Positions 1 to 64,000 of a stretch of DNA of 64,000 bases are shown in pieces (within the stretch, counting starts at the first letter, position 1; each line of letters begins with the position of its first letter). The stretch lies in contig NC_065535.1 in the NCBI RefSeq assembly GCF_932294415.1, positions 69,743,362-69,807,361 of the forward strand, given 5' to 3'. Origin of the DNA: Quercus robur (lineage: Eukaryota > Streptophyta > Magnoliopsida > Fagales > Fagaceae). The translations under genes and the position numbers were made by a program. The notes under the pieces were generated by a model. The model had not been told where the DNA came from. It saw nothing but the letters and a program-made list of their open reading frames with translations, and searched no databases.

Positions 1-1847
1 TTGTGAGGTTTTCTATTTTTCTCATTTTATTAGGCTGAATCTGGTGTGTCTAGATTTTGGTGGCTCGAGGGATTTGAATAAATCCACATTCCACTGCATT
101 AGCTCTATTATATTTAGATAAAAAAAAAATGGTAGATTAAAAAAAAAAAAAAAAAGAGTGACCGGGTATTAATTATTATATTTGTTTTGTTAGAAAGGGA
201 AAAAAAAATTGTTTGTTTTCTTGTGGGTTTGGTAGACTATTTGGAATTGGACATTTTTCGTGAAGGTAGTCGGTGGGGTTGGCCTCCCTATTTGACTTTA
301 ATGCTAAGTTCCTAACAGCCATGAACATTACGTTTGTTAAGTATTGTTGATTTGAAGGTTAGAAGTCTACTTATTATAAGGATTACTTGGTATTATGATA
401 ATCTATTCTTATTATCAAGTTAAGATATCGATTAATTTTTAGTGTAAACGAAGTTTGAATTTCAAATTTCTTATTTGATAACAAGAGGCTTTAATAATTG
501 AACTAATTAGAGCCCGTAAATTCATATTTTTTTAACTTATATTTTTTTAAATGTATAATTTTTTTTTAAAGAGTTCATTTTTAAATGATTGAGAAAATTA
601 AACCACCAAATAGGCATTTAGTCTTGGACTTTCTTATTATTTGCAGTTTGCTATGACATAAACATTGACTTGTCCTTGAGTCAATGAATTCAAGCATTTG
701 TGCCTTCCATTGGTTCTTGTATTAGAAAGGGGAGCTACATTGAGACTTCTAAATATAGCCTACTGGCTCTTGTTTATTTATGTCTTATTTTTATGTTTCC
801 CCTACCCAATTTTGAGAAAAAATATTGTTGGATATTTATTACACAATATAATAGTGGCTGTGGATGCGTGTTACCGACATAGGGTCGTGACCTATAATGG
901 TTGAGGTTTTGATATGACTTATGAGATAGGTGATGAGTTTGAAGTTTGATCTTTTATAGTCTTTTATTAGGGACAACGACTCTGCCTATACCTATATATT
1001 ATATGATAGAGCACCTGTTGTCTCTCATTCCCCGTCTAAGCTTTTCAACCATTAATCAAGTGTGGTTGTAAAAACATAGTTTTGTTATAGCTTTTTATAA
1101 TTATACAAAAAATAGAAAGTTATTAATTTGTCTTGGTGTGGGGTAACAAAAGTTTATCTTTGAAAATTTGTTTTCACTATTTGCCATTGATTTTTTTTTG
1201 GTTGAAATTATGTTAAAAAAAAAAAAAACTTTCATTAGAAATAATACCCACATTTTTTCTTTCTTTAAGAATTCCACCTAACAGATGAATCTTCAATCCA
1301 TACATACTCATCATCAAAATATTGAACCAAAAGAAACTATTATTATTAAATGGGAAAAAGAAGCTAGTTTATCAACTGTCTTATTCCTATTCCTTATCAA
1401 TCCATATCAGTTTATTTGTAATCCTTTTCCATGGAAGCTGAATTTGAGGAATTGTCTTATTTATTCAAGTACTTTCTAGGACCTAATTTTCTTCCATGAC
1501 TTGTTGCTTTCGTAAATTACCTATTTGACACGCCATTGACTAGGGCGCATATTCCTCCAAAAATCCACAGTAGCTATTATTTTATAACATGCGCGAGTTG
1601 GGGTAAAATAAATCAATAGTTATTGGTGTGAAAATGACATTTACAATTTGATACTTTTACTTACAAAAATGGTGGTAGTTTCAAAAAAAAAAAAAATGGT
1701 GGTAGTTACGTGTGTGCGATCCCTATTCCCTAAGGTCAAAAAAAGTGTTCCCACAACAAACAAATCTGGGCACCTGTTTAGGTGTATTTTCAAAAACACT
1801 ACTGCCTGAAACGTTTATGAGAGAGCAAGAACCAAAAAAACTTGTTA
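1..1847. other. AT-rich intergenic stretch, no gene seen
   Basis: Homopolymer runs and AT-rich sequence with stops in all frames. Short open frames near 700-900 and 1285-1480 have no recognisable protein motif and low-complexity composition, so I do not call them genes. Confidence 0.6.
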
Positions 1848-2817
1848 GCATCCGCACCTGGCATTGTAAATGCCATATGTAAGAGCATTCATATTCGTGA
1901 ATGCTATTCTATCCTATTTTACCATCCAAAAAGTCACTTTTATCAATTATACAATACTCCCAGCATCCCAACTTTTATTTTCCTATTTTACTAATTAAAA
2001 TAATATTTTTACACAATAAAATAATATATTTCACAATCATCATCATTTACAATACAAAACCACCATCACCACAAGCCCACCATTGAACTACACACACCTG
2101 ACACCACCACCACCATCAGCAACCCATAATCTACCGTCAACACCACCAAAAAAAAAAAAAAAAAAAAAAAACCCAGACCATCAACACTACCCTCTCCGAC
2201 CATCAACACCACAAAAAGAAAAAAAAGAAAAAAAAAAAGCAACCCACGGTCAAACCCATTAAAAAAAAATCACTATCGGAGCTCCGATTCAAACCTTTGT
2301 CAAACCCATCGGAGCCATCACCAGCAAACCCATTAAAAAAAAATGTTTGAACCCAGCAAAACCCATTCATTGGAGCCATCACTAGCAAACCCAGCCCGCC
2401 GATCCATGCCGAACCCAAACCCACAACCACATTGATCCATGTTGCTGCCATCAACCAGAGAGAGAGAACACAAGCCACATCACCGCCGTCAGCCAGGCCG
2501 ATCTGCAATGGGAGTGGTGGCTTGTCGTGGTGTGGCGGCTATGGGTTTGGGTTTGAAAAGAGAAGGAAGAGAGCAGAGCGGCAGAGAAATAACGTGAGAG
2601 AGAGAGAGAGAGAGAGAGAACTAATTCGAAATAGTTTAATAAAAGTTAGAAGAGAGGGGGAATTAAATAATAATATTTATGTTTAGAATTGTGCTGTAGC
2701 ACAGTTCCAAAATTTTTTGTAATACTTGGTATATAGCATTCTGGATGTTGGAGGTTTTTGAGGGAAAAATGCTAAATACCCTCTACATATGGCATTTACA
2801 ATGCCAGGTGTGGATGC
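1848..2817. mobile_element. PIF/Harbinger-like TIR element (non-autonomous)
   Basis: The left end starts GCATCCGCACCTGGC and about 33 bp of it recurs inverted at the right end (CAGGTGTGGATGC). The flanks are TTA on the left and TTT on the right, which fits a 3-bp TTA target duplication with one change. The inside holds a (GA)n run and no transposase. Its right half is the left arm of the larger inverted repeat that continues to 3686. Superfamily is inferred from the TTA target and from similarity of ends and composition to the element at 58065-59502. Confidence 0.55.
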
Positions 2818-2980
2818 TTTAAAGGGTATTTAGCATTTTTCCCTCAAAAACCTTCAACATCTAGAATGCTATATACCAAATATTGCAAATTTTTTTGGAA
2901 TTGTGCTATGTAGAATTGCACTCCAGCACAATTCTAAACATAAATATTATTATTTAATTCCCTCTCTCTCCTACTGAATT

Positions 2981-3016
<36 letters not shown>

Positions 3017-3686
3017 TTCTCTGTAGCTTTGCTTTCTTCCTTTTCTCTTCAGACCCAAAACCTATAGCCACCACAACACGGCAAGCCACCACTTTTGTTG
3101 CAGATTGGCCTGGCTGACGGCGGCAATGTGGCTTGCGTTCTCTCTCTGGTAGACGACGGCAACATGGATCGGTGCGATTATGGGTTTGGGTTTGGCGTGG
3201 ATCAGCAGGCTGGATTTGCTAGTGATGGCTCCGATGAATGGGTTTGTTGGGTTTTGAATGGGTTTTGTTGGGTTTAAACATATTTTTTGAATGTGTTTGC
3301 TGGTGATGGCTCCGATGGGTTTGACAAAGGTTTGAATTAGAGCTCCAATGACTCCAATAGTGATTTTTTTTGAATGGGTTTGACCGTGGGTTGCTGTTTT
3401 TTTTTTTTTTTTTGGGTGTTGACAGTAGATTATGGGTTGCTGGTGGTGGTGGTGTCAGGTGTGTGTAGTGTAGTGGTGGGCTTGTGGTGATGGTGGTTTT
3501 GTATTGTAAATAATGGTGATTGTGGGATATATTATTTTATTGTGTAAAAATATTATTTTAATGAGTAAAATAGGAAAAATAAAAGTTGGGATGCTGGGAG
3601 TATTGTAAAATTGTATTGTATAATTAATAAAGTGACTTTTTGGGATGGTAAAATGGGATAGAGTAGCATTCACGGATGTGAATGCT
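1883..3686. repeat. Large inverted repeat, arms ~0.87 kb, hairpin-forming
   Basis: The sequence from about 1883 to 2780 recurs in reverse complement from about 2821 to 3686. Both outer ends read AGCATTCAT/C..GTGAATGCT. The arms carry matching landmarks: (GA)n at about 2597 against (CT)n at about 2980, and the same CCACCATCACC-rich stretch. The ~40 bp loop is itself the inverse of the 1848-1880 flank. The arms look roughly 85-90% alike by eye. Two head-to-head transposon copies would produce this structure. Confidence 0.75.
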
Positions 3687-3705
3687 ATTGAGAGGGGAAA
3701 AGTGC

Positions 3706-3711
3706 TTTATT
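3706..3711 (-). terminator. Candidate poly(A) signal of RRP8
   Basis: AATAAA on the minus strand, about 172 nt beyond the RRP8 stop and only about 20 bp before the large inverted repeat begins. Confidence 0.4.
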
Positions 3712-3882
3712 GCACCAAAGTTTCATAAATGATAAAAACTACAAAAATGTATCTGACCTGAATAAAAATTTCATCTATAAACTTTGTTAAACTTGGCAAC
3801 TGAGCTAATATATTACAGTTGGGCACCCTCATTTATATCCAGGATGGTGATAAAAGGGAAAAAATGAAAAATTCCCTTGGTG

Positions 3883-6800
3883 TCAGCGGCGCTTGTACAA
3901 ACAAGGTTTTAGCTCAGGCCATTCAATTTCCTTCATCTCTGATTTTTGCTTATCCTACAACAAAATAAGATAAATAAAACACTGCTCCTTGTTTGTATGT
4001 GTGTTATTCAAGCCACAAAAGGCCATGTATGTACCTTTTTCTTGAAGTATAACAAAACAAACATCTTATTTGAGTAGTCCTGCAAATATACTTATCTGTT
4101 AGGACAAAGAATTGGTTTTTATCAGTCAGAAAAACATATGGGAGGAGAACATGAATAGACCTTTAACACAGAGGAATAGCCTAGGTCACAGACAGCTTTT
4201 GAGAACTTTTTTGGGTCTGCTCCTCCAGTATTTGGATCAAACCTGCTTTTTACTTCAGCTATCAAAAGCCAACCACTGTAAAGAGCCAGCACAAGTGAGA
4301 TAACTAACTGAAAAAACGAATTACCTAATGTGAAAGTGTTTGACAAAATGGGGTGCAAACCATGGCTTAAGGACTCTGTGTGCTTCCTTAAGGTAATTTT
4401 GGTAGTTAGTTCCCATAAGCGAAAGGCAGAAAACAGCAACATCAATGACTGAAGAATCGAGGGGTGTCTGCCAATTAGCACAAATATTTCATTCAAAAGT
4501 GAGGGACTCTTTAAAATTGTTTATAAACATTCTGAAAACCTTTCAGTTCTAAATAATCCTCTTGAATTGAACCCTACTTCAAATTAAAGCACATACCTTG
4601 GACATGTCACAAGCAATTACTGAGGGATCATTTGAGACAAGATCAAAGGAGAATACTTTATTCTTCACATTTTTAGCAAGGCGTCCATCCCCTGATACAA
4701 TGTAACAAAAGAACATATTAGCAAGCACTAGATACTTTGATTACACTCTAAATGTTCAGTAAATTTTCATAGCAACAGTTAGCATTAGAAAAAGAGTTCA
4801 ATAACTCTCACCACAGCCAAAATCAGCTACAACCAAAGAAGGGTTGTGATTCTTTAGCCATTTCATGATTATATTAACCGGTTGTTCAGGCCAGTGAGAC
4901 ATTTGCTCCTGGTACCCTGTATGATACTGCCAGGTGAGTAAAACATAAGTTTAGATACATCTTCACGAGATAAAAGAATAAGTCATCCAAATGGTCTTTT
5001 ACTCGGAATTTTTTTATGCTCAAGTATTTTGTGGAACAAACAAGACAATACAAAGGTAATATACAGGCTTTGTGAGAGATTTACAGATAAAGGATTAGAA
5101 TGCATGTGTGATATTCTATGACCTTAGCCCTACAAGGAAAATGAATGGTCTTATACCAGCCATTGACCTCAAAACTTTGGGAACCCTTTCACTATTATAG
5201 GCAAGCAAATTATTACACTTAACATTTTGTTCTGCATCCAGATAGAAACTAAATTTCGAAGACTGAATCCAGATTCAATTTCGATACTCATTATCTTAGG
5301 GTGCGTTTGAATTGACTTCAAACTAATTCCGGAAATGATTTTCCGGAAAATTCGGTGTTTGGCTGTCACGGAAAACGTTATTTTCCGGAAAATCATTTCC
5401 GGTTGACCACGAATTTTCCGTTTGACCACGGAAAATGATTTCTGCCTTCATTTTCACTTCATTTCACTTCCGGAAAAAGAGAGAGAGAGAGAGAGAAGAG
5501 AGAGCCCAGATCAGAGAGAGAGAGGGACGATCGCGCCGACGAGCGGCGCGGTGCACGATCGCGATCGTCTCTCGTCGATCGACGAGCGCGCTCGTCTCTT
5601 GTCGATCGACGAGCGCGTTCGTCGATCTCGCCTTCGCGATCGTTCGCGCCGGCGAGATCGCGATCTCGCGAACGCGATCGCCTTCGCGCCGGCGGGTTTT
5701 CTGGATGTGTTCTGGGTTCTGTTTTCTGATTTGTGTTTTCCTTTCTTTTTTTCCAAACACTAGAAAATATTTTCCGGAAAATTTTTTGAAATGCAACCAA
5801 ACACACAGAAATATTTTCCTTTTCCAGAAATTAGCATTTCCGGAAAATATGTATTTTCCGGAAAACGTTTTACGGCAACCAAACACAGCCTTAGAGTCAT
5901 AGCTTCATCCAGATAGAATTTAAATTTCCAAGACCGAATATAGATTCAATTTGGATACTCATTATCTTAGAGTCATAGTTTCATCTAGATAGAATTTAAA
6001 GTCCAAGACCAAATCCAGATTCAATTTCAATGCTCATTATCTTAGAAGTCATAGCTTCTTTATCCAGATAAATTCCAAGACCAAATCTAGATTCAGTTTT
6101 GATGCTCATTATCTTAGACTCATAGGTTACACATTTGAGCTACAGCCTACATCTCTAATTGTTTAAGTAGAAACCATAATCTCCAATATGTATAATGCAT
6201 TCACAAACACAAACCATACCCAAATTATAAAAGAGCAGTGCCTAAAGTCCAAGGAACAATTGTATTGTATCATATGACATTGAGAAAAATGCACGTGATG
6301 CTTAAAAGGGTCTGCAAATCAATTACTTTCCAATCCATAACATGAATCATATAAGCACAAAGACTACACTTTTGGACACAATTTGCAAACCAATAGTCTT
6401 AATTCTTTGCAAACATATCACCCATCAAAATCAATGATTCATTGAATGAAAAAAAAAAGATTTCGTTATTTGTTGGGTACAAAACTTACCATATCAAATA
6501 ATGCAGGGTCATCTTTGAAATAGTCAAGTGCCTCTTTCCCACTGAGAAAAACACATACCACAAAATGAATATATATGAAAAAAAATCAAATGGGCTTTCA
6601 ACAAAAATTGAAGTTAGTGAGTGTTAACACATACCCAAAAAAAATATACATGAAAAAATCAAATGGGCTTCAACAAAAATTGAAGTTTGTGAGTACTAAC
6701 AAAATAAAAAAATAAAAAATTACCTGCAAGTGTAGAGCTTTTCGTTTATCATCCTGAAATGCCCTCCTGATAATCTCGCTCTCATCTTCAAAATTCCAAA

Positions 6801-7069
6801 AAAAAAAAAAAAAAAAAAACCCAAAACAATTAAAACAAAAAACATAAAAATTTGAGAAGTACTTTCAATTGAAAAAAAAAGGAAAAGAGAAGAAAGATTC
6901 ATACTTTGTCAAGAAAGGTGGAGGATTTTGTGGGATGGGCAAGACCAGAAGAAGATTGGTTGGGTTCATGGGTTACTTTGCTTTTTTGATGTGAAGGGTT
7001 GTTGTTGTTCTGAGATTTGCGAGGTTTGTTCCTCTTTCGCTTTTTGCTCTGCGTTCTCTCCTCCTCCAT
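3883..7069 (-). CDS. RRP8: Ribosomal RNA-processing protein 8 (SAM-dependent rRNA methyltransferase)
   Basis: Nine exons on the minus strand: 7069-6905, 6785-6724, 6541-6490, 4926-4812, 4691-4597, 4467-4361, 4275-4161, 4079-4035 and 3954-3883. All junctions are GT-AG and the phases add up to an uninterrupted 275-residue protein. The N-terminus is basic and low-complexity ([10 protein letters not shown]), as expected for a nucleolar protein. The methyltransferase core includes [13 protein letters not shown], the SAM motif [16 protein letters not shown] (about 125-140), [16 protein letters not shown], and [19 protein letters not shown]; the C-terminus is [15 protein letters not shown]. The yeast relative makes N1-methyladenosine in 25S rRNA; I infer the same role in the nucleolus. 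Intron 3 (4927-6489) is swollen by a tandem repeat and a MITE. A hAT element sits ~20 bp upstream of the ATG. KPCGW stands where I recall KPSGW in relatives. Confidence 0.93.
5232..6126. repeat. ~80-bp tandem repeat in RRP8 intron 3, interrupted by a MITE
   Basis: About four units share the theme CATCCAGATAGAA ... CAGATTCAATTT ... CTCATTATCTTAG. The first unit is split by the MITE at 5300-5889, and the array resumes at 5890 with AGTCATAGCTTCATCC. Units are diverged and differ by small indels. Confidence 0.75.
5300..5889. mobile_element. 590-bp MITE with a CpG-rich core, in RRP8 intron 3
   Basis: The ends are GGTGCGTTTG and CAAACACAGC, and the flanks repeat CTTAG on both sides. Subterminal regions are full of TTTCCGGAAAAT-type palindromes in both orientations. 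Between about 5525 and 5700 lies a strikingly CpG-rich core with many CGATCG and GATCGCGATC palindromes, very unlike the AT-rich surroundings. It has no transposase. A long open frame across it is a by-product of the GC-rich repeats. The superfamily is uncertain; hAT or Mutator-like are both possible. Confidence 0.7.
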
Positions 7070-7088
7070 TGCTTCGCAAGCTCAGTGA

Positions 7089-7878
7089 CAGGGACAGACC
7101 CAGGATTTCAAGCTAGGGGGGCTGAAATATAAGAAATTATATTAATTATTTGTCTTTTTTATCTTTGTTACTCACCCACGCCCCAAACACACCCTTACTT
7201 AGCCACTACCAACATTATGAATTTTTTCGAGTGTTCTAAACTCACACTACCATACCTGATAATATCAAAATCACATTAAAAACATCCATATTTCAAAAGA
7301 CAAAATTAACCAGCAAATGCAATACCCAAACTTGTTAAATCCTAAATGGACCTAATCCAAAAGCCAAGCAAACGACATTACAAAATCCATAAAACGAACT
7401 ACTAACACACTTTTCCTAACTATAGGATTTTGTTTTCCTGAATCACTACCCTCTGTTTGTGCATGTTGCTAATCCTATTGTTGAAGTCAAACAAATAAAC
7501 ATTATTTTTTACAGCCCCTACTCTCTCCGCATATAATATAACTTTACTCACTCACAGCAAATATAATTTTCAGTCTCTGAGAGACAGACTCACAAACACA
7601 AACACAATCACAGATCAGTTATTCATATATTCAATTCACAACCATCCTCAGCAAAAAAAAAAAAAAAAACAAACAAACACCCACCACAATAACATATGCG
7701 CACAAACTATATGGTGTGGAGAAAGAGCATCAGAGAATATATGTATCATATCAGTATTAGGTTTTAAAAGAGATAATAATAAATACTTGAAATTGGAGGT
7801 TGGAGAGGCCGGCGGCGTGGTCGGTGGCTCAGTGGCCGGTGGTTGTGGTGGTGGTTGATGCTTGATTGTCCGTCCCTG
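7089..7878. mobile_element. Non-autonomous hAT element in the RRP8 5' flank
   Basis: The ends are CAGGGACAGAC and GTCCGTCCCTG, which are inverted copies with one mismatch. A perfect 8-bp target duplication CTCAGTGA lies at 7081-7088 and 7879-7886. CAGGG ends plus an 8-bp duplication are diagnostic of hAT. No transposase frame is present. The homologous block at 14342-15038 keeps an uninterrupted GCTCAGTGAG site. The insertion point is about 20 bp upstream of the RRP8 start codon, so it separates the gene from its older promoter. Confidence 0.85.
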
Positions 7879-7932
7879 CTCAGTGACGGGCTGGCCTAGG
7901 GCTCCTTTCTAACAGAAAACGAGAAAGGGGTG

Positions 7933-7933
<1 letters not shown>

Positions 7934-7972
<39 letters not shown>
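7934..7972. repeat. (GT)n microsatellite
   Basis: About 20 uninterrupted TG/GT dinucleotides. The duplicate block near 14620 has a poly(T) run at the corresponding place instead. Confidence 0.9.
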
Positions 7973-7978
<6 letters not shown>

Positions 7979-8096
7979 TTTTATTCAATATACAATACAA
8001 CAAATTTAGTTTTATTATGACCAATATACAATTTTTTTAGAAATTTATATTTTCAGCTTTTATTGTCCTAATTCTTTTTATCAATTTTAGTTATTA

Positions 8097-8615
8097 GGGT
8101 ACGTTTGGTACATTGAATGAGAATTACGACATAAATTGTAATATTTATTATTAGGAATAAAATATGTTGTAATGTAATAACTAAATCCATTTATTAGTTT
8201 GGTTGTAAGTTATAACATTAAAATGGAACTTAACATTTATTTTAGGAAATATTTTACTTATACAATTATATCTCTTTAAAAATTGTTATTTTTAAATTTA
8301 AGAGAGATATGTGTTATTTTTATGATTTTTTATTTTTATAATTGTTAGATGTATATGAAAAGTTTGTTTATTTGGAAATATATTAAGTTTTGACATTATT
8401 ACACTTACTAAGGAATAACTAATACAACATTTTAAAGAGGAATAATTATTCCTCATTTTGAAAAATAGCTATTCATAAGGAATGACTATTTCTTGTAATA
8501 AAAATATAACCAAACTAAAAAATAACTAAACCATAGGAATAATTATTACATTACAGTATCTATTACAGTCTACCAAACATGCTCTTAAGGTTTCTCAAAA
8601 AAAAAAAAAAAAAAA
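8097..8615. mobile_element. MITE-like element ending in poly(A), flanked by 11-bp direct repeats
   Basis: It starts GGGTACGTTTGGTA and near the right has TACCAAACATGCTC, like a TIR pair. It then continues AAGGTTTCTC plus a run of ~19 A. Perfect 11-bp direct repeats TTTAGTTATTA flank it at 8086-8096 and 8616-8626. The duplicate block at about 14740 lacks it. Either a TTA-targeting MITE sits beside an A-run by chance, or a MITE transcript was retroposed. Confidence 0.55.
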
Positions 8616-8646
8616 TTTAGTTATTAAGGGTTCGCTTAGATACCGC

Positions 8647-10534
8647 TGTTGAGGGCCATTTGTGAGAATCCAGGTGGAAAGAAGGAAAACCCAATAACAA
8701 GGGCAACAAAGAATTGGCAAAGCAGACAGCAAAACCATTAGGCCTAAGCGGCAGGAATAATGGATCACAGGCCCAAGAAATAAAAAAATGGGCCTTGAAG
8801 CCCACTTGCCTCTTCAAGGCAAGTGTATGATATAGAAAAGTGAGAAAAGGTTGCCGCAGGCCCAAAGTAATGCAAACTAAGAAAGTAAGGGGTTTATGGT
8901 AGGCCCATGAACCCCAAGAATGAGAATAAGGTTATTGGGCCGGGAAAGCCCAATGAAGTTAATAAAAGCCCATAGGAATGCAGAATTAGCAAAAGGGCCA
9001 AGGAAGCCCAAAGAAAGCAAATGGGCCTAAGACGCCCAAGAGAAAGACAAAAGGGACACAAGAGCCCATAAGTAAGAAAAGAAACCAGTGGCCATACCAA
9101 GTCACTGGGAGAAAGAATAAACGGCTGGCCTAAAGAGGCCCAGCGGGATTAAATCATTACAGCAGGAATAACAGAAACAGATATGACAGGAAATGAGGTG
9201 GGCCAAAGAAATATAAGACCCATCATCGAATAAAGCCTAGCTCCTGAGAGGAGCAGGAAATCAAAAAGCAGCCACATAAAAGGTCAAAGAAAACGGACGG
9301 TAGGCAATGTAGGCAAGCCTTTAGACCACGACAGACGAATGGGCAGCATGCAGATTTTGGACACATATGGAAGGAAGGCACGCACAAGGCCCAGGCACGA
9401 CCAGCCTGTACCCAGCCAATATAGAGTATGGTGAGGTCGGGTCAGAGATTCAGAGGGCATGGTTTGGTGGTGGGGAGAGGGGAAAAATCCATTTTGAAGG
9501 TTCTGGCTTAGACTCTTTCGGGGAGGTGTCTTGCTGGGATGGCTTACTACCCAAAAGAGGCAAGTTGAGTTGGAATCACTAGGTGCATGCCATGAGGGAT
9601 AGGGAGAAAGAAAGAACCCAGACCGTAGCAGGAAAGGGTGCCACGACAGACAAGCAAATAAAATACTCTTCCTTGTCTGGTGATGGGAGAGTGGCACACA
9701 GACGGAACAGTGATGGTCGGCCAGTACACCCAGACCAAACAAAGGGAGTTAAGAGCTAAAACAGTAAAATCTAGTCACGACAGGCACTATAAAAAGAGGG
9801 TCTTGCTGTGAGTAGAGGAAGGGAGAATGACGGGAACTTTGACTAGAAAAATAGGAACTTAAAAAGAGAAACTGAGAAATAGAAAAGAAACGAGTGGAAA
9901 AGAAAGAAAGAAAACAACCAGATAGAAAGAAAAAGTGAGAATTAGAATGGCAGGTATGCACCGGTAGATTGATTCCCTCTCTCCCTCATGAAATCCTGCT
10001 CTCTGTGAAAACCTCAAGGAGCCTCTATGCAAACGAATCACTCAGGTCCGTTTCCCTCAGGGCGGTTAATCTCCACGACAGGACTTTTTCCTGAGAGATT
10101 ATCTGTGTTGAGAAGGAACATTCTTCCTCTCTGGCTTTGCTCCTGCGGACCGGACTTTAGTTGATTTTCCTAACATTCTGATTAACCCATACATATTAAT
10201 ACTTGTTAACTTCTGTTTTGTTCTTTCCCTTCCGTAAAATGATTAATATTGCTGCTGTAATTGTGTTCAATGGCTGTTTGGTCATTTTCCACTGAGTGGC
10301 TAGATATTTTGTTTATTTTATTATTATTATGTCTGTCTGCCACAACTTCTCTAAAATAGTTTTGCCTGCCGTAAGCATGTTTCTGGCAGAATTGGCCTAG
10401 TTTGCGCACAAGCCGGACCAACTTGAGTTGCAGCTAGACCAGTCCCAACTCCTTTATCCAGAAAACTTGGGCTTAGTGCTACAAGAAGCAGCCCAACACC
10501 ATTAGCATAGCCCACCACCTTACAACTGCTTACA
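8647..10534 (+). mobile_element. Probable LTR or LTR-element remnant
   Basis: It begins TGTTGAGGGCC, is much less AT-rich than its surroundings, and has a TATAAAAA box at 9788-9795 followed by a purine-rich leader, as in a plant LTR promoter and R/U5. I see no gag or pol. The right boundary is uncertain: it could end near 10174 or at the CTTACA just before 10535. No clear target duplication was found. Long minus-strand open frames here carry no protein motif. Confidence 0.45.
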
Positions 10535-11529
10535 CTCTGTTTGTTTCAGCATTAATATTTTCTGGAAAATGATTCATTTTTCAGAGAGTATTTTCTGAAA
10601 AATTATCTTATTTTCCCGTGTTTGATAACAATCTTGAAAATGAATTTGAGAATGTTTTCTAGTGTTTGGTATTCACAGTTTTTATAACATTTCTTGTATA
10701 ATTTAAAATATGTATAATATGTGTATTGTGTAAACCCACCTAATGTAATTAATATAAATAAATGTTAATAATAAAAACCAAGAATGAATTTGGTTTTCAA
10801 ACTAAAATTTTGACAACGGATACAATCAAAATTAGCTATCAAATATTCATGATCTCAAATACTCCTCTTGCTTATGTATATAAACAGTAACATTCATAAT
10901 ATATATATATATATATATATACATAAACCATACTTCTCATAATTCAAAATAACCATTATAACCTTAAGTTTCATTTTAAATAGTTCAAAATGCCACATAG
11001 GCCAAATAGTTTTACTGGCAAACTATTCCAGTACAAATAGTTTGATAAATATACCAAAAATTGTTATATATAGAACCGTTGACCGATTTGTGAGGAGAAA
11101 AAAAAAATACAAACCTTATTAAAGAACGGTGTTATAGAGGGAAGAACAAATAGGGAGAAAAAAGAGAAGAAAGACAAATAGAGAGAGAAGTCTGTGGGAA
11201 GAGAAGAGGCCAGAGGGGGTGATAGTGAGGGTGTAAGAAGAGAGAAAAAACAAAGGGAGGAGAAGAAGTGAGAGAGTTTATTGTGAGAAAGGTTGAATGA
11301 GTAAAAGAAAATATTTTTTCTTAGGTCAGAAGAAGATAATATTTATAAGAGCTATGCACTGTGTAAAAGAAAGATTCTTTTCCATTTTTTTTTTCCTGAA
11401 AAACAACCTATAGAAAATGAGCCTTATTTTTATAAGAGTTTTCCGTTGACCATTTTTTTTTATGCTACCAAACATTGGAAAATATGGAAAACTATCTTTA
11501 TAGAAGGTTTTGTAGCGAAACAAACAGAG
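10535..11529. mobile_element. ~1-kb TIR element of unassigned superfamily
   Basis: The left end CTCTGTTTGTTTC and right end GAAACAAACAGAG are perfect 13-bp inverted repeats. Subterminal TTTTCTGGAAAAT-like palindromes resemble those of the MITE at 5300-5889. There is an (AT)n run near 10898 and no transposase. I could not see a clean target duplication. Confidence 0.55.
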
Positions 11530-11770
11530 CGTTATTTTGCTGAAAACTAAAAACATTATAGTAAAATAATTTTTAAATGTATGAATAGTGTCATAAGATC
11601 CATTTTTAATGTAAAAGTTGCTGAAAAAAAGGTTTGTGGGTCCCGTGAAAAGTGCACGGGACCCACTGATAATATTGTGTCCCATGTGAAACACGAGTCT
11701 CAATAAAAAAAAAAAGAAAAAGGAAAATGCAAACACAACATGGAGAAACGAAATCCAAACGCATATTAAG

Positions 11771-11973
11771 TGTTCGTTTGGCAAAGATTATTTTTGCTAA
11801 CTTATTTTACTATTTAGCTTATTTTTGCTACTATTCATGGGTTCCATTGTACTTTTTGGTATTATTCATGGGTTTCACTGTACTATTTCAGCTAACTTTT
11901 ACCTTTATTTATAGTACTTTCAACAAAAAAAAAATTCAATTTTAGCAAAATAAGTGGATCCCAAATAGATCCT
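11771..11973. mobile_element. ~200-bp MITE
   Basis: It begins TGTTCGTTTGGCAAAG and ends CCCAAATAGATCC. The inside contains two ACTATTCATGGG-like blocks and GCTAACTTTTA. The same family, complete, is at 31756-31950. The block-B copy at about 14755 lacks it. Confidence 0.6.
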
Positions 11974-14341
11974 AAATGAATTCTTTTGATTCTTCCATGA
12001 TTCCATCATGTTCTGTTATTTTTATGACTAAGGAAGAAATAAGATGACTTGTTTTTAATGATGTGTCATTTGATTATTTGCCACTCGAACTAATGAGTAC
12101 TCCATTAAACTTACATGAATTCACTTTAAACAAGTTCTTTTTTCTCAAGTAAAATCCATACCCAAATTACCTAATATTAGGAGTGTCCATGAGTTAGATT
12201 GAGTTGGGTTTGTGCTTAACTTGTACTTGATCCGATCACATTAAGTGGAGGATAATGAAACCCGCTATCAACCATTGAGGAACGACAATTCGGACGAATC
12301 AAGTTTTTCACGGGTGGCAGTCAAATTCGAACACCAGCTAATGATGAGGAGAGGCAGAGATGTTAAGATCTTGAGGATATCTCACTAAATCAACAAAGAT
12401 CAGGCAGAGAACTTGTCAGATCAAGTAGATCTCCAACAGATTTGGTGATTTCGTTGGTTGGATTAGGCTTGTCAAATTTTGAAGGAGGAAACTCGTAGTT
12501 GATCATCGCGATCATTGGATTGGTTGATTTTTGGTTTGGGTTCGATTGGATTTGTCACGTGGGTCGGTTTGCCTGGGTCTGTGGATAGCCCTAATTGGTA
12601 CACACCACCTATTACGATTGAACCCTAAAACCCCACTACATGTGAATTAGTTTAGGCTCAATTATTAAGCAAGCAAAGCTCAATCATAATAATGCCCTCT
12701 TCAATAAATTTGTGATTATGAAGATTGATAAAACTATATATAATATTATATGTTCATATATATTGATGTTTAAAATATACTTATATAGGCTTCAAAGATA
12801 AGATTGTGTAAATTTGTAAAATATGTTCGTAACCTATCAAATTGTTATTTGTGATATATTAATATAAATAGTTCACTCTGTAGTATATATAATTTTTACC
12901 AATACAAGGTTGGTAAATCTAATTTTTATAAATTCATCTACTAATTATTATTATTATTATTATTTATAATTAACTCAAACAATATACTTTCAAGTATAAT
13001 CTAGTTATCAATTATTATTAGTCATATTGTTTATTATATATAGGAAAAAAAAGTTAGTCAAATAATTCGTAAAAAAGTTTGAGCTTGTTTCGTAAGAAAA
13101 TGAACTAAGCTTGAATATGTAATCTAGTATGGTGATGAGATTACACCCAGTTTGTGTTTGAAATTAAATAAAATGTACAATCTTAATGATATGGCAAATG
13201 GTTGAGTTGGGCCAATCGGGTTGCAAGTAAAAAAATGAGTTTGGTAAAAAAGGGTCATTTTAAATAGGTTGGTTTATCGGGTTGCAGGTTGAACTTTCTT
13301 TCCTTGGCTGGCTATTCATTCACCTCCTTAAAGGGAAGTACCAATTTCATATTACATTGGAAATTTCAAGTAGAAAAATAGCAAGTATACCATTGGAAGA
13401 CTGAATTTAATATGTAAAAAAGCTAGTGTTCATTGATCTTTAAAATTAGAACTAAAATAGCTTATGTGAAAAATGTATTAGTCCAACAATGAATAACAAT
13501 GCACACTTCGATGCAGTGTGCATTTCTCATATGGCCAAAATAAAATAAACGAATAGCTACTCAAAAACCAAAGCGAGATTGCAAGAGCATATTTGTACAT
13601 TTTCTGAAAACATTACACTTTTTGTCCACAAAGTCATAAATGAGATATATTTTTTTGTTTGTTTGTTTGTTCGTTTGTTCAGAGAATATTGCCCACCTAT
13701 AATTTAAATACATACAAGTATCATAAGTTCTCTGTTTGTGCTTTGTATAGTACTTTAATTATTAAAATAAATACATAAGTTTTCGTTGGAACAAGTTGGA
13801 GAATTAAATATGTAAAATTTGAGAGCTGCACTACCTACAAAGTAACAACTACTCCCATAACAAAGTGTTAAATAATTAGAAACACACACATAAGCTCCAA
13901 CTCACATCTAACATGTCAAACCTTAAAAACATTCTTGACCCATTCATCTTCAGCAACCAAACAACCCCAACTCTCAATAATCATGACCAGCCACTGCCTA
14001 CCAAATTTGGAAAAAAAAAAAACATTTTCCTATATACTTTTTATGAGAAACATAGAAAAGAAAAGTTGTGATGCCTCTCCCCATAATTTGCTCTTCGATT
14101 TGTTATACCAATGGTATATATTCAAGCAAAGACAACATCTTGAGGACCAAATAGGATCCGTGACACCAAGTTGGTAGAGATTGCCTATGGCCTCATCATG
14201 CATTTACAAATTGTTAAAGGTCTTTTTTGACAATGACAACGTTTTGGAGGTTGAAGCATTTGATTTTAAAAGCTTTTGGTTCATTTGATTTTATTTTTTT
14301 GGTTTGTTTTGAGAACCCCATGGCAAATATATATCCATGGC
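11974..14341. other. Intergenic, no gene seen
   Basis: The segment to about 12258 belongs to duplicated block A (homologous to about 14755-15038). About 12245-12620 is a less AT-rich stretch of unknown origin, possibly a decayed insertion. The remainder is AT-rich with no supportable gene. Confidence 0.6.
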
Positions 14342-15038
14342 TGAAAAGAAAAGAGAAGAAAGATTCATACTTTGTCGAGAAAGGTGGAGGATTAGTGGGG
14401 TGGGCAAGAGCAGAAGAAGATTGGTTGAGTTCATCTTGGGTTACTTTGTTTTTTTATGAAAAGGGTTATTGTTGTTCTGAGATTTGCGAGGTTTGTTCCT
14501 CTTTTGCTTTTTGCTCTGCGTTCTCTCCCCCTCCATTGCTTTGTAGCTCAGTGAGTTCGAACCAAATCTCTGGTTTTGGCCCTTTTGGGCTAGCCTAGGG
14601 CTCTTTTCTAATGGTAAACGGTACTTTTTTTTTTTTTTTTGTAGGAATAGACAACAAATTTAGTATTATATTATGACTAATATACATTGTTGAAATTTAT
14701 ATTTTAAGCTTTTATATTGTCCCTATTCTTTTGATCAATTTTAATTAGTAATATATAATGAATTCTTTTGATTCTTCTATCATGTTCTGTTACTTTTATT
14801 TTATTTTTATGACTAGCGAAAAAAATAAGGTGACTTCTTTTTAATGATGTGCCATTTGATTATTCCTGACTTGAAGTCACATGTATTTACTAACATAAAT
14901 TCACTTTAAATGAGTTCCTTTTTTCCCAAGTAAAACTCATACCTAAATTTCTTGACACTAGGAGTGTCCATGGGTTTGATCAAGTTGGGTTTGTGCTTAA
15001 CCCGTACTTGACATGATCACATCAAATGAAGGAGAATG
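14342..15038. repeat. Duplicated block B: second copy of the RRP8 5' region
   Basis: It matches, in the same orientation, the discontinuous segments 6876-7088, 7879-8096 and 11974-12258 of block A. It includes RRP8 exon 1, the stretch around GCTAGCCTAGGGCTC, the GAATTCTTTTGATTCTTC stretch and the GAGTGTCCATG segment. It lacks the hAT, the MITEs, the LTR remnant and the TIR element present in block A, so it preserves the pre-insertion arrangement. Confidence 0.8.
14371..14536 (-). pseudogene. Duplicated RRP8 exon 1, decayed
   Basis: On the minus strand it starts with an ATG (14536-14534) and encodes MEGERTQSKKQKRNKPRK, very close to RRP8 exon 1. The reading frame then shifts and meets a stop about 28 codons in. 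The GTATGA splice donor at the exon end is still present. No further RRP8 exon follows, so this is a 5' fragment left by the segmental duplication. Confidence 0.85.
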
Positions 15039-15318
15039 AATCTTGAACTTTCACGTGTGCTTCTCACATGGCCTTTTGCGGGTGCTTGTCTTGAGCTAGT
15101 ACTGAGCTAAGTCGCAAGATCAACTGTTTTGAGCAATTTTTACCAATTTAATACTAAATCCATTACATGTAATTAAATCCCATAGAATACAAGGAAATAA
15201 ATTAATGAAATAACAACACTTTTTATCATGGAATAAAGCCAACGTAAATGTTATGTGAAAAACCATAACTTAATAGCTACCTTCGAGGGAAAAAGGGTGC
15301 AATTACATATGTTGCTGC

Positions 15319-15994
15319 ATGATTTTCCTTCACCCTACTAGCGGAGCAAAATTGGTTATGAAGAAGTGGATTGAGGAACTTCATTTGCAGCCATGGTCCA
15401 AAGCAAAGAAATCAAACGATCAGCCTGCCTTTAATTGGGCTTTGAATAAAATTGCTGGAGAGGTTTGTTCTATTTGCCTTTCTAGTTTATTTCATAGCCT
15501 AAACTTCCCTAGTAATTTTTTTTTAAAGGTAAGCTTGGTCATCTTAGTACTTCCATTAAAGCAAATTCACAAACGGCCTGTGCCTATATTATTCTTCAAA
15601 GGAAAGTATTGCCATTTGGTACTGAAAATAAATAATCTGGAAATCTTGATATATTGGAGTTGTCTGCATAATCTGGTTGATTTAATTGTACAGAATATGT
15701 TCTAGGTGACACTCATTTTCGGTGTTCCAGAGCTGTTTCTTATAGATCTTGCTTCTAACTCTCATGTAATATACACTTCAATAGTATGAGTGCGAATCTA
15801 TGCAGCCTACAGTGAGAACTAGTGGAATTTTGTGACTGAACATTGTCTTCACAATTATTTATCACATATCAAAAAAAAAAAAAAAAGTATCACTTGGAAT
15901 CTTCATATATTTTGATGTCCCAAAGTATTTTTTTTTCTGATATCTCTGCTTCCCAACAGGAGGATTATACTTCAAGAACCTGACATGGGACCAT
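15319..15994 (+). pseudogene. XEG113-like arabinosyltransferase fragment
   Basis: 15319-15462 reads GAKLVMKKWIEELHLQPW and NDQPAFNWALNK, followed by a donor-like GTTTGT. After ~480 bp of non-coding sequence, about 15946-15994 reads FPTGGLYFKNLTW. I recognise both as consecutive parts of the plant nucleotide-diphospho-sugar transferase XEG113 (extensin arabinosylation, Golgi). The intervening LPQA segment is missing or unreadable, and nothing upstream or downstream of the family is present. It is a two-exon relic ending about 70 bp from the CHX15 stop. Confidence 0.75.
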
Positions 15995-16065
15995 GGGATT
16001 GCATGTTATTGTCCATTAACAATAATATCATTGTTTTTGAGAAAAATATAATTGACTAACCAGTG

Positions 16066-18186
16066 TCATGGGCTAAATGCATTTTGCCCCATTGAGCGGC
16101 GGTCGCGCTGCTCATTCACATGTCCCATGCTTTCAGGTGTGATGGAGCCAGGCAGCTCATCCCCTTGCAGCCCCATCCCAACATACTGTTGCAGCACCAA
16201 AACAGAAACAGTGGCTGCAAAATCAGATGAAGCTAGCATATCCCCTATTGCACCCAGCTCCGGGCACTCACTCCAGTCAGTTAGTCCTGCTGTAAGTGGT
16301 GATATCGTTCCTTGACCTCGCCCAACAATGAACAGGTCATGAATGCTTTCCATCGACCTTATCACCGCCACGGTCTCCTCCCCATTATTCACGACTTCCT
16401 TGGTATACACGATTGATTCATTGTTCGAGGTGTTCATCCTAAACTCATTTATAAGCTCTTCATCAAGTCTCTTTTCTCTTTCATTGTCTGTTTCAATTGT
16501 TAACGTCCTTGGGTCGTTATGATTGCTTCTGGACTGAACTGCAGGCTCATTTGCATCCTCACCAGGAATGAACCGCAGTACTGTTAGGCTTATTCCAGGA
16601 TGTTGGGACATTCTCCATGCATAGCATAGTGCTTCTCTATCATCTGGTCCGCCAAAGAATAGCACAGCTATGTGGTGAGATACCTGGTTTGCAGCCAAAC
16701 GTACAGTCGAGCCATTTAGGCCTCTGTCAACAAGAATTCCAACTGAGCAAGGTGCATTTGCTAGTACATTCTGGTTCACAGTTCGAAAGGCCGGGTTTGT
16801 AGCTTCCATCCCACCATCAACAGTTTGTTGTTTGTGGAAAGGAATGATTATGAGGCCGACTCGTTTGTCTTCTCCTAAATTGCAGATGTCTTCGTGCATG
16901 GTAGAGTAAGGGGAAATTGCAGTGAGGGGCTGAATAGAGACACAACCAGAAGCATGCTGCTCATAGTTCTCGAATGCATTGATGATGTGATCAGACTGAG
17001 CTTGGGTCCGGTTGAGGGCTGGTTTGCCTGATGTCCGGGTGTTGTGGACTATAAGCATAGCAGATGCACGCCCCGTGAGTTCCACTAAGTGGAGCACATA
17101 GACGCATATTGGAGATTTTTTGGTGGGGTGAGAGGCTTCAAGGAGGTTGATGATTGTTGGGACATTTCTAGGAGTGTGAATGCAAGTAAGTACCCTTAAT
17201 TCTGCATCTTCTTTTGAACTTTGGATAGTTCGCCTTTTGTATGATGTGAAACTCCTTGCTGGCCTGTAAATTGATGTTACAAAGGGCATGACGACTCCAG
17301 TCATAATTACAGTTGCTATCACCAGTTGTGCAAATAACCTGTCATCTAACACCTGAAAGTAATTAATTAGTTGTGTTAATTTTCATCAAATTTGTGCTCA
17401 AATAGAGAGAAAAAGAGCAATGAGATTAGGAATAAAAATCCTTTGTAACTCTCTTTTGAGTATATCATTGGATATACTCAAATTTATATATATATATATA
17501 TATATAGGGCAAAACTTAAGTACAGTTCCTTAGGTATAATACCTTAGGTTCCTTACTTAAAATTTTGACACCTGTCTAATTTAACAAACTAAGGAAACGG
17601 CGTTAAAACTAAAAATATCTTTTTTTTTTTTTTTTTTTTTTTTTAATTTCCTTCTTCCTTCTCTTTTCCCGTACCTTCAAACGGCTTCTCTTCCAAACCC
17701 AAAACCTTTCTCTTCCAAACCACCCATGACCCTTCTCTTCCAAATCCAAAACCCATATTTCCTTCTTCCTTCTTTTTCCTGTACCTGCAAATGGCTTCTC
17801 TTCCAAACCCAAAACCTTTCTCTTCCAAACCACTCATGACCCTTCTCTTTCAAACCCAAAACCCAAAAAAGAAAAAAGAAGAATGAACAAAGTTTTAAAC
17901 TTTATTTGACAGCTAAGAATTTTGAAACTCAACACCCCTCTTGATGTTTCATCTGAAAACCCAGTTTCAAATCCAACTCATTAAGTAAAAAAATCTAAAC
18001 TTTGACAGAGATAGATATGTGGGCCCCAGAGGTTAACAAGAAGGGAAAAAGTTTAACCTTTACTTTTGCTGATGTTGAGTTCGAACTTCAGCTTGATATT
18101 TGGTCTTACAAGTATCAAGAGGGTACAAGATGGTGGTGCTAACAAGAGCTCCATGATTCTTTCTTCTTTTCTGATCTATGATTCTT

Positions 18187-18225
<39 letters not shown>

Positions 18226-21200
18226 GTGTGTATGTATGTGTATCTGTTTCAGCTTTATTGATGTTAAGTGTGGAAGTTTCGAGTATAGCTGAAATGGGTC
18301 CCTTTTTTGGTTTGAAACCCAATAGATCTGGCTTTTATTTTTTGATCTTTCCTGTTTGGTTACTGAGAAAATGAGGGAAAATGGTCCTTTTTTGGTTTGA
18401 AACCCAGTAGAAAATGAGGCAATGCTGTGGGTTCTCGCAGTACAGGAAAAAAAAAGGAAGAAGGAAAAAAAGGAAAAAAAGAAATAATTTTTAGTTTTAA
18501 TGCCATTAGTTTGGTATGTTAAATTAGACAGGTGTCAAAATTTTACGTAGGGAACCTAAGGTACTGTACCTAAGCAACTGTATCTAAGTTTTGCCCATAT
18601 ATATATATATATATATATATATTTTCATTTTAAATTTTGGTTGGAATACTTAAGTGTAACACAGTTTTTTATTATGACACCAGTTACTAGTTGTAGCAAT
18701 AGAGGAAGAATACATACCTTCTGTTCCCTCCCAACATTCAGCACAATCATTTCAATAAGGCCTTTTGTGTTCATGAGCAAACCAAGAGTAATGCCTTCAC
18801 GTGCCGGCATCTGGTAAAAGAATGACATGAGTAGAGTTCCTGCGATTTTGCCGACACAGGAAAGAAAAATGATAAGCATTAGAAAGATCCAGTATCTGAG
18901 TCCCCCTATAGCTCCTATATTAGTCTTCAGCCCGCTAATGGCAAAGAAGAGAGGGACCAGAAGGCCCGAAACAAAGTCCTCAAGCTTTTCTATGAGAGTA
19001 ACTCCAAGTTGTCCATTTGGAATTATCAAGCCAAACACAAAAGCTCCAAACACAGAATGTGTTCCAATGGCGTCTGTAATAAAGCCTGCGATCATAACCC
19101 CAGTAATAATGAGACATATATGGAAGTCACTGAAGCTTTCGCCTTCTGGGGTTCTGTTGATCATCCATATGATCGCTGGACGGACAACAAAAATGAAGAA
19201 GGCAACAAATGATATGCATGACAGTATCACCCATAGGGAAGCTAAAGGAGTTACATTTTGGTTCTCAGACAAGGCAAGGGCTAAAGCTAATAGAATCCAA
19301 GCACACACATCACTAACTAGAGCTGATGATAAGGCCATCTTGCCAAGCTCTGTATTTATGAGTTTAAGCTCAGCAAGAATTCGAGCAAGCACTGGGAATG
19401 AGGTGACAGAGACGGAAACACCAAGGAAGAGGATGTATGTCCCTTGTGACATGCCTGTATCTTTTCCGTGCAGAATGAAGGAGAAGATGACAGCTATGGT
19501 GAATGGCAAAACCATACCAGCAAGTGCAATAGTCAATGCCCTTTTTCCGGTACGCCGGATTACTGTAATGTCCATCTCCACTCCAACCAGGAAGAGGAAG
19601 TAAAGTAGACCCACATTTGCCATTGTCTCAATCACCATTACACTTCTTAGAGGAAATATTGTGTTGGCAAAGGTTACGCTGTTTCCAAGCACTGATGGCC
19701 CCAATAGCACTCCACCCTGTAGACCTTGTACATATCAAATCAATGTTACAACAATAATAATATACAGAACAGTAGGCTTCAAGGTTTCCATTGATCCATT
19801 GCGATAAGCATTGAACTAGAACTTGAAAATATGCAATCTTTGCACATTGGCCAATATTATATAATCCTACTTTTTCAAAAATTATGATCAAGCAGATGAA
19901 ATAGCAGCTATCTACTAGGATCTTGGACCATGGTCCCCATTTTGTTTTTTTGAAAAACTTAAATAGTATATAGAAATACTCATATTTTAGAGTGTGGGTG
20001 TATGATTGTTATAATTGGCCCCTCAAAAATTTTGGATTAGTCTAAAAAAATCCAAAAGAAATTAATCACCACCCTCCACTGTCTAGATACACTACAACAA
20101 AAACAACCAACCCCAGAGATCACTTTGGGTGTCAATAGACTCAATATACTAACTAATTTTTAAAATTTTTTTAATTAATGTGCCGTCAAAAACATTTTCA
20201 CAATAAATCCTAAATTACAAACTATTAGCGATGGATAAAAAAAGTGATATAAGTGGTGGATCCATATTTACCGCCTAAAATTTATTGTGAAATTGTTGTG
20301 AAAAATGAAAATTTGTGAATGTAACATTACTTTAATTTTTTGGTTAGAGAATAAAAGATGAGATAATTTATATGCCCTTTAATTGATTTATAAATTATGA
20401 GAAAGTCAATTACAATATTTTACTCTTTTTCAAAAAGAAATAATAATTCAAATTCTTTAGGGTTTGATTGGTAGGAGGATTTTTGTTTTTGTTTTCATAA
20501 CAGTATAAAAACAATTTTCAAAAAATTGAACTTGAAACTAGTTTTCAGATAATAATTTTTATATTTTACGTGTTTGGCTCCCACATTTAAGAACAATTTG
20601 CAAAATACTATAAATAAAAATAATTGATTGGGAGACCATTTCTATTTTTGAGATTTAAAAAAAAAATTACTAAAAGTAACGTGTAGAATCTGTAGATTAC
20701 TTTTTTGTGTGGATAATGATAAGGGAATATAGTTTATCATTTTTTTTTAATGATAAGTTTCAAATTTGAAGCATGAGAATTCTTTTTGTGATAAAGATAA
20801 ACTCCTAAATTTAAGAAATAAAAGAGTTTGGACAAATATGTGAGATCCACTGTTTTCAATTTATTTACAACTATGTCACTAAAAACATTTTCTGTATCTT
20901 GAAAACACCACTTAAGCCGTTTTCAAAATCCTGTTTTAAATCAGGAAAATAGGATATAGTTTTTTGAAAACTGTATTTAGAAAATATTAGTTAAACAATA
21001 AGTTCAAGTATGGAACCCACTATTTTATGGATTGCAAAACAAAAAACTATATTTAAATATTCTTACCAAACAGCCCCTTATAAACCAATATTAATGATGT
21101 AGCATTGCCAACCCTTAATATTATTATCCCAATTTTTGAAAATCCTCAAACAAATTTTGAAAAACTTCATTAGTGTAATCTGACTTGCATCCGGAAGTAT

Positions 21201-22131
21201 GAGATTATCATGTTAGTCAATGTGATAAAATCAATACTCTTTCAAATTACCCAAAATCTGGAACTAAGTCTTCCATTTTTATTTTATTTTATTTTATTTT
21301 AAATAAGGGTTAAAATACCATGTCGTAACTTTAATTTGTTTGGTTCATGTTATTTCCTTTGTGATTTAAACATTCATCTAACAAAGTGCAATTTTTTTGT
21401 TTACCATGATTTTTCTTTCTTTAATAAACCATGATACCTGAAATTTTTCTGGTTCATGCTTTGGCCCCTCAGTTCAAATCCTAATTCCATCCTCAATGGT
21501 TTGTATGTTCTAGTTTGTCCTTTGGTACAATATCAGACAACAAATTAATTAAATATGATGCCAAAGTTTATGATTATTTATATATGATGCTGCCAAAAGT
21601 CTTATGTTTCTATTGGAGATGTCCAAAATTTAAATCCCCACTCATCCATTATTAACTATTGAATTATCCTATCAAAAAAAAAAACTATTGAATTTTCAAA
21701 AACAAAAAAAGAATTATATATACGAGGCTAATCATATGCATTAATAAACACATTTTTTTGATAGGAAAGTTCTTAAATTTGCAAAAGGATCAAGAAATTG
21801 CATGTAGAAACTTGAAACTTTATACATAACATTGAAGGGAAACTGAGAAAAAAAGCAGGAATGGCAATTCATATATATGTTAGATATATATGATAAGAGA
21901 TATAAGATGTACCAAAATTTCTGCGATAACACGAGGTTGGCGAAAGGGTTTGAGGAGGAAAACCAGAGCCCGAGTGGTCACGACGATCAATGTCAATTGC
22001 AGTATGAAGAGTGGGAGAGAATAATCTAGAGGATTATCTCCTTGCCATATACCATTTGTTGTTATCATGGTTGGTGCATAGCAGACTAATGAGTCGTTTG
22101 TTGTGTTCGGTGGTGCCACTACCTGCGCCAT
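16066..22131 (-). CDS. CHX15: Cation/H+ antiporter 15-like (CPA2/CHX family)
   Basis: Three exons: 22131-21913 (73 codons), 19716-18718 (333 codons) and 17352-16066 (428 codons plus stop). All junctions are GT-AG in phase 0, giving 834 residues, normal for CHX proteins. Exon 1 has the typical [18 protein letters not shown] start and [12 protein letters not shown]. Exon 2 is the membrane exchanger domain with about a dozen hydrophobic helices, including [35 protein letters not shown] (about 206-214), [13 protein letters not shown] and [16 protein letters not shown]. Exon 3 is the cytosolic regulatory part with [46 protein letters not shown]-like and [15 protein letters not shown]. The family exchanges K+ or other monovalent cations for H+ at endomembranes or plasma membrane. 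Transposons sit in both introns. SD replaces the usual ND in the fifth-helix-like motif. Confidence 0.93.
17507..18596. mobile_element. 1.09-kb long-TIR element in CHX15 intron 2
   Basis: It starts GGGCAAAACTTAAGTACAG and ends with the inverse, CTAAGTTTTGCCC. The inverted ends run for about 100 bp, including GACACCTGTCTAATTTAACA on the left. It lies within a (TA)n tract on both sides. The interior contains a ~120-bp direct repeat (CTTCTCTTCCAAACCC theme), a (TC)n run and a CTTAAGT-rich boundary. No transposase is present. Confidence 0.75.
20180..20332. mobile_element. Palindromic MITE in CHX15 intron 1
   Basis: The left half CATTTTCACAATAAATCC and the right half ATTTATTGTGAAATTGTTG are inverse. 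The centre carries AAGTGATATAAGTGGTGGA. Relatives lie at about 44586-44766, 44770-44940 and 55225-55415. Confidence 0.5.
20460..21077. mobile_element. ~620-bp MITE in CHX15 intron 1 (copy 1 of 3)
   Basis: The ends are GGGTTTGATTGGTAGGAG and CTTACCAAACAGCCCC, flanked by TTA on both sides. The interior carries GAAACTAGTTTTCAGATAAT and GTTTGGCTCCCAC. Two close relatives lie at 34231-34892 and 35135-35750. Confidence 0.75.
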
Positions 22132-24599
22132 TTTTTCCCACTGCTTTAATCTTCAAAGCCACTCAACACCACCACCACTGCTGCTGCCACAAACACCTTT
22201 TGAATATGTGTATTATTCAACAATTTTTTGTCACCGCTGCTACCATTAACATAACCAGTGTCCTCACGTACAACTTTTTCACAAGCAAAACTGGAAAGTT
22301 AAAAACAAAAAAAAAAAAAAAAACGAAAACAAAAACTTGGTCTTTAATTTCTTTCTTTGGAAGCAAAGAGATAGATAAAGAAGAATATGTATGTATTCTT
22401 TGTTTGTTTTTTGTTTTTTTAGTTATATAAGAAATGAGAGGAACGTGGAAGACAGGAAGAGGAATTCAGTTAGTTCTAGTGGTTGCCCGCCCCATTTTTT
22501 AAGGCTATAACTTCGGAGGTCATATGGTTAACAAGAAAGAGCTCTATTTTAAGAATGTTTATGCCAACTCACAACTTTTACCTTTACTGAAAACGGAAAG
22601 ACCAGTTCAAATTTGTCTCAAATTCAAACACAAATTTTCGAACCTCCAAACACGAAAGTTCTAATGATATAGTGCATATTATAAAATAGATAAAGAAACT
22701 TTTTAAGATATAAAATGAGAATTTTTTTAGAAATCCTGATAATAATGCTCTTATAAAAATATAAATAGTTCAAGTTTAGCTCAAGGAAACATTTATTTAT
22801 TTATGTTTATTTATTTAGCAAATGAGCAAACTCCATATCTAAGTTTATGCTTGACTATTAAATGAACAAAGTTCAAATAAAATAACGTGTTCACGAACAA
22901 GTTTGTGCATATGAGGCTTGATTTAAGTATATTTAATATTAGTCGCAGATCCACGTGTTGCACATGATAATTTTTTTAAAGTTATCTCATAAATATATTA
23001 TTATTGTTGTTGTTTTACTATTGTCTATGTAACCTACATAAAATTCTTATATGATAAAATTATTCAAATCATGTTATGTAATAGAATAATATTGATATTT
23101 TTTATAATGCAATAAGATAAACAATCAAAGAGAACAAAAAAGAAAAAAAAAGAAAAAAACTTAAAACACACAACTAAATTACATCAACTCAAAGTAGAGT
23201 TCTTAAAAATACAAAAAATTAATAACATAAAGCAGAGATGCAAGAAAAATAAAAAAAAAATCCACCAAAAATTTGAGAAAGAAAGAAATTACATTTTTTG
23301 TGAGGGAAAATTATGCATAGAAATATAGGATAGAAAAGATAATGAAAGATAATGAAAAATTTATAATGGAAGAAGAAGAAGAAGAAGAAACAAAATAGAT
23401 GAAAATAAAGAGAAAGATGAAGAGTGATATTAAGGTAGAGGCTAGTGGGGAAATAAAAAGTGAAAGGAATGAGAAATGTTGGAAAAAGTGTAAATGTTAA
23501 AAAAAAATGAGTACGATTTTATAAGGAAATTTTTATTTATTTGTATTTAATTAAAACATTATATGTTTAATTTTTAAAATTAAAAAAATGAGAGAAAATA
23601 TTAATAATTTAATGATATGGAGGATATGGCTGAATTTAAATGGTCATTTGTAGTAGTGCTATTGATGTTAGTTTGAATATAAATATATATATATATATTT
23701 TTTTTTTTTGCAACATAAAAAATGATAAACCCTAATCCATATAACTAAATTAAAGTTATTTTATGATGTTGAGTTAACAAAAAAAAAATTTGTGGTTACT
23801 AGAAAGTTAAGCATTTTTTTAAATTTTTTTTATAAAAAGAATAAACTTGAAAGCTGAACATGAATTGTCTTGTTTTATTGCTTGTCATTTGGGTGAGATT
23901 GAAGCCTCGCATAAATTAATGGAGCCTGATTAGTCCCATCAACCATTATAGCTCTAAAGAATACTAATAACAAAAACTTAGCATAAATCAGTACTTACCT
24001 TTTGCAAGTCAAGAGGCTACAAATACAATCTAACGTACATCATTACTCAGCAATGTTTCAACTCACCACACAGCAAAGTAATCATGCAAATGAATTTTGA
24101 AGTATCCATTTGGTGTTACAATCGATGGTAGCTTTTAGGAAAAAATATGTAGTAGTGGTAAATTAAATAACAATACTATTCAACTACTCAGATTTATCAT
24201 GATATGAGGAAAACATGAATGCATTATGGACCCCTTTGTTCCTTATGGCCCCATAAAAAATTTAAATTGTTGGAATTAAGAAGAAATAGATTTCTAAATA
24301 TATAAATAGAATAATTTTTGTTAGAAGTCAATCATTGCACATGAGGAGAGGAAAAAAAAAATGAATAGATAACGTATCAAGTCTAAAAGGAATTTCATAG
24401 AACAAATGTCATGTTGTACAAAAATAATGTATATAGAATAACTAAATAGGTGAATTCAAAGCAACCCAAACTAAGAATTTAAAGAAAGACACATCTTAAA
24501 TCACAAAACTAAATTGCATCAGCTCAATATAAAGTTCTAAAGAACACAACAATTTATCAACCTAAAACAGAGATGAAAGAAAAATAAAAAATCCACCAA

Positions 24600-24645
<46 letters not shown>

Positions 24646-24862
24646 CTTTTTTTGTGAGGGAAAAGTATGTAAAGAATGGAAGAGAGAATGACAAATTTAT
24701 AGTAAGAGGGTGTGAATAAGAAATGACAAAAAAAAAAAAAAAAAAATGAAGGGAAAGATGAAGAGTGATACTAAGATAGAAGGTAGAAGGAGGATGAAAA
24801 GATAAGATAGAGGGTGGTGGGGAGGGTAGTGGGGAGATGAAAAGTGATATTAAGATAGAGGG
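22132..24862. other. CHX15 upstream region and AT-rich repeats
   Basis: No gene. It begins with the CHX15 5' flank. About 23110-23660 and about 24420-24862 are two copies of a dispersed repeat (CAACTCAAAGTAGAGTTC, AAATCCACCAAAAAATTGAG, TTTGTGAGGGAAAA landmarks). Further copies lie at about 31340-31560 and 31660-32290. An (AG)n run is at 24607-24642. GATCCACGTGTTGCACATG near 22950 looks like a Helitron-type terminal sequence, but I cannot fix boundaries. Confidence 0.5.
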
Positions 24863-25863
24863 TGATAAGGGTAAAATTGTGAATGTGAATATTCATGAAT
24901 ATAGTATCATGAAGCGACATTCAAAATAGACCCGTCGGCCTCATTTGTCATAAATGAAAGTCAAACAACTTTAGGACGTCTACAGCTTTAGGAAGACGGG
25001 GTTAACTTGTCATAAATGGAAAGTTGACACTACTAAGCTGAAGGGAGTAGTGTCAGCTGACGACCCTAACGAGGCTGACGACCCCAACGAGGGAGTAGGC
25101 GAAGCTGACTATCTTAACGAGGCTGACGACCCTGACAAGGGAGTAGGCAAAGCTGACGACCTTAACGAGGGAGACGACCTCGACGAGGGAGTAGGCGAAG
25201 CTGACGACCCCGACGAGGGGGTAGGCGAAGCTGACGACCTTGACGAGGCTGACGACCCTAACAAGGGAGTAGGCGAAGCTGACGACCTTAACGAGGCTGA
25301 CGACCCCGACGAGGGAGTAGGCGAAGCTGACGACCCCGACGAGGGGGTAGGCGAAGCTGACGACCTCGACGAGGGAGTAGGCGAAGCTGACGACCCTAAC
25401 GAGGCTGACGACCCCGATGAGGGAGTAGGCGAAGCTGACGACCCCGACGAGGGGGTAGGCAAAGCTGACGACCCTGACGTGGCCTTGCTTGGTCTCCACG
25501 TTTGCATATATAAAGAAATATCTTGCGCCCCACGCTTGGTATTAAATAAAAAGACTCCTACAAGGAAATGATCTGGCAAAATACGTCTAAAGAGACTCCT
25601 ATAAGGAAAAGACTTCTAATCCAATAAGGAGAGGTCAACCCTCTACCACTATAAAAACCCCAATACCCTCACCAACCAAGGTACGCATAATTTACCCTCT
25701 CTAACACTTTAGAGTTGTGAGAAGTTCTAACTTGACCTTCGGAGGGTATTTGGCCGGCACCACACCGGTGCTCTCTGCGAGGTCTTCTCTTTTTGTGTTG
25801 TGCAGGCGTTGTTTCTAGCACGTGAGTGCCGTGTAGCTCACTGACGATTTTTCGGCATCATCA
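24863..25863 (+). repeat. 5' LTR of the TR-GAG element
   Basis: 1001 bp, TG...CA. U3 holds an array of GCTGACGAC-containing units from about 25050 to 25480. TATATAAA is at 25507-25514 and a second, better-placed TATAAAAA at 25650-25657. Confidence 0.9.
25050..25480. repeat. U3 tandem array of 18- and 30-bp units (5' LTR)
   Basis: Units alternate between about 18 bp (GCTGACGACCCTAACGAG) and about 30 bp (the same plus GGAGTAGGCGAA). Each begins with GCTGACGAC and so carries a TGACG core. Units are multiples of three and stop-free in several frames, which makes acidic open frames on the plus strand and others on the minus strand. Confidence 0.9.
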
Positions 25864-25883
25864 GTTGGCGCCGTCTGTGGGAA
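25864..25883 (+). promoter_or_regulatory. Primer-binding-like site
   Basis: TTGGCGCCGTCTGTGGGAA directly follows the 5' LTR. The TGGCGCC start fits pairing with the CCA end of a tRNA, as in many plant Gypsy elements. The exact tRNA is not settled. Confidence 0.6.
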
Positions 25884-25925
25884 CGAAGCGTACTTTAGCC
25901 TATCGCTTCCCGGACAAAAAGTTGC

Positions 25926-27017
25926 ATGGTACTTACTCACTCGATGACAACTACCAACAACGTTCAGGGAGACGAGCTGCGACCCACTACCCTGGAGAGG
26001 CAGGTCCAAACCCTCATGGAAACAGTGGAACGTCTCACCAAACAGAATCAGGACCTTGAAGAACAGCTACGGCAAAAGAACGCCGCTATGGGTACCCAAG
26101 GGGAAAATCAAGAAGGTACCAGTGCCGAGCGAAGAGACCAAGAAGGGCCGGAAGGTAGTAATGCCCCAAGCAGACCCAAGCGACAAGATATGAGCTGTCC
26201 ATCCGTCACTGATATGGCTCAACCCCACATTGTCGCGGAGATACAGGCGATGAAGGAACAGATGGACATCATGATGAACGCCCTCAAAGGACGGGTGTCC
26301 AGCGACCTTGATGATCTGGTCCACCGAACCGACTCACCGTTCACCGCGTCCGTCAACTCCTTCCCCCTTCCACCAAAGTTCCGTATGCCGCAAGTGGAAA
26401 ACTACGACGGAAACAAAGACCCTCTAGATCATTTGGAGTCCTTCAAGACCCTGATGCACCTTCAGGGGGTACCCGACGAGATCATATGCAGAGCTTTCCC
26501 CACCACGCTGAAGGGTCCTGCAAGGATATGGTTTAGCAGGCTGACGCCTAACTCCATCAGTACTTTCAAGGAGCTAAGCGCCCAGTTTGCTTCGCACTTC
26601 ATCGGAGGACACAGGTATAAGAAGTCTACAGCATGCTTGATAAGCATCAAGCAGCGGGAAGATGAGACGCTAAGGTCTTACATAGCACGCTTTAACAAAG
26701 AGGCGCTTTCAATTGATGAAGCTAACGACAAGATACTTGTAGCCGCTTTCACAAATGGGCTGCGGAAGGGTAAGTTCCTATTTTCACTATATAAGAACGA
26801 CCCGAAGACTATGTCGGACGTGCTTTACAGGGCAACCAAGTATATGAATGCTGAGGATGCGCTTCTGACTCGAGAGAAGAGAGAAAGGCAAGAGGATACG
26901 CGACAGGACAGAGGGCAGAAGATGGCAAGAACTGGAGACGCTGAACGGACAGAAGCTACACCGCCCGTGGAACACCAAGCACCTACGGAAGTACTACCAG
27001 TAAAAAGGATGGCATGA
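25926..27017 (+). CDS. Retrotransposon gag-like protein (Gypsy type)
   Basis: 363 codons from an ATG at 25926. Residues about 22-56 form a likely coiled coil (TLMETVERLTKQNQDLEEQL). Residues about 135-285 are the Retrotrans_gag domain: PPKFRMPQVENYDGNKDPLDH, GPARIWFSRL, LSAQFASHF and ETLRSYIARFNKEAL are typical. The C-terminus is charged and lacks a visible CCHC zinc knuckle. Known role of the family: forming the virus-like particle that packages element RNA. It is the only protein encoded by the element. Confidence 0.9.
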   Translation: MVLTHSMTTTNNVQGDELRPTTLERQVQTLMETVERLTKQNQDLEEQLRQKNAAMGTQGENQEGTSAERRDQEGPEGSNAPSRPKRQDMSCPSVTDMAQPHIVAEIQAMKEQMDIMMNALKGRVSSDLDDLVHRTDSPFTASVNSFPLPPKFRMPQVENYDGNKDPLDHLESFKTLMHLQGVPDEIICRAFPTTLKGPARIWFSRLTPNSISTFKELSAQFASHFIGGHRYKKSTACLISIKQREDETLRSYIARFNKEALSIDEANDKILVAAFTNGLRKGKFLFSLYKNDPKTMSDVLYRATKYMNAEDALLTREKRERQEDTRQDRGQKMARTGDAERTEATPPVEHQAPTEVLPVKRMA

Positions 27018-27185
27018 AGAGCAGCACCCCTTAATTTCTAGTTTACCTTAGTGAATTTTAGCTATACTCCTCAGTTTTTCTATTTACTTTAGTTTTTGCT
27101 ACAATAACTCTTTTAAAGCCCAAAGAGCAGGTCTTCGTTTTCTTTTTAAGGACTACTTTTTCTATGAATGCATGGTTTATTTTAA

Positions 27186-27545
27186 TAAGAGGAGTTTATT
27201 CACGCATGGCCAAAGTCGCCTACGGGTGGACGGTCACTACGCTAAGTTACCTACGGGTAGACGCATGACCAAAGTCGCCTACGGGTGGACGGTCACTACG
27301 CTAAGTTACCTACGGATAGACGCATGGCCAACGCCTACGGGTGGACGGTCACTACGCTAAGTCACCTACGGGTAGACGCATGGCCAAAGTCGCCTACGGG
27401 TGGACGGTCACTACGCTAATTTACCTACGGGTAGACGCATGGCCAAAGTCGCCTACGGGAACGGTCACTATGCTAAGTCACCTACGGGTAGACGCATGGC
27501 CAAAGTCGCCTACGGGTGGACGGTCACTACGCTAAGTCACCGTCA
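27186..27545. repeat. ~58-bp tandem array in the TR-GAG interior
   Basis: About six units of TACGGGTGGACGGTCACTAC ... ACCTACGGGTAGACGCATGG, nearly identical to each other. It starts about 170 bp after gag and encodes nothing recognisable. Near-identity suggests recent expansion. Confidence 0.9.
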
Positions 27546-27559
27546 CCTCAATTAGTCCA

Positions 27560-28110
27560 CGACTCCAAGTGGACAACTCACAAGGTGACGAGGTACCAAC
27601 ACTTAGTCACCTCAACAAGTCCACAAAGTGGAGGAATCCAAGTCTACAAAATAGACGACCCTAATATGCAGTCCATTAAGTGGACAACCTCATCTCGAGA
27701 TGATGAAACGTTATCAAGTCCATAAAATGGACAAGCTTATTAAGTCCACAAGATGGACGATTTCATCCTAGAAGTATGAAAAAATTATTAAGTCCATAAA
27801 ATGGACACAAAGTGGACAACCATGTCTTATTAAGTCCACAAGCTGGACGACCTTATTAAATCCACAAGCTGGACGACCCTACTAAATCCACAAAGCGGAC
27901 GACATTGCTAAGTCCAAAGTGGACGACCCAATCCTAAGAGAATGAAAAATTATTAAGTCCACAAGTGGACGAGTTTATCATTAAGCCTACAGATTGGATG
28001 AGTCACTTAGTAATACCCACGAAATGGATGATTGCGCCAAGTCCCCAAAGCGGACGAGCCCATAAAGTTGACGAGTTCGTCCACTAAAGGATATGACTAA
28101 TATTACAAGA
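27560..28110. repeat. Degenerate short-unit array in the TR-GAG interior
   Basis: Many loose copies of AAGTCCACAAAGTGGACGA, about 20-30 bp each. Each unit contains the small palindrome TCCACNNNNTGGA, so the stretch can fold into a chain of small hairpins. It fills the space where pol would be in an autonomous element. Confidence 0.75.
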
Positions 28111-28229
28111 CGATGGTTTTAACATAAAAGATAACGAGAGGAACAAGTCTACTAAAGAGACGAGTTGGAATTATCCAAATGAAAAGGACTTAAACTCCAT
28201 GAACCTGTCAGTTTAAGCTGACGAGATCA

Positions 28230-28245
28230 TGGAGTGGGGGGCAGC
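28230..28245 (+). promoter_or_regulatory. Polypurine tract
   Basis: GGAGTGGGGGGCAGC directly precedes the TG of the 3' LTR, the expected place for the plus-strand primer. Confidence 0.65.
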
Positions 28246-29420
28246 TGATAAGGGTAAAATTGTGAATGTGAATATTCATGAATATAGTATCATGAAGCGA
28301 CATTCAAAATAGACCCGTCGGCCTCATTTGTCATAAATGAAAGTCAAACAACTTTAGGACGTCTACAGCTTTAGGAAGACGGGGTTAACTTGTCATAAAT
28401 GGAAAGTTGACACTACTAAGCTGAAGGGAGTAGTGTCAGCTGACGACCCTAACGAGGCTGACGACCCCAACGAGGGAGTAGGCGAAGCTGACTATCTTAA
28501 CGAGGCTGACGACCCTGACAAAGGAGTAGGCAAAGCTGACGACCTTAACGAGGGAGACGACCTCGACGAGGGAGTAGGCGAAGCTGACGACCCCGACGAG
28601 GGGGTAGGCGAAGCTGACTACCCTGACGAGGCTGACGACCCTAATAAGGGAGTAGGCGAAGCTGACGACCTTAACGAGGCTGACGACCTCGACGAGGGAG
28701 TAGGCGAAGCTGACGACCCCGACGAGGGGGTAGGCGAAGCTGACGACCTCGACGAGGGAGTAGGCGAAGCTGACGACCCTGACGAGGCTGACGACCCTAA
28801 CAAGGGAGTAGGCGAGGCTGACGACCTCGACGAGGGAGTAGGCGAAGCTGACGACCCCGACGAGGGGGTAGGCGAAGCTGACGACCCTGACGAGGCTGAC
28901 GACCCTAACAAGGGAGTAGGCGAAGCTGACGACCCTGACGAGGCTGACGACCCCGACAAGGGGGTAGGCGAAGCTAACGACCCTGACGAGGCTGACGACC
29001 CTAACAAGGGAGTAGGCGAAGCTGACGACCCTAACGAGGCCTTGCTTGGTCTCCACGTTTGCATATATAAAGAAATATCTTGCGCCCCACGCTTGGTGTT
29101 AAATAAAAAGACTCCTACAAGGAAATGATCTGGCAAAATACGTCTAAAGAGACTCCTATAAGGAAAAGACTTCTAATCCAATAAGGAGAGGTCAACCCTC
29201 TACCACTATAAAAACCCCAATACCCTCACCAACCAAGGTACGCATAATTTACCCTCTCTAACACTTTAGAGTTGTGAGAAGTTCTAACTTGACCTTCGGA
29301 GGGTATTTGGCCGGCACCACACCGGTGCTCTCTGCGAGGTCTTCTCTTTTTGTGTTGTGCAGGCGTTGTTTCGAGCACGTGAGTGCCGTGTAGCTCACTG
29401 ACGATTTTTCGGCATCATCA
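28246..29420 (+). repeat. 3' LTR of the TR-GAG element
   Basis: 1175 bp. It is the same as the 5' LTR apart from a longer unit array (about 28433-29034), which accounts for the 174-bp length difference. Confidence 0.9.
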
Positions 29421-29425
29421 GAGGG

Positions 29426-30384
29426 TAATAGGGAGATGAAAAGGTAAGATATAGAAAAAGGTTGGAAAAAGTGTAAATATTTAAAAAATGAGTAAATGTT
29501 AAAAAAAATTATAGGAAAATTGGAAAGAAAAATGATAATGACGTGGACGCTGATGTGGTTCAATTGGAACGTAGCAACAATAAATGCTACGCTTCAACTT
29601 TTAGATATATATAGATATAGATTATATGTTTATATATTCACATGTATTGAATTATACTTATATAAACATGATATTGGAGTGTGTAACTGTAAATGAGTTC
29701 ACAACATGTCAAATTATTATTTAAATTACTGATACTATAAATAGTCCACTTCATAGTAAAAGTTATACATAATTTTTAACAATACAAGAGGTTGGTGGTT
29801 CTAATTTAATAAGTTTATAAAAAAAATCATTTTATCTAATTTAATCCAATAATATAATTTTAACTTTAATTAATTAATTGTTAGTATAGATTTGTGAAGT
29901 GATTAAATTTTTCATTGTGGTGATTATATATATATAACAACTAACTCACAAATATGTTCGTTATATTGTTTAATAGACAAGAAAATAAATAAAACTTGAA
30001 CATCAAACATAGTTGGAGGGGGTGATGTTATTATATGCACATGCTTTGTATGACATAATATATATGACTATATGCCATCTAGATAAATTATTTTGTAATT
30101 ATGGAATAATGTATAATTTTTTCTCTAAAATTTGTTGAAGATAATTTGTTTTCCCTAAAATTAAACAAATTTTAAAATTATATTCCATCTTTTTATCTCT
30201 ACCAACATATCATTCTATTATTTGGGTGTGTTTAATTGATATAATTCCTTTATGAGATGGTCCATATTCTTTGAAATTATGTTATAGTAATATATGTTCT
30301 TCTAATTTTTTTTTTTCTTTTTGTATAGCTAAACATTTTAATTAAATATGAAATAAATTATTCAAACATTTTCTTAAAAGAGGT
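29426..30384. other. AT-rich intergenic, no gene
   Basis: The first ~180 bp continues the dispersed repeat interrupted by the TR-GAG element. The rest is AT-rich with stops in all frames. Confidence 0.6.
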
Positions 30385-31151
30385 TGTGGGGGGACACGCC
30401 TGGGCACACCCTAGAGACATTGGCCTCAAGAGGTCAAGTTATGGCACTCCTTCCATGGCAGGACACCTGCCTTAAAGCCCAGGGGAAATTAAAGGAACCT
30501 GAGGTCCAACATGATCGAGTTAAGGACCGAGCCTGGGACACACATGGAGCCCGTGTTCCCAAGAGGCATAACTCTACTAAGGAACACCCTGATATCTGAC
30601 CAAAGTAGCCTTGCTTCATCGGATTACCGCAGGAATGTGTCAGGAAAAACACCGAATCCAATGCAGCCATCACCTCCGTATTTAAGACCCTCCTCACCTA
30701 ATGTCAACTGCATTAATTGTTCATTGACTAGCCTGAGTAGGGAGGATAGCCCTAAAACATGCCCTAATGATCACAAAATGGCAGAAAGGTGTGTTGATGG
30801 AACATACCACACCCCAAAAATCCAACTAGAGAATAGGATAGCTAGAGGAGGAGAGGGGCTATAAAAGGGGGGAGAGGATCAACGGGAAAAGGGGATCTAG
30901 GAATATTGAGAGAAAAACTAGGAGAAAGAAAGTGAGAGGAGCTTTTTTAGGAGAGTTCAACTTTGTTTTATTCTTGTAACTCCCTCAGGAGCACCATTCT
31001 TTTTAGTTGTTAGTAGTAGCTTAGCTTTTTTGTCCTTAATCATTTATCTGATTCCCCCATTATGGATTTCCGTCTCGTATTCTTCATCAATTAGTTGTGC
31101 AGATCAAGAACCATACTAGTTCTTTTTGGCTTTTGTGTTCTTGAGCCCCCA
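30385..31151 (+). mobile_element. Solo LTR (~770 bp)
   Basis: It starts TGTGGGGGGACACG and ends GAGCCCCCA. It is GC-richer than its flanks. TATAAAA at 30860-30866 is followed by a purine-rich leader and CTTGTAACTCCC. No internal retroelement sequence follows. Ends may be off by about 5 bp, since no exact target duplication is visible. Confidence 0.65.
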
Positions 31152-31755
31152 TAGAGATAATTATTATGAAGATAAAAACTTATAACAAAATTACACTTGA
31201 TATTACTCAAATATTTGATATGCACATTCAAATGGATAGCCAAAATTGTGTTATTATATAAATTCAAATTCTCACTTCCAAAATAACTAAATATATTAAC
31301 TCAAATGAAAATCAAACCAAAGTTTTAAGAGGGAGAGACGTTACTTGCGACGGGGAGCTCAAAAATACAACACCAAAATGTATTAACCCAAAATACAGTT
31401 ATTACAAACTCAATGGTTCATCAATCAACCTAAAGTAGAGTTAAAAGAAAAATAAAAAAATTTGAGAGAGAGAGAGAGATCACTTTTTTTTTTTTCAAGA
31501 GAATGTGAAAGAGAATAGCAAATTTATAAAAAATAAGATGAGAAAAAAAAGAGTAAAAATTAAAGACATAGTAATAAATACCAAATTATCAAAGTCCTGC
31601 TATGTAAATTTATATTCTTATATAATATCTTTATAATGTAATAGGATAACATCTAACAATCAAAGAACAGTAAAAAAGATACAACTTAAAAACATAAAAT
31701 TAAACCACATCAACCCAAAGTAGACTTCTAGAGAACACAAAAATTCATTAATTTA

Positions 31756-31950
31756 GTGTCCGTTTGGGAACAACTTATTTAGATGAAACTGATAACTTTT
31801 TGCTGAAAGTACTGTAGATAAAGAGTTAGCTGAATAGTACAGTGAGACCCATGGATAGTATCAAAAGGTGTAGTGGGACTTATGAATAGTAGCAAAAATA
31901 AGTTGAAATTGCACATAAGTTGAAATATTTAGCTTGTCCCAAATGGACAC
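31756..31950. mobile_element. 195-bp MITE
   Basis: The ends GTGTCCGTTTGGG and CCCAAATGGACAC are near-perfect inverted repeats, flanked by TTA on both sides. The interior resembles the element at 11771-11973. Confidence 0.8.
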
Positions 31951-32721
31951 TTAAAGTAGAGATGCAAGAAAAAAAATCCACCAAAAAATGAGAGAGAGAG
32001 AGAGAGAACCATTTTTGTGTGGGAAAACTATGTAGAAAAGAGAATGGAAATTTATACTAAGAGGATGTGAAAAAGAAGAGCCAAAATGTAGAAAGATAAA
32101 GGGATAGAGGAAAAGTGACACTAAGTAGAGAGCGGTGGGGGAGATGACAAGGTGTAAGAGAGGGAGAAATGTTGAAGAAAGTGTAACAATAAATTAGGAA
32201 ATTAATAAGAAGAAGAATTATAAATAAGAGAGAGAATGTTAGAAATAGGTGGGTGATGTAGCACAATGAGAGAGTAGCAGAATTAATGAGTATGCTTCGT
32301 GTTAGGAACCCTATAGATGGAAAATTATTGAATATTCTGGGAGTGCCATAAATATGTACTCCCTCATCTCATATGAATTATGGGTCCCACCATGAATTTA
32401 ATTAGTGGGACCCACAATTATGTGAGAGGGGGGAGTATGCATTTAGGTACTCCAAGAATATTCTTTAATGGGTTTGTCTTGCCTCTAGTATTTTTTAAAA
32501 ATGAATCTCCTTTGATTTTAATGAGAGACTGTCATATCACTCACTAACTAAATAAAATGTAAGGATTAAAACCCATTACCACTTGTCATTGTATATTTAA
32601 AACAAAAGGATATGTCCGGTTAAAAAAATATTGGAAGTAAGTCAAACCCTTCTATAATTACCCTTATAGATATATAGATAATAATTATTATAATGTTGCA
32701 TTTAGTTAGCTAGGCATTTAA

Positions 32722-32822
32722 TTAGTTAGTTGGTTAGTTAGTTACAGTTCCCATCAACATGTGTTAAACGTGATTAACATACTTGAAATTGTAACTAACT
32801 AACTAACCAACTAACTAACGAT
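32722..32822. repeat. Short inverted repeat with GTTA/TAAC arms
   Basis: GTTAGTTGGTTAGTTAGTTA on the left pairs with TAACTAACTAACCAACTAAC on the right across a ~40-bp loop. It may be the end of an old LTR, since AGGAATCCATATAGG-like sequence follows in inverse. Confidence 0.5.
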
Positions 32823-33357
32823 ACCTATATGGATTCCTAACATTTCAACTTTTAGATATAATTATACATAGATAGATATAAATAGATAGATATAGATATA
32901 AATAGATAGATAGAATAGGTATTGATGTACCTTTTTCTCAAAAAGAGAAAAAGAAAAAAAGATAGAGATGTAACTTGATCATGAACCCTTCTCCTGCTTT
33001 GAATCAAGACATATCAATTATATATATCCTTTATTAATGCATAATTAATAGCTCATATATATATATGCCCTATATTGGGTTGTTGTAATACACAATTTAG
33101 AATATTAAAAATGGACAAAGTTTAGCTAAAAAATTAGTTGTAGCCTTATACTACAACCAATATTAGATTACATCTTTTTATTGGAGGTGAATTTTAGGCT
33201 ACAACCAATATTAGATTACATCTTATTCAATATCTTTTTATTGGAAGTGAATTTTGACAAATCCGCTATTAGATTACATCTTCTTCTTATTTTCTTCATG
33301 CTTGCAAAATTTCTAAAAAATTAAAAATCAATAGCTATGTCATTAATAAATTTTTTA

Positions 33358-34108
33358 TGTAGGGACACGATTCTCAAACGGCCCAACAATGACGTTGGGC
33401 TCGCACGTGAAGGATCCCTCACAATAAGATTTGTAGAGAGTGGGCTTGAAAGGCTAGCGTTTGGTCACAAGGCGTTGGTCCAAACCGGACTTTAGGGAAA
33501 CTTAGATAAGAAAAGGCTTCAGCCTGGATATCCAAGCTCTACAGCTTTGTAACTTGAGGGATTGGACTCCTCGGATCATGTCCGAGGAGCACTAATGTCT
33601 TTCTCCGGTTATCCGGGGGTGGGTTTTTCGTGGTGGTGTACATATATTGTCCGGGCATTCTCATCCCTGGAGTTTTTCCCAGGAAGTGAGATGGGGGATC
33701 CCCTTCTGATTAGTTTATCTTCTCTTTTATACTAGCCTACGTTCGCTGTCCCTCGTCCACGTGTAGGGTCAACTTTTTTAGGACTGCTATTTGTCCCGTC
33801 AGTCTAATCCCGGAATTGTTGGGGATGGTTAATAAAGCCTAAGAATTAGGTTCTGTTAGGTGTAGAGTCTTATCAGTGAAGGGTATTAAGGACAACTTCC
33901 CTGAGATATTTTTTGATATTTAAAGTTTGCTTGTATACCACTTTCATCAATGAGACTTTGGGTCTGCCGAGGACTAAGCTGTCCTCGGCTGTATCTCCGG
34001 GCCATTTTGTGCTTCTTATTTAGAGCTTGGGCCATGGCCTTTTTCGGCTTGGGCCTGTGGACTCCCCATGAGCAAGCGGGCCGGGCCCATAAATTATTGG
34101 GCCCCACA
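33358..34108 (+). mobile_element. Solo LTR (751 bp)
   Basis: It starts TGTAGGGACACG and ends GGGCCCCACA. Flanks are TTTTA and GTTTA (4 of 5 match). The first ~90 bp shares TTTGTAGAGAGTGGG with the solo LTR at 52847-53623, so they are related. CCGAGGA motifs recur inside. No internal genes. Confidence 0.75.
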
Positions 34109-34230
34109 GTTTAAATTGCAAGTTTTTGTAGTTTAAAATTATGTATAAAATATAAATTTATAGATGATATAGTAAATAATATCTGATTGACACAAAATTT
34201 GACATATGTACTAAGAGTGTAAAGAATATG

Positions 34231-34892
34231 CCTGTTTGGTAGGAGGATTTTTGTTTTTGTTTTCAAAACAATATGAAAACAATTTTCAAAAAATTGAAAT
34301 TGAAACTAGTTTTCAGATAATAATTTTTACATTATATGTGTTTGGCTCCCACTTTTAAAAACAATTTTCAAAATACTAAAAACAAAAAATGATGTTTGGG
34401 AGACCATTTCTATTTTTGATATATTTTTTTTAAAAAAAGTTTACAAAAAGTAAAGTATAAAATTTATAGATTACCTCTCTCTCTCTCTTTTTTAATGATA
34501 GGGGATAGAGCTCATGTGTTTTTTATTTTTATTTTTATTTTTGGATAATGATAAGTTTCAAATTTGGAGCATGAGATTTTTTTATTTATTTATTTTTTGT
34601 GATAAAGATAAGCGCCTTAATTGAAGAGATAGAAGAGTTTGGACAAATCTGTGGGGTCCACTGTTTTCGTTTTATTTACAATTATGCCATTAAAAACTTT
34701 TTTTGTATCTTGAAAACACCTTCTCAGTTGCTTTCAAAATCCTGGTCTAAATAAGAAAAATAGGATATAATTTTCTGAAAACTGTATTTAGAGAACATCG
34801 GCCAAACAATATATTCAAGTGTAGGACCCACCATTTTATAGTTTGCAAAACAAAAAAAACTATATTTATATCCTCTTACCAAATAGGCTCTA
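34231..34892. mobile_element. ~660-bp MITE (copy 2 of 3)
   Basis: Same family as 20460-21077. The ends are GCCTGTTTGGTAGGAGG and CTCTTACCAAATAGGC. Confidence 0.75.
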
Positions 34893-35134
34893 AGGTTTTC
34901 CACCCATTAGGAAATCCCTTGCTTTTGCTCTCTCATTCACACTTTAAACCTTATATTTTAACGATAACAAATTAATGAAAACTCATGGACCCTTTTACCA
35001 GTGAATGTAATCACCATAATTATGTTCCTATGTGAGTTACATTTATTTATTTATTTATTTCTTCTGATCTTTGTGTGTTCTAATTTTCTTTAGTTATATC
35101 GAATTTTTTCCAAATGTGTTACCAATGATGTTAA

Positions 35135-35750
35135 GGGCCTGATTGGTAAGAGGATTTTTTTTTTTTTTCAAAACAATATAAAAACAATTTAAAAAAATTG
35201 AACTTGAAACTAGTTTTCAGATAATAATTTTATATTTTACATGTTTGGCTCCCACTTTTAAGAACAATTTTCAAAATACTAAAAATAAATAATAATTGTT
35301 TGGGAGACCATTTCTATTTTGAGATTTAAAAAAAAAAAAAAATTACAAAAAGTAACGTATTGAATCTGTAGATTACTTTTTTTTTTTTTTTTTTTTGGAT
35401 AATGATAAGGGAATAGAGTTCATCATTTTTTTTTTTAATGATAAGTTTCAAATTTGAAGTGTGAGAATTCTTTTTGTGATAAAGATAAGCTCCTTAATTT
35501 AAGAGATAAAAGAGTTTGGACAAATATGTAGGGCCCACTGTTTTCAATTTATTTACAACTATATCATTAAAAACATTTTTTGTATCCTGAAAACACCCCC
35601 TTAGTCGTTTTCAAAATCTTGTTCTAAATCAAGAAAATATGATGCAAGTTTTTGAAAACTGTATTTAGAAAATATTAAGCAAACAATAAATTCTAGTGTG
35701 GGACTCACTATTTTATGAATTGCAAAACAAAAAACTATATTTAAATACTC
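35135..35750. mobile_element. ~615-bp MITE, right end missing (copy 3 of 3)
   Basis: It starts GGGCCTGATTGGTAAGAGG and follows the family closely to AACTATATTTAAATACTC. It then passes directly into the sequence preceding the glycosyltransferase exon fragment, with no right TIR. Confidence 0.75.
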
Positions 35751-35788
35751 TGAAAATGAATGATTTTACTAGTTACAGTTTTGTGCAG

Positions 35789-35950
35789 GAACCTTTCAAG
35801 TCAGTACCTCTTATATGGACCATCCATGAAAGATCACTAGCTATTCGCTCAAGAAAATATATTTTAAGTGGACAGATTGATCTTAATGTTTGGAAAAGAG
35901 TCTTCAACCATTCTACTGTTGTCTTTCCAAACTATATCCTGCTGTTAATA
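35789..35950 (+). pseudogene. Glycosyltransferase (GT4-like, At5g04480 type) exon fragment
   Basis: After an intact acceptor (TTTTGTGCAG at 35779-35788) the frame reads EPFKSVPLIWTIHERSLAIR and then GQIDLNVWKRVFNHS-VVFPNY. I recognise this as one exon of the large plant glycosyltransferase family 1/4 protein, where the usual reading has EL(V/L)NDWKKVFNRATVVVFPNYVLP. Small internal deletions and the absence of neighbouring exons mark it as a relic. Confidence 0.65.
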
Positions 35951-35959
35951 TTTAACACT

Positions 35960-37734
35960 TAACAGACAGTTCTTTTCTTGTAGACAGTCATTAAAAACTT
36001 ACTAATAATTTGTTTACAATCAGTACAAATGGAATGGGTGATTTACACTATCCAGTAATAGAAATCTTTCATGGAACATAATCCACACCATTCTTGCTTC
36101 TTGGTTATAAAATTCCTATCTTTGTCAAGTAGGTGAGAGAATATGTGATTCACGAGATCTAAAGTAATGTGCAGATTGAAAACCATTTGCCAATAAAACT
36201 CGTGTGACAATGGGAAAGCATCCTAGTGGATAAATAAAGTGAGCCAATGATAGATTGTTCATTGTCTAATTAATAAAGCTTTAAAATTTGTGCTCATCAA
36301 GTTGGGACTTGATTTTTTATTAATTTATTAGTGAGCTTTTGGTCCCAAGAAAACTTGGCACTTATGTTTAGTGGTCTTTATTTTTAACTTTTTCCCTTGC
36401 CACTCATCTATCAACATCCTCATTTGAGGTCTGGCAATTTCATGGACAAATATTCTTTTAATCACCTGTGGCTGGCCTCACAGTATATGAAAAGTACTAA
36501 AAGAAGTTTTGACATGTCCACCTTGAGTTGGCTTGGAGACCCTTAAGGAATGGTCCTGTCCTGTCAGATGTTATGTTTATTTTAAGTATTTAAACTCACC
36601 TTGAGTTGTTGATCTTAAAATCATGTGGGTGATCTTATGTAGCGACTGTAGAATTTCTTGACATAAAAAATCTTATAGGCAGGACCTCACAAAATTGTGG
36701 GTATTCATTTCCAATTTTTCAATATGTTGCCTATGCTAGAGTGATTTCTTGTAAGACATCTTAAATATCATGCTTGCCAATTGTTTCCTCATTTTGAATT
36801 ATCAGTTTGCTGCAGCTTTTTTTTTTCTAGGCAATAACGACTATACTAACTGCATCGGCAATAACGACTAGGTCGATGACAGGATGGGTGAATGACTATC
36901 TTTTCCCTAAGGAGAATCCTAGGTTTCTAACACAACTTATAAGGAAAAAGTTCTTAAAAGGAACACTATCACCACTAGCTTGCAATATCGACTCAATAGG
37001 AAGAAATACTGCAAAAAGCCATATGGTTTCAGAAACTGTTGGGGGATAAGCATTGCTCCTTGCAAATGTTCTCAAGGTCTCGTCAAAAGTTGAGCCTCCT
37101 AAGGAAATTGTAGAAATGCATTCTCAATTTTTCTTTAAAAAAAAAAAATTGCATTGGCAGGCAGTATCAAAAACCACATATATGAAAAGCACTTTGAGAC
37201 TTGGTGCTCTAAGTGCTGCCAATTGATTTTTTTGAATATAGCATATGGGACAAAGAGAAAAACATTGAGATGGCAATGCCAGAAGATTCTATCCCCTAGA
37301 GATTAGGAAATTGCTAAATAAGAAGTATGATAAGGAGAATGTGTTCTGCTTTCTACTGTAGAATCCAACTGTCACAAATGGAACTTGCTCATGCATTAAA
37401 AACATTATTAGGATTGCAAACAGCCAAAAGTTTACATTAACTTGCGTGGTTCCTTCAAAAGAATGAACCAATAGACAAATAAATAAAATAGTTACAACAT
37501 CATGTAAGTAAGTTGTTTACACTTTCTCACCATTTCAAAGTGGCAATATACAAAATGGTAATGGAAACCAGTTGTCTACACTTCCATTCCTGGAAATATA
37601 CAAATGGTCCTATTGCTTAAACTTGAATCTGACCTGGACATGTATACTTTCATGTTTTACATGCAGTTAATTTAGTCCCTGCTGGGAAGCCCAAGTGCCG
37701 CCACAATGATAATATACAGACAAGCAAGGGAGTT
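35960..37734. other. Intergenic, no gene seen
   Basis: AT-rich, with stops in all frames. A less AT-rich patch near 36830-37100 gave no recognisable protein in any frame. Confidence 0.5.
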
Positions 37735-37740
37735 TTTATT
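37735..37740 (-). terminator. Candidate poly(A) signal of the epimerase gene
   Basis: AATAAA on the minus strand about 34 nt past the stop codon. Confidence 0.5.
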
Positions 37741-37773
37741 GTACAGTAAATAATAAAGCTGACATAAAAACCT

Positions 37774-40700
37774 TTAATGATTGACTGGATGAGGTGAGTG
37801 ATAGCCATGAAGAACCTTCCAAGGGTCTAACTGTCCACTGCAATAGCTTGATGACACAGTTGAGAGTTCTTGATAGCCCTTCCACTCTTCAAAGGGTTTT
37901 AAGACAATTGGGGTTTCAATAGCTGCAGAGTCCACACATAACATGGTTTTGTAGTCTACATCCCCCAAATCAGGAAGAGCCTTGGCCTTTTTGTCCCAAG
38001 GATTCCAAACAACTGCAAAGCACAAAAGTTTATAGCTTTAAAGTGACTTCTGAGAAAAAAAAGATAAGGAAAGCATATAAATCACAAACTCTTGATTTTC
38101 AAGATCGTGCAAGGAAAGCATTTTTATATATTGAAGAATGATGAGATAGAACTCTAACATGGTATTTTAACATTAATTATAAAAACCTGCATCTGGCATG
38201 CTCTCTTTTCGTAGTACAAAGGTTCTTTTCTTCTCATGGTCAATGATAGCAATCTTTGATGGGGTTGTCAAATAAACTCTGTCAATCTACAGGGGAATAA
38301 CGATTTATCCTTAGAGAGTTCACATGAGAGACTATAATTGGCAGGTTAAATTTAGTTTATGTACTTCAAATTCACACCCAGAGTGAAAGGCAAAGTGGAA
38401 TAGAAAATTTTAGTACCTCGCCATCAAAGGTAACAGCATCTGCCTGCTCTGTGAACCTTTTTCTGCGCTCCAGATTATCTAAGTAATCAAGTGTCTCCAA
38501 GCCCTCAACGCGCACTTCACTGCAAATCAAACAGCATCATGCAACCCTCTGAAAAAGGATAACAATGAAGTATGCTTCCAAACTCGGCTATTAGTAGGGG
38601 ACATGCAATTACTAGTGCACTATAAAACAAGTCATAGTTTCGACTGTAAAACTGAGCTTCTGCAAAAGTTCCTACAGGTTTGAATCTCTTGTAACAAACA
38701 TCTGGCCATGATCATTGCATTCAAATCACACTGCAAACCCTCCTGCCCCTTCCCCCCCCCCACACACACACACAAAATAAATAAATAATGTATTCAAAAC
38801 ATATAGCTTCTACATTTACTAGACTCACCTGATATCTGATACAGATAAGTAGTTGCGCAGTGCAAACGTAAATGAGAAGGGCTTATTGTCTGTGTTTCTA
38901 ACGCGGGGGATTAAGGTTAGCTTTCCCGCACTAAGAGAAATACGAAGCCTCAGCTCAAAGCTGCAGAAAAACCAACATTCAAATATTTAAATCAGTCCAT
39001 AACATATGACAATGTCATATAATTTATCTACCCAAAATAAGTTGTCTCATAATTCAAGGGCATACCTACGTGGCCACATCTTTAGATCTTCTTCTGTGGA
39101 TTTCAGTATCAGATCCACTGATGATTGATTGTTAGCGGGAGGCAAAGACGAAGTGTCACCATCAAATGACCACATTCTGTTCCTTGCAAACCCATGTTGC
39201 TCCAGTGAACCAAGATTTCCAAACTACAACAGGCAATAGCAGCTAAGAATGCCTAATTTCCAACAAGTAGAAAAAAGGTAAATAAGTTTCTGCTAGTTTC
39301 CTACTGACAGACCTGTGGAAAGCAGACAGGTATACCTCCCCTAATGGCTTTAGGTGGCTTCCATATAGCCTGCAGAATAGGGAAAGCCCCGATATAAATG
39401 TGGAAAAAAAAGACTGGTTCAAACGGTTGCTTCAGTAAAAGTAAACAACTCAAACAAGGGCAATTATATTTGATGCACAAGTGCATGATCTTTATGACAA
39501 GTCCAGTATTGTATTGAGCAAGAGTAAAGAAAAGCATGAATTGCGTCTGCAGCGGAGCTGATATTAATTGAATAAAGATGAGATAATATGAAAAATGAAA
39601 AAAAAAAAAAAAAAAAAAAACTTTTCTAAGTAGAAGTTTCTTTTTATGAAACACTTTGCTGCATGCTTACACAATGAGGATCATTGGCATTGCAGTTGTT
39701 TGTGCTCATGTTGACACAGTTGCCTTGTGCATATAAGTTTCTTTTAGTATCATTTTGTTGATTATTTAGTGAAAACAAAAGCTTGGTTAATCAAGTAGCC
39801 ATGGTTTATGACCTTTAACCATTTTGCTAGTAAGCATTGGATTCTGAACTTCAGGAAATTACAATTTGGTTGATTTGTTTTTATTAAAAATGCAAGCTTT
39901 TTGAATCAATTAGCCATATTTTATGTCCCCTTTGCTAGTAAGCATTGGATTCTAAACAGCGGCAAATTGTGAAGAAAGAACTACTTGAGGCCATCTGGCC
40001 ATGTATAAGATGAAATATAGAAGAGAAGGTGAACATCGGAAAAGCTAAGCTTTACCCCTAACAGATTATTCTAGAGGATTGTCCATTGAAAGCAATTTCA
40101 TATTTGCAGAATGCAAAAAATTGCATTTGAGCATCAAATACAACCATGTTCAGTAATCCAACTAGGCATATCTAAAATCAAACATAGAAATAAATTTTCT
40201 TTACCTTGCTGCTCATAAAAAGCAGTTCTTCTTTTCGGTCATTCTTCCAAGAAACAACCTGTCCTCCATAAAGAAGCACCTGAAACCATCCTATGTCAAA
40301 CCATTGATAACTAAAGCTGAGATCACCATATTATATTCATTTTATAAACATGGCTAAATTGTAAAGGATGGGACAAATTAAAAGAAAAAAAAAACTAAGT
40401 GCTTTATAGATGTTAAACAATATCAAGTAACTCTTAATTTTCTTGATCATTCAAGTGATTTAGATTGAACCATCAGTTCCACCTTTTGAATTCACAGAGT
40501 TCACCATGGTGAGGACTGACTCTATATAATAAACTACATAGGCATCTCCAAGTATATTTCTCCAAAAATGGCCTTGTTTCCCCTACTTCAAAAGAATTTG
40601 GAAGGGTTCTACTCATCACTGTAACAATATGCCTATAATTTAAGTGTAAATTACCATTTATTCTTCATTTATGCTTTAATTACTATTCATTCCACCACAA

Positions 40701-40956
40701 ATTTTTTTTTTCCATACAATCAATCAATTTGAACAACAATATAATACACACAAATAACATAACCACTACTCATGATCCAATTATATCACTCAAAATTTTG
40801 CATCCCATATGTTATATCATTCATCATCTTCTAAGTTTCACAGCATTAAATCAATCAAACATACAGTAAAAAACCAACCTCTGCCGAGGACCCATTTGGC
40901 TCAGTCAGAATAGTCCGGGGCAACCCATTTGCATCATGAATTATATTGAGTGGCAT
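37774..40956 (-). CDS. Putative glucose-6-phosphate 1-epimerase
   Basis: Eight exons: 40956-40879, 40279-40205, 39369-39313, 39223-39066, 38960-38829, 38519-38417, 38286-38187 and 38012-37774. All junctions are GT-AG and the phases join into an unbroken 313-residue protein, the usual length. It begins MPLNIIHDANGLPRTILTEP. Other landmarks are VLLYGGQVVSWKND, AIWKPPKAIRGGIPVCFPQ, FGNLGSLEQHGFARNRMW (catalytic His about residue 80), SFTFALRNYLSVSDIS, VVWNPWDKKAKALPDLGDVD and MLCVDSAAIETPIVLKPFEEW. This family interconverts the alpha and beta anomers of glucose-6-phosphate in the cytosol; activity here is inferred. An open stretch upstream of the ATG after an acceptor at about 41040 may be 5' UTR or an N-terminal extension. 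Confidence 0.93.
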
Positions 40957-41079
40957 CGGCCTTGGCTTCGGCCTTGGCTTCAACCTCGCCCTTATGCTAC
41001 TCACAAATGGGTTCACTTTTCCTTTCCTCCGCTCCAGCTGCACACAAACCAAACCAACACAACCCCAACAACATAGCAA

Positions 41080-42360
41080 ACATGTACTTCAGTACCACAA
41101 ACATCCATGTATATATATGTACTAAACCAAAAGAGTCACATAAAAACATAATCTCTAAACACCCTTTTGTCAGAAAATAAGAACCATCAAGTTTGAGAAC
41201 CAATTAAACAAAAAAAAAAAAAAAAAAAACCAACTATATTAACTAGAAACAAACACATAGTAATAAGATTACTACGTAAAAGAAGGAGATGGGATAGCTT
41301 ACTTTTAATGCTATTATTATTATATTTTATAAAATGATTGTATATAATTATAAGATTGTGTATATGGGCTTCGAGTTTAAAGAAGAACCATTCAACAACT
41401 CTGAGTTTGTGACAAGTCCATGATACACATATATAGATTATATAAATATATATATTGGAGAGAGAGATAGAGACATGGGTTACAGATAGAAGGATACCAA
41501 AGGAAAAGAAATCCAACTATGATGAACTTTTAATTGTGTCATTGGATGCTCTGGTCGTTGTGTCCCTTTCAGTTAAAGATCTCAATCACCTATGGTTGTG
41601 TCCCCCTTGTTCACGTGGAACCTCATCAATTTTCCACGTCAGTTTTGTGAATTTGGGACCTTCTTGTGATGGGTCCTACTTGGTATATCTAATTATATTA
41701 GCAATCATTTTGATATGACAAATTTTAGCCGTGTGATTGATTCACTTTGGTATTTTGCTTTGGTAATTTGCTTGTAGTGCATGTAATTAGTGAGTGCAGG
41801 TAATCAAAACTCCCAAGTTGACGCATATCTCATCCCATGCTACAAAGGTAGTGCATTTTTGAAAGGACACAACAAATCAACGGTTCTCATCAATTGAACT
41901 CAAAATAAAAAAGTATTTTTTTTTTTTTTTTTTTTGTTTTGTTTTCCATTATGCAGAGAAATTCTGGTCTAATGACGTATAGAGTTAGACCTACACATGG
42001 AATCTTTTGACACGGGTCTAATCCATTGTTTTTGTTTAAATTAACTTTAGTTTTTCTTACAATAAAGTAGCCAGAGGAAGATTTTAACCTCCTTCTTCCT
42101 TTTCAACTGATTAGCATTTTTCATCATAAACTATTGTGTAATTTATCGCAATGTCATCCTAACCCACAAGAAATCTTTATCATCATCTATTAGTAATAAC
42201 TAATATGTACTTTCCTCCTTGATGAGGTTGATACCTTTCCAAAGAACACTATTGTATTGCCCTTAACCTTCCTGTTTCTAGACAAAAAGTCCTCACTAAT
42301 GTGATTTGGAGATCTCCTCAGCAACATTGGCATGAATTAAATACTATGGATCAGCTCGTG
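41080..42360. other. Epimerase upstream region, no other gene seen
   Basis: Likely holds the epimerase 5' UTR intron and promoter. It contains poly(A/T) runs near 41210 and 41920 and no supportable coding frame. Confidence 0.5.
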
Positions 42361-42361
42361 G

Positions 42362-42785
42362 ATGCCTTGGTTTTGTAGGTGGATGTGGTCTCATTAGGAA
42401 CCACCAAGGAAGATGGGTGAAACTTGAAAGGCTTCACTAGAGCTATAGGCTAGTCAAATAGCTTAGAAGCTGAGCTTTGCGGGCCGTGAGGGATGGCTTT
42501 ACTTTATGTATTCTCCTTCAAATTCAAGCAATTGAATTTGAAATTGATGCTAATTTTGTTATTGTCTTTCTCACCGATTATGAGGCCTCATATGCACCAA
42601 TTGTTGATGATTACAAAAACTTGATGAACCGAATCCCCCTTGGAAGTTTAACCACTATTATAGGGAAGCAAACTCTTGCACTGATGCCTTTGCGAAGATG
42701 GCAATTCACCTGCAACAAGACTTTGTTATTTTGGACACTCCGCCTGTGCAGTTGTTTCCCCATTTGTTATATGGCAGTATAGTTT
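42362..42785 (+). pseudogene. RNase H-like domain remnant (LINE-type or RVT_3 gene)
   Basis: The frames read GGCGLIRNHQGRWVK, then ALRAVRDGFTLCILLQIQAIEFEIDA, then NLMNRIP, and finally QDFVILDTPP in a different frame. These are the successive blocks of the plant RNase H-like domain found at the end of non-LTR retrotransposons and their domesticated copies. Frame changes and in-frame stops between blocks show decay. No reverse transcriptase was seen upstream, so it is a 3' piece. Confidence 0.7.
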
Positions 42786-44585
42786 TTTCCCTATTACCCA
42801 AAAAAAAAAAACTAATAAAGGAATAAGTGCCTTGTTCCATGTCATTAGGAGTTCCATCAAATATAACAGAAAGTTCAAATTTCTATTAGACAAGCTTTCG
42901 AGGGGAATTTACTTTTGGAGAAAAGGGCTTATTAACAATGGACAAGGGCAATAATGCTCCATTTTGAAGTTTATGCTGACATTGTTTAGTTTTGAAGTTT
43001 AGGAGAAGATTGTAATTGCACCATAATTACAAGATATAGTGCAATTAAAAAAGGAAAAAAGAGAGACAAAAACCACTTGTTATTACAAGACCGTGAATTG
43101 ATTGGCCTAATTGGAAGGTCAAGATCTTATGTAGTTTCCTGTTATTATGGTACGTGGATTGTGTGCAAGACGTACAGTTCATATATAGTTTGTATATTTG
43201 CCATGAAACTACTAGACTGTATATACAAATACAACAAGAAGTTCAGGTAGGTAGTGACTAGTAAAGCTTATGTAGGCTTATTATAAGTCGCTTTTGCTGG
43301 ACGCTGGTTAGAGTAAGCATCAAGGAAAAACGACATAACGTGATTCTCTAGTGTTCCACTTTCGGTTCTGTAACCTTATATGGAAAATGGAGAAACAGAA
43401 AATGACGTTGTATATAGTAGAGTAATAATAGGCAATCAGCTATTATCATGATAAGAGAAAAGGTGGTGAGTGGTGACTGCTAAAATTTCAATGACCATGA
43501 CTAAGTGCTCTTGTAATCAAGCACCTAACTTATTTACTTTCGGTCTGTTTACGTCTGTATGCTCTGTATTAAGTAAACAAATCGCCAAATCAACTCAATT
43601 GCATGACTAAAAATGAGCTCTTTCTTTTGTTTGGTTGTATATGACCCAACCTGTAAAATATCTTTTTTGTCAAATAAAAGATTAGGAGTTAAATTCTTAT
43701 CTACACGAAAAATTAATGTGTCCTGGTATAATGATAAATGATAATTATTATAAAATAAACACAATAAATTTGAAATACTATAGTATTTATCAGTAGTGAA
43801 GTCAGGTTGGGGCCATGGTCACCTCAAATTTTAGGACTAGTCTTCTTGAATTAGTCTAATAAAAATAAGAGAAAGGACTATTGCACACAGTGTGTTAATA
43901 TACTAAAAATGTGACTTAAAATTACGTTTTTAGTGTATTTAGGTAGTGTGTATTTTTAATGTGTAGTAAAAACTAATATAAGTAAAGCCCAACAAAATTA
44001 AATTAGTACAAAAAACTAAAATAATAATAAAAAAAAGTTCGGTACCAAAAAACCCAAAAAATAAATCCCCATTTCCCGTTCCTCAGCCCATACCTCTCCA
44101 CATATTAGCAAACAAACCCAACAACCAACACCCCCCCCCCCCCCAAAAACAAAAAAAAAGGTATCTTTATTTCTCTCTCTTTCTTGCTATCTCTCAGTTT
44201 TGTGTTGTTTTGTACTGTTATTGTTTTTTATAATAAAAGCTATTAGGCGAATGTGTGGTTAAAAAGCAAGTTACTTTTTTTAGTGCTGTTCAACACTTCA
44301 GGTGAATGGATATTTATGTAATTGTATATGACTTTAATTATATAATATGTAATATATTATATATAATATTAATAATAGTGTGGTTGAGTTTATTTAATAA
44401 TAATAATATATAATATAAGATACAGGACGACTTGATGCATTCAGGACCTCAAGGGCCTAAAGCTCAAAATAAATTGAGGCCTTTTATATATTTTAAAAAT
44501 GAGTTTTATTTATTTTTTAATATTGCTTAAACTCTATTATCTTGTTTTAGATGTAAAATTACTACTTAGATTTTTTTTTTTTTTT

Positions 44586-44766
44586 TTGAGAAAGTCTATA
44601 GACACAACAAATTTGACAAAACTTTTTACACCTGTCGATGTGGCAGATTAATAGTGGTAATTAAAAAAGTGATGTTAGTGGTGGATTTAGATGAGAACTA
44701 GTAAAAGTTTGCCAACTCAATTGTTATGAAAAATGTTGTGAAATTTTTTGTGTATTGCTATTTTTT
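44586..44766. mobile_element. Palindromic MITE
   Basis: GACACAACAAATTTGACAAAAC on the left is roughly inverse to ATGTTGTGAAATTTTTTGTG on the right, with AAAAAAGTGATGTTAGTGG in the centre. Same family as 20180-20332. Confidence 0.5.
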
Positions 44767-44769
44767 TTA

Positions 44770-44940
44770 GAAGTGTTACTATTATATTCACAACAAATTC
44801 TAGATGTTAAATTGTTACTATTTCTAATTTGAATCCACCATTGAAATTACTTTTTTAACCCCCAATAATAACTAGTAACAACTTGCCACTTAAAATTTAT
44901 TGTGAAAGTATTGAAAAAAACGTTGTGAACGTAAAATTTC
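44770..44940. mobile_element. Palindromic MITE, opposite orientation, directly abutting the previous one
   Basis: TTCACAACAAATTCTAGATG and TTTATTGTGAAAGTATTG are the inverse ends, with CACCATTGAAATTACTTTTT in the centre. Confidence 0.5.
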
Positions 44941-45278
44941 CCTTTTGATAAAAAATATTATTTTATTTATTGGCTAATATTTGGGCTTAATTAATACTAT
45001 TAAAATAAAAGAAATAGATTTATTGGTTAAAATTAGAGGGCTTTTTATTTTTATTTTTATTTGGGGCCTTAGGCGACTGCCTCTCTTGCTTGTGCAGTAG
45101 AGCCAGTTGTAATAAGATATAATAGATAGTGTTATAAATTGTAATATATGTATTGAATATTTAAGTTATAAAATGTGGATAATTTATGGGAATAAAATCC
45201 ATAATTGATGAATATTTTAAGAGAAAAAAATATTTAAAACTTAGAAGCTACTACCCAATGTGATCCTAAATTATGGGT

Positions 45279-45490
45279 GCGTTTGGATACCGCTTATTTT
45301 ACTGAAAATTAAAAACTAAAAACTGAAAACAATAAAAAAATAATAAAAAAGTTACTGTTTATGCGTGAGTTACTGTTCGTATATCTTGATGCACTGTTCA
45401 TGGACATGAACAGTGCACCAGGCGCTGGTCCCAAAAAAAAAAGGGTGAAACGCAAAACGTCCAAACGTGGACGTGATCCAAACGCTCACT
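45279..45490. mobile_element. ~210-bp hAT-like MITE
   Basis: The ends are GGTGCGTTTGGAT and ATCCAAACGCTCA. A perfect internal hairpin, GCACTGTTCATG-GA-CATGAACAGTGC, lies near the middle. It is the complete form of the family split at 8629-11764. Confidence 0.75.
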
Positions 45491-46988
45491 ATGACTACCA
45501 ATTAACGTGATGAAATCCGTTGAGTTTATCTCAAAACTAGGCCATATAAATACAGAATTCAAGATTATTAAATAAGTTTTTGAGTGATGGTTTAACTATG
45601 TAATTAAAGAGATGGTTAAAAAATTTGATTTTGATTCAATTATAAATTATTTTAGTACAATGAAAGAGCGTAAGATTCATTATCAAAGGGTCCATTTGGC
45701 AACGGGAATGAATACCTTAAATTTGTGATAGGGGCGAAAAATGAAAATGGTGTGAAAATGACTGTTGTTTGGTGGTTTCAAACATTGTTTCCTGAAATTT
45801 AACTTAGTTGCCCTTTTCCTTTCGCAATCAGAAGTGAGAACTCATACAATCAGACTCCACTTTGTGAAAAAGTAGACCCACTCTAACCTATGAAAATTGG
45901 TGTTTTTATTTTTTTATTTGTTTATGTTTTAAAAAAACTTAATTCTGAATATTGAAATAGTATCTGAAGGGTCCACTTATCCAAAAGGATATTAATATTA
46001 AAGGGAAAAAAGAAAAAAGGAATCTTTTTTTTTGAGGAGAGAAAAAAGGAATCTGTAGGGTCCAGATTATATTCACTAATACACCTGGTATTATGACATT
46101 TGTTGGGGGCCATTAATTTTTTCTTTATATGAGCCATATGCTCCATATCTTCTTCTTCTTCTTCTTCTTCTTCTTCTTCCTTCCTCTCTTTCTTTTTTTT
46201 TTTTTTTTTTTTTGAGAATCATATGCTCCATATCTCATCTATTTACTTATGAGTCACATTTAAATTGTATAATATTAGTCAAAAGTTAATATATTTTCAT
46301 ACATAAAATATTTGGGCCTAAGAGTGAGGGAGAGATGAATTCAAACCATAAGGTTAACAGTATGTTAGTTTATGTATTTTTAACTATATATATATATATA
46401 TATATAATATTTGAAGGTTGGGTTGGATGACTTTATTTTGTTTGGATTTTTTTTCTGGAAAATTTGTTGAAATATAGGATGTAGATGTTCGGATTTTTTT
46501 TTTTTTTTTTTGGTGTTGGATAAAGCATAAAACGAACTTTCATTTACTCAGCAAAAGGGGCAACACTGTTTGCACTCAGAAATTTTATGGGAGGCCTTTT
46601 TTTACCCCCCCACCCCCCAATTTGTTTTGGTCAAATGATAGAAGAACTTCAAATTCCACTTATTCCATTCGTTGTATCTCAATCCCATTTAAAAAGAACA
46701 AGCACCAGAATTTAAATGTAAAAACATGTCAACCATATCAATAAACAAGACTCCAGCTTGAGTTGAGAAAGATTAAAGAGATAGGATAGTGCCTGCAAAT
46801 TGCTATGACATGCTCATAACATCCTGAAATGGGCACCACTTATGTTCTAAATAATTCTCAATTTGATGGCTGCGATCTCTTCAAAGTTTCAAACAATAAA
46901 ACAAAGAGTGTCCCTCAATGGCCTTTGAGGTTGCCAAAAACATTAATGACACCAAAGAGAAAAAGAGGACATTACTACAAATTGTGAG

Positions 46989-47029
<41 letters not shown>

Positions 47030-47395
47030 TCTCTGAGAAACAAAGGCAAATTCCTACATTTGAAAATAATCAAAACTTGAATGATTGATGAGAGTCACAA
47101 ATTTTGCCATCATATTCCTAATCTGATTTGCATTAAATTTCATTTTTTTTAAAGTTCCTAGTATTCATGATCATAGTGATTTCTTATTTCACTAGGTATA
47201 TGCTCAAAGCTGCGTCTCTGACAAGTCTCAATGATTGGGAGTTTTGCGAGCACAAAACCCGAATGCAGATCTTATGGAAGTACGTAGGGGGGGGAATGTG
47301 GAACACTTCTCCGATTACCTCTGAGAAAACACTTCAGTTCAGCTGCTATTAGCATGAAACCATCCTTGAGATAATGGTTTCCGTTTAAATATGAT

Positions 47396-47998
47396 TTATC
47401 TCCCTCCAATCAACTGGCGGACGAGATCAGCGGGAACAGGCTGGCTTATTGAGATCAATAAAGGAGCACATAAAGAAAGAGCTTTTTCTGCCTTCCAAAT
47501 ATTCTTCAGAAAGTAGACTCCATTTGCAAAAGTATGCTTCAGCAATGGAACTTCGATATTGATCTCATCTGAAGGACAGACAATAAGCTAATCAAATCTT
47601 TAGCTAGAAAAAATAAAATAGTAGAAAAGAGCTAAAACCTTAGATTCAACTAAATTTGCAGCACTGAGTGCTCAAATGATCTGGAGGCTGCCACAGGTTC
47701 ATGTAGGCAAAGCAATTAAAACAGACTTTGCAAAGACGAACTTGGCCATTCCAAGATTACAGGTTTCCAAGGTCCATGGAATGGCACAAATATGAAGATT
47801 TTGTTAGATGCTAGAACCAGAGCTAATAGAGCAACTTAAAAATAATTTCATTTGCAACCACCTGGGCATGATGTCCAAGTCTATTCCACTGTCCATTGCA
47901 GTAAGATTAGGAGATATCCAGTAAGAGCCAATTGTCAAGGGAGATAAAAGTCCTTCCATGGTTCTGACTTTGAATGCTGAGAACCATCCAACAGATAC
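47396..47998 (-). other. Two coding-looking exons of an unrecognised gene
   Basis: Exon-like segment 47998-47862 has an AG acceptor and a GTGGTT donor and reads VSVGWFSAFKVRTMEGLL, then YWISPNLTAMDSGIDLDIMP. Segment 47568-47396, after the acceptor CCTTCAG, reads EINIEVPLLKHTFANGVYFL, then EKALSLCAPLLISISQPVPA, ending at a TAA. Both have protein-like composition and no stop. Their phases do not fit if joined directly, so a small exon is missing, one boundary is wrong, or the gene is decayed. I do not recognise the family. It is on the same strand as the PPR pseudogene and just past its end. Confidence 0.4.
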
Positions 47999-48212
47999 CT
48001 AGGAACATACCCAGCTCCTTAGCATCCAAATCCAAGAATCAGATAATTCTGAAAGTAATGAAGCTCAATTCGTATATTTCCTACCAGTGTGAGATATTTT
48101 CAAGCTAATCTGACAAATAGCCATATATCTGATTATTAACTTAAGTCCTTAAACACTAGATGGATTCAGCTCCCTGAGTAAAATTGAGATGTCATACATT
48201 GATTCATCAACA

Positions 48213-50271
48213 CTATAAATCTTCCTTCATTTCATGTAACAGAAATTCTATAATAGGAACGTAGCCTTCCTCTCTTATTTTCAACTCCAAATTTCTTAGA
48301 AAACCATAAATCTGCTCAGAGGCTGGGTAGAAACTGTCATCAGCTACAAAACTATTGACCTCATTCCTTATCTCAACTACACTGAGCCAAAAGTCTTCTT
48401 CAACCCCTTCTCATTTATTTGAGGCCTAAGTTTAGCCACATTGTCCCATTTCTTCTCCACGGCATAAATATGTGATAGCAGTACATAATACCCCATGTGA
48501 TTGGGATCTAACTGGAAAAAGATTCTTTGCAGCAATCTCTCCCATCTCCATATTATTATGGATTCTACAAGCACCTAGTAGAGCTCCCCAAACAGGGGGC
48601 TCAGCTGGATTTGACATTTGGTTAATAATGTCGATGGCCTAATCAAGCTATCCTGTCCTGCCAAATCCCATAATGTTCCAACTCAGGCCTTGGTATTCAT
48701 GTGACATCATATTAAATATCTTTATCCCTTCTTCAACCAAACCTGCATGGCTACAAGCAGAAAGGATTGAGAGAAATGTTACATTATTTGGTATAACTAT
48801 TGCAATCTTAACCATCTGATCAAATATTTAAAAGAAAAAAAAATTTCCCCTTGCCCATGAATTCCATACCCTGCAATCATTGCACTCCAAATAACATCTT
48901 TGTGTACGATCCCTTCAAATACTTTTGTAGCATTATCTATGCTACAACATTTTGAATACAACTCTATGAGTGGAGCACCAACAAAAATGTTGTTGTTGAA
49001 GCTGCTTATAATTATATATCCATGAAGGCAAACATCTTGTTGAAGAATCCCTGATTCTGAACAAGCTGCAAGAATCTTCACCATAGCAACAGCATCAGGT
49101 TGCATTTCATTTGATAGCATGTTACGAAAGACTTCCATTGACTTATGTGCCATCCCATTTTGTGTATTCCCACGTAACAAAGCAGCCCACGATACGACAT
49201 CTTTCCTGGGCATTCTTTCAAAGAGATCAATTGCTTTGTCAGGCAAGAAGCACTTCATATGCATATCAATTAAAGCAGTGGCAACTGAGACATCTAACTT
49301 GAAACCTTTCCAAACAGCAAATACATGGATCATCTTACACTCTTCTAGACTACAAGCAACTGCACACACTTGTAATGCACTAACCACAGTAACTGAATTT
49401 GGCTCAACTCCCCCATCAATCATCTCATTGAATCGATCTAAGGCCTCAACAGCAGCCTCATTATGAGTATAACAAGCAACCATTGAGCTTCATGATATAA
49501 CATCTTTTTCTGGCATCCTCCTATACAATTTAGCTGCAATTTCAACAGGTCCTGTCTTTGCATATAGATTCAACAATGAGTTCACCAAAGATAAGTCAAT
49601 TAAACCCCCTTCTAATCACAAAACCATGTACACAGCTTCCAAGCTTACAATTAAGCAATTGTGCACAAGCAGAAACAACACCGACAAGCATCACCAGATC
49701 AGGATTAAAGCGCTCCGCCATCTCCAATGGAGAGAAAAATGCAATGGCTTCTTCAGGACAACCATTCTGCTCATGCCCAGCCATTAAAGTCCACATAATG
49801 ACACATCCGGTCCAGAAAATTCCTTAGACACTCTTAAAGCTTCACCCATTTGTCCACACTTCAAATAAAACTCAATCAACACAGAACCCACAAACATGTT
49901 CATTCCAATCCTATGTTAATTCTTCACAAACCCATGAATCACCTTGCCATGCTCTAGCGCCGGCAACCTGGTGCAAGCCTTAAGAGCAATGGGTGTTGTA
50001 GAATGATCAGGTTTGTCCTCAGTGGAAATTCCACAAGATACAATGCGAAAGTCTCTTCCCATTGTTTCTCTTTCAAATAGCTCCCAAGTATAGCGTTCCA
50101 GAGATAAACAGTTCTGTGAGGCGTTTCGTCGAACAGTTGGCGCGCATGCTGAAGAGAAGTATATTTAGCAAAATGAGAGATGAGTTTGGTGGCAAAAAAA
50201 CTGTCGTGTGAAAAAGGCAAAGCTTTGAGGGTCTGAGAGTGCAATTGTGCCACTGAGTTCAGTGTAATCAC
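48213..50271 (-). pseudogene. PPR protein (E-type, At3g01580-like), decayed
   Basis: The minus strand carries a complete PPR gene plan: start MITLNSVAQLHSQTLKALPF, then HARQLFDETPHRTVYLWNAI, HEQNGCPEEAIAFFS, a long run of repeats (VACYTHNEAAVEALDRFNEM; DVVSWAALLRGNTQNGMAHK), then GALLGACRIHNNMEMGEIAA, and an E-domain tail ending near 48213 (VVEIRNEVNSFVADD). The homologous stretch spans about 690 codons, full length for the family. It is broken into at least five frames by small indels, plus an in-frame stop near 48377. PPR proteins of this class act in organelle RNA editing or processing; this copy should make no full product. Confidence 0.85.
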
Positions 50272-50367
50272 ATGTTTGAAACAGCTTCACAAGTATAAAC
50301 AAAAATAACAGAAATAAATTACAATGACAAAACTTAACGAAATGGTTTCAGGAAAAAGCAACGAATC

Positions 50368-50402
<35 letters not shown>

Positions 50403-50426
50403 AGGATTAGCTCCTCTTTTCATTTA

Positions 50427-51513
50427 GGCAAAACTCCAAAACTGTTCCTCTAACTTTCAGCATTTGTCATTTCAGTCCTTTAATTTTCAATTTTTTTATT
50501 TCAGTCCTGTACCAATTTTTGTCAATATAGTACTCTTATTTTATTAGACATCTGTTAATTTATGCCGTTAAGTATTTTTTTTTTCTTTTCTTTTTTTGAT
50601 TTTCGTAATTAACTAAAAGAAAATAAAATCTGTTTTTTTAAATTAAAAAAAAAAAAAAAAACGTTGGAAGGGGAACGAGGAACGTGCGTTCCGGCACTAG
50701 TTTCACTGAAGAAGGTGTTGAAGGCATCGTATCCTCCGCCGACAGTCTTATCACTCGGCATCTGGCCATCAAGTTGAAATAGAAAGAAAAAAAATGCGAA
50801 AATATTCTTGAGCGGGCCTGAAGCTAAATGCGAAAATATCAGGCTAAAGAAGTGTAATACTATGAAAAAGTTGACTAGAAACCATGTAACACAAGCTCCA
50901 ATGTCCATGGGACAAGAAAACCATACCCAGAGACAGATATGACTAAACAATCCAGTTGTCAAACTCATATATAAGAAGTTAAAGGAAAACCCAAGGATAT
51001 AATCAGTAGAGGAAAAGATAGGCGTATTTAGGACTATTTCACCATATAGTCACCTATCTTACCATGGGCGCTAAGCAAATCCACATCAGTAAAGTTCCCA
51101 AGAATTACCTCTACCATGTGGGCAGTGGCTACACGCAACTCAGAACCATCTTTTGAGTTGAGAATCGGCTTGAATGCCATGCTTGAGGCAGTAAAGTTCC
51201 TAGGAATCATTGCCGACCTGAATTCCGGCCTGACCGATGTGGATCGAAACGCACTCTCTCATTTCAGGGAAGGGAGGACGACGTCGTTCCCTTCAATGTT
51301 TTCCCTTCTTATTTTTTTACCAACAGATTTTTATTTTCTTTTAATTATGATTAAAAAATAAAAAAAAGACTTAACGGTACCACTTAGCAGATGTCTAACG
51401 GAATACTATATTGATAAAAATTAAAATTTAGAGGACTGAAATGACAAAACTAAAAGTTAAAGGACTCAAATGACAAAAGCTAAAAGTTACAAGGTCAATT
51501 TTGGATTTTTGCC
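50427..51513. mobile_element. Pack-MULE (Mutator-like element) carrying alpha-tubulin exons
   Basis: It starts GGCAAAACTCCAAAACTG and ends CAATTTTGGATTTTTGCC. Inverted ends extend roughly 170 bp (CATTTCAGTCCTTTAA pairs with TTAAAGGACTCAAATG). A perfect 9-bp target duplication TTTCATTTA lies at 50418-50426 and 51514-51522, diagnostic of Mutator-like elements. There is no transposase. The 1087-bp element holds host gene pieces (next entry). It sits just upstream of the PPR pseudogene start. Confidence 0.88.
50676..51262 (-). pseudogene. TUA: Alpha-tubulin 5' gene fragment captured in the Pack-MULE
   Basis: On the minus strand, 51262 to about 51147 reads MRECVSIHIGQAGIQVGN and then, after an in-frame stop, ELYCLKHGIQAD; this is alpha-tubulin residues 1 to ~33. 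After a gap, 50776 to 50676 reads [20 protein letters not shown] followed by [12 protein letters not shown], the next tubulin residues. The order and spacing match exons 1 and 2 with an intron between. Family sequence is normally GNACWELYCLEHG and [22 protein letters not shown], so several residues have changed. Only the GTP-domain N-terminus is present. Confidence 0.9.
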
Positions 51514-51677
51514 TTTCATTTAACTAGAAAATAATAAGGCCAAAATGCAAAAAGACTTAAAGACCGCATTATATATATATATATATATATATATATAACA
51601 AACAACTTTAAACTTTTTAGTGGACTCATAACATTGTGCCATATCCTTTTTGTATTTTCAATAATTTTTTTTTTTAA

Positions 51678-51814
51678 GGGGTGTTTGGTAGAGTAGTTTG
51701 AGAATTGTTGTTTGGAATTTTTTAAAATACGTGTGAGTGAAAAAGTATGTGAAAATATGTGTAATGTTGTTTAAAATGTGAAAATGTGAGTTTGAACTCA
51801 CTCACCAAACAGGC
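51678..51814. mobile_element. ~137-bp MITE
   Basis: The ends are GGGGTGTTTGGTAGAG and TCACTCACCAAACAGGC. The related unit at about 52617-52745 lacks it between TTTTCAATA and TTTAAATTACTC. Confidence 0.65.
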
Positions 51815-51886
51815 TAGAGTTTAAATTACTCTTTCTCAACTATCATATATCAAAAAAAGAAATAATATATATATATATATATATAT

Positions 51887-52587
51887 TGTGGGGTCAGAGA
51901 ACTTATGACCCGACTCACTTTCCATTAGGACCCAAGACCCGTGCCGAGGAGAGTAGTTGCCGAGGACAAGTGGTGAAAGACCAAACCGCTTAGAGATGCA
52001 GCCGAGGATGACCCTGTTCTCGGCATCCCAAGGCTTCAAAGGGAAGAGAGACATGTCGTTCAAGGCAGCCTCCGAAGCGCCCCAGAAGAAAAGGTTAGTA
52101 GAATAAGACTCACATGGGGGTGCGGAGTGGGAGCGGTTCAAGGAAAAGATGTCACCTCCGCATTGAATGCGCCCACAAACATCCTGGCTATATTAATGGG
52201 AAAAGACTCCTGAACAGTGTGACTTCGGTTATTGCAACTAACAGCAAGTAGGGGGAGGCGGTTGATGGGACAGGTACTCAAGTAGGTACCTGCCTGATCA
52301 ACAGATGGAGGATCAGGATTAACCGTGAAGGGCTATATAATGTAAAGGCTTAGGCGCTAAAGAGGGGACCAAGAGAGAGAAAAAAGAAGAATATGGACAT
52401 TAAGCTTGATGTGCAAGATCTACGGACAACCATGGCTCGTCCCTACGTGTCCACCACGAGTACCATGACTAACCATCGTCCGATGACCAAGGCCTAACCT
52501 TTCAAGCCGATGTTCTACAAATTATATTGTTTGAACCCTTAACGTGCGAACCCAACATCATTTTGGGGTCGTTACAAATTGAGTCCT

Positions 52588-52591
<4 letters not shown>
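51887..52591 (+). mobile_element. Solo LTR (705 bp) inside an (AT)n tract
   Basis: It starts TGTGGGGTCAGAG and ends GAGTCCTTACA, and TATAT flanks both sides, though this is weak evidence within an AT repeat. TATATAA lies near 52333. CCGAGGA motifs recur. The surroundings form two copies of a ~200-bp unit (ACATTGTGCCATATCC; TTTAAATTACTCTTTCTC). Confidence 0.75.
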
Positions 52592-52625
<34 letters not shown>

Positions 52626-52740
52626 CGACATTAAACTTTTAAGTGACCTCATAATATTGTGCCATATCCTTTTGATATTTTCAATAAAAAAAATCTAAGG
52701 TTTAAATTACTCTTTCTCAACTATCAGATATTAAAAAAAG

Positions 52741-52846
<106 letters not shown>

Positions 52847-53623
52847 TGTAGGGACACGTTTTGCAGCCCAAGCTCAAAGTGTATGAGATTTTGGCCCAAT
52901 GAACCCAGTACAATAAATTTGTAGAGAGTGGGTCGAAGAATTAGGCCTTAATAAATTTGACAATGGCTAATATGGATTTAAAAGATGATCAAGCAAGAGC
53001 AAAGAAAATAAAGCTGAATGAATTCACTATCTGATGAGGTATTTTGTCATACAAATCAATAACAGTTGGGTACAAATATAACTTTGATTGCTATAGTATT
53101 CTTTCTCTATTTTTCCAATCCCTTCCTCATGGAAGGTCCCTTACATTATATAGTTCATTTTGGATCATTTTGATCCTCCACTTGTTAGTCATCTGAGCCT
53201 TTATTTGAGTATCTGTTCCATCAGACACCTTCTTTGACTTTCTATGAGTCGTAGTGGCCAAGGCAGCATTGTTTAGAGGTTTTCTCCACATAAATACGGC
53301 TAGAAAAGTAGCTGCAGTGCATTTAATGCGGTGGTAGAAGCTTTTCCTTAGATATTTTTGGGTTCCCCTTTTTTTTGTATGTTCATGATGCACGTCTCTA
53401 TCAATGGAGCTTCTTGGAAGGTCACCCTCATTGTTGGAATACATATTTGAGTTGTACTTATCGTATCCGAGGAGTTACTCCTTCTCGGACCGACTTCCCA
53501 TTCGTATCTTGCTTATTAAATCCTGAGCCTGAATCATTCATTACTATTTTTTCCTTCTCGGACGGCTCATACTCTCGGTCAAGGCCCAATGCCCAATATA
53601 TAATTTGGGCCCTTAACCCTACA
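52847..53623 (+). mobile_element. Solo LTR (777 bp) inside the (ATT)n microsatellite
   Basis: It starts TGTAGGGACACG and ends GGCCCTTAACCCTACA. The flanks are TTATT and TTGTT, consistent with a 5-bp duplication inside ATT repeats. It shares its 5' end with the solo LTR at 33358-34108. No internal genes. Confidence 0.78.
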
Positions 53624-53652
53624 TTGTTATTATTATTATTATTATTATTATT

Positions 53653-56196
53653 GTGCCATATAAGCTTTTGAGAACTCACAATTTCACACATAACTTTATA
53701 TATACATATAAATTTCATTATATATATAAACTTTCCATTAGAATATAGTCACATTTTATTTTCTTTAAATAATGAAATATATAGTTTCGTATACAAAAAT
53801 AATTATAATAAATTCCCAATCATAATAATGTCTATTAATAACTACCATAACTTCAAATTTATATTTAGACAAAAAAAGAGAGTGAAAAAAAAAAATCATA
53901 TTATGTTAAACTTTCCCATGCATTGCAAGGGTTACCAACTACTAAATATAAAATCGAAGACGCTTGACTTTTGGCTAATTTTATAATATTTTGTTACCTA
54001 AGTTTTTGACACTCACAACATTTTACATGTCATTATTCTAATTTATATTTTTTAAAAATAAATTTAGATTTTATTTTGTATTTATACCCTTCATTAGAAT
54101 ATTGCCACATCATATAAAAGGTTTTATCCATTGCACAAAACTCCAACTTTTGCGTAATTTAAAAGAGGTCATGGTAGGCAACTTTACCTCTAATTTATTG
54201 GAGATGATCATTCTCAAACTTAAATTCGTGACTGGTCGCTTTTAGTGGACAACACTTGTCATCACACCAATGCTTGACCTCTAATATTGCTGTATCATAT
54301 GTTCTTTAAATGGTATAATCAATTAATAGTTTCATATACAAATCAATCATAATAATTGTCTAATTGCCACCTAAGTTTGTAAGGCTTCACAATTTTGCAA
54401 ATAATTATTCTAATTTAGTATTATTTAATTGAATTTAGATTCTATTCTTTTTATACCCTCTATGAGAATGTTGTCACTTGTCACATTATTTGCTTGTAGA
54501 ATCAATAGTTCTATATACATAATAAATGTCTTCCACCTAAGTTAGTAAAACTTCACAATTTTACATATCATTCTTCTAATTTATATTTTTTTAATTGAAT
54601 TTTGATTTTATTCTATATTTATCCTCCCTCTAGAATATTGCTACATCATATGTTCTTTAAATGGTAGAATCAATAGTTCCACAAACAAATTGATCATAAT
54701 AAATGCCTATTAATAACTACCATAATTATTAAGTTAATATTTAAGAAAAAAAAAATAAAAGGGAGAAATTTTTTATATTTTGTTAAAATTTCTCATAAAT
54801 TGCATGGGTTACTGACTAGTATATATCTATGAGTTATGATCAAGTATAGATGTGTAACTTAATGTTACACTATATATTTAATAAATTTTGATTGGAAAAA
54901 TATTTGAAAATCTCACTTTTAGATTACATGTTCTCTATGTGAGTAACACATACTCCAAATTTCACGTCAATAAGATTTTATTTACTATTTGATCCATAAA
55001 CTCATTCTTATACATAATTTTAATATATAAAAAATTTTAAATTAAATTTTTTTATAGATAAGATATCTATTGATCTTAGATTATCTTCAATTTTTAGAAG
55101 CAAGAAAGGTTTTAAATGAATATATAGTTTAATGGTGGATTTGTCCAAAATCAAAATACAGATCTAATAAAAAATTATTAAGAGGTGTACTTTATTACAA
55201 ATTACAAGATGTGTAATTTGAACCAGAGTAATGTTACAGTCACAAACTATTTTATAACATTTTTACAAAATATTGACGTGGTCAACCTCTTGATGGTTTT
55301 TATCTAAACCCACCATTAATATCACTTTTTTATTTACCAATAATCACTTAACATATTAGCAGTTTGTAAAATTTTTTGTAAAATAGTTTACATTTCTAGC
55401 ATTATTTTTTGAACCATGACTATAGTACCCTAAATTTGTGCTATGTCATTAAGCTATGTCATTAAGAAGTGTTTACTGGGGTGAATGTTTGTTTGTTTGT
55501 TTTTTTTTTTCTTGATTAATTATGTATAGTTGGTACATTAATTATTTACATAAAAGAAATTTCTATATTTATGTTTTCTTAAATTTCTAAGGGAAACTAT
55601 TGATTAGGATTATGATATTCTTGTTTGAGTTAAGTTACCTTGACAACAATGGAAACAAAATCAAACCCGAAGGAGAAAAGCATTTTTAAAAGCATATGAA
55701 ATTAATAATTTCAAAAATTGTGTGCTCAAATTAGTGGAAATAATTAAATATTTGACAATTCACTTAAGAAACACTATTATTCTCTTAACTAAATTATTCT
55801 TAGTAATTTACATTATTCTATTTCAATTACGTGTGATTTAATTGAAATTAATTCCTAAAATATTATAACACATAATGAGTATCGTTCATGTGCCATATCA
55901 ATAAGTACCTATTAAAATTTTCAAAATGAACTTAAGGTGTAAATGCATATTGAGTGGGATATTGGTTAGCATATAAAAAGGTAAAAACATCAACTATCCA
56001 AGTTTCTGCCAAGTGACGCATATCTTAAAATTTTCTTTATTTAGCCTTCCAACTCATAAAATTTATGTCAATGGAAATATTAATTATCACGGTCAAATGG
56101 GTAATTTCATTTATTTTCATGTAATTATCTATAGATGGTCATGAACTCTTTATACGTAAGGAATTTATATGAAAAAAAGAGAGTATTATGGAAAGT
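53653..56196. other. AT-rich intergenic with Helitron-like repeat units
   Basis: Two or more diverged units end TTCCCATGCATTGCAAGGG and CATAAATTGCATGGGTTACT, followed by ACTA or CTAG, and share AATAACTACCATAA and GTTCTTTAAATGGTA blocks (to about 54835). That tail style resembles non-autonomous Helitrons, but I cannot set ends. No gene is seen. Confidence 0.35.
55225..55415. mobile_element. Palindromic MITE
   Basis: GTTACAGTCACAAACTATTT and AAATAGTTTACATTTCTAGC are inverse ends, with CACCATTAATATCACTTTTT in the centre. Same family as 20180-20332. Confidence 0.55.
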
Positions 56197-56238
56197 ACAT
56201 TTATTTTTATATCACTAAATATACTTACCATACATCCC

Positions 56239-56245
56239 TATAAAA
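56239..56245 (+). promoter_or_regulatory. TATA box of the first CYP96A gene
   Basis: TATAAAA 58 bp upstream of the ATG. The second P450 gene has the same motif 59 bp upstream of its ATG. Confidence 0.7.
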
Positions 56246-56296
56246 GTCATCCAAATCTGCGACTTTGTGGAAATCTCAAAGGTTCTACCAACTCCA

Positions 56297-57808
56297 ATGG
56301 CCATAGTTCTTTTGTACCCTGTAGCAATATTTTTAAGCTTCCTTTTTCTTTACCATTGGAGATGGAACAAAACCTCATTCATCACAAATTGGCCAATCGT
56401 CGGAATGCTCCCGGGCTTTCTTCTCAATGCATCGCATGTGCATGAGTACCTAACTTCCCTTCTCAAATTTTATGGGGGCACTTTCGAGTTTCAGGGTGGT
56501 TGGTTAACTGGCATTAAACTTTTGATCACTAGTGATCACATGAACATCCACCACATTTGTAGCACAAATTTTCCAAACTACGGAAAGGGGAGGAAATTTC
56601 GAGAGATTTTTGATGTTCTGGGAGATGGGATTTTTAGTTCTGATCATGACTCGTGGAAATATCAAAGGAAGCTACTTCAGACATTGTTAAAGGACAACAA
56701 GTTCAAGTTGTTCTTTGAGGAAGTTGTCAAGGGAAAGGTTGAAAAGGGCCTTATTCCAGTTCTTGATCACATCTCAAGTTTGGGAATTGAGGTTGATTTA
56801 CAAGACGTTTTTCAACGATTCACCTTTGATAGTGTTTGCTTAATGGTTTTAGGTCATGATCCAAATTGCCTCTCCATTGAATTACCTAAAGTTGCACATT
56901 CAAATGCGTTTGATGAAGTGGAGGAAAGTCTGTTATATCGACACCTTGTGCCAGAAAGATGGTGGAAGTTACAAAGAAGGCTGCAGATTGGATCAGAGAA
57001 GAAGCTATTACATGCATGGAAAGTTTTTGATGAATTTGTATATGAATGCATCTCAACCAAGCGAGAAGAACAGAACCTCGTGAAGAAGGAGGAATTAAAA
57101 TTCAACTTGTTTACAGCTATAGTTATGGATGAACAAGAAGGAGAAATGAGTAGTAATATTACCCAATCCAACAAGTTTCTAAGGGACACTACGACAAATC
57201 TCTTGGCCGCAGGGAGAGATACCATAAGTTCTGGACTAACTTGGTTTTTTTGGCTTGTTGCAACACACCCATCAGTTGAAGCTAAAATTCTAGAAGAGAT
57301 CAAAAAGCATCTGGTGGACAATGACAAATGGAGGGTTTCAAACATAGATGAGCTAAGTAAGCTAGTTTATCTACATGGAGCAATATGTGAGACCTTGCGG
57401 CTTTTCCCACCCGTACCTTTTGAACACAAAAGTTCAGCTAAATCTGATATTCTTCCTAGCGGCCACTATATCAAACCAAAAACGAGAATTATATACTCTT
57501 TATACTCAATGGGAAGGATGGAAAGCATATGGGGCACAGATTGCTTAGAGTTCAAGCCAGAGAGATGGATTTCTGAGCATGGAGGAATAGTGCATGTACC
57601 ATCTTTCAAATTCATAGCATTTAATGCTGGTGCAAGGACTTGTTTAGGTAAGGATATAACCTTTGTTCAAATGAAAATAATTGCAAGTGCCATCCTTTGG
57701 AATTATCGTGTTCATGTGGTAGAGGGCCATCCTGTTTCACCTAGTATCTCCGTTATACTTCACATGAAACATGGTTTGAAGGTGAGGATCAGTAAAAGAT
57801 TTTTCTGA
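56297..57808 (+). CDS. CYP96A: Cytochrome P450, CYP96A type (alkane hydroxylase MAH1-like)
   Basis: Intronless, 503 codons, as usual for CYP96A. I start at the ATG at 56297 (MAIVLLYPVAIFLS). The frame is open further upstream but only from a GTG, and the paralogue at 63401 starts at the same ATG. An N-terminal membrane anchor (about 1-22) is followed by NWPIVGMLPG. Motifs: I-helix AAGRDT (304-309), ETLR (365-368), FKPERW (419-424) and haem loop FNAGARTCLG with Cys449. All key residues are present. The founding member MAH1 hydroxylates mid-chain alkanes to secondary alcohols and ketones of cuticular wax at the ER; fatty-acid omega-hydroxylation is also possible. SLYSMGRMESIWG is the normal family pattern. 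Poly(A) signal at 57873. Confidence 0.93.
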   Translation: MAIVLLYPVAIFLSFLFLYHWRWNKTSFITNWPIVGMLPGFLLNASHVHEYLTSLLKFYGGTFEFQGGWLTGIKLLITSDHMNIHHICSTNFPNYGKGRKFREIFDVLGDGIFSSDHDSWKYQRKLLQTLLKDNKFKLFFEEVVKGKVEKGLIPVLDHISSLGIEVDLQDVFQRFTFDSVCLMVLGHDPNCLSIELPKVAHSNAFDEVEESLLYRHLVPERWWKLQRRLQIGSEKKLLHAWKVFDEFVYECISTKREEQNLVKKEELKFNLFTAIVMDEQEGEMSSNITQSNKFLRDTTTNLLAAGRDTISSGLTWFFWLVATHPSVEAKILEEIKKHLVDNDKWRVSNIDELSKLVYLHGAICETLRLFPPVPFEHKSSAKSDILPSGHYIKPKTRIIYSLYSMGRMESIWGTDCLEFKPERWISEHGGIVHVPSFKFIAFNAGARTCLGKDITFVQMKIIASAILWNYRVHVVEGHPVSPSISVILHMKHGLKVRISKRFF

Positions 57809-57872
57809 TGGAGAAATTACAGTATTAGCTAGACCACATTGGTGGTAAAGTAATTGTCCTTGTCATCATCGG

Positions 57873-57878
57873 AATAAA
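57873..57878 (+). terminator. Candidate poly(A) signal of the first CYP96A gene
   Basis: AATAAA 65 nt after the stop. A second AATAAA lies near 57903. Confidence 0.5.
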
Positions 57879-57942
57879 ATATGGTTGAAAGTATTGTTTC
57901 CAAATAAATATAGTTGTGTGATGCTTGGATTGCGCACTTGCA

Positions 57943-58811
57943 ATATTTCATGTAAGGATTAAATTAGTTATTAGTTGAATATATACCAAATTTATAATGA
58001 ATATAAACTTTATATATTTATATCCACAATTTTTTATTATTTTATTAAATGTTTGTGTTTCTTAGAGCACCCGCAGCAGATGTGCTAAATGTGCCAAATG
58101 CCAAATTTTTGACACATTTAGCACACCAAACACTAAAACAGAGCTTTATCAGATGTTCCAAATGGTAAAAATTATACCACATATGAACAGTACCGTTGCA
58201 AATTTGCAACAGTACGGACGAAAATGGTATAAGTTTTATTAATTTTTTATTCTCTTTTCTCTCTCCTCTCTCTTCACTTTATTTTTTTCTCTTCTCTCTT
58301 CCTCTTTCTCTCCGCCTCTCCATCTCTGTCTGTGTCTCCTCTTTCTCTTTCTCTCTGACTCTCCCTCTCTTTCTTTGATTGTTGATCTTTCTTTGTGGGC
58401 CGAGTCGATTTCGTGGGTAGTGGTGGATCGTCCTTGTTCGTGATTTCATGGGTCTAGGTTGATTCATGGTTCAGTTCTTCGACAAGTGTGAGTCTGGGTT
58501 GATTTCGTGGGTTTGGGTGATGGTGGTTTGGCAAGTGTGATATGATTTTGGTGGGTTTTGTAGTTTGATTTCAGTGGGGTGATTTGATTTTGTGATTTGG
58601 TGGGTTCGTGGGTCTCTGACTGGCATGGGTCATCGGCTAGGAGATTTGTTGGTCATTGGCGTGGGCATCATATTGGTGGTTGTTTGCTAGATTTCGTGTG
58701 TTTGGGTTGTGTGAAATGTGATTTGTGGCTTGGCCACCACTCAACGCCGCCGATCTCACCAAAGACCACCACTCGACGCCGCCGTTCATCTATCTTCTCT
58801 ATTCCGCTTTG

Positions 58812-58844
<33 letters not shown>

Positions 58845-59820
58845 CCTTTTTTCTTTTTTCCGTTCACTTTTTTTGGCTGTTGTTTGATGGGTGGGTTCTG
58901 GTGAATCGGTGGTAGTGGGTGGGTCGACTGGTGGGCGAATCGGTGGTAGTGGGTGGGTCGATTGGTGGGCGAATCGGTGGTGGTCTCGATCTCTGTTCTG
59001 ATCTGTTTTTATCTTTGTTTTTCTGCTTTGGTGGTGGATTTGGTGGCGGTTGATTTTGGTGGTTGTGGTTTTTTTTTTTTTTTTTCCTGGTGATTGTGGC
59101 TGCAACAATTTTTCTGGTGGTTGTTGTTGCAGTGGTGGTTGATGATGATGATGATTTTTGATCTGTTTTTGTCTTTGTTTTTCTGTTTTGGTGGTGGATT
59201 TGGCGGCGGTTGTGGGTTGATTTTGGTGGTTGTGTTTTTTTTTTTTTTTTCCTGGTGATTGTGGCGGCAACAATTTTTCTGGTTGTTGTTGATGTCGTTG
59301 TTGCGGTGGTAGTTGATGATGAGGATGAGGGGAGGAATTTAATATATTATTTTAATGTAGTGAAAATATTATTTTAATGTATAAAATTGAAGTATAAAAC
59401 ATTTGATAAATGAGATGTTGTAAAATGATGTGGTAAAATAATAAAGTAGGTGTTTGATGTTTTAAAATGGCATTTTTTTTACAACGTCTGCTGTGGATGC
59501 TCTTATTATACAAAAAAGAAAAAAGAAAAAATTGATTCACAAAACAATTCAATATTAACAATTACGGACCAACCTATCAACATTTGATACTGACAACCTA
59601 ATATTTCATGTAAGGATTAAATTAGTTATTAGTTGAATATATGCCAAATTTATAATGAATATAAACTTTATATATTTATATCCACAATTTTTTATTATTT
59701 TATTAAATGTTTGTGTTTCTTACTATACAAAAAAGAAAAAAGAAAAAATTGATTCACAAAACGATTTAATATTGACAATTATGGACCAACCTATCAACAT
59801 TTGATACTGGCAACCTAATA
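57943..59820. repeat. 217-bp tandem duplication downstream of CYP96A, first copy split by a transposon
   Basis: Copy 1 starts at 57943 (ATATTTCATGTAAGG) and is interrupted at 58065-59502. Copy 2 starts at 59601 and is uninterrupted. A third, more diverged copy lies at about 62519-62730, and its homology with copy 2 continues to about 62960 (GTGGTGGATTTCAATTC). Confidence 0.85.
58065..59502. mobile_element. PIF/Harbinger-like non-autonomous element (1438 bp)
   Basis: The ends are GAGCACCCGCAGCAGA and TCTGCTGTGGATGCTC, flanked by TTA at 58062-58064 and 59503-59505. The uninterrupted copy 2 of the surrounding repeat (TTTCTTACTATAC) shows a single TTA, confirming a 3-bp target duplication. The interior is rich in GGTGGTTG-type repeats and TC/T runs and has no transposase. 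Confidence 0.88.
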
Positions 59821-59989
59821 ATTTCCTTTTTCTTTTATTCCTTCTTTGTTTGACTTCTAAACGTGGTGGTGGATTTCAATTCCGTTACTCTAGATTGTTT
59901 TCAAACTTAAATTAATGTTAGGATGTACTTCAAAATTCAAAGTACCAAGTTCTACCCATAAAATACGCGGTAAATAAATATAGACGAAA

Positions 59990-62518
59990 CTATATTATTG
60001 GTTTTTAAAGTTTGCCCTGAGAGTGTAATTGGTTTTTCAAGTTTTAAGTGAGCATTATTAGTTCCTTAAATTTTAAAAAATAAGTGTTGATAGTCTTTTT
60101 GTTAACTATTGTTACTATTATTGCTTATGTGGCAAACAAAACAATGATGTGACATTTTTTTTTTTAGTGAGGTGACATTTCTTTTTGTTAAAAAGAAGAA
60201 AATTATATTTTATATGTATTATGCCACATAATTAATTTTAAAATATACGTACACATGCTTTAATGAAATTAATTAATTAATACATCATTCCATTAAAAAC
60301 TTAAAAATAAAAATTGGTTAAGTCCCCATTTTCTCTCTCACTTTCTTCCTTTGCAATCTGTTGGCAATACCCAAAATCAAACTCAAACCTGGTTGGTTCA
60401 TTAGCACAATACCAAAGTTCCTTTTGAGTAAGTAGTGAATACAATTGTTTCAATTTTAAAATATCTTCTTCTCAAATCTAAATCTAATCTAAATCACCCT
60501 TTTAGTTTCAATTTCACTGGGTTTCTAATCTAAATCTAACCTTAATCTTCTTCCCAAATCCAAATGTAAGTGTTCACAAGGCATGATGAAGTCATATGGG
60601 AAAAAGAAGGAGCAAAGCATATATACATCCAAATTTAGATCCTATTTGAACTAAAGGACCAAAATTGTTTCAGATACAATTGCTTCAACAAAAAAGAAAA
60701 AGAAATAGAAGGAAGATTTAATGATAGTTAAGGACTAAAACAGAAAACTAGAAATGATGTTTGAAAGTTCAAATACTAACATTATCAATAAATCCACTGT
60801 CGCCCCCCTTCATCCTCAAACAAAAAACCAGGGAAAAAAAACATAATCAATAAGATCTCAAATAAAGCAAATGCAACTCATGGCAGAATGGATGATCTAT
60901 GATGAGGCATAAAAGGCAGAATGGAGATGAACAATTTGCTTACATTTGAGAATTTTGATGTTTTGGCGTTTTTATTTTAAATCTATTTTAAAAAGAAATC
61001 TGATTTGTTATTATTATTATTTTTTTGGTTTTTAAAAAAGCTAATGCGATATGGTGCCACGTCAGTTTTGTAAAATAGTTGTAGTAAAAAGAGGTGAAGT
61101 CATTGTTCCATTAGTCACATAGATAATAACACTAATGATAGTTAACAAAAGGACTACCAACACTAATGGCCTGTTTGGAAGTTTAAAAAAGGAGGGAGAG
61201 TAGAGTAGAGGGAGGAAGAGTAATTTAATTACCTTGTTTGGAATTTTTTAAGAAATGAGGGGGAGGAGTTTGGAAGGGTTTCAACCACCTCTAACCCCTC
61301 ATTTTTAATTCCCCCAAATTGGAGAGATTTGGAGGGAGAGTAGAGTAGATAAATTATTGACTAGATAAATTTCCCAATTTACCATTTCTAAATTAATAAT
61401 AGACCAATGTTGCAAGTTCATTTTTAAATAAGAGTAAATTTTTCTATTTTAATTATTTCCTCTCCTCTCCAATTCTCAGGCATGACATCCACAATCAAAA
61501 ACCCACATACCATCGCATAGCCACCAATTTTTGAGCATGAGATCCTCTGCCAAAAACCAAATCACAAACACAAATTCACAGGATACAAAATCACAAACAC
61601 AAATTCAGACCGACCAAGATCCACAAACAAAATCCCCACTTTCTGATCAGCGCATTCAAAATTTCAGATCACAAACACAAATCTCAAACCGATCCATCAC
61701 CAAGATTTGTCGTGAAAGTGAGAGAGAGGAGATGAATTGTACCCAATCGATTTTGAGATCACGGATGCCATTGTGAGCTCTTGGAGTTGACCATACTAAT
61801 TCTGAGTCATGACCAAAACAAAACCTAAATCGGACCCAGCCACCATCGACACCAACTTTATCTCTACCGATTTGCGTGGATCGGTGCATGGAAAGTCCCA
61901 AAACACCAAATTGGGAGTGAGAGAGAACGACTGAGACTGAGGATCTGTGTAACGTCTTTTGGGTCTTTGGAATTGGAAGAGGGCATTTGGGTCTTTTGAC
62001 TTGGTGACACTTAAGCAATGGTCATGTGGGAGTCCGTCCATAGTGCACTTAATGTTAGGGTGCATAAAAAATGTCTTAGTTTAAGGTGCAAAGCATTCAT
62101 TTGAAAAGTTTAGGGTATATAGTTTAAGGTGGTAAAGTGTAATTTTCTCAATTCTTTTTCTATGCTATGAATAATGTATTAAAAGAAAATATAATTATTT
62201 TTATTTTGTTATTATTTTATAAGTCTAAGAAGCTAGAATGCCAAGAAGAAATATGAAGGAAAAATTATTAAAATAAAAGAACAAGAAAAGAGATAGTAAA
62301 TGTTGATGATGATGAAAAAAATATCAATGAAAAAATAATTTTACAAGATGATGAACATAATAATAACATTGACTTAAATAAGGTTGATTAGGTAAGATGA
62401 TAAAATGAAATTACTATTTTGGCTCATATATTATGTATTATCACTTTCAAGTTTAATAAACTTGAATATGTATTTTATAAACAGATGTTAATTTGATTTA
62501 TTTATTTAGTTTTGTTAA
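59990..62518. other. Intergenic between the CYP96A genes
   Basis: Holds the probable TIR element at 60086-61165. A further CCTGTTTGGAAG-type MITE starts near 61168, with no clear right end. 61480-62060 is a moderately GC-rich stretch with short frames but no recognisable protein. Confidence 0.45.
60086..61165. mobile_element. Probable ~1.1-kb long-TIR element
   Basis: GTTGATAGTCTTTTTGTTAAC at the left pairs with GTTAACAAAAGGACTACCAAC at the right, and homology runs inward about 70 bp at roughly 75%. It has no transposase. Boundaries and target duplication are not settled. Confidence 0.4.
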
Positions 62519-63341
62519 ATATTATTACATAAGTATGATTAAATTAATTATTAGTTGAATATATTCCAAATTTATAATGAATATACATTTTATATATGTA
62601 TATCAAAATTTTTTATTTTATTAAATTTTTGTGTTTTTTACGATACACAAAAAAAAAAAAAAATCGATTCATGATACGATTCACGTTTTAACAACTATGA
62701 ACTAACCTATCAACTTTTGACACTGGCAACGTAATAATTTCCTCCTTTTTTATTTTTATTTTTTTGCCTTCTTTGCTTGACTTCTAAACATGGTGGTGGA
62801 TTTCAATTCTGTTTCACTAGATTGTTTTCAAACTTAAATTAATGTTAGTACGTACTTCAAAATTCAAATGGTATAAAGTTCTACCTATGAAATAGGTGTG
62901 CTTTGAAACCAAACCACAAGCCTAACCCTCCTACGCTTGGTGGTAAATAAATATACCCAATTTAAGAGCATTTATATCAACTCATGCAAAAATTTTGTTT
63001 ACTTTACAGTAAAAACATACTTTTATTTATTTTTTTTATTTTACATACTCATTTTTTAAAACACTTTAAATTAGATTATCTATTTTACACTACATTTTAT
63101 TAAAATATCAAATTTTCTTGATTTTTTTAATTGTTTTTCTTTCTTCATACACAACAACCACCACCCAGTCTCTTTTACATCTTTAGAATACATAAAAAAA
63201 ATAACGAAAAAATTAAATACAAAATGAAGAATATTAATGTTATGCAATTACTGTAATAACTTTGTAAATTTACACAACTTTAACTTGATTGACGTGGATG
63301 ATTTCCTCATTTTCTGATATAAATGCTCTTGGTATGCCTAT

Positions 63342-63348
63342 TATAAAA
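63342..63348 (+). promoter_or_regulatory. TATA box of the second CYP96A gene
   Basis: TATAAAA 59 bp upstream of the ATG at 63401. The ~60 bp between box and ATG is similar to that of the first gene. Confidence 0.7.
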
Positions 63349-63400
63349 CCCATCCACCTCTGCGACTTATTATGAAACCACAAAGCTTCTATTAACTCCA

Positions 63401-64000
63401 ATGGCCATACTACTTTTGTACCCAGAGATACTTGTAGCAATATTTCTATGCTTCTTTTTTCTTTGTCAGTGGAAATGGAGCAAAACCCGAAGCGCCATCA
63501 CAAATTGGCCTGTTGTCGGAATGCTCACGGGCCTACTTCAAAATGCATACAATCTGCACGAGTATGCTACTTGGGTCCTAAAACAAAATGGGGGCACTTT
63601 TGAGTTTAAGGGCCCTTGGTTCACTAACATGAACTTCATGGTCACGAGTGATCCCATGAACATCCACCACATGTTGAGCAAAAACTTCTCTAACTACATA
63701 AAAGGGCAGAAGTTCCATGAAAATTTTGATGTTCTGGGAGATGGGATTTTCAATTCTGAGTCAGACTCGTGGAGATATCAGAGGAAGCTACTTCAGTCAT
63801 TGATAAAGCACAGAAAGTTTGAGCTGTTCTTTCAGGAAGTTGTCAAGGGAATTGTGGACAAGATCCTCATTCCAGTCCTTGATCATGTCTCAAGTTTCGG
63901 AATTGAGGTGGATTTACAAGACATTTTTCAACGGTTCACCTTCGATAGTGTTTGCTTAGTGGCTTTGGGTTTTGATCCAAAATGCCTCTCCATTGAATTC
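63401..64000 (+). CDS. CYP96A: Second CYP96A-type cytochrome P450, cut by the window end
   Basis: The first 200 codons are open with no stop: MAILLLYPEILVAIFLCFFF anchor, NWPVVGMLTGLLQNAYNLHE, then GGTFEFKGPWF, TSDPMNIHHMLSKNFSNY, FDVLGDGIFNSESDSWRYQR and VDLQDIFQRFTFDSVCL. This stretch is clearly paralogous to the gene at 56297. The catalytic motifs lie beyond the window, so integrity cannot be judged. SDPMNIHHMLSKNF is closer to the usual family pattern than SDHMNIHHICSTNF in the first gene. The two genes are 5.6 kb apart, same strand, a tandem pair. Confidence 0.92.
   Translation, partial: MAILLLYPEILVAIFLCFFFLCQWKWSKTRSAITNWPVVGMLTGLLQNAYNLHEYATWVLKQNGGTFEFKGPWFTNMNFMVTSDPMNIHHMLSKNFSNYIKGQKFHENFDVLGDGIFNSESDSWRYQRKLLQSLIKHRKFELFFQEVVKGIVDKILIPVLDHVSSFGIEVDLQDIFQRFTFDSVCLVALGFDPKCLSIEF

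Follow-up and report, generated by a model that had tools for sequence, protein, structure and literature searches.

The window analysed here is a 64,000-nt stretch of Quercus robur DNA, located at C2:69743362-69807361 of the host genome that was searched (G000; 785.7 Mb, 42 contigs). Positions 50427-51513 hold a 1087-bp element with terminal inverted repeats (TIRs) of ~250 bp and a perfect 9-bp target site duplication (TSD), and two pieces of an alpha-tubulin gene lie inside it. The features of the locus are the following:

50418..50426, no strand: left copy of the TSD, TTTCATTTA
50427..50678, minus: 3' TIR (in tubulin sense), overlapping the end of exon 2 by the 4-nt microhomology TCGT
50675..50773, minus: copy of alpha-tubulin exon 2, codons 32-64 (from phmmer, tblastn and comparison with the parent)
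50774..50845, minus: putative altered 3' end of tubulin intron 1 with a polypyrimidine tract; the acceptor AG reads AA; partly shared with the sibling elements L010 and L011
50846..51086, minus: filler 2, a non-coding piece of a carrier gene at C5:88.51 Mb (L012), 96.1% over 233 nt with 3 gaps
51087..51102, minus: junction patch CTTGGGAACTTTACTG, the last 14 nt of which equal parental tubulin exon 1
51103..51170, minus: filler 1, from C37:67.165 Mb (L029), 94% over 68 nt, shared with L010
51171..51262, minus: copy of alpha-tubulin exon 1, codons 1-31, with the last base missing or changed and W21 replaced by a stop
51262..51513, minus: 5' TIR (in tubulin sense), whose inner edge CCTGAAAT overlaps the ATG by microhomology
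51514..51522, no strand: right copy of the TSD, TTTCATTTA

The element lies ~155 bp upstream of the start (GTG) of the first listed ORF of a pentatricopeptide-repeat gene (48000-50271, minus strand), which is disrupted by a number of frameshifts and stop codons. On the other side, two 96-bp direct repeats (51570-51664 and 52592-52687; 90%) surround a 0.9-kb stretch, and a short stretch between GGTGTTTGGT and CACCAAACAGGC (51680-51814) appeared hAT-type MITE-like by eye. Elsewhere in the window (24863-29421), a gag ORF (Pfam Retrotrans_gag) adjoins tandem repeats encoding GEADDPNE-like units, and two 620-bp blocks of this region are 97% alike.

The element starts with GGCAAAACTCC and ends with its inverted counterpart, with TTTCATTTA flanking both sides. 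An exact 9-mer pair at the same spacing was found at only 3 of 62,891 window positions, the element's own pair included. The alignment of the two TIRs (252/230 nt) comprised 187 identities, 38 substitutions and 32 gap columns (K2P 0.18-0.19), and its score was equalled or beaten in 2 of 1000 random 1087-bp windows, both of which fall within a separate inverted repeat at ~1.9-3.7 kb. Likewise, an ungapped 75-nt end match of at least 61 occurred at 2 of 62,913 positions, namely the element and that same inverted repeat. The 1087-bp element with long inverted ends and a perfect 9-bp TSD, as described in the sequence-only reading, was thus recovered at exactly the same coordinates, and random controls rarely matched it. 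The separate repeat (1881-3689) is large and imperfect, showing 72.6% identity to its own reverse complement over its full length, and a search around its ends gave no TSD of 8-11 bp. The perfect 9-bp TSD is of the size seen in Mutator-like elements (MULEs; 8-11 bp, typically 9), and the ~250-bp TIRs fall within the 100-500 bp given as usual for MULEs in PMC4858842.

At the genome level, the TIR family had at least 123 matches at other sites (40 of 932 candidates scored), as expected for a MULE, and 83 exact TIR starts were counted against none for the reversed pattern. An absence of the TIR pair from related elements, which would have spoken against the initial reading, was not observed, the pair recurring in many elements. 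Of the ~24 paired-TIR places without tubulin that were counted by eye, 18 were fetched, and 14 of these 18 had a perfect TSD of at least 9 bp within 5 nt of the ends (two of the 14 being low-complexity 11-mers), compared to 5 of 2000 in a random control with the same 5-nt slack. A perfect 9-bp TSD was also present in two of the three tubulin-carrying copies described below. Gene capture by Helitron or CACTA elements is accompanied by an absent or 3-bp TSD and by termini of other types; the 9-bp TSD and the long TIRs do not fit such a capture.

No transposase was seen in the six frames of the element inspected by eye, in agreement with a non-autonomous Pack-MULE. Transposase domains had at least 150 matches in the genome (150 of 1249 candidates scored), and the element's TIR was found at none of the 30 transposase loci fetched (~3.3 kb each). 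A 4.8-kb element of the same TIR family (L079, 101-4912) has a perfect 9-bp TSD (TTTTAATTA) and contains other repeats; no transposase was recognised in its ORF list. An autonomous partner with these TIRs was therefore not found among the 30 transposase loci or in the 4.8-kb element.

The two tubulin pieces matched solved alpha-tubulins in phmmer searches (residues 1-36, E = 1.8e-13; residues 30-65, E = 2e-14). A tblastn search of the window with an alpha-tubulin protein gave the same two places (E = 1e-13 and 5.5e-13), and the hits that came next (E = 1.3, 3.9 and 8.9) were not convincing. Among four internal peptides submitted to Pfam, one matched, to Tubulin only: the first piece scored 25.2 bits, below the cut-off of 33, while the second piece had no match. 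The proposed content of the element, alpha-tubulin residues 1 to ~33 followed by the next ~30, is borne out by the phmmer and tblastn matches, with a refinement from comparison with the parent: the coding sense is the minus strand, and the boundary falls after codon 31, leaving codons 32-64 to the second piece. Tubulin homology ended at the TIRs in the tblastn search; its continuation into the flanks, named beforehand as an observation that would count against capture, was not seen. The frame opened by the tubulin ATG meets a stop at codon 21. The tubulin reading frame of the window element is dead, and since it ends after 20 residues, this copy is unlikely to yield a chimeric tubulin peptide.

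The best match of the tubulin pieces in the genome was at C41:2963112-2963516 (13 of 13 candidates scored, second query). The alpha-tubulin gene at this place (C41:2.963 Mb) showed 92.4% identity to the element in exon 1 and 96.9% in exon 2, compared to at most 87.0% and 85.6%, respectively, at the other tubulin loci fetched (C40, C6, C38 and C2:77.7 Mb). By this comparison the C41 gene is the parent, as the best of the tubulin loci found. Its exon 1 encodes M1-Q31 and P32 onward follows after an intron of ~207 bp in phase 0, located exactly after codon 31; the break in the element falls at the identical place. The intron position was read from the genome, as the literature consulted lists the number of exons for each tubulin class without naming the codon. 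A parent with a matching intron had been proposed as support for genomic capture, and the C41 gene answers to that description. Relative to the parent, the element has 8 changed bases out of 93 in exon 1 and 4 out of 99 in exon 2, the codon 21 stop being among these changes. A blastn search of the whole element against the 5-kb parental stretch (L009; E 1e-4) returned the two exon matches only, so that the fragment has a parent elsewhere in the genome without the TIRs, as in Pack-MULEs.

A search for other copies of the element had also been suggested as a check, and two that carry the same tubulin pieces were found in the genome (13 of 13 candidates scored): L010 (C41:19.35 Mb; 1984 bp), with a perfect 9-bp TSD (AAAATATTT), and L011 (C2:58.05 Mb; 2976 bp), for which no clear TSD was found, the best being 8 bp with 1 mismatch and one end shifted by 3 nt. 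L011 possesses true intron 1 sequence directly after exon 1 (137 aligned nt, 92.0%, K2P 0.087); beyond it come, in this order, an insert of 670 bp (TG...CA), the end of the intron and an exon 2 that is shortened. The insert, with ATAAT on both sides, looks like a solo LTR by eye. L010 harbors a nested 992-bp insert (L010 2378-3369) with the ends TAGGAATGGCAACGGGT and TAGGGATGGCAATTTAG and an 8-bp duplication (CCCACGAA) on both sides.

As L011 retains true intron 1 sequence, genomic DNA was captured, and the first capture would most simply have been one contiguous genomic piece. Genomic fragments with introns, as carried by Pack-MULEs, are represented here by intron 1 in L011 and by what reads as an intron tail in the window element and in L010. 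Capture through RNA, in which a processed tubulin transcript would have been reverse transcribed and inserted between the TIRs, could account for exon copies that stand in transcript order and for an exon 1 whose end coincides with the splice site or falls a single base before it; against the true intron 1 of L011 and the acceptor-like TTTTCCAG that precedes exon 2 in L010, it is hardly credible. A processed retrocopy with the introns removed is contradicted by the intron 1 sequence in L011.

The window element and L010 share changes missing from L011, at exon 1 base 59 (codon 20) and at the last base of codon 31, and are for that reason taken as sisters in what follows. One change, at exon 1 base 79, is common to the window element and L011, against this tree; the simplest explanation is that G changed to A more than once.

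The stretch between the exon copies of the window element measures 397 nt compared to ~207 bp for parental intron 1, and the parental intron aligns to it convincingly only near the intron 3' end. A single contiguous capture in which the 397-nt middle is simply the parental intron would fit the exon boundary exactly after codon 31, the polypyrimidine tract before exon 2 and the contiguous capture seen in L011. Given the length difference, the alignment restricted to the 3' end and the matches of two other loci to the middle at 94% and 96%, this reading is very improbable. A remnant of ~70 nt of tubulin intron 1 is possible in the window element from the alignment near exon 2. The initial claim, a non-autonomous MULE with the 5' part of an alpha-tubulin coding region, is upheld in that part by the TIRs, the parent and the siblings, whereas its statement that the window copy holds the first intron region is not: the middle is mostly filler from two loci with a 14-nt tubulin patch, and perhaps ~70 nt of intron.

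Filler 1 derives from a place on C37 where no gene was recognised. L010 has the same exon 1 joint, followed by ~220 bp of the C37 locus, broken by the nested 992-bp insert. As both elements differ from the C37 locus by the same 2-nt deletion and the same C to T change, we read this piece as probably one capture in the ancestor of the window element and L010. The window copy exits the C37 sequence at q411, continues with CTTGGGAACTTTACTG and then enters the piece matching L012. An exact match of 14 nt to exon 1, as in the patch, was reached by none of ~20,000 random window pieces (maximum 9), for a segment that was chosen post hoc.

At the L012 locus, four of the five ORFs scanned matched Mito_carr (Pfam), three of them above the curated cut-off, and the first ORF had no match. 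Because the piece corresponding to filler 2 lies downstream of this unmatched ORF and just upstream of the first Mito_carr ORF, it is probably intron sequence of a mitochondrial-carrier gene. In addition, 62 nt of it matched C35:34.245 Mb at 93.5%.

Two coding explanations of the middle were considered and rejected. A coding 'gene X', based on the open frame 51160-51040 with a GTAAGA donor, had no Pfam match and only weak DARPin matches (best E = 0.046), and the sources are the C37 piece without a recognised gene and a stretch of the carrier gene. The longest open stretch of the middle (273 nt, in a frame other than that of 51160-51040) was reached in 109 of 2000 shuffles, so the openness of the middle says little. 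Concerning a second, degenerate tubulin exon, only the 14-nt patch was exact.

Matches of ~4 nt were common to both sources at three joints (AAAT, TCGT and CTTT). In TIR-only relatives, CCTGAAAT is followed by CAAAACC; among 38 aligned ends, 7 reach this inner edge, with small variations, and diverge after it, the others stopping before it. In the tubulin elements CCTGAAAT is followed by GAGAG, and in the parent GAAAAAT precedes GAGAG, with AAAT common to both. At the exon 2 joint, GTCGTTCCC in the TIR corresponds to CTCGTGCC in the parent (TCGT in common), and at the exit of the carrier piece CTTCTTT stands against CTACTTTAGC in L010 (CTTT in common). No clear microhomology was seen by eye at the joint between exon 1 and the C37 piece.

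Dates are relative and come from comparisons of divergence between parts of the elements. Between the window element and L010, 19 of 192 exon bases and 53 of 467 TIR bases differ (K2P 0.122-0.127 for the TIRs). For the carrier piece, 9 differences from its source were counted over 233 bases; as this is lower than the divergence of the window and L010 exons (Fisher p = 0.017), it suggests that the carrier piece was taken after the two elements split. The C37 piece (51103-51163) is identical between the two at 61 of 61 positions, in elements that differ by ~10% elsewhere (p = 0.009 against the exons; p = 0.002 against the TIRs), which is not well predicted by a single old shared C37 capture. Conversion or exchange between siblings is one possible explanation, and chance is another. 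The same identity would suit a wider alternative, that the fillers came through recombination or conversion among Pack-MULEs and were already inside other elements, for which the large TIR family (932 first-look candidates, 40 scored) would offer partners. Besides L010, however, the pieces were found only at C5, C35 and C37 (13 of 13 candidates scored), and L012, compared by BLAST with the whole element, matched the TIRs in no more than a simple run of 22 nt. This origin of the fillers is considered unlikely, though it deserves weight.

The account that we hold with good confidence, as a whole, is that of a decayed non-autonomous Pack-MULE with a contiguous tubulin capture, transposition and two later fillings. 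An ancestor would have copied contiguous DNA from C41:2.963 Mb, starting near the ATG, running across exon 1 and intron 1 and ending in exon 2 at codon 64, and this piece would have been set between the TIRs with matches of ~4 nt at both joints, where the sequence is observed and the mechanism deduced. The ancestor would then have multiplied by transposition, and in the lineage of the window element and L010 most of the intron would have been replaced by ~220 bp from the unrelated C37 locus. After the split from L010, the window copy would have lost most of the C37 piece and gained ~240 bp of non-coding carrier-gene DNA, with the 14-nt patch of tubulin exon 1 at the joint. From the joints, the likely mechanism would be that breaks or gaps within the element were repaired repeatedly and that the template was switched where short matches allowed it. 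More tentatively, at slightly less than even chances, the three tubulin elements may represent a series of repeated internal repair rounds, each cutting and patching the captured intron. Nearby templates, microhomology and the 14-nt patch, drawn from a tubulin exon of either the element itself or the parent, would belong to this same series, which we hold with the same reserve.

An effect on tubulin at the RNA level, also raised in the sequence-only reading, would be possible through small RNAs, since exact 21-mers are shared with tubulin loci. Between the insert and the 5-kb parental locus, 37 21-mers and 28 24-mers are identical, and 3 identical 21-mers recur at each of two loci belonging to the C6 tubulin gene; Pack-MULE transcripts and small RNAs are reported in rice (PMC4858842, PMC8277862). 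Yet the copy is old, as seen from the K2P of its TIR pair (~0.18-0.19), and its intron acceptor reads AA, so that a functional source of small RNAs regulating alpha-tubulin is improbable.

In its long TIRs, 9-bp TSD, lack of transposase, host gene fragments and length of ~1 kb, the element resembles the Pack-MULEs of rice, tomato and Arabidopsis; those of tomato are described in PMC3310237 as most abundant at 1000-1200 bp. It differs from them in having captured alpha-tubulin, in the later replacement of the intron by pieces of two loci and in siblings that represent intermediate states. Pack-MULEs with one or more parents are already well described (PMC4858842, PMC3310237, PMC8277862). Chimeric Pack-MULEs that combine at least two parental genes are known from rice relatives (~100-300 putative genes, 5-10%; PMC4858842), with which the element has in common several source loci; unlike in these, the siblings reveal in which order the pieces were acquired, and the later pieces sit at the place of the earlier captured intron. 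Animal Pack-TIRs, ascribed to gap filling or FoSTeST, show breakpoint microhomology on at least one side in 67.6% of cases, with a median of 2 bp (PMC8277862). The element shares with them short breakpoint microhomology and filler from elsewhere, and differs in being a plant MULE in which TIRs and TSD indicate true transposition after capture. The acquisition of host DNA by Pack-MULEs is described as not understood in PMC3310237 and called perplexing in PMC8277862. Among titles and the starts of abstracts, no tubulin capture by a Pack-MULE was found, which does not imply that such a case is unpublished.

What merits attention is the history laid down in layers across the three siblings, which is consistent with template switching during successive repairs: in this trio, with one capture and different traceable fillers, the order of events and the sequences of the joints can be read directly. 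It also carries a warning, as the DNA between two exon copies in a Pack-MULE need not be the parental intron. If the repair-series reading is true, Pack-MULEs would gain genes by recurrent gap repair within captured DNA, with introns as a tolerant site.
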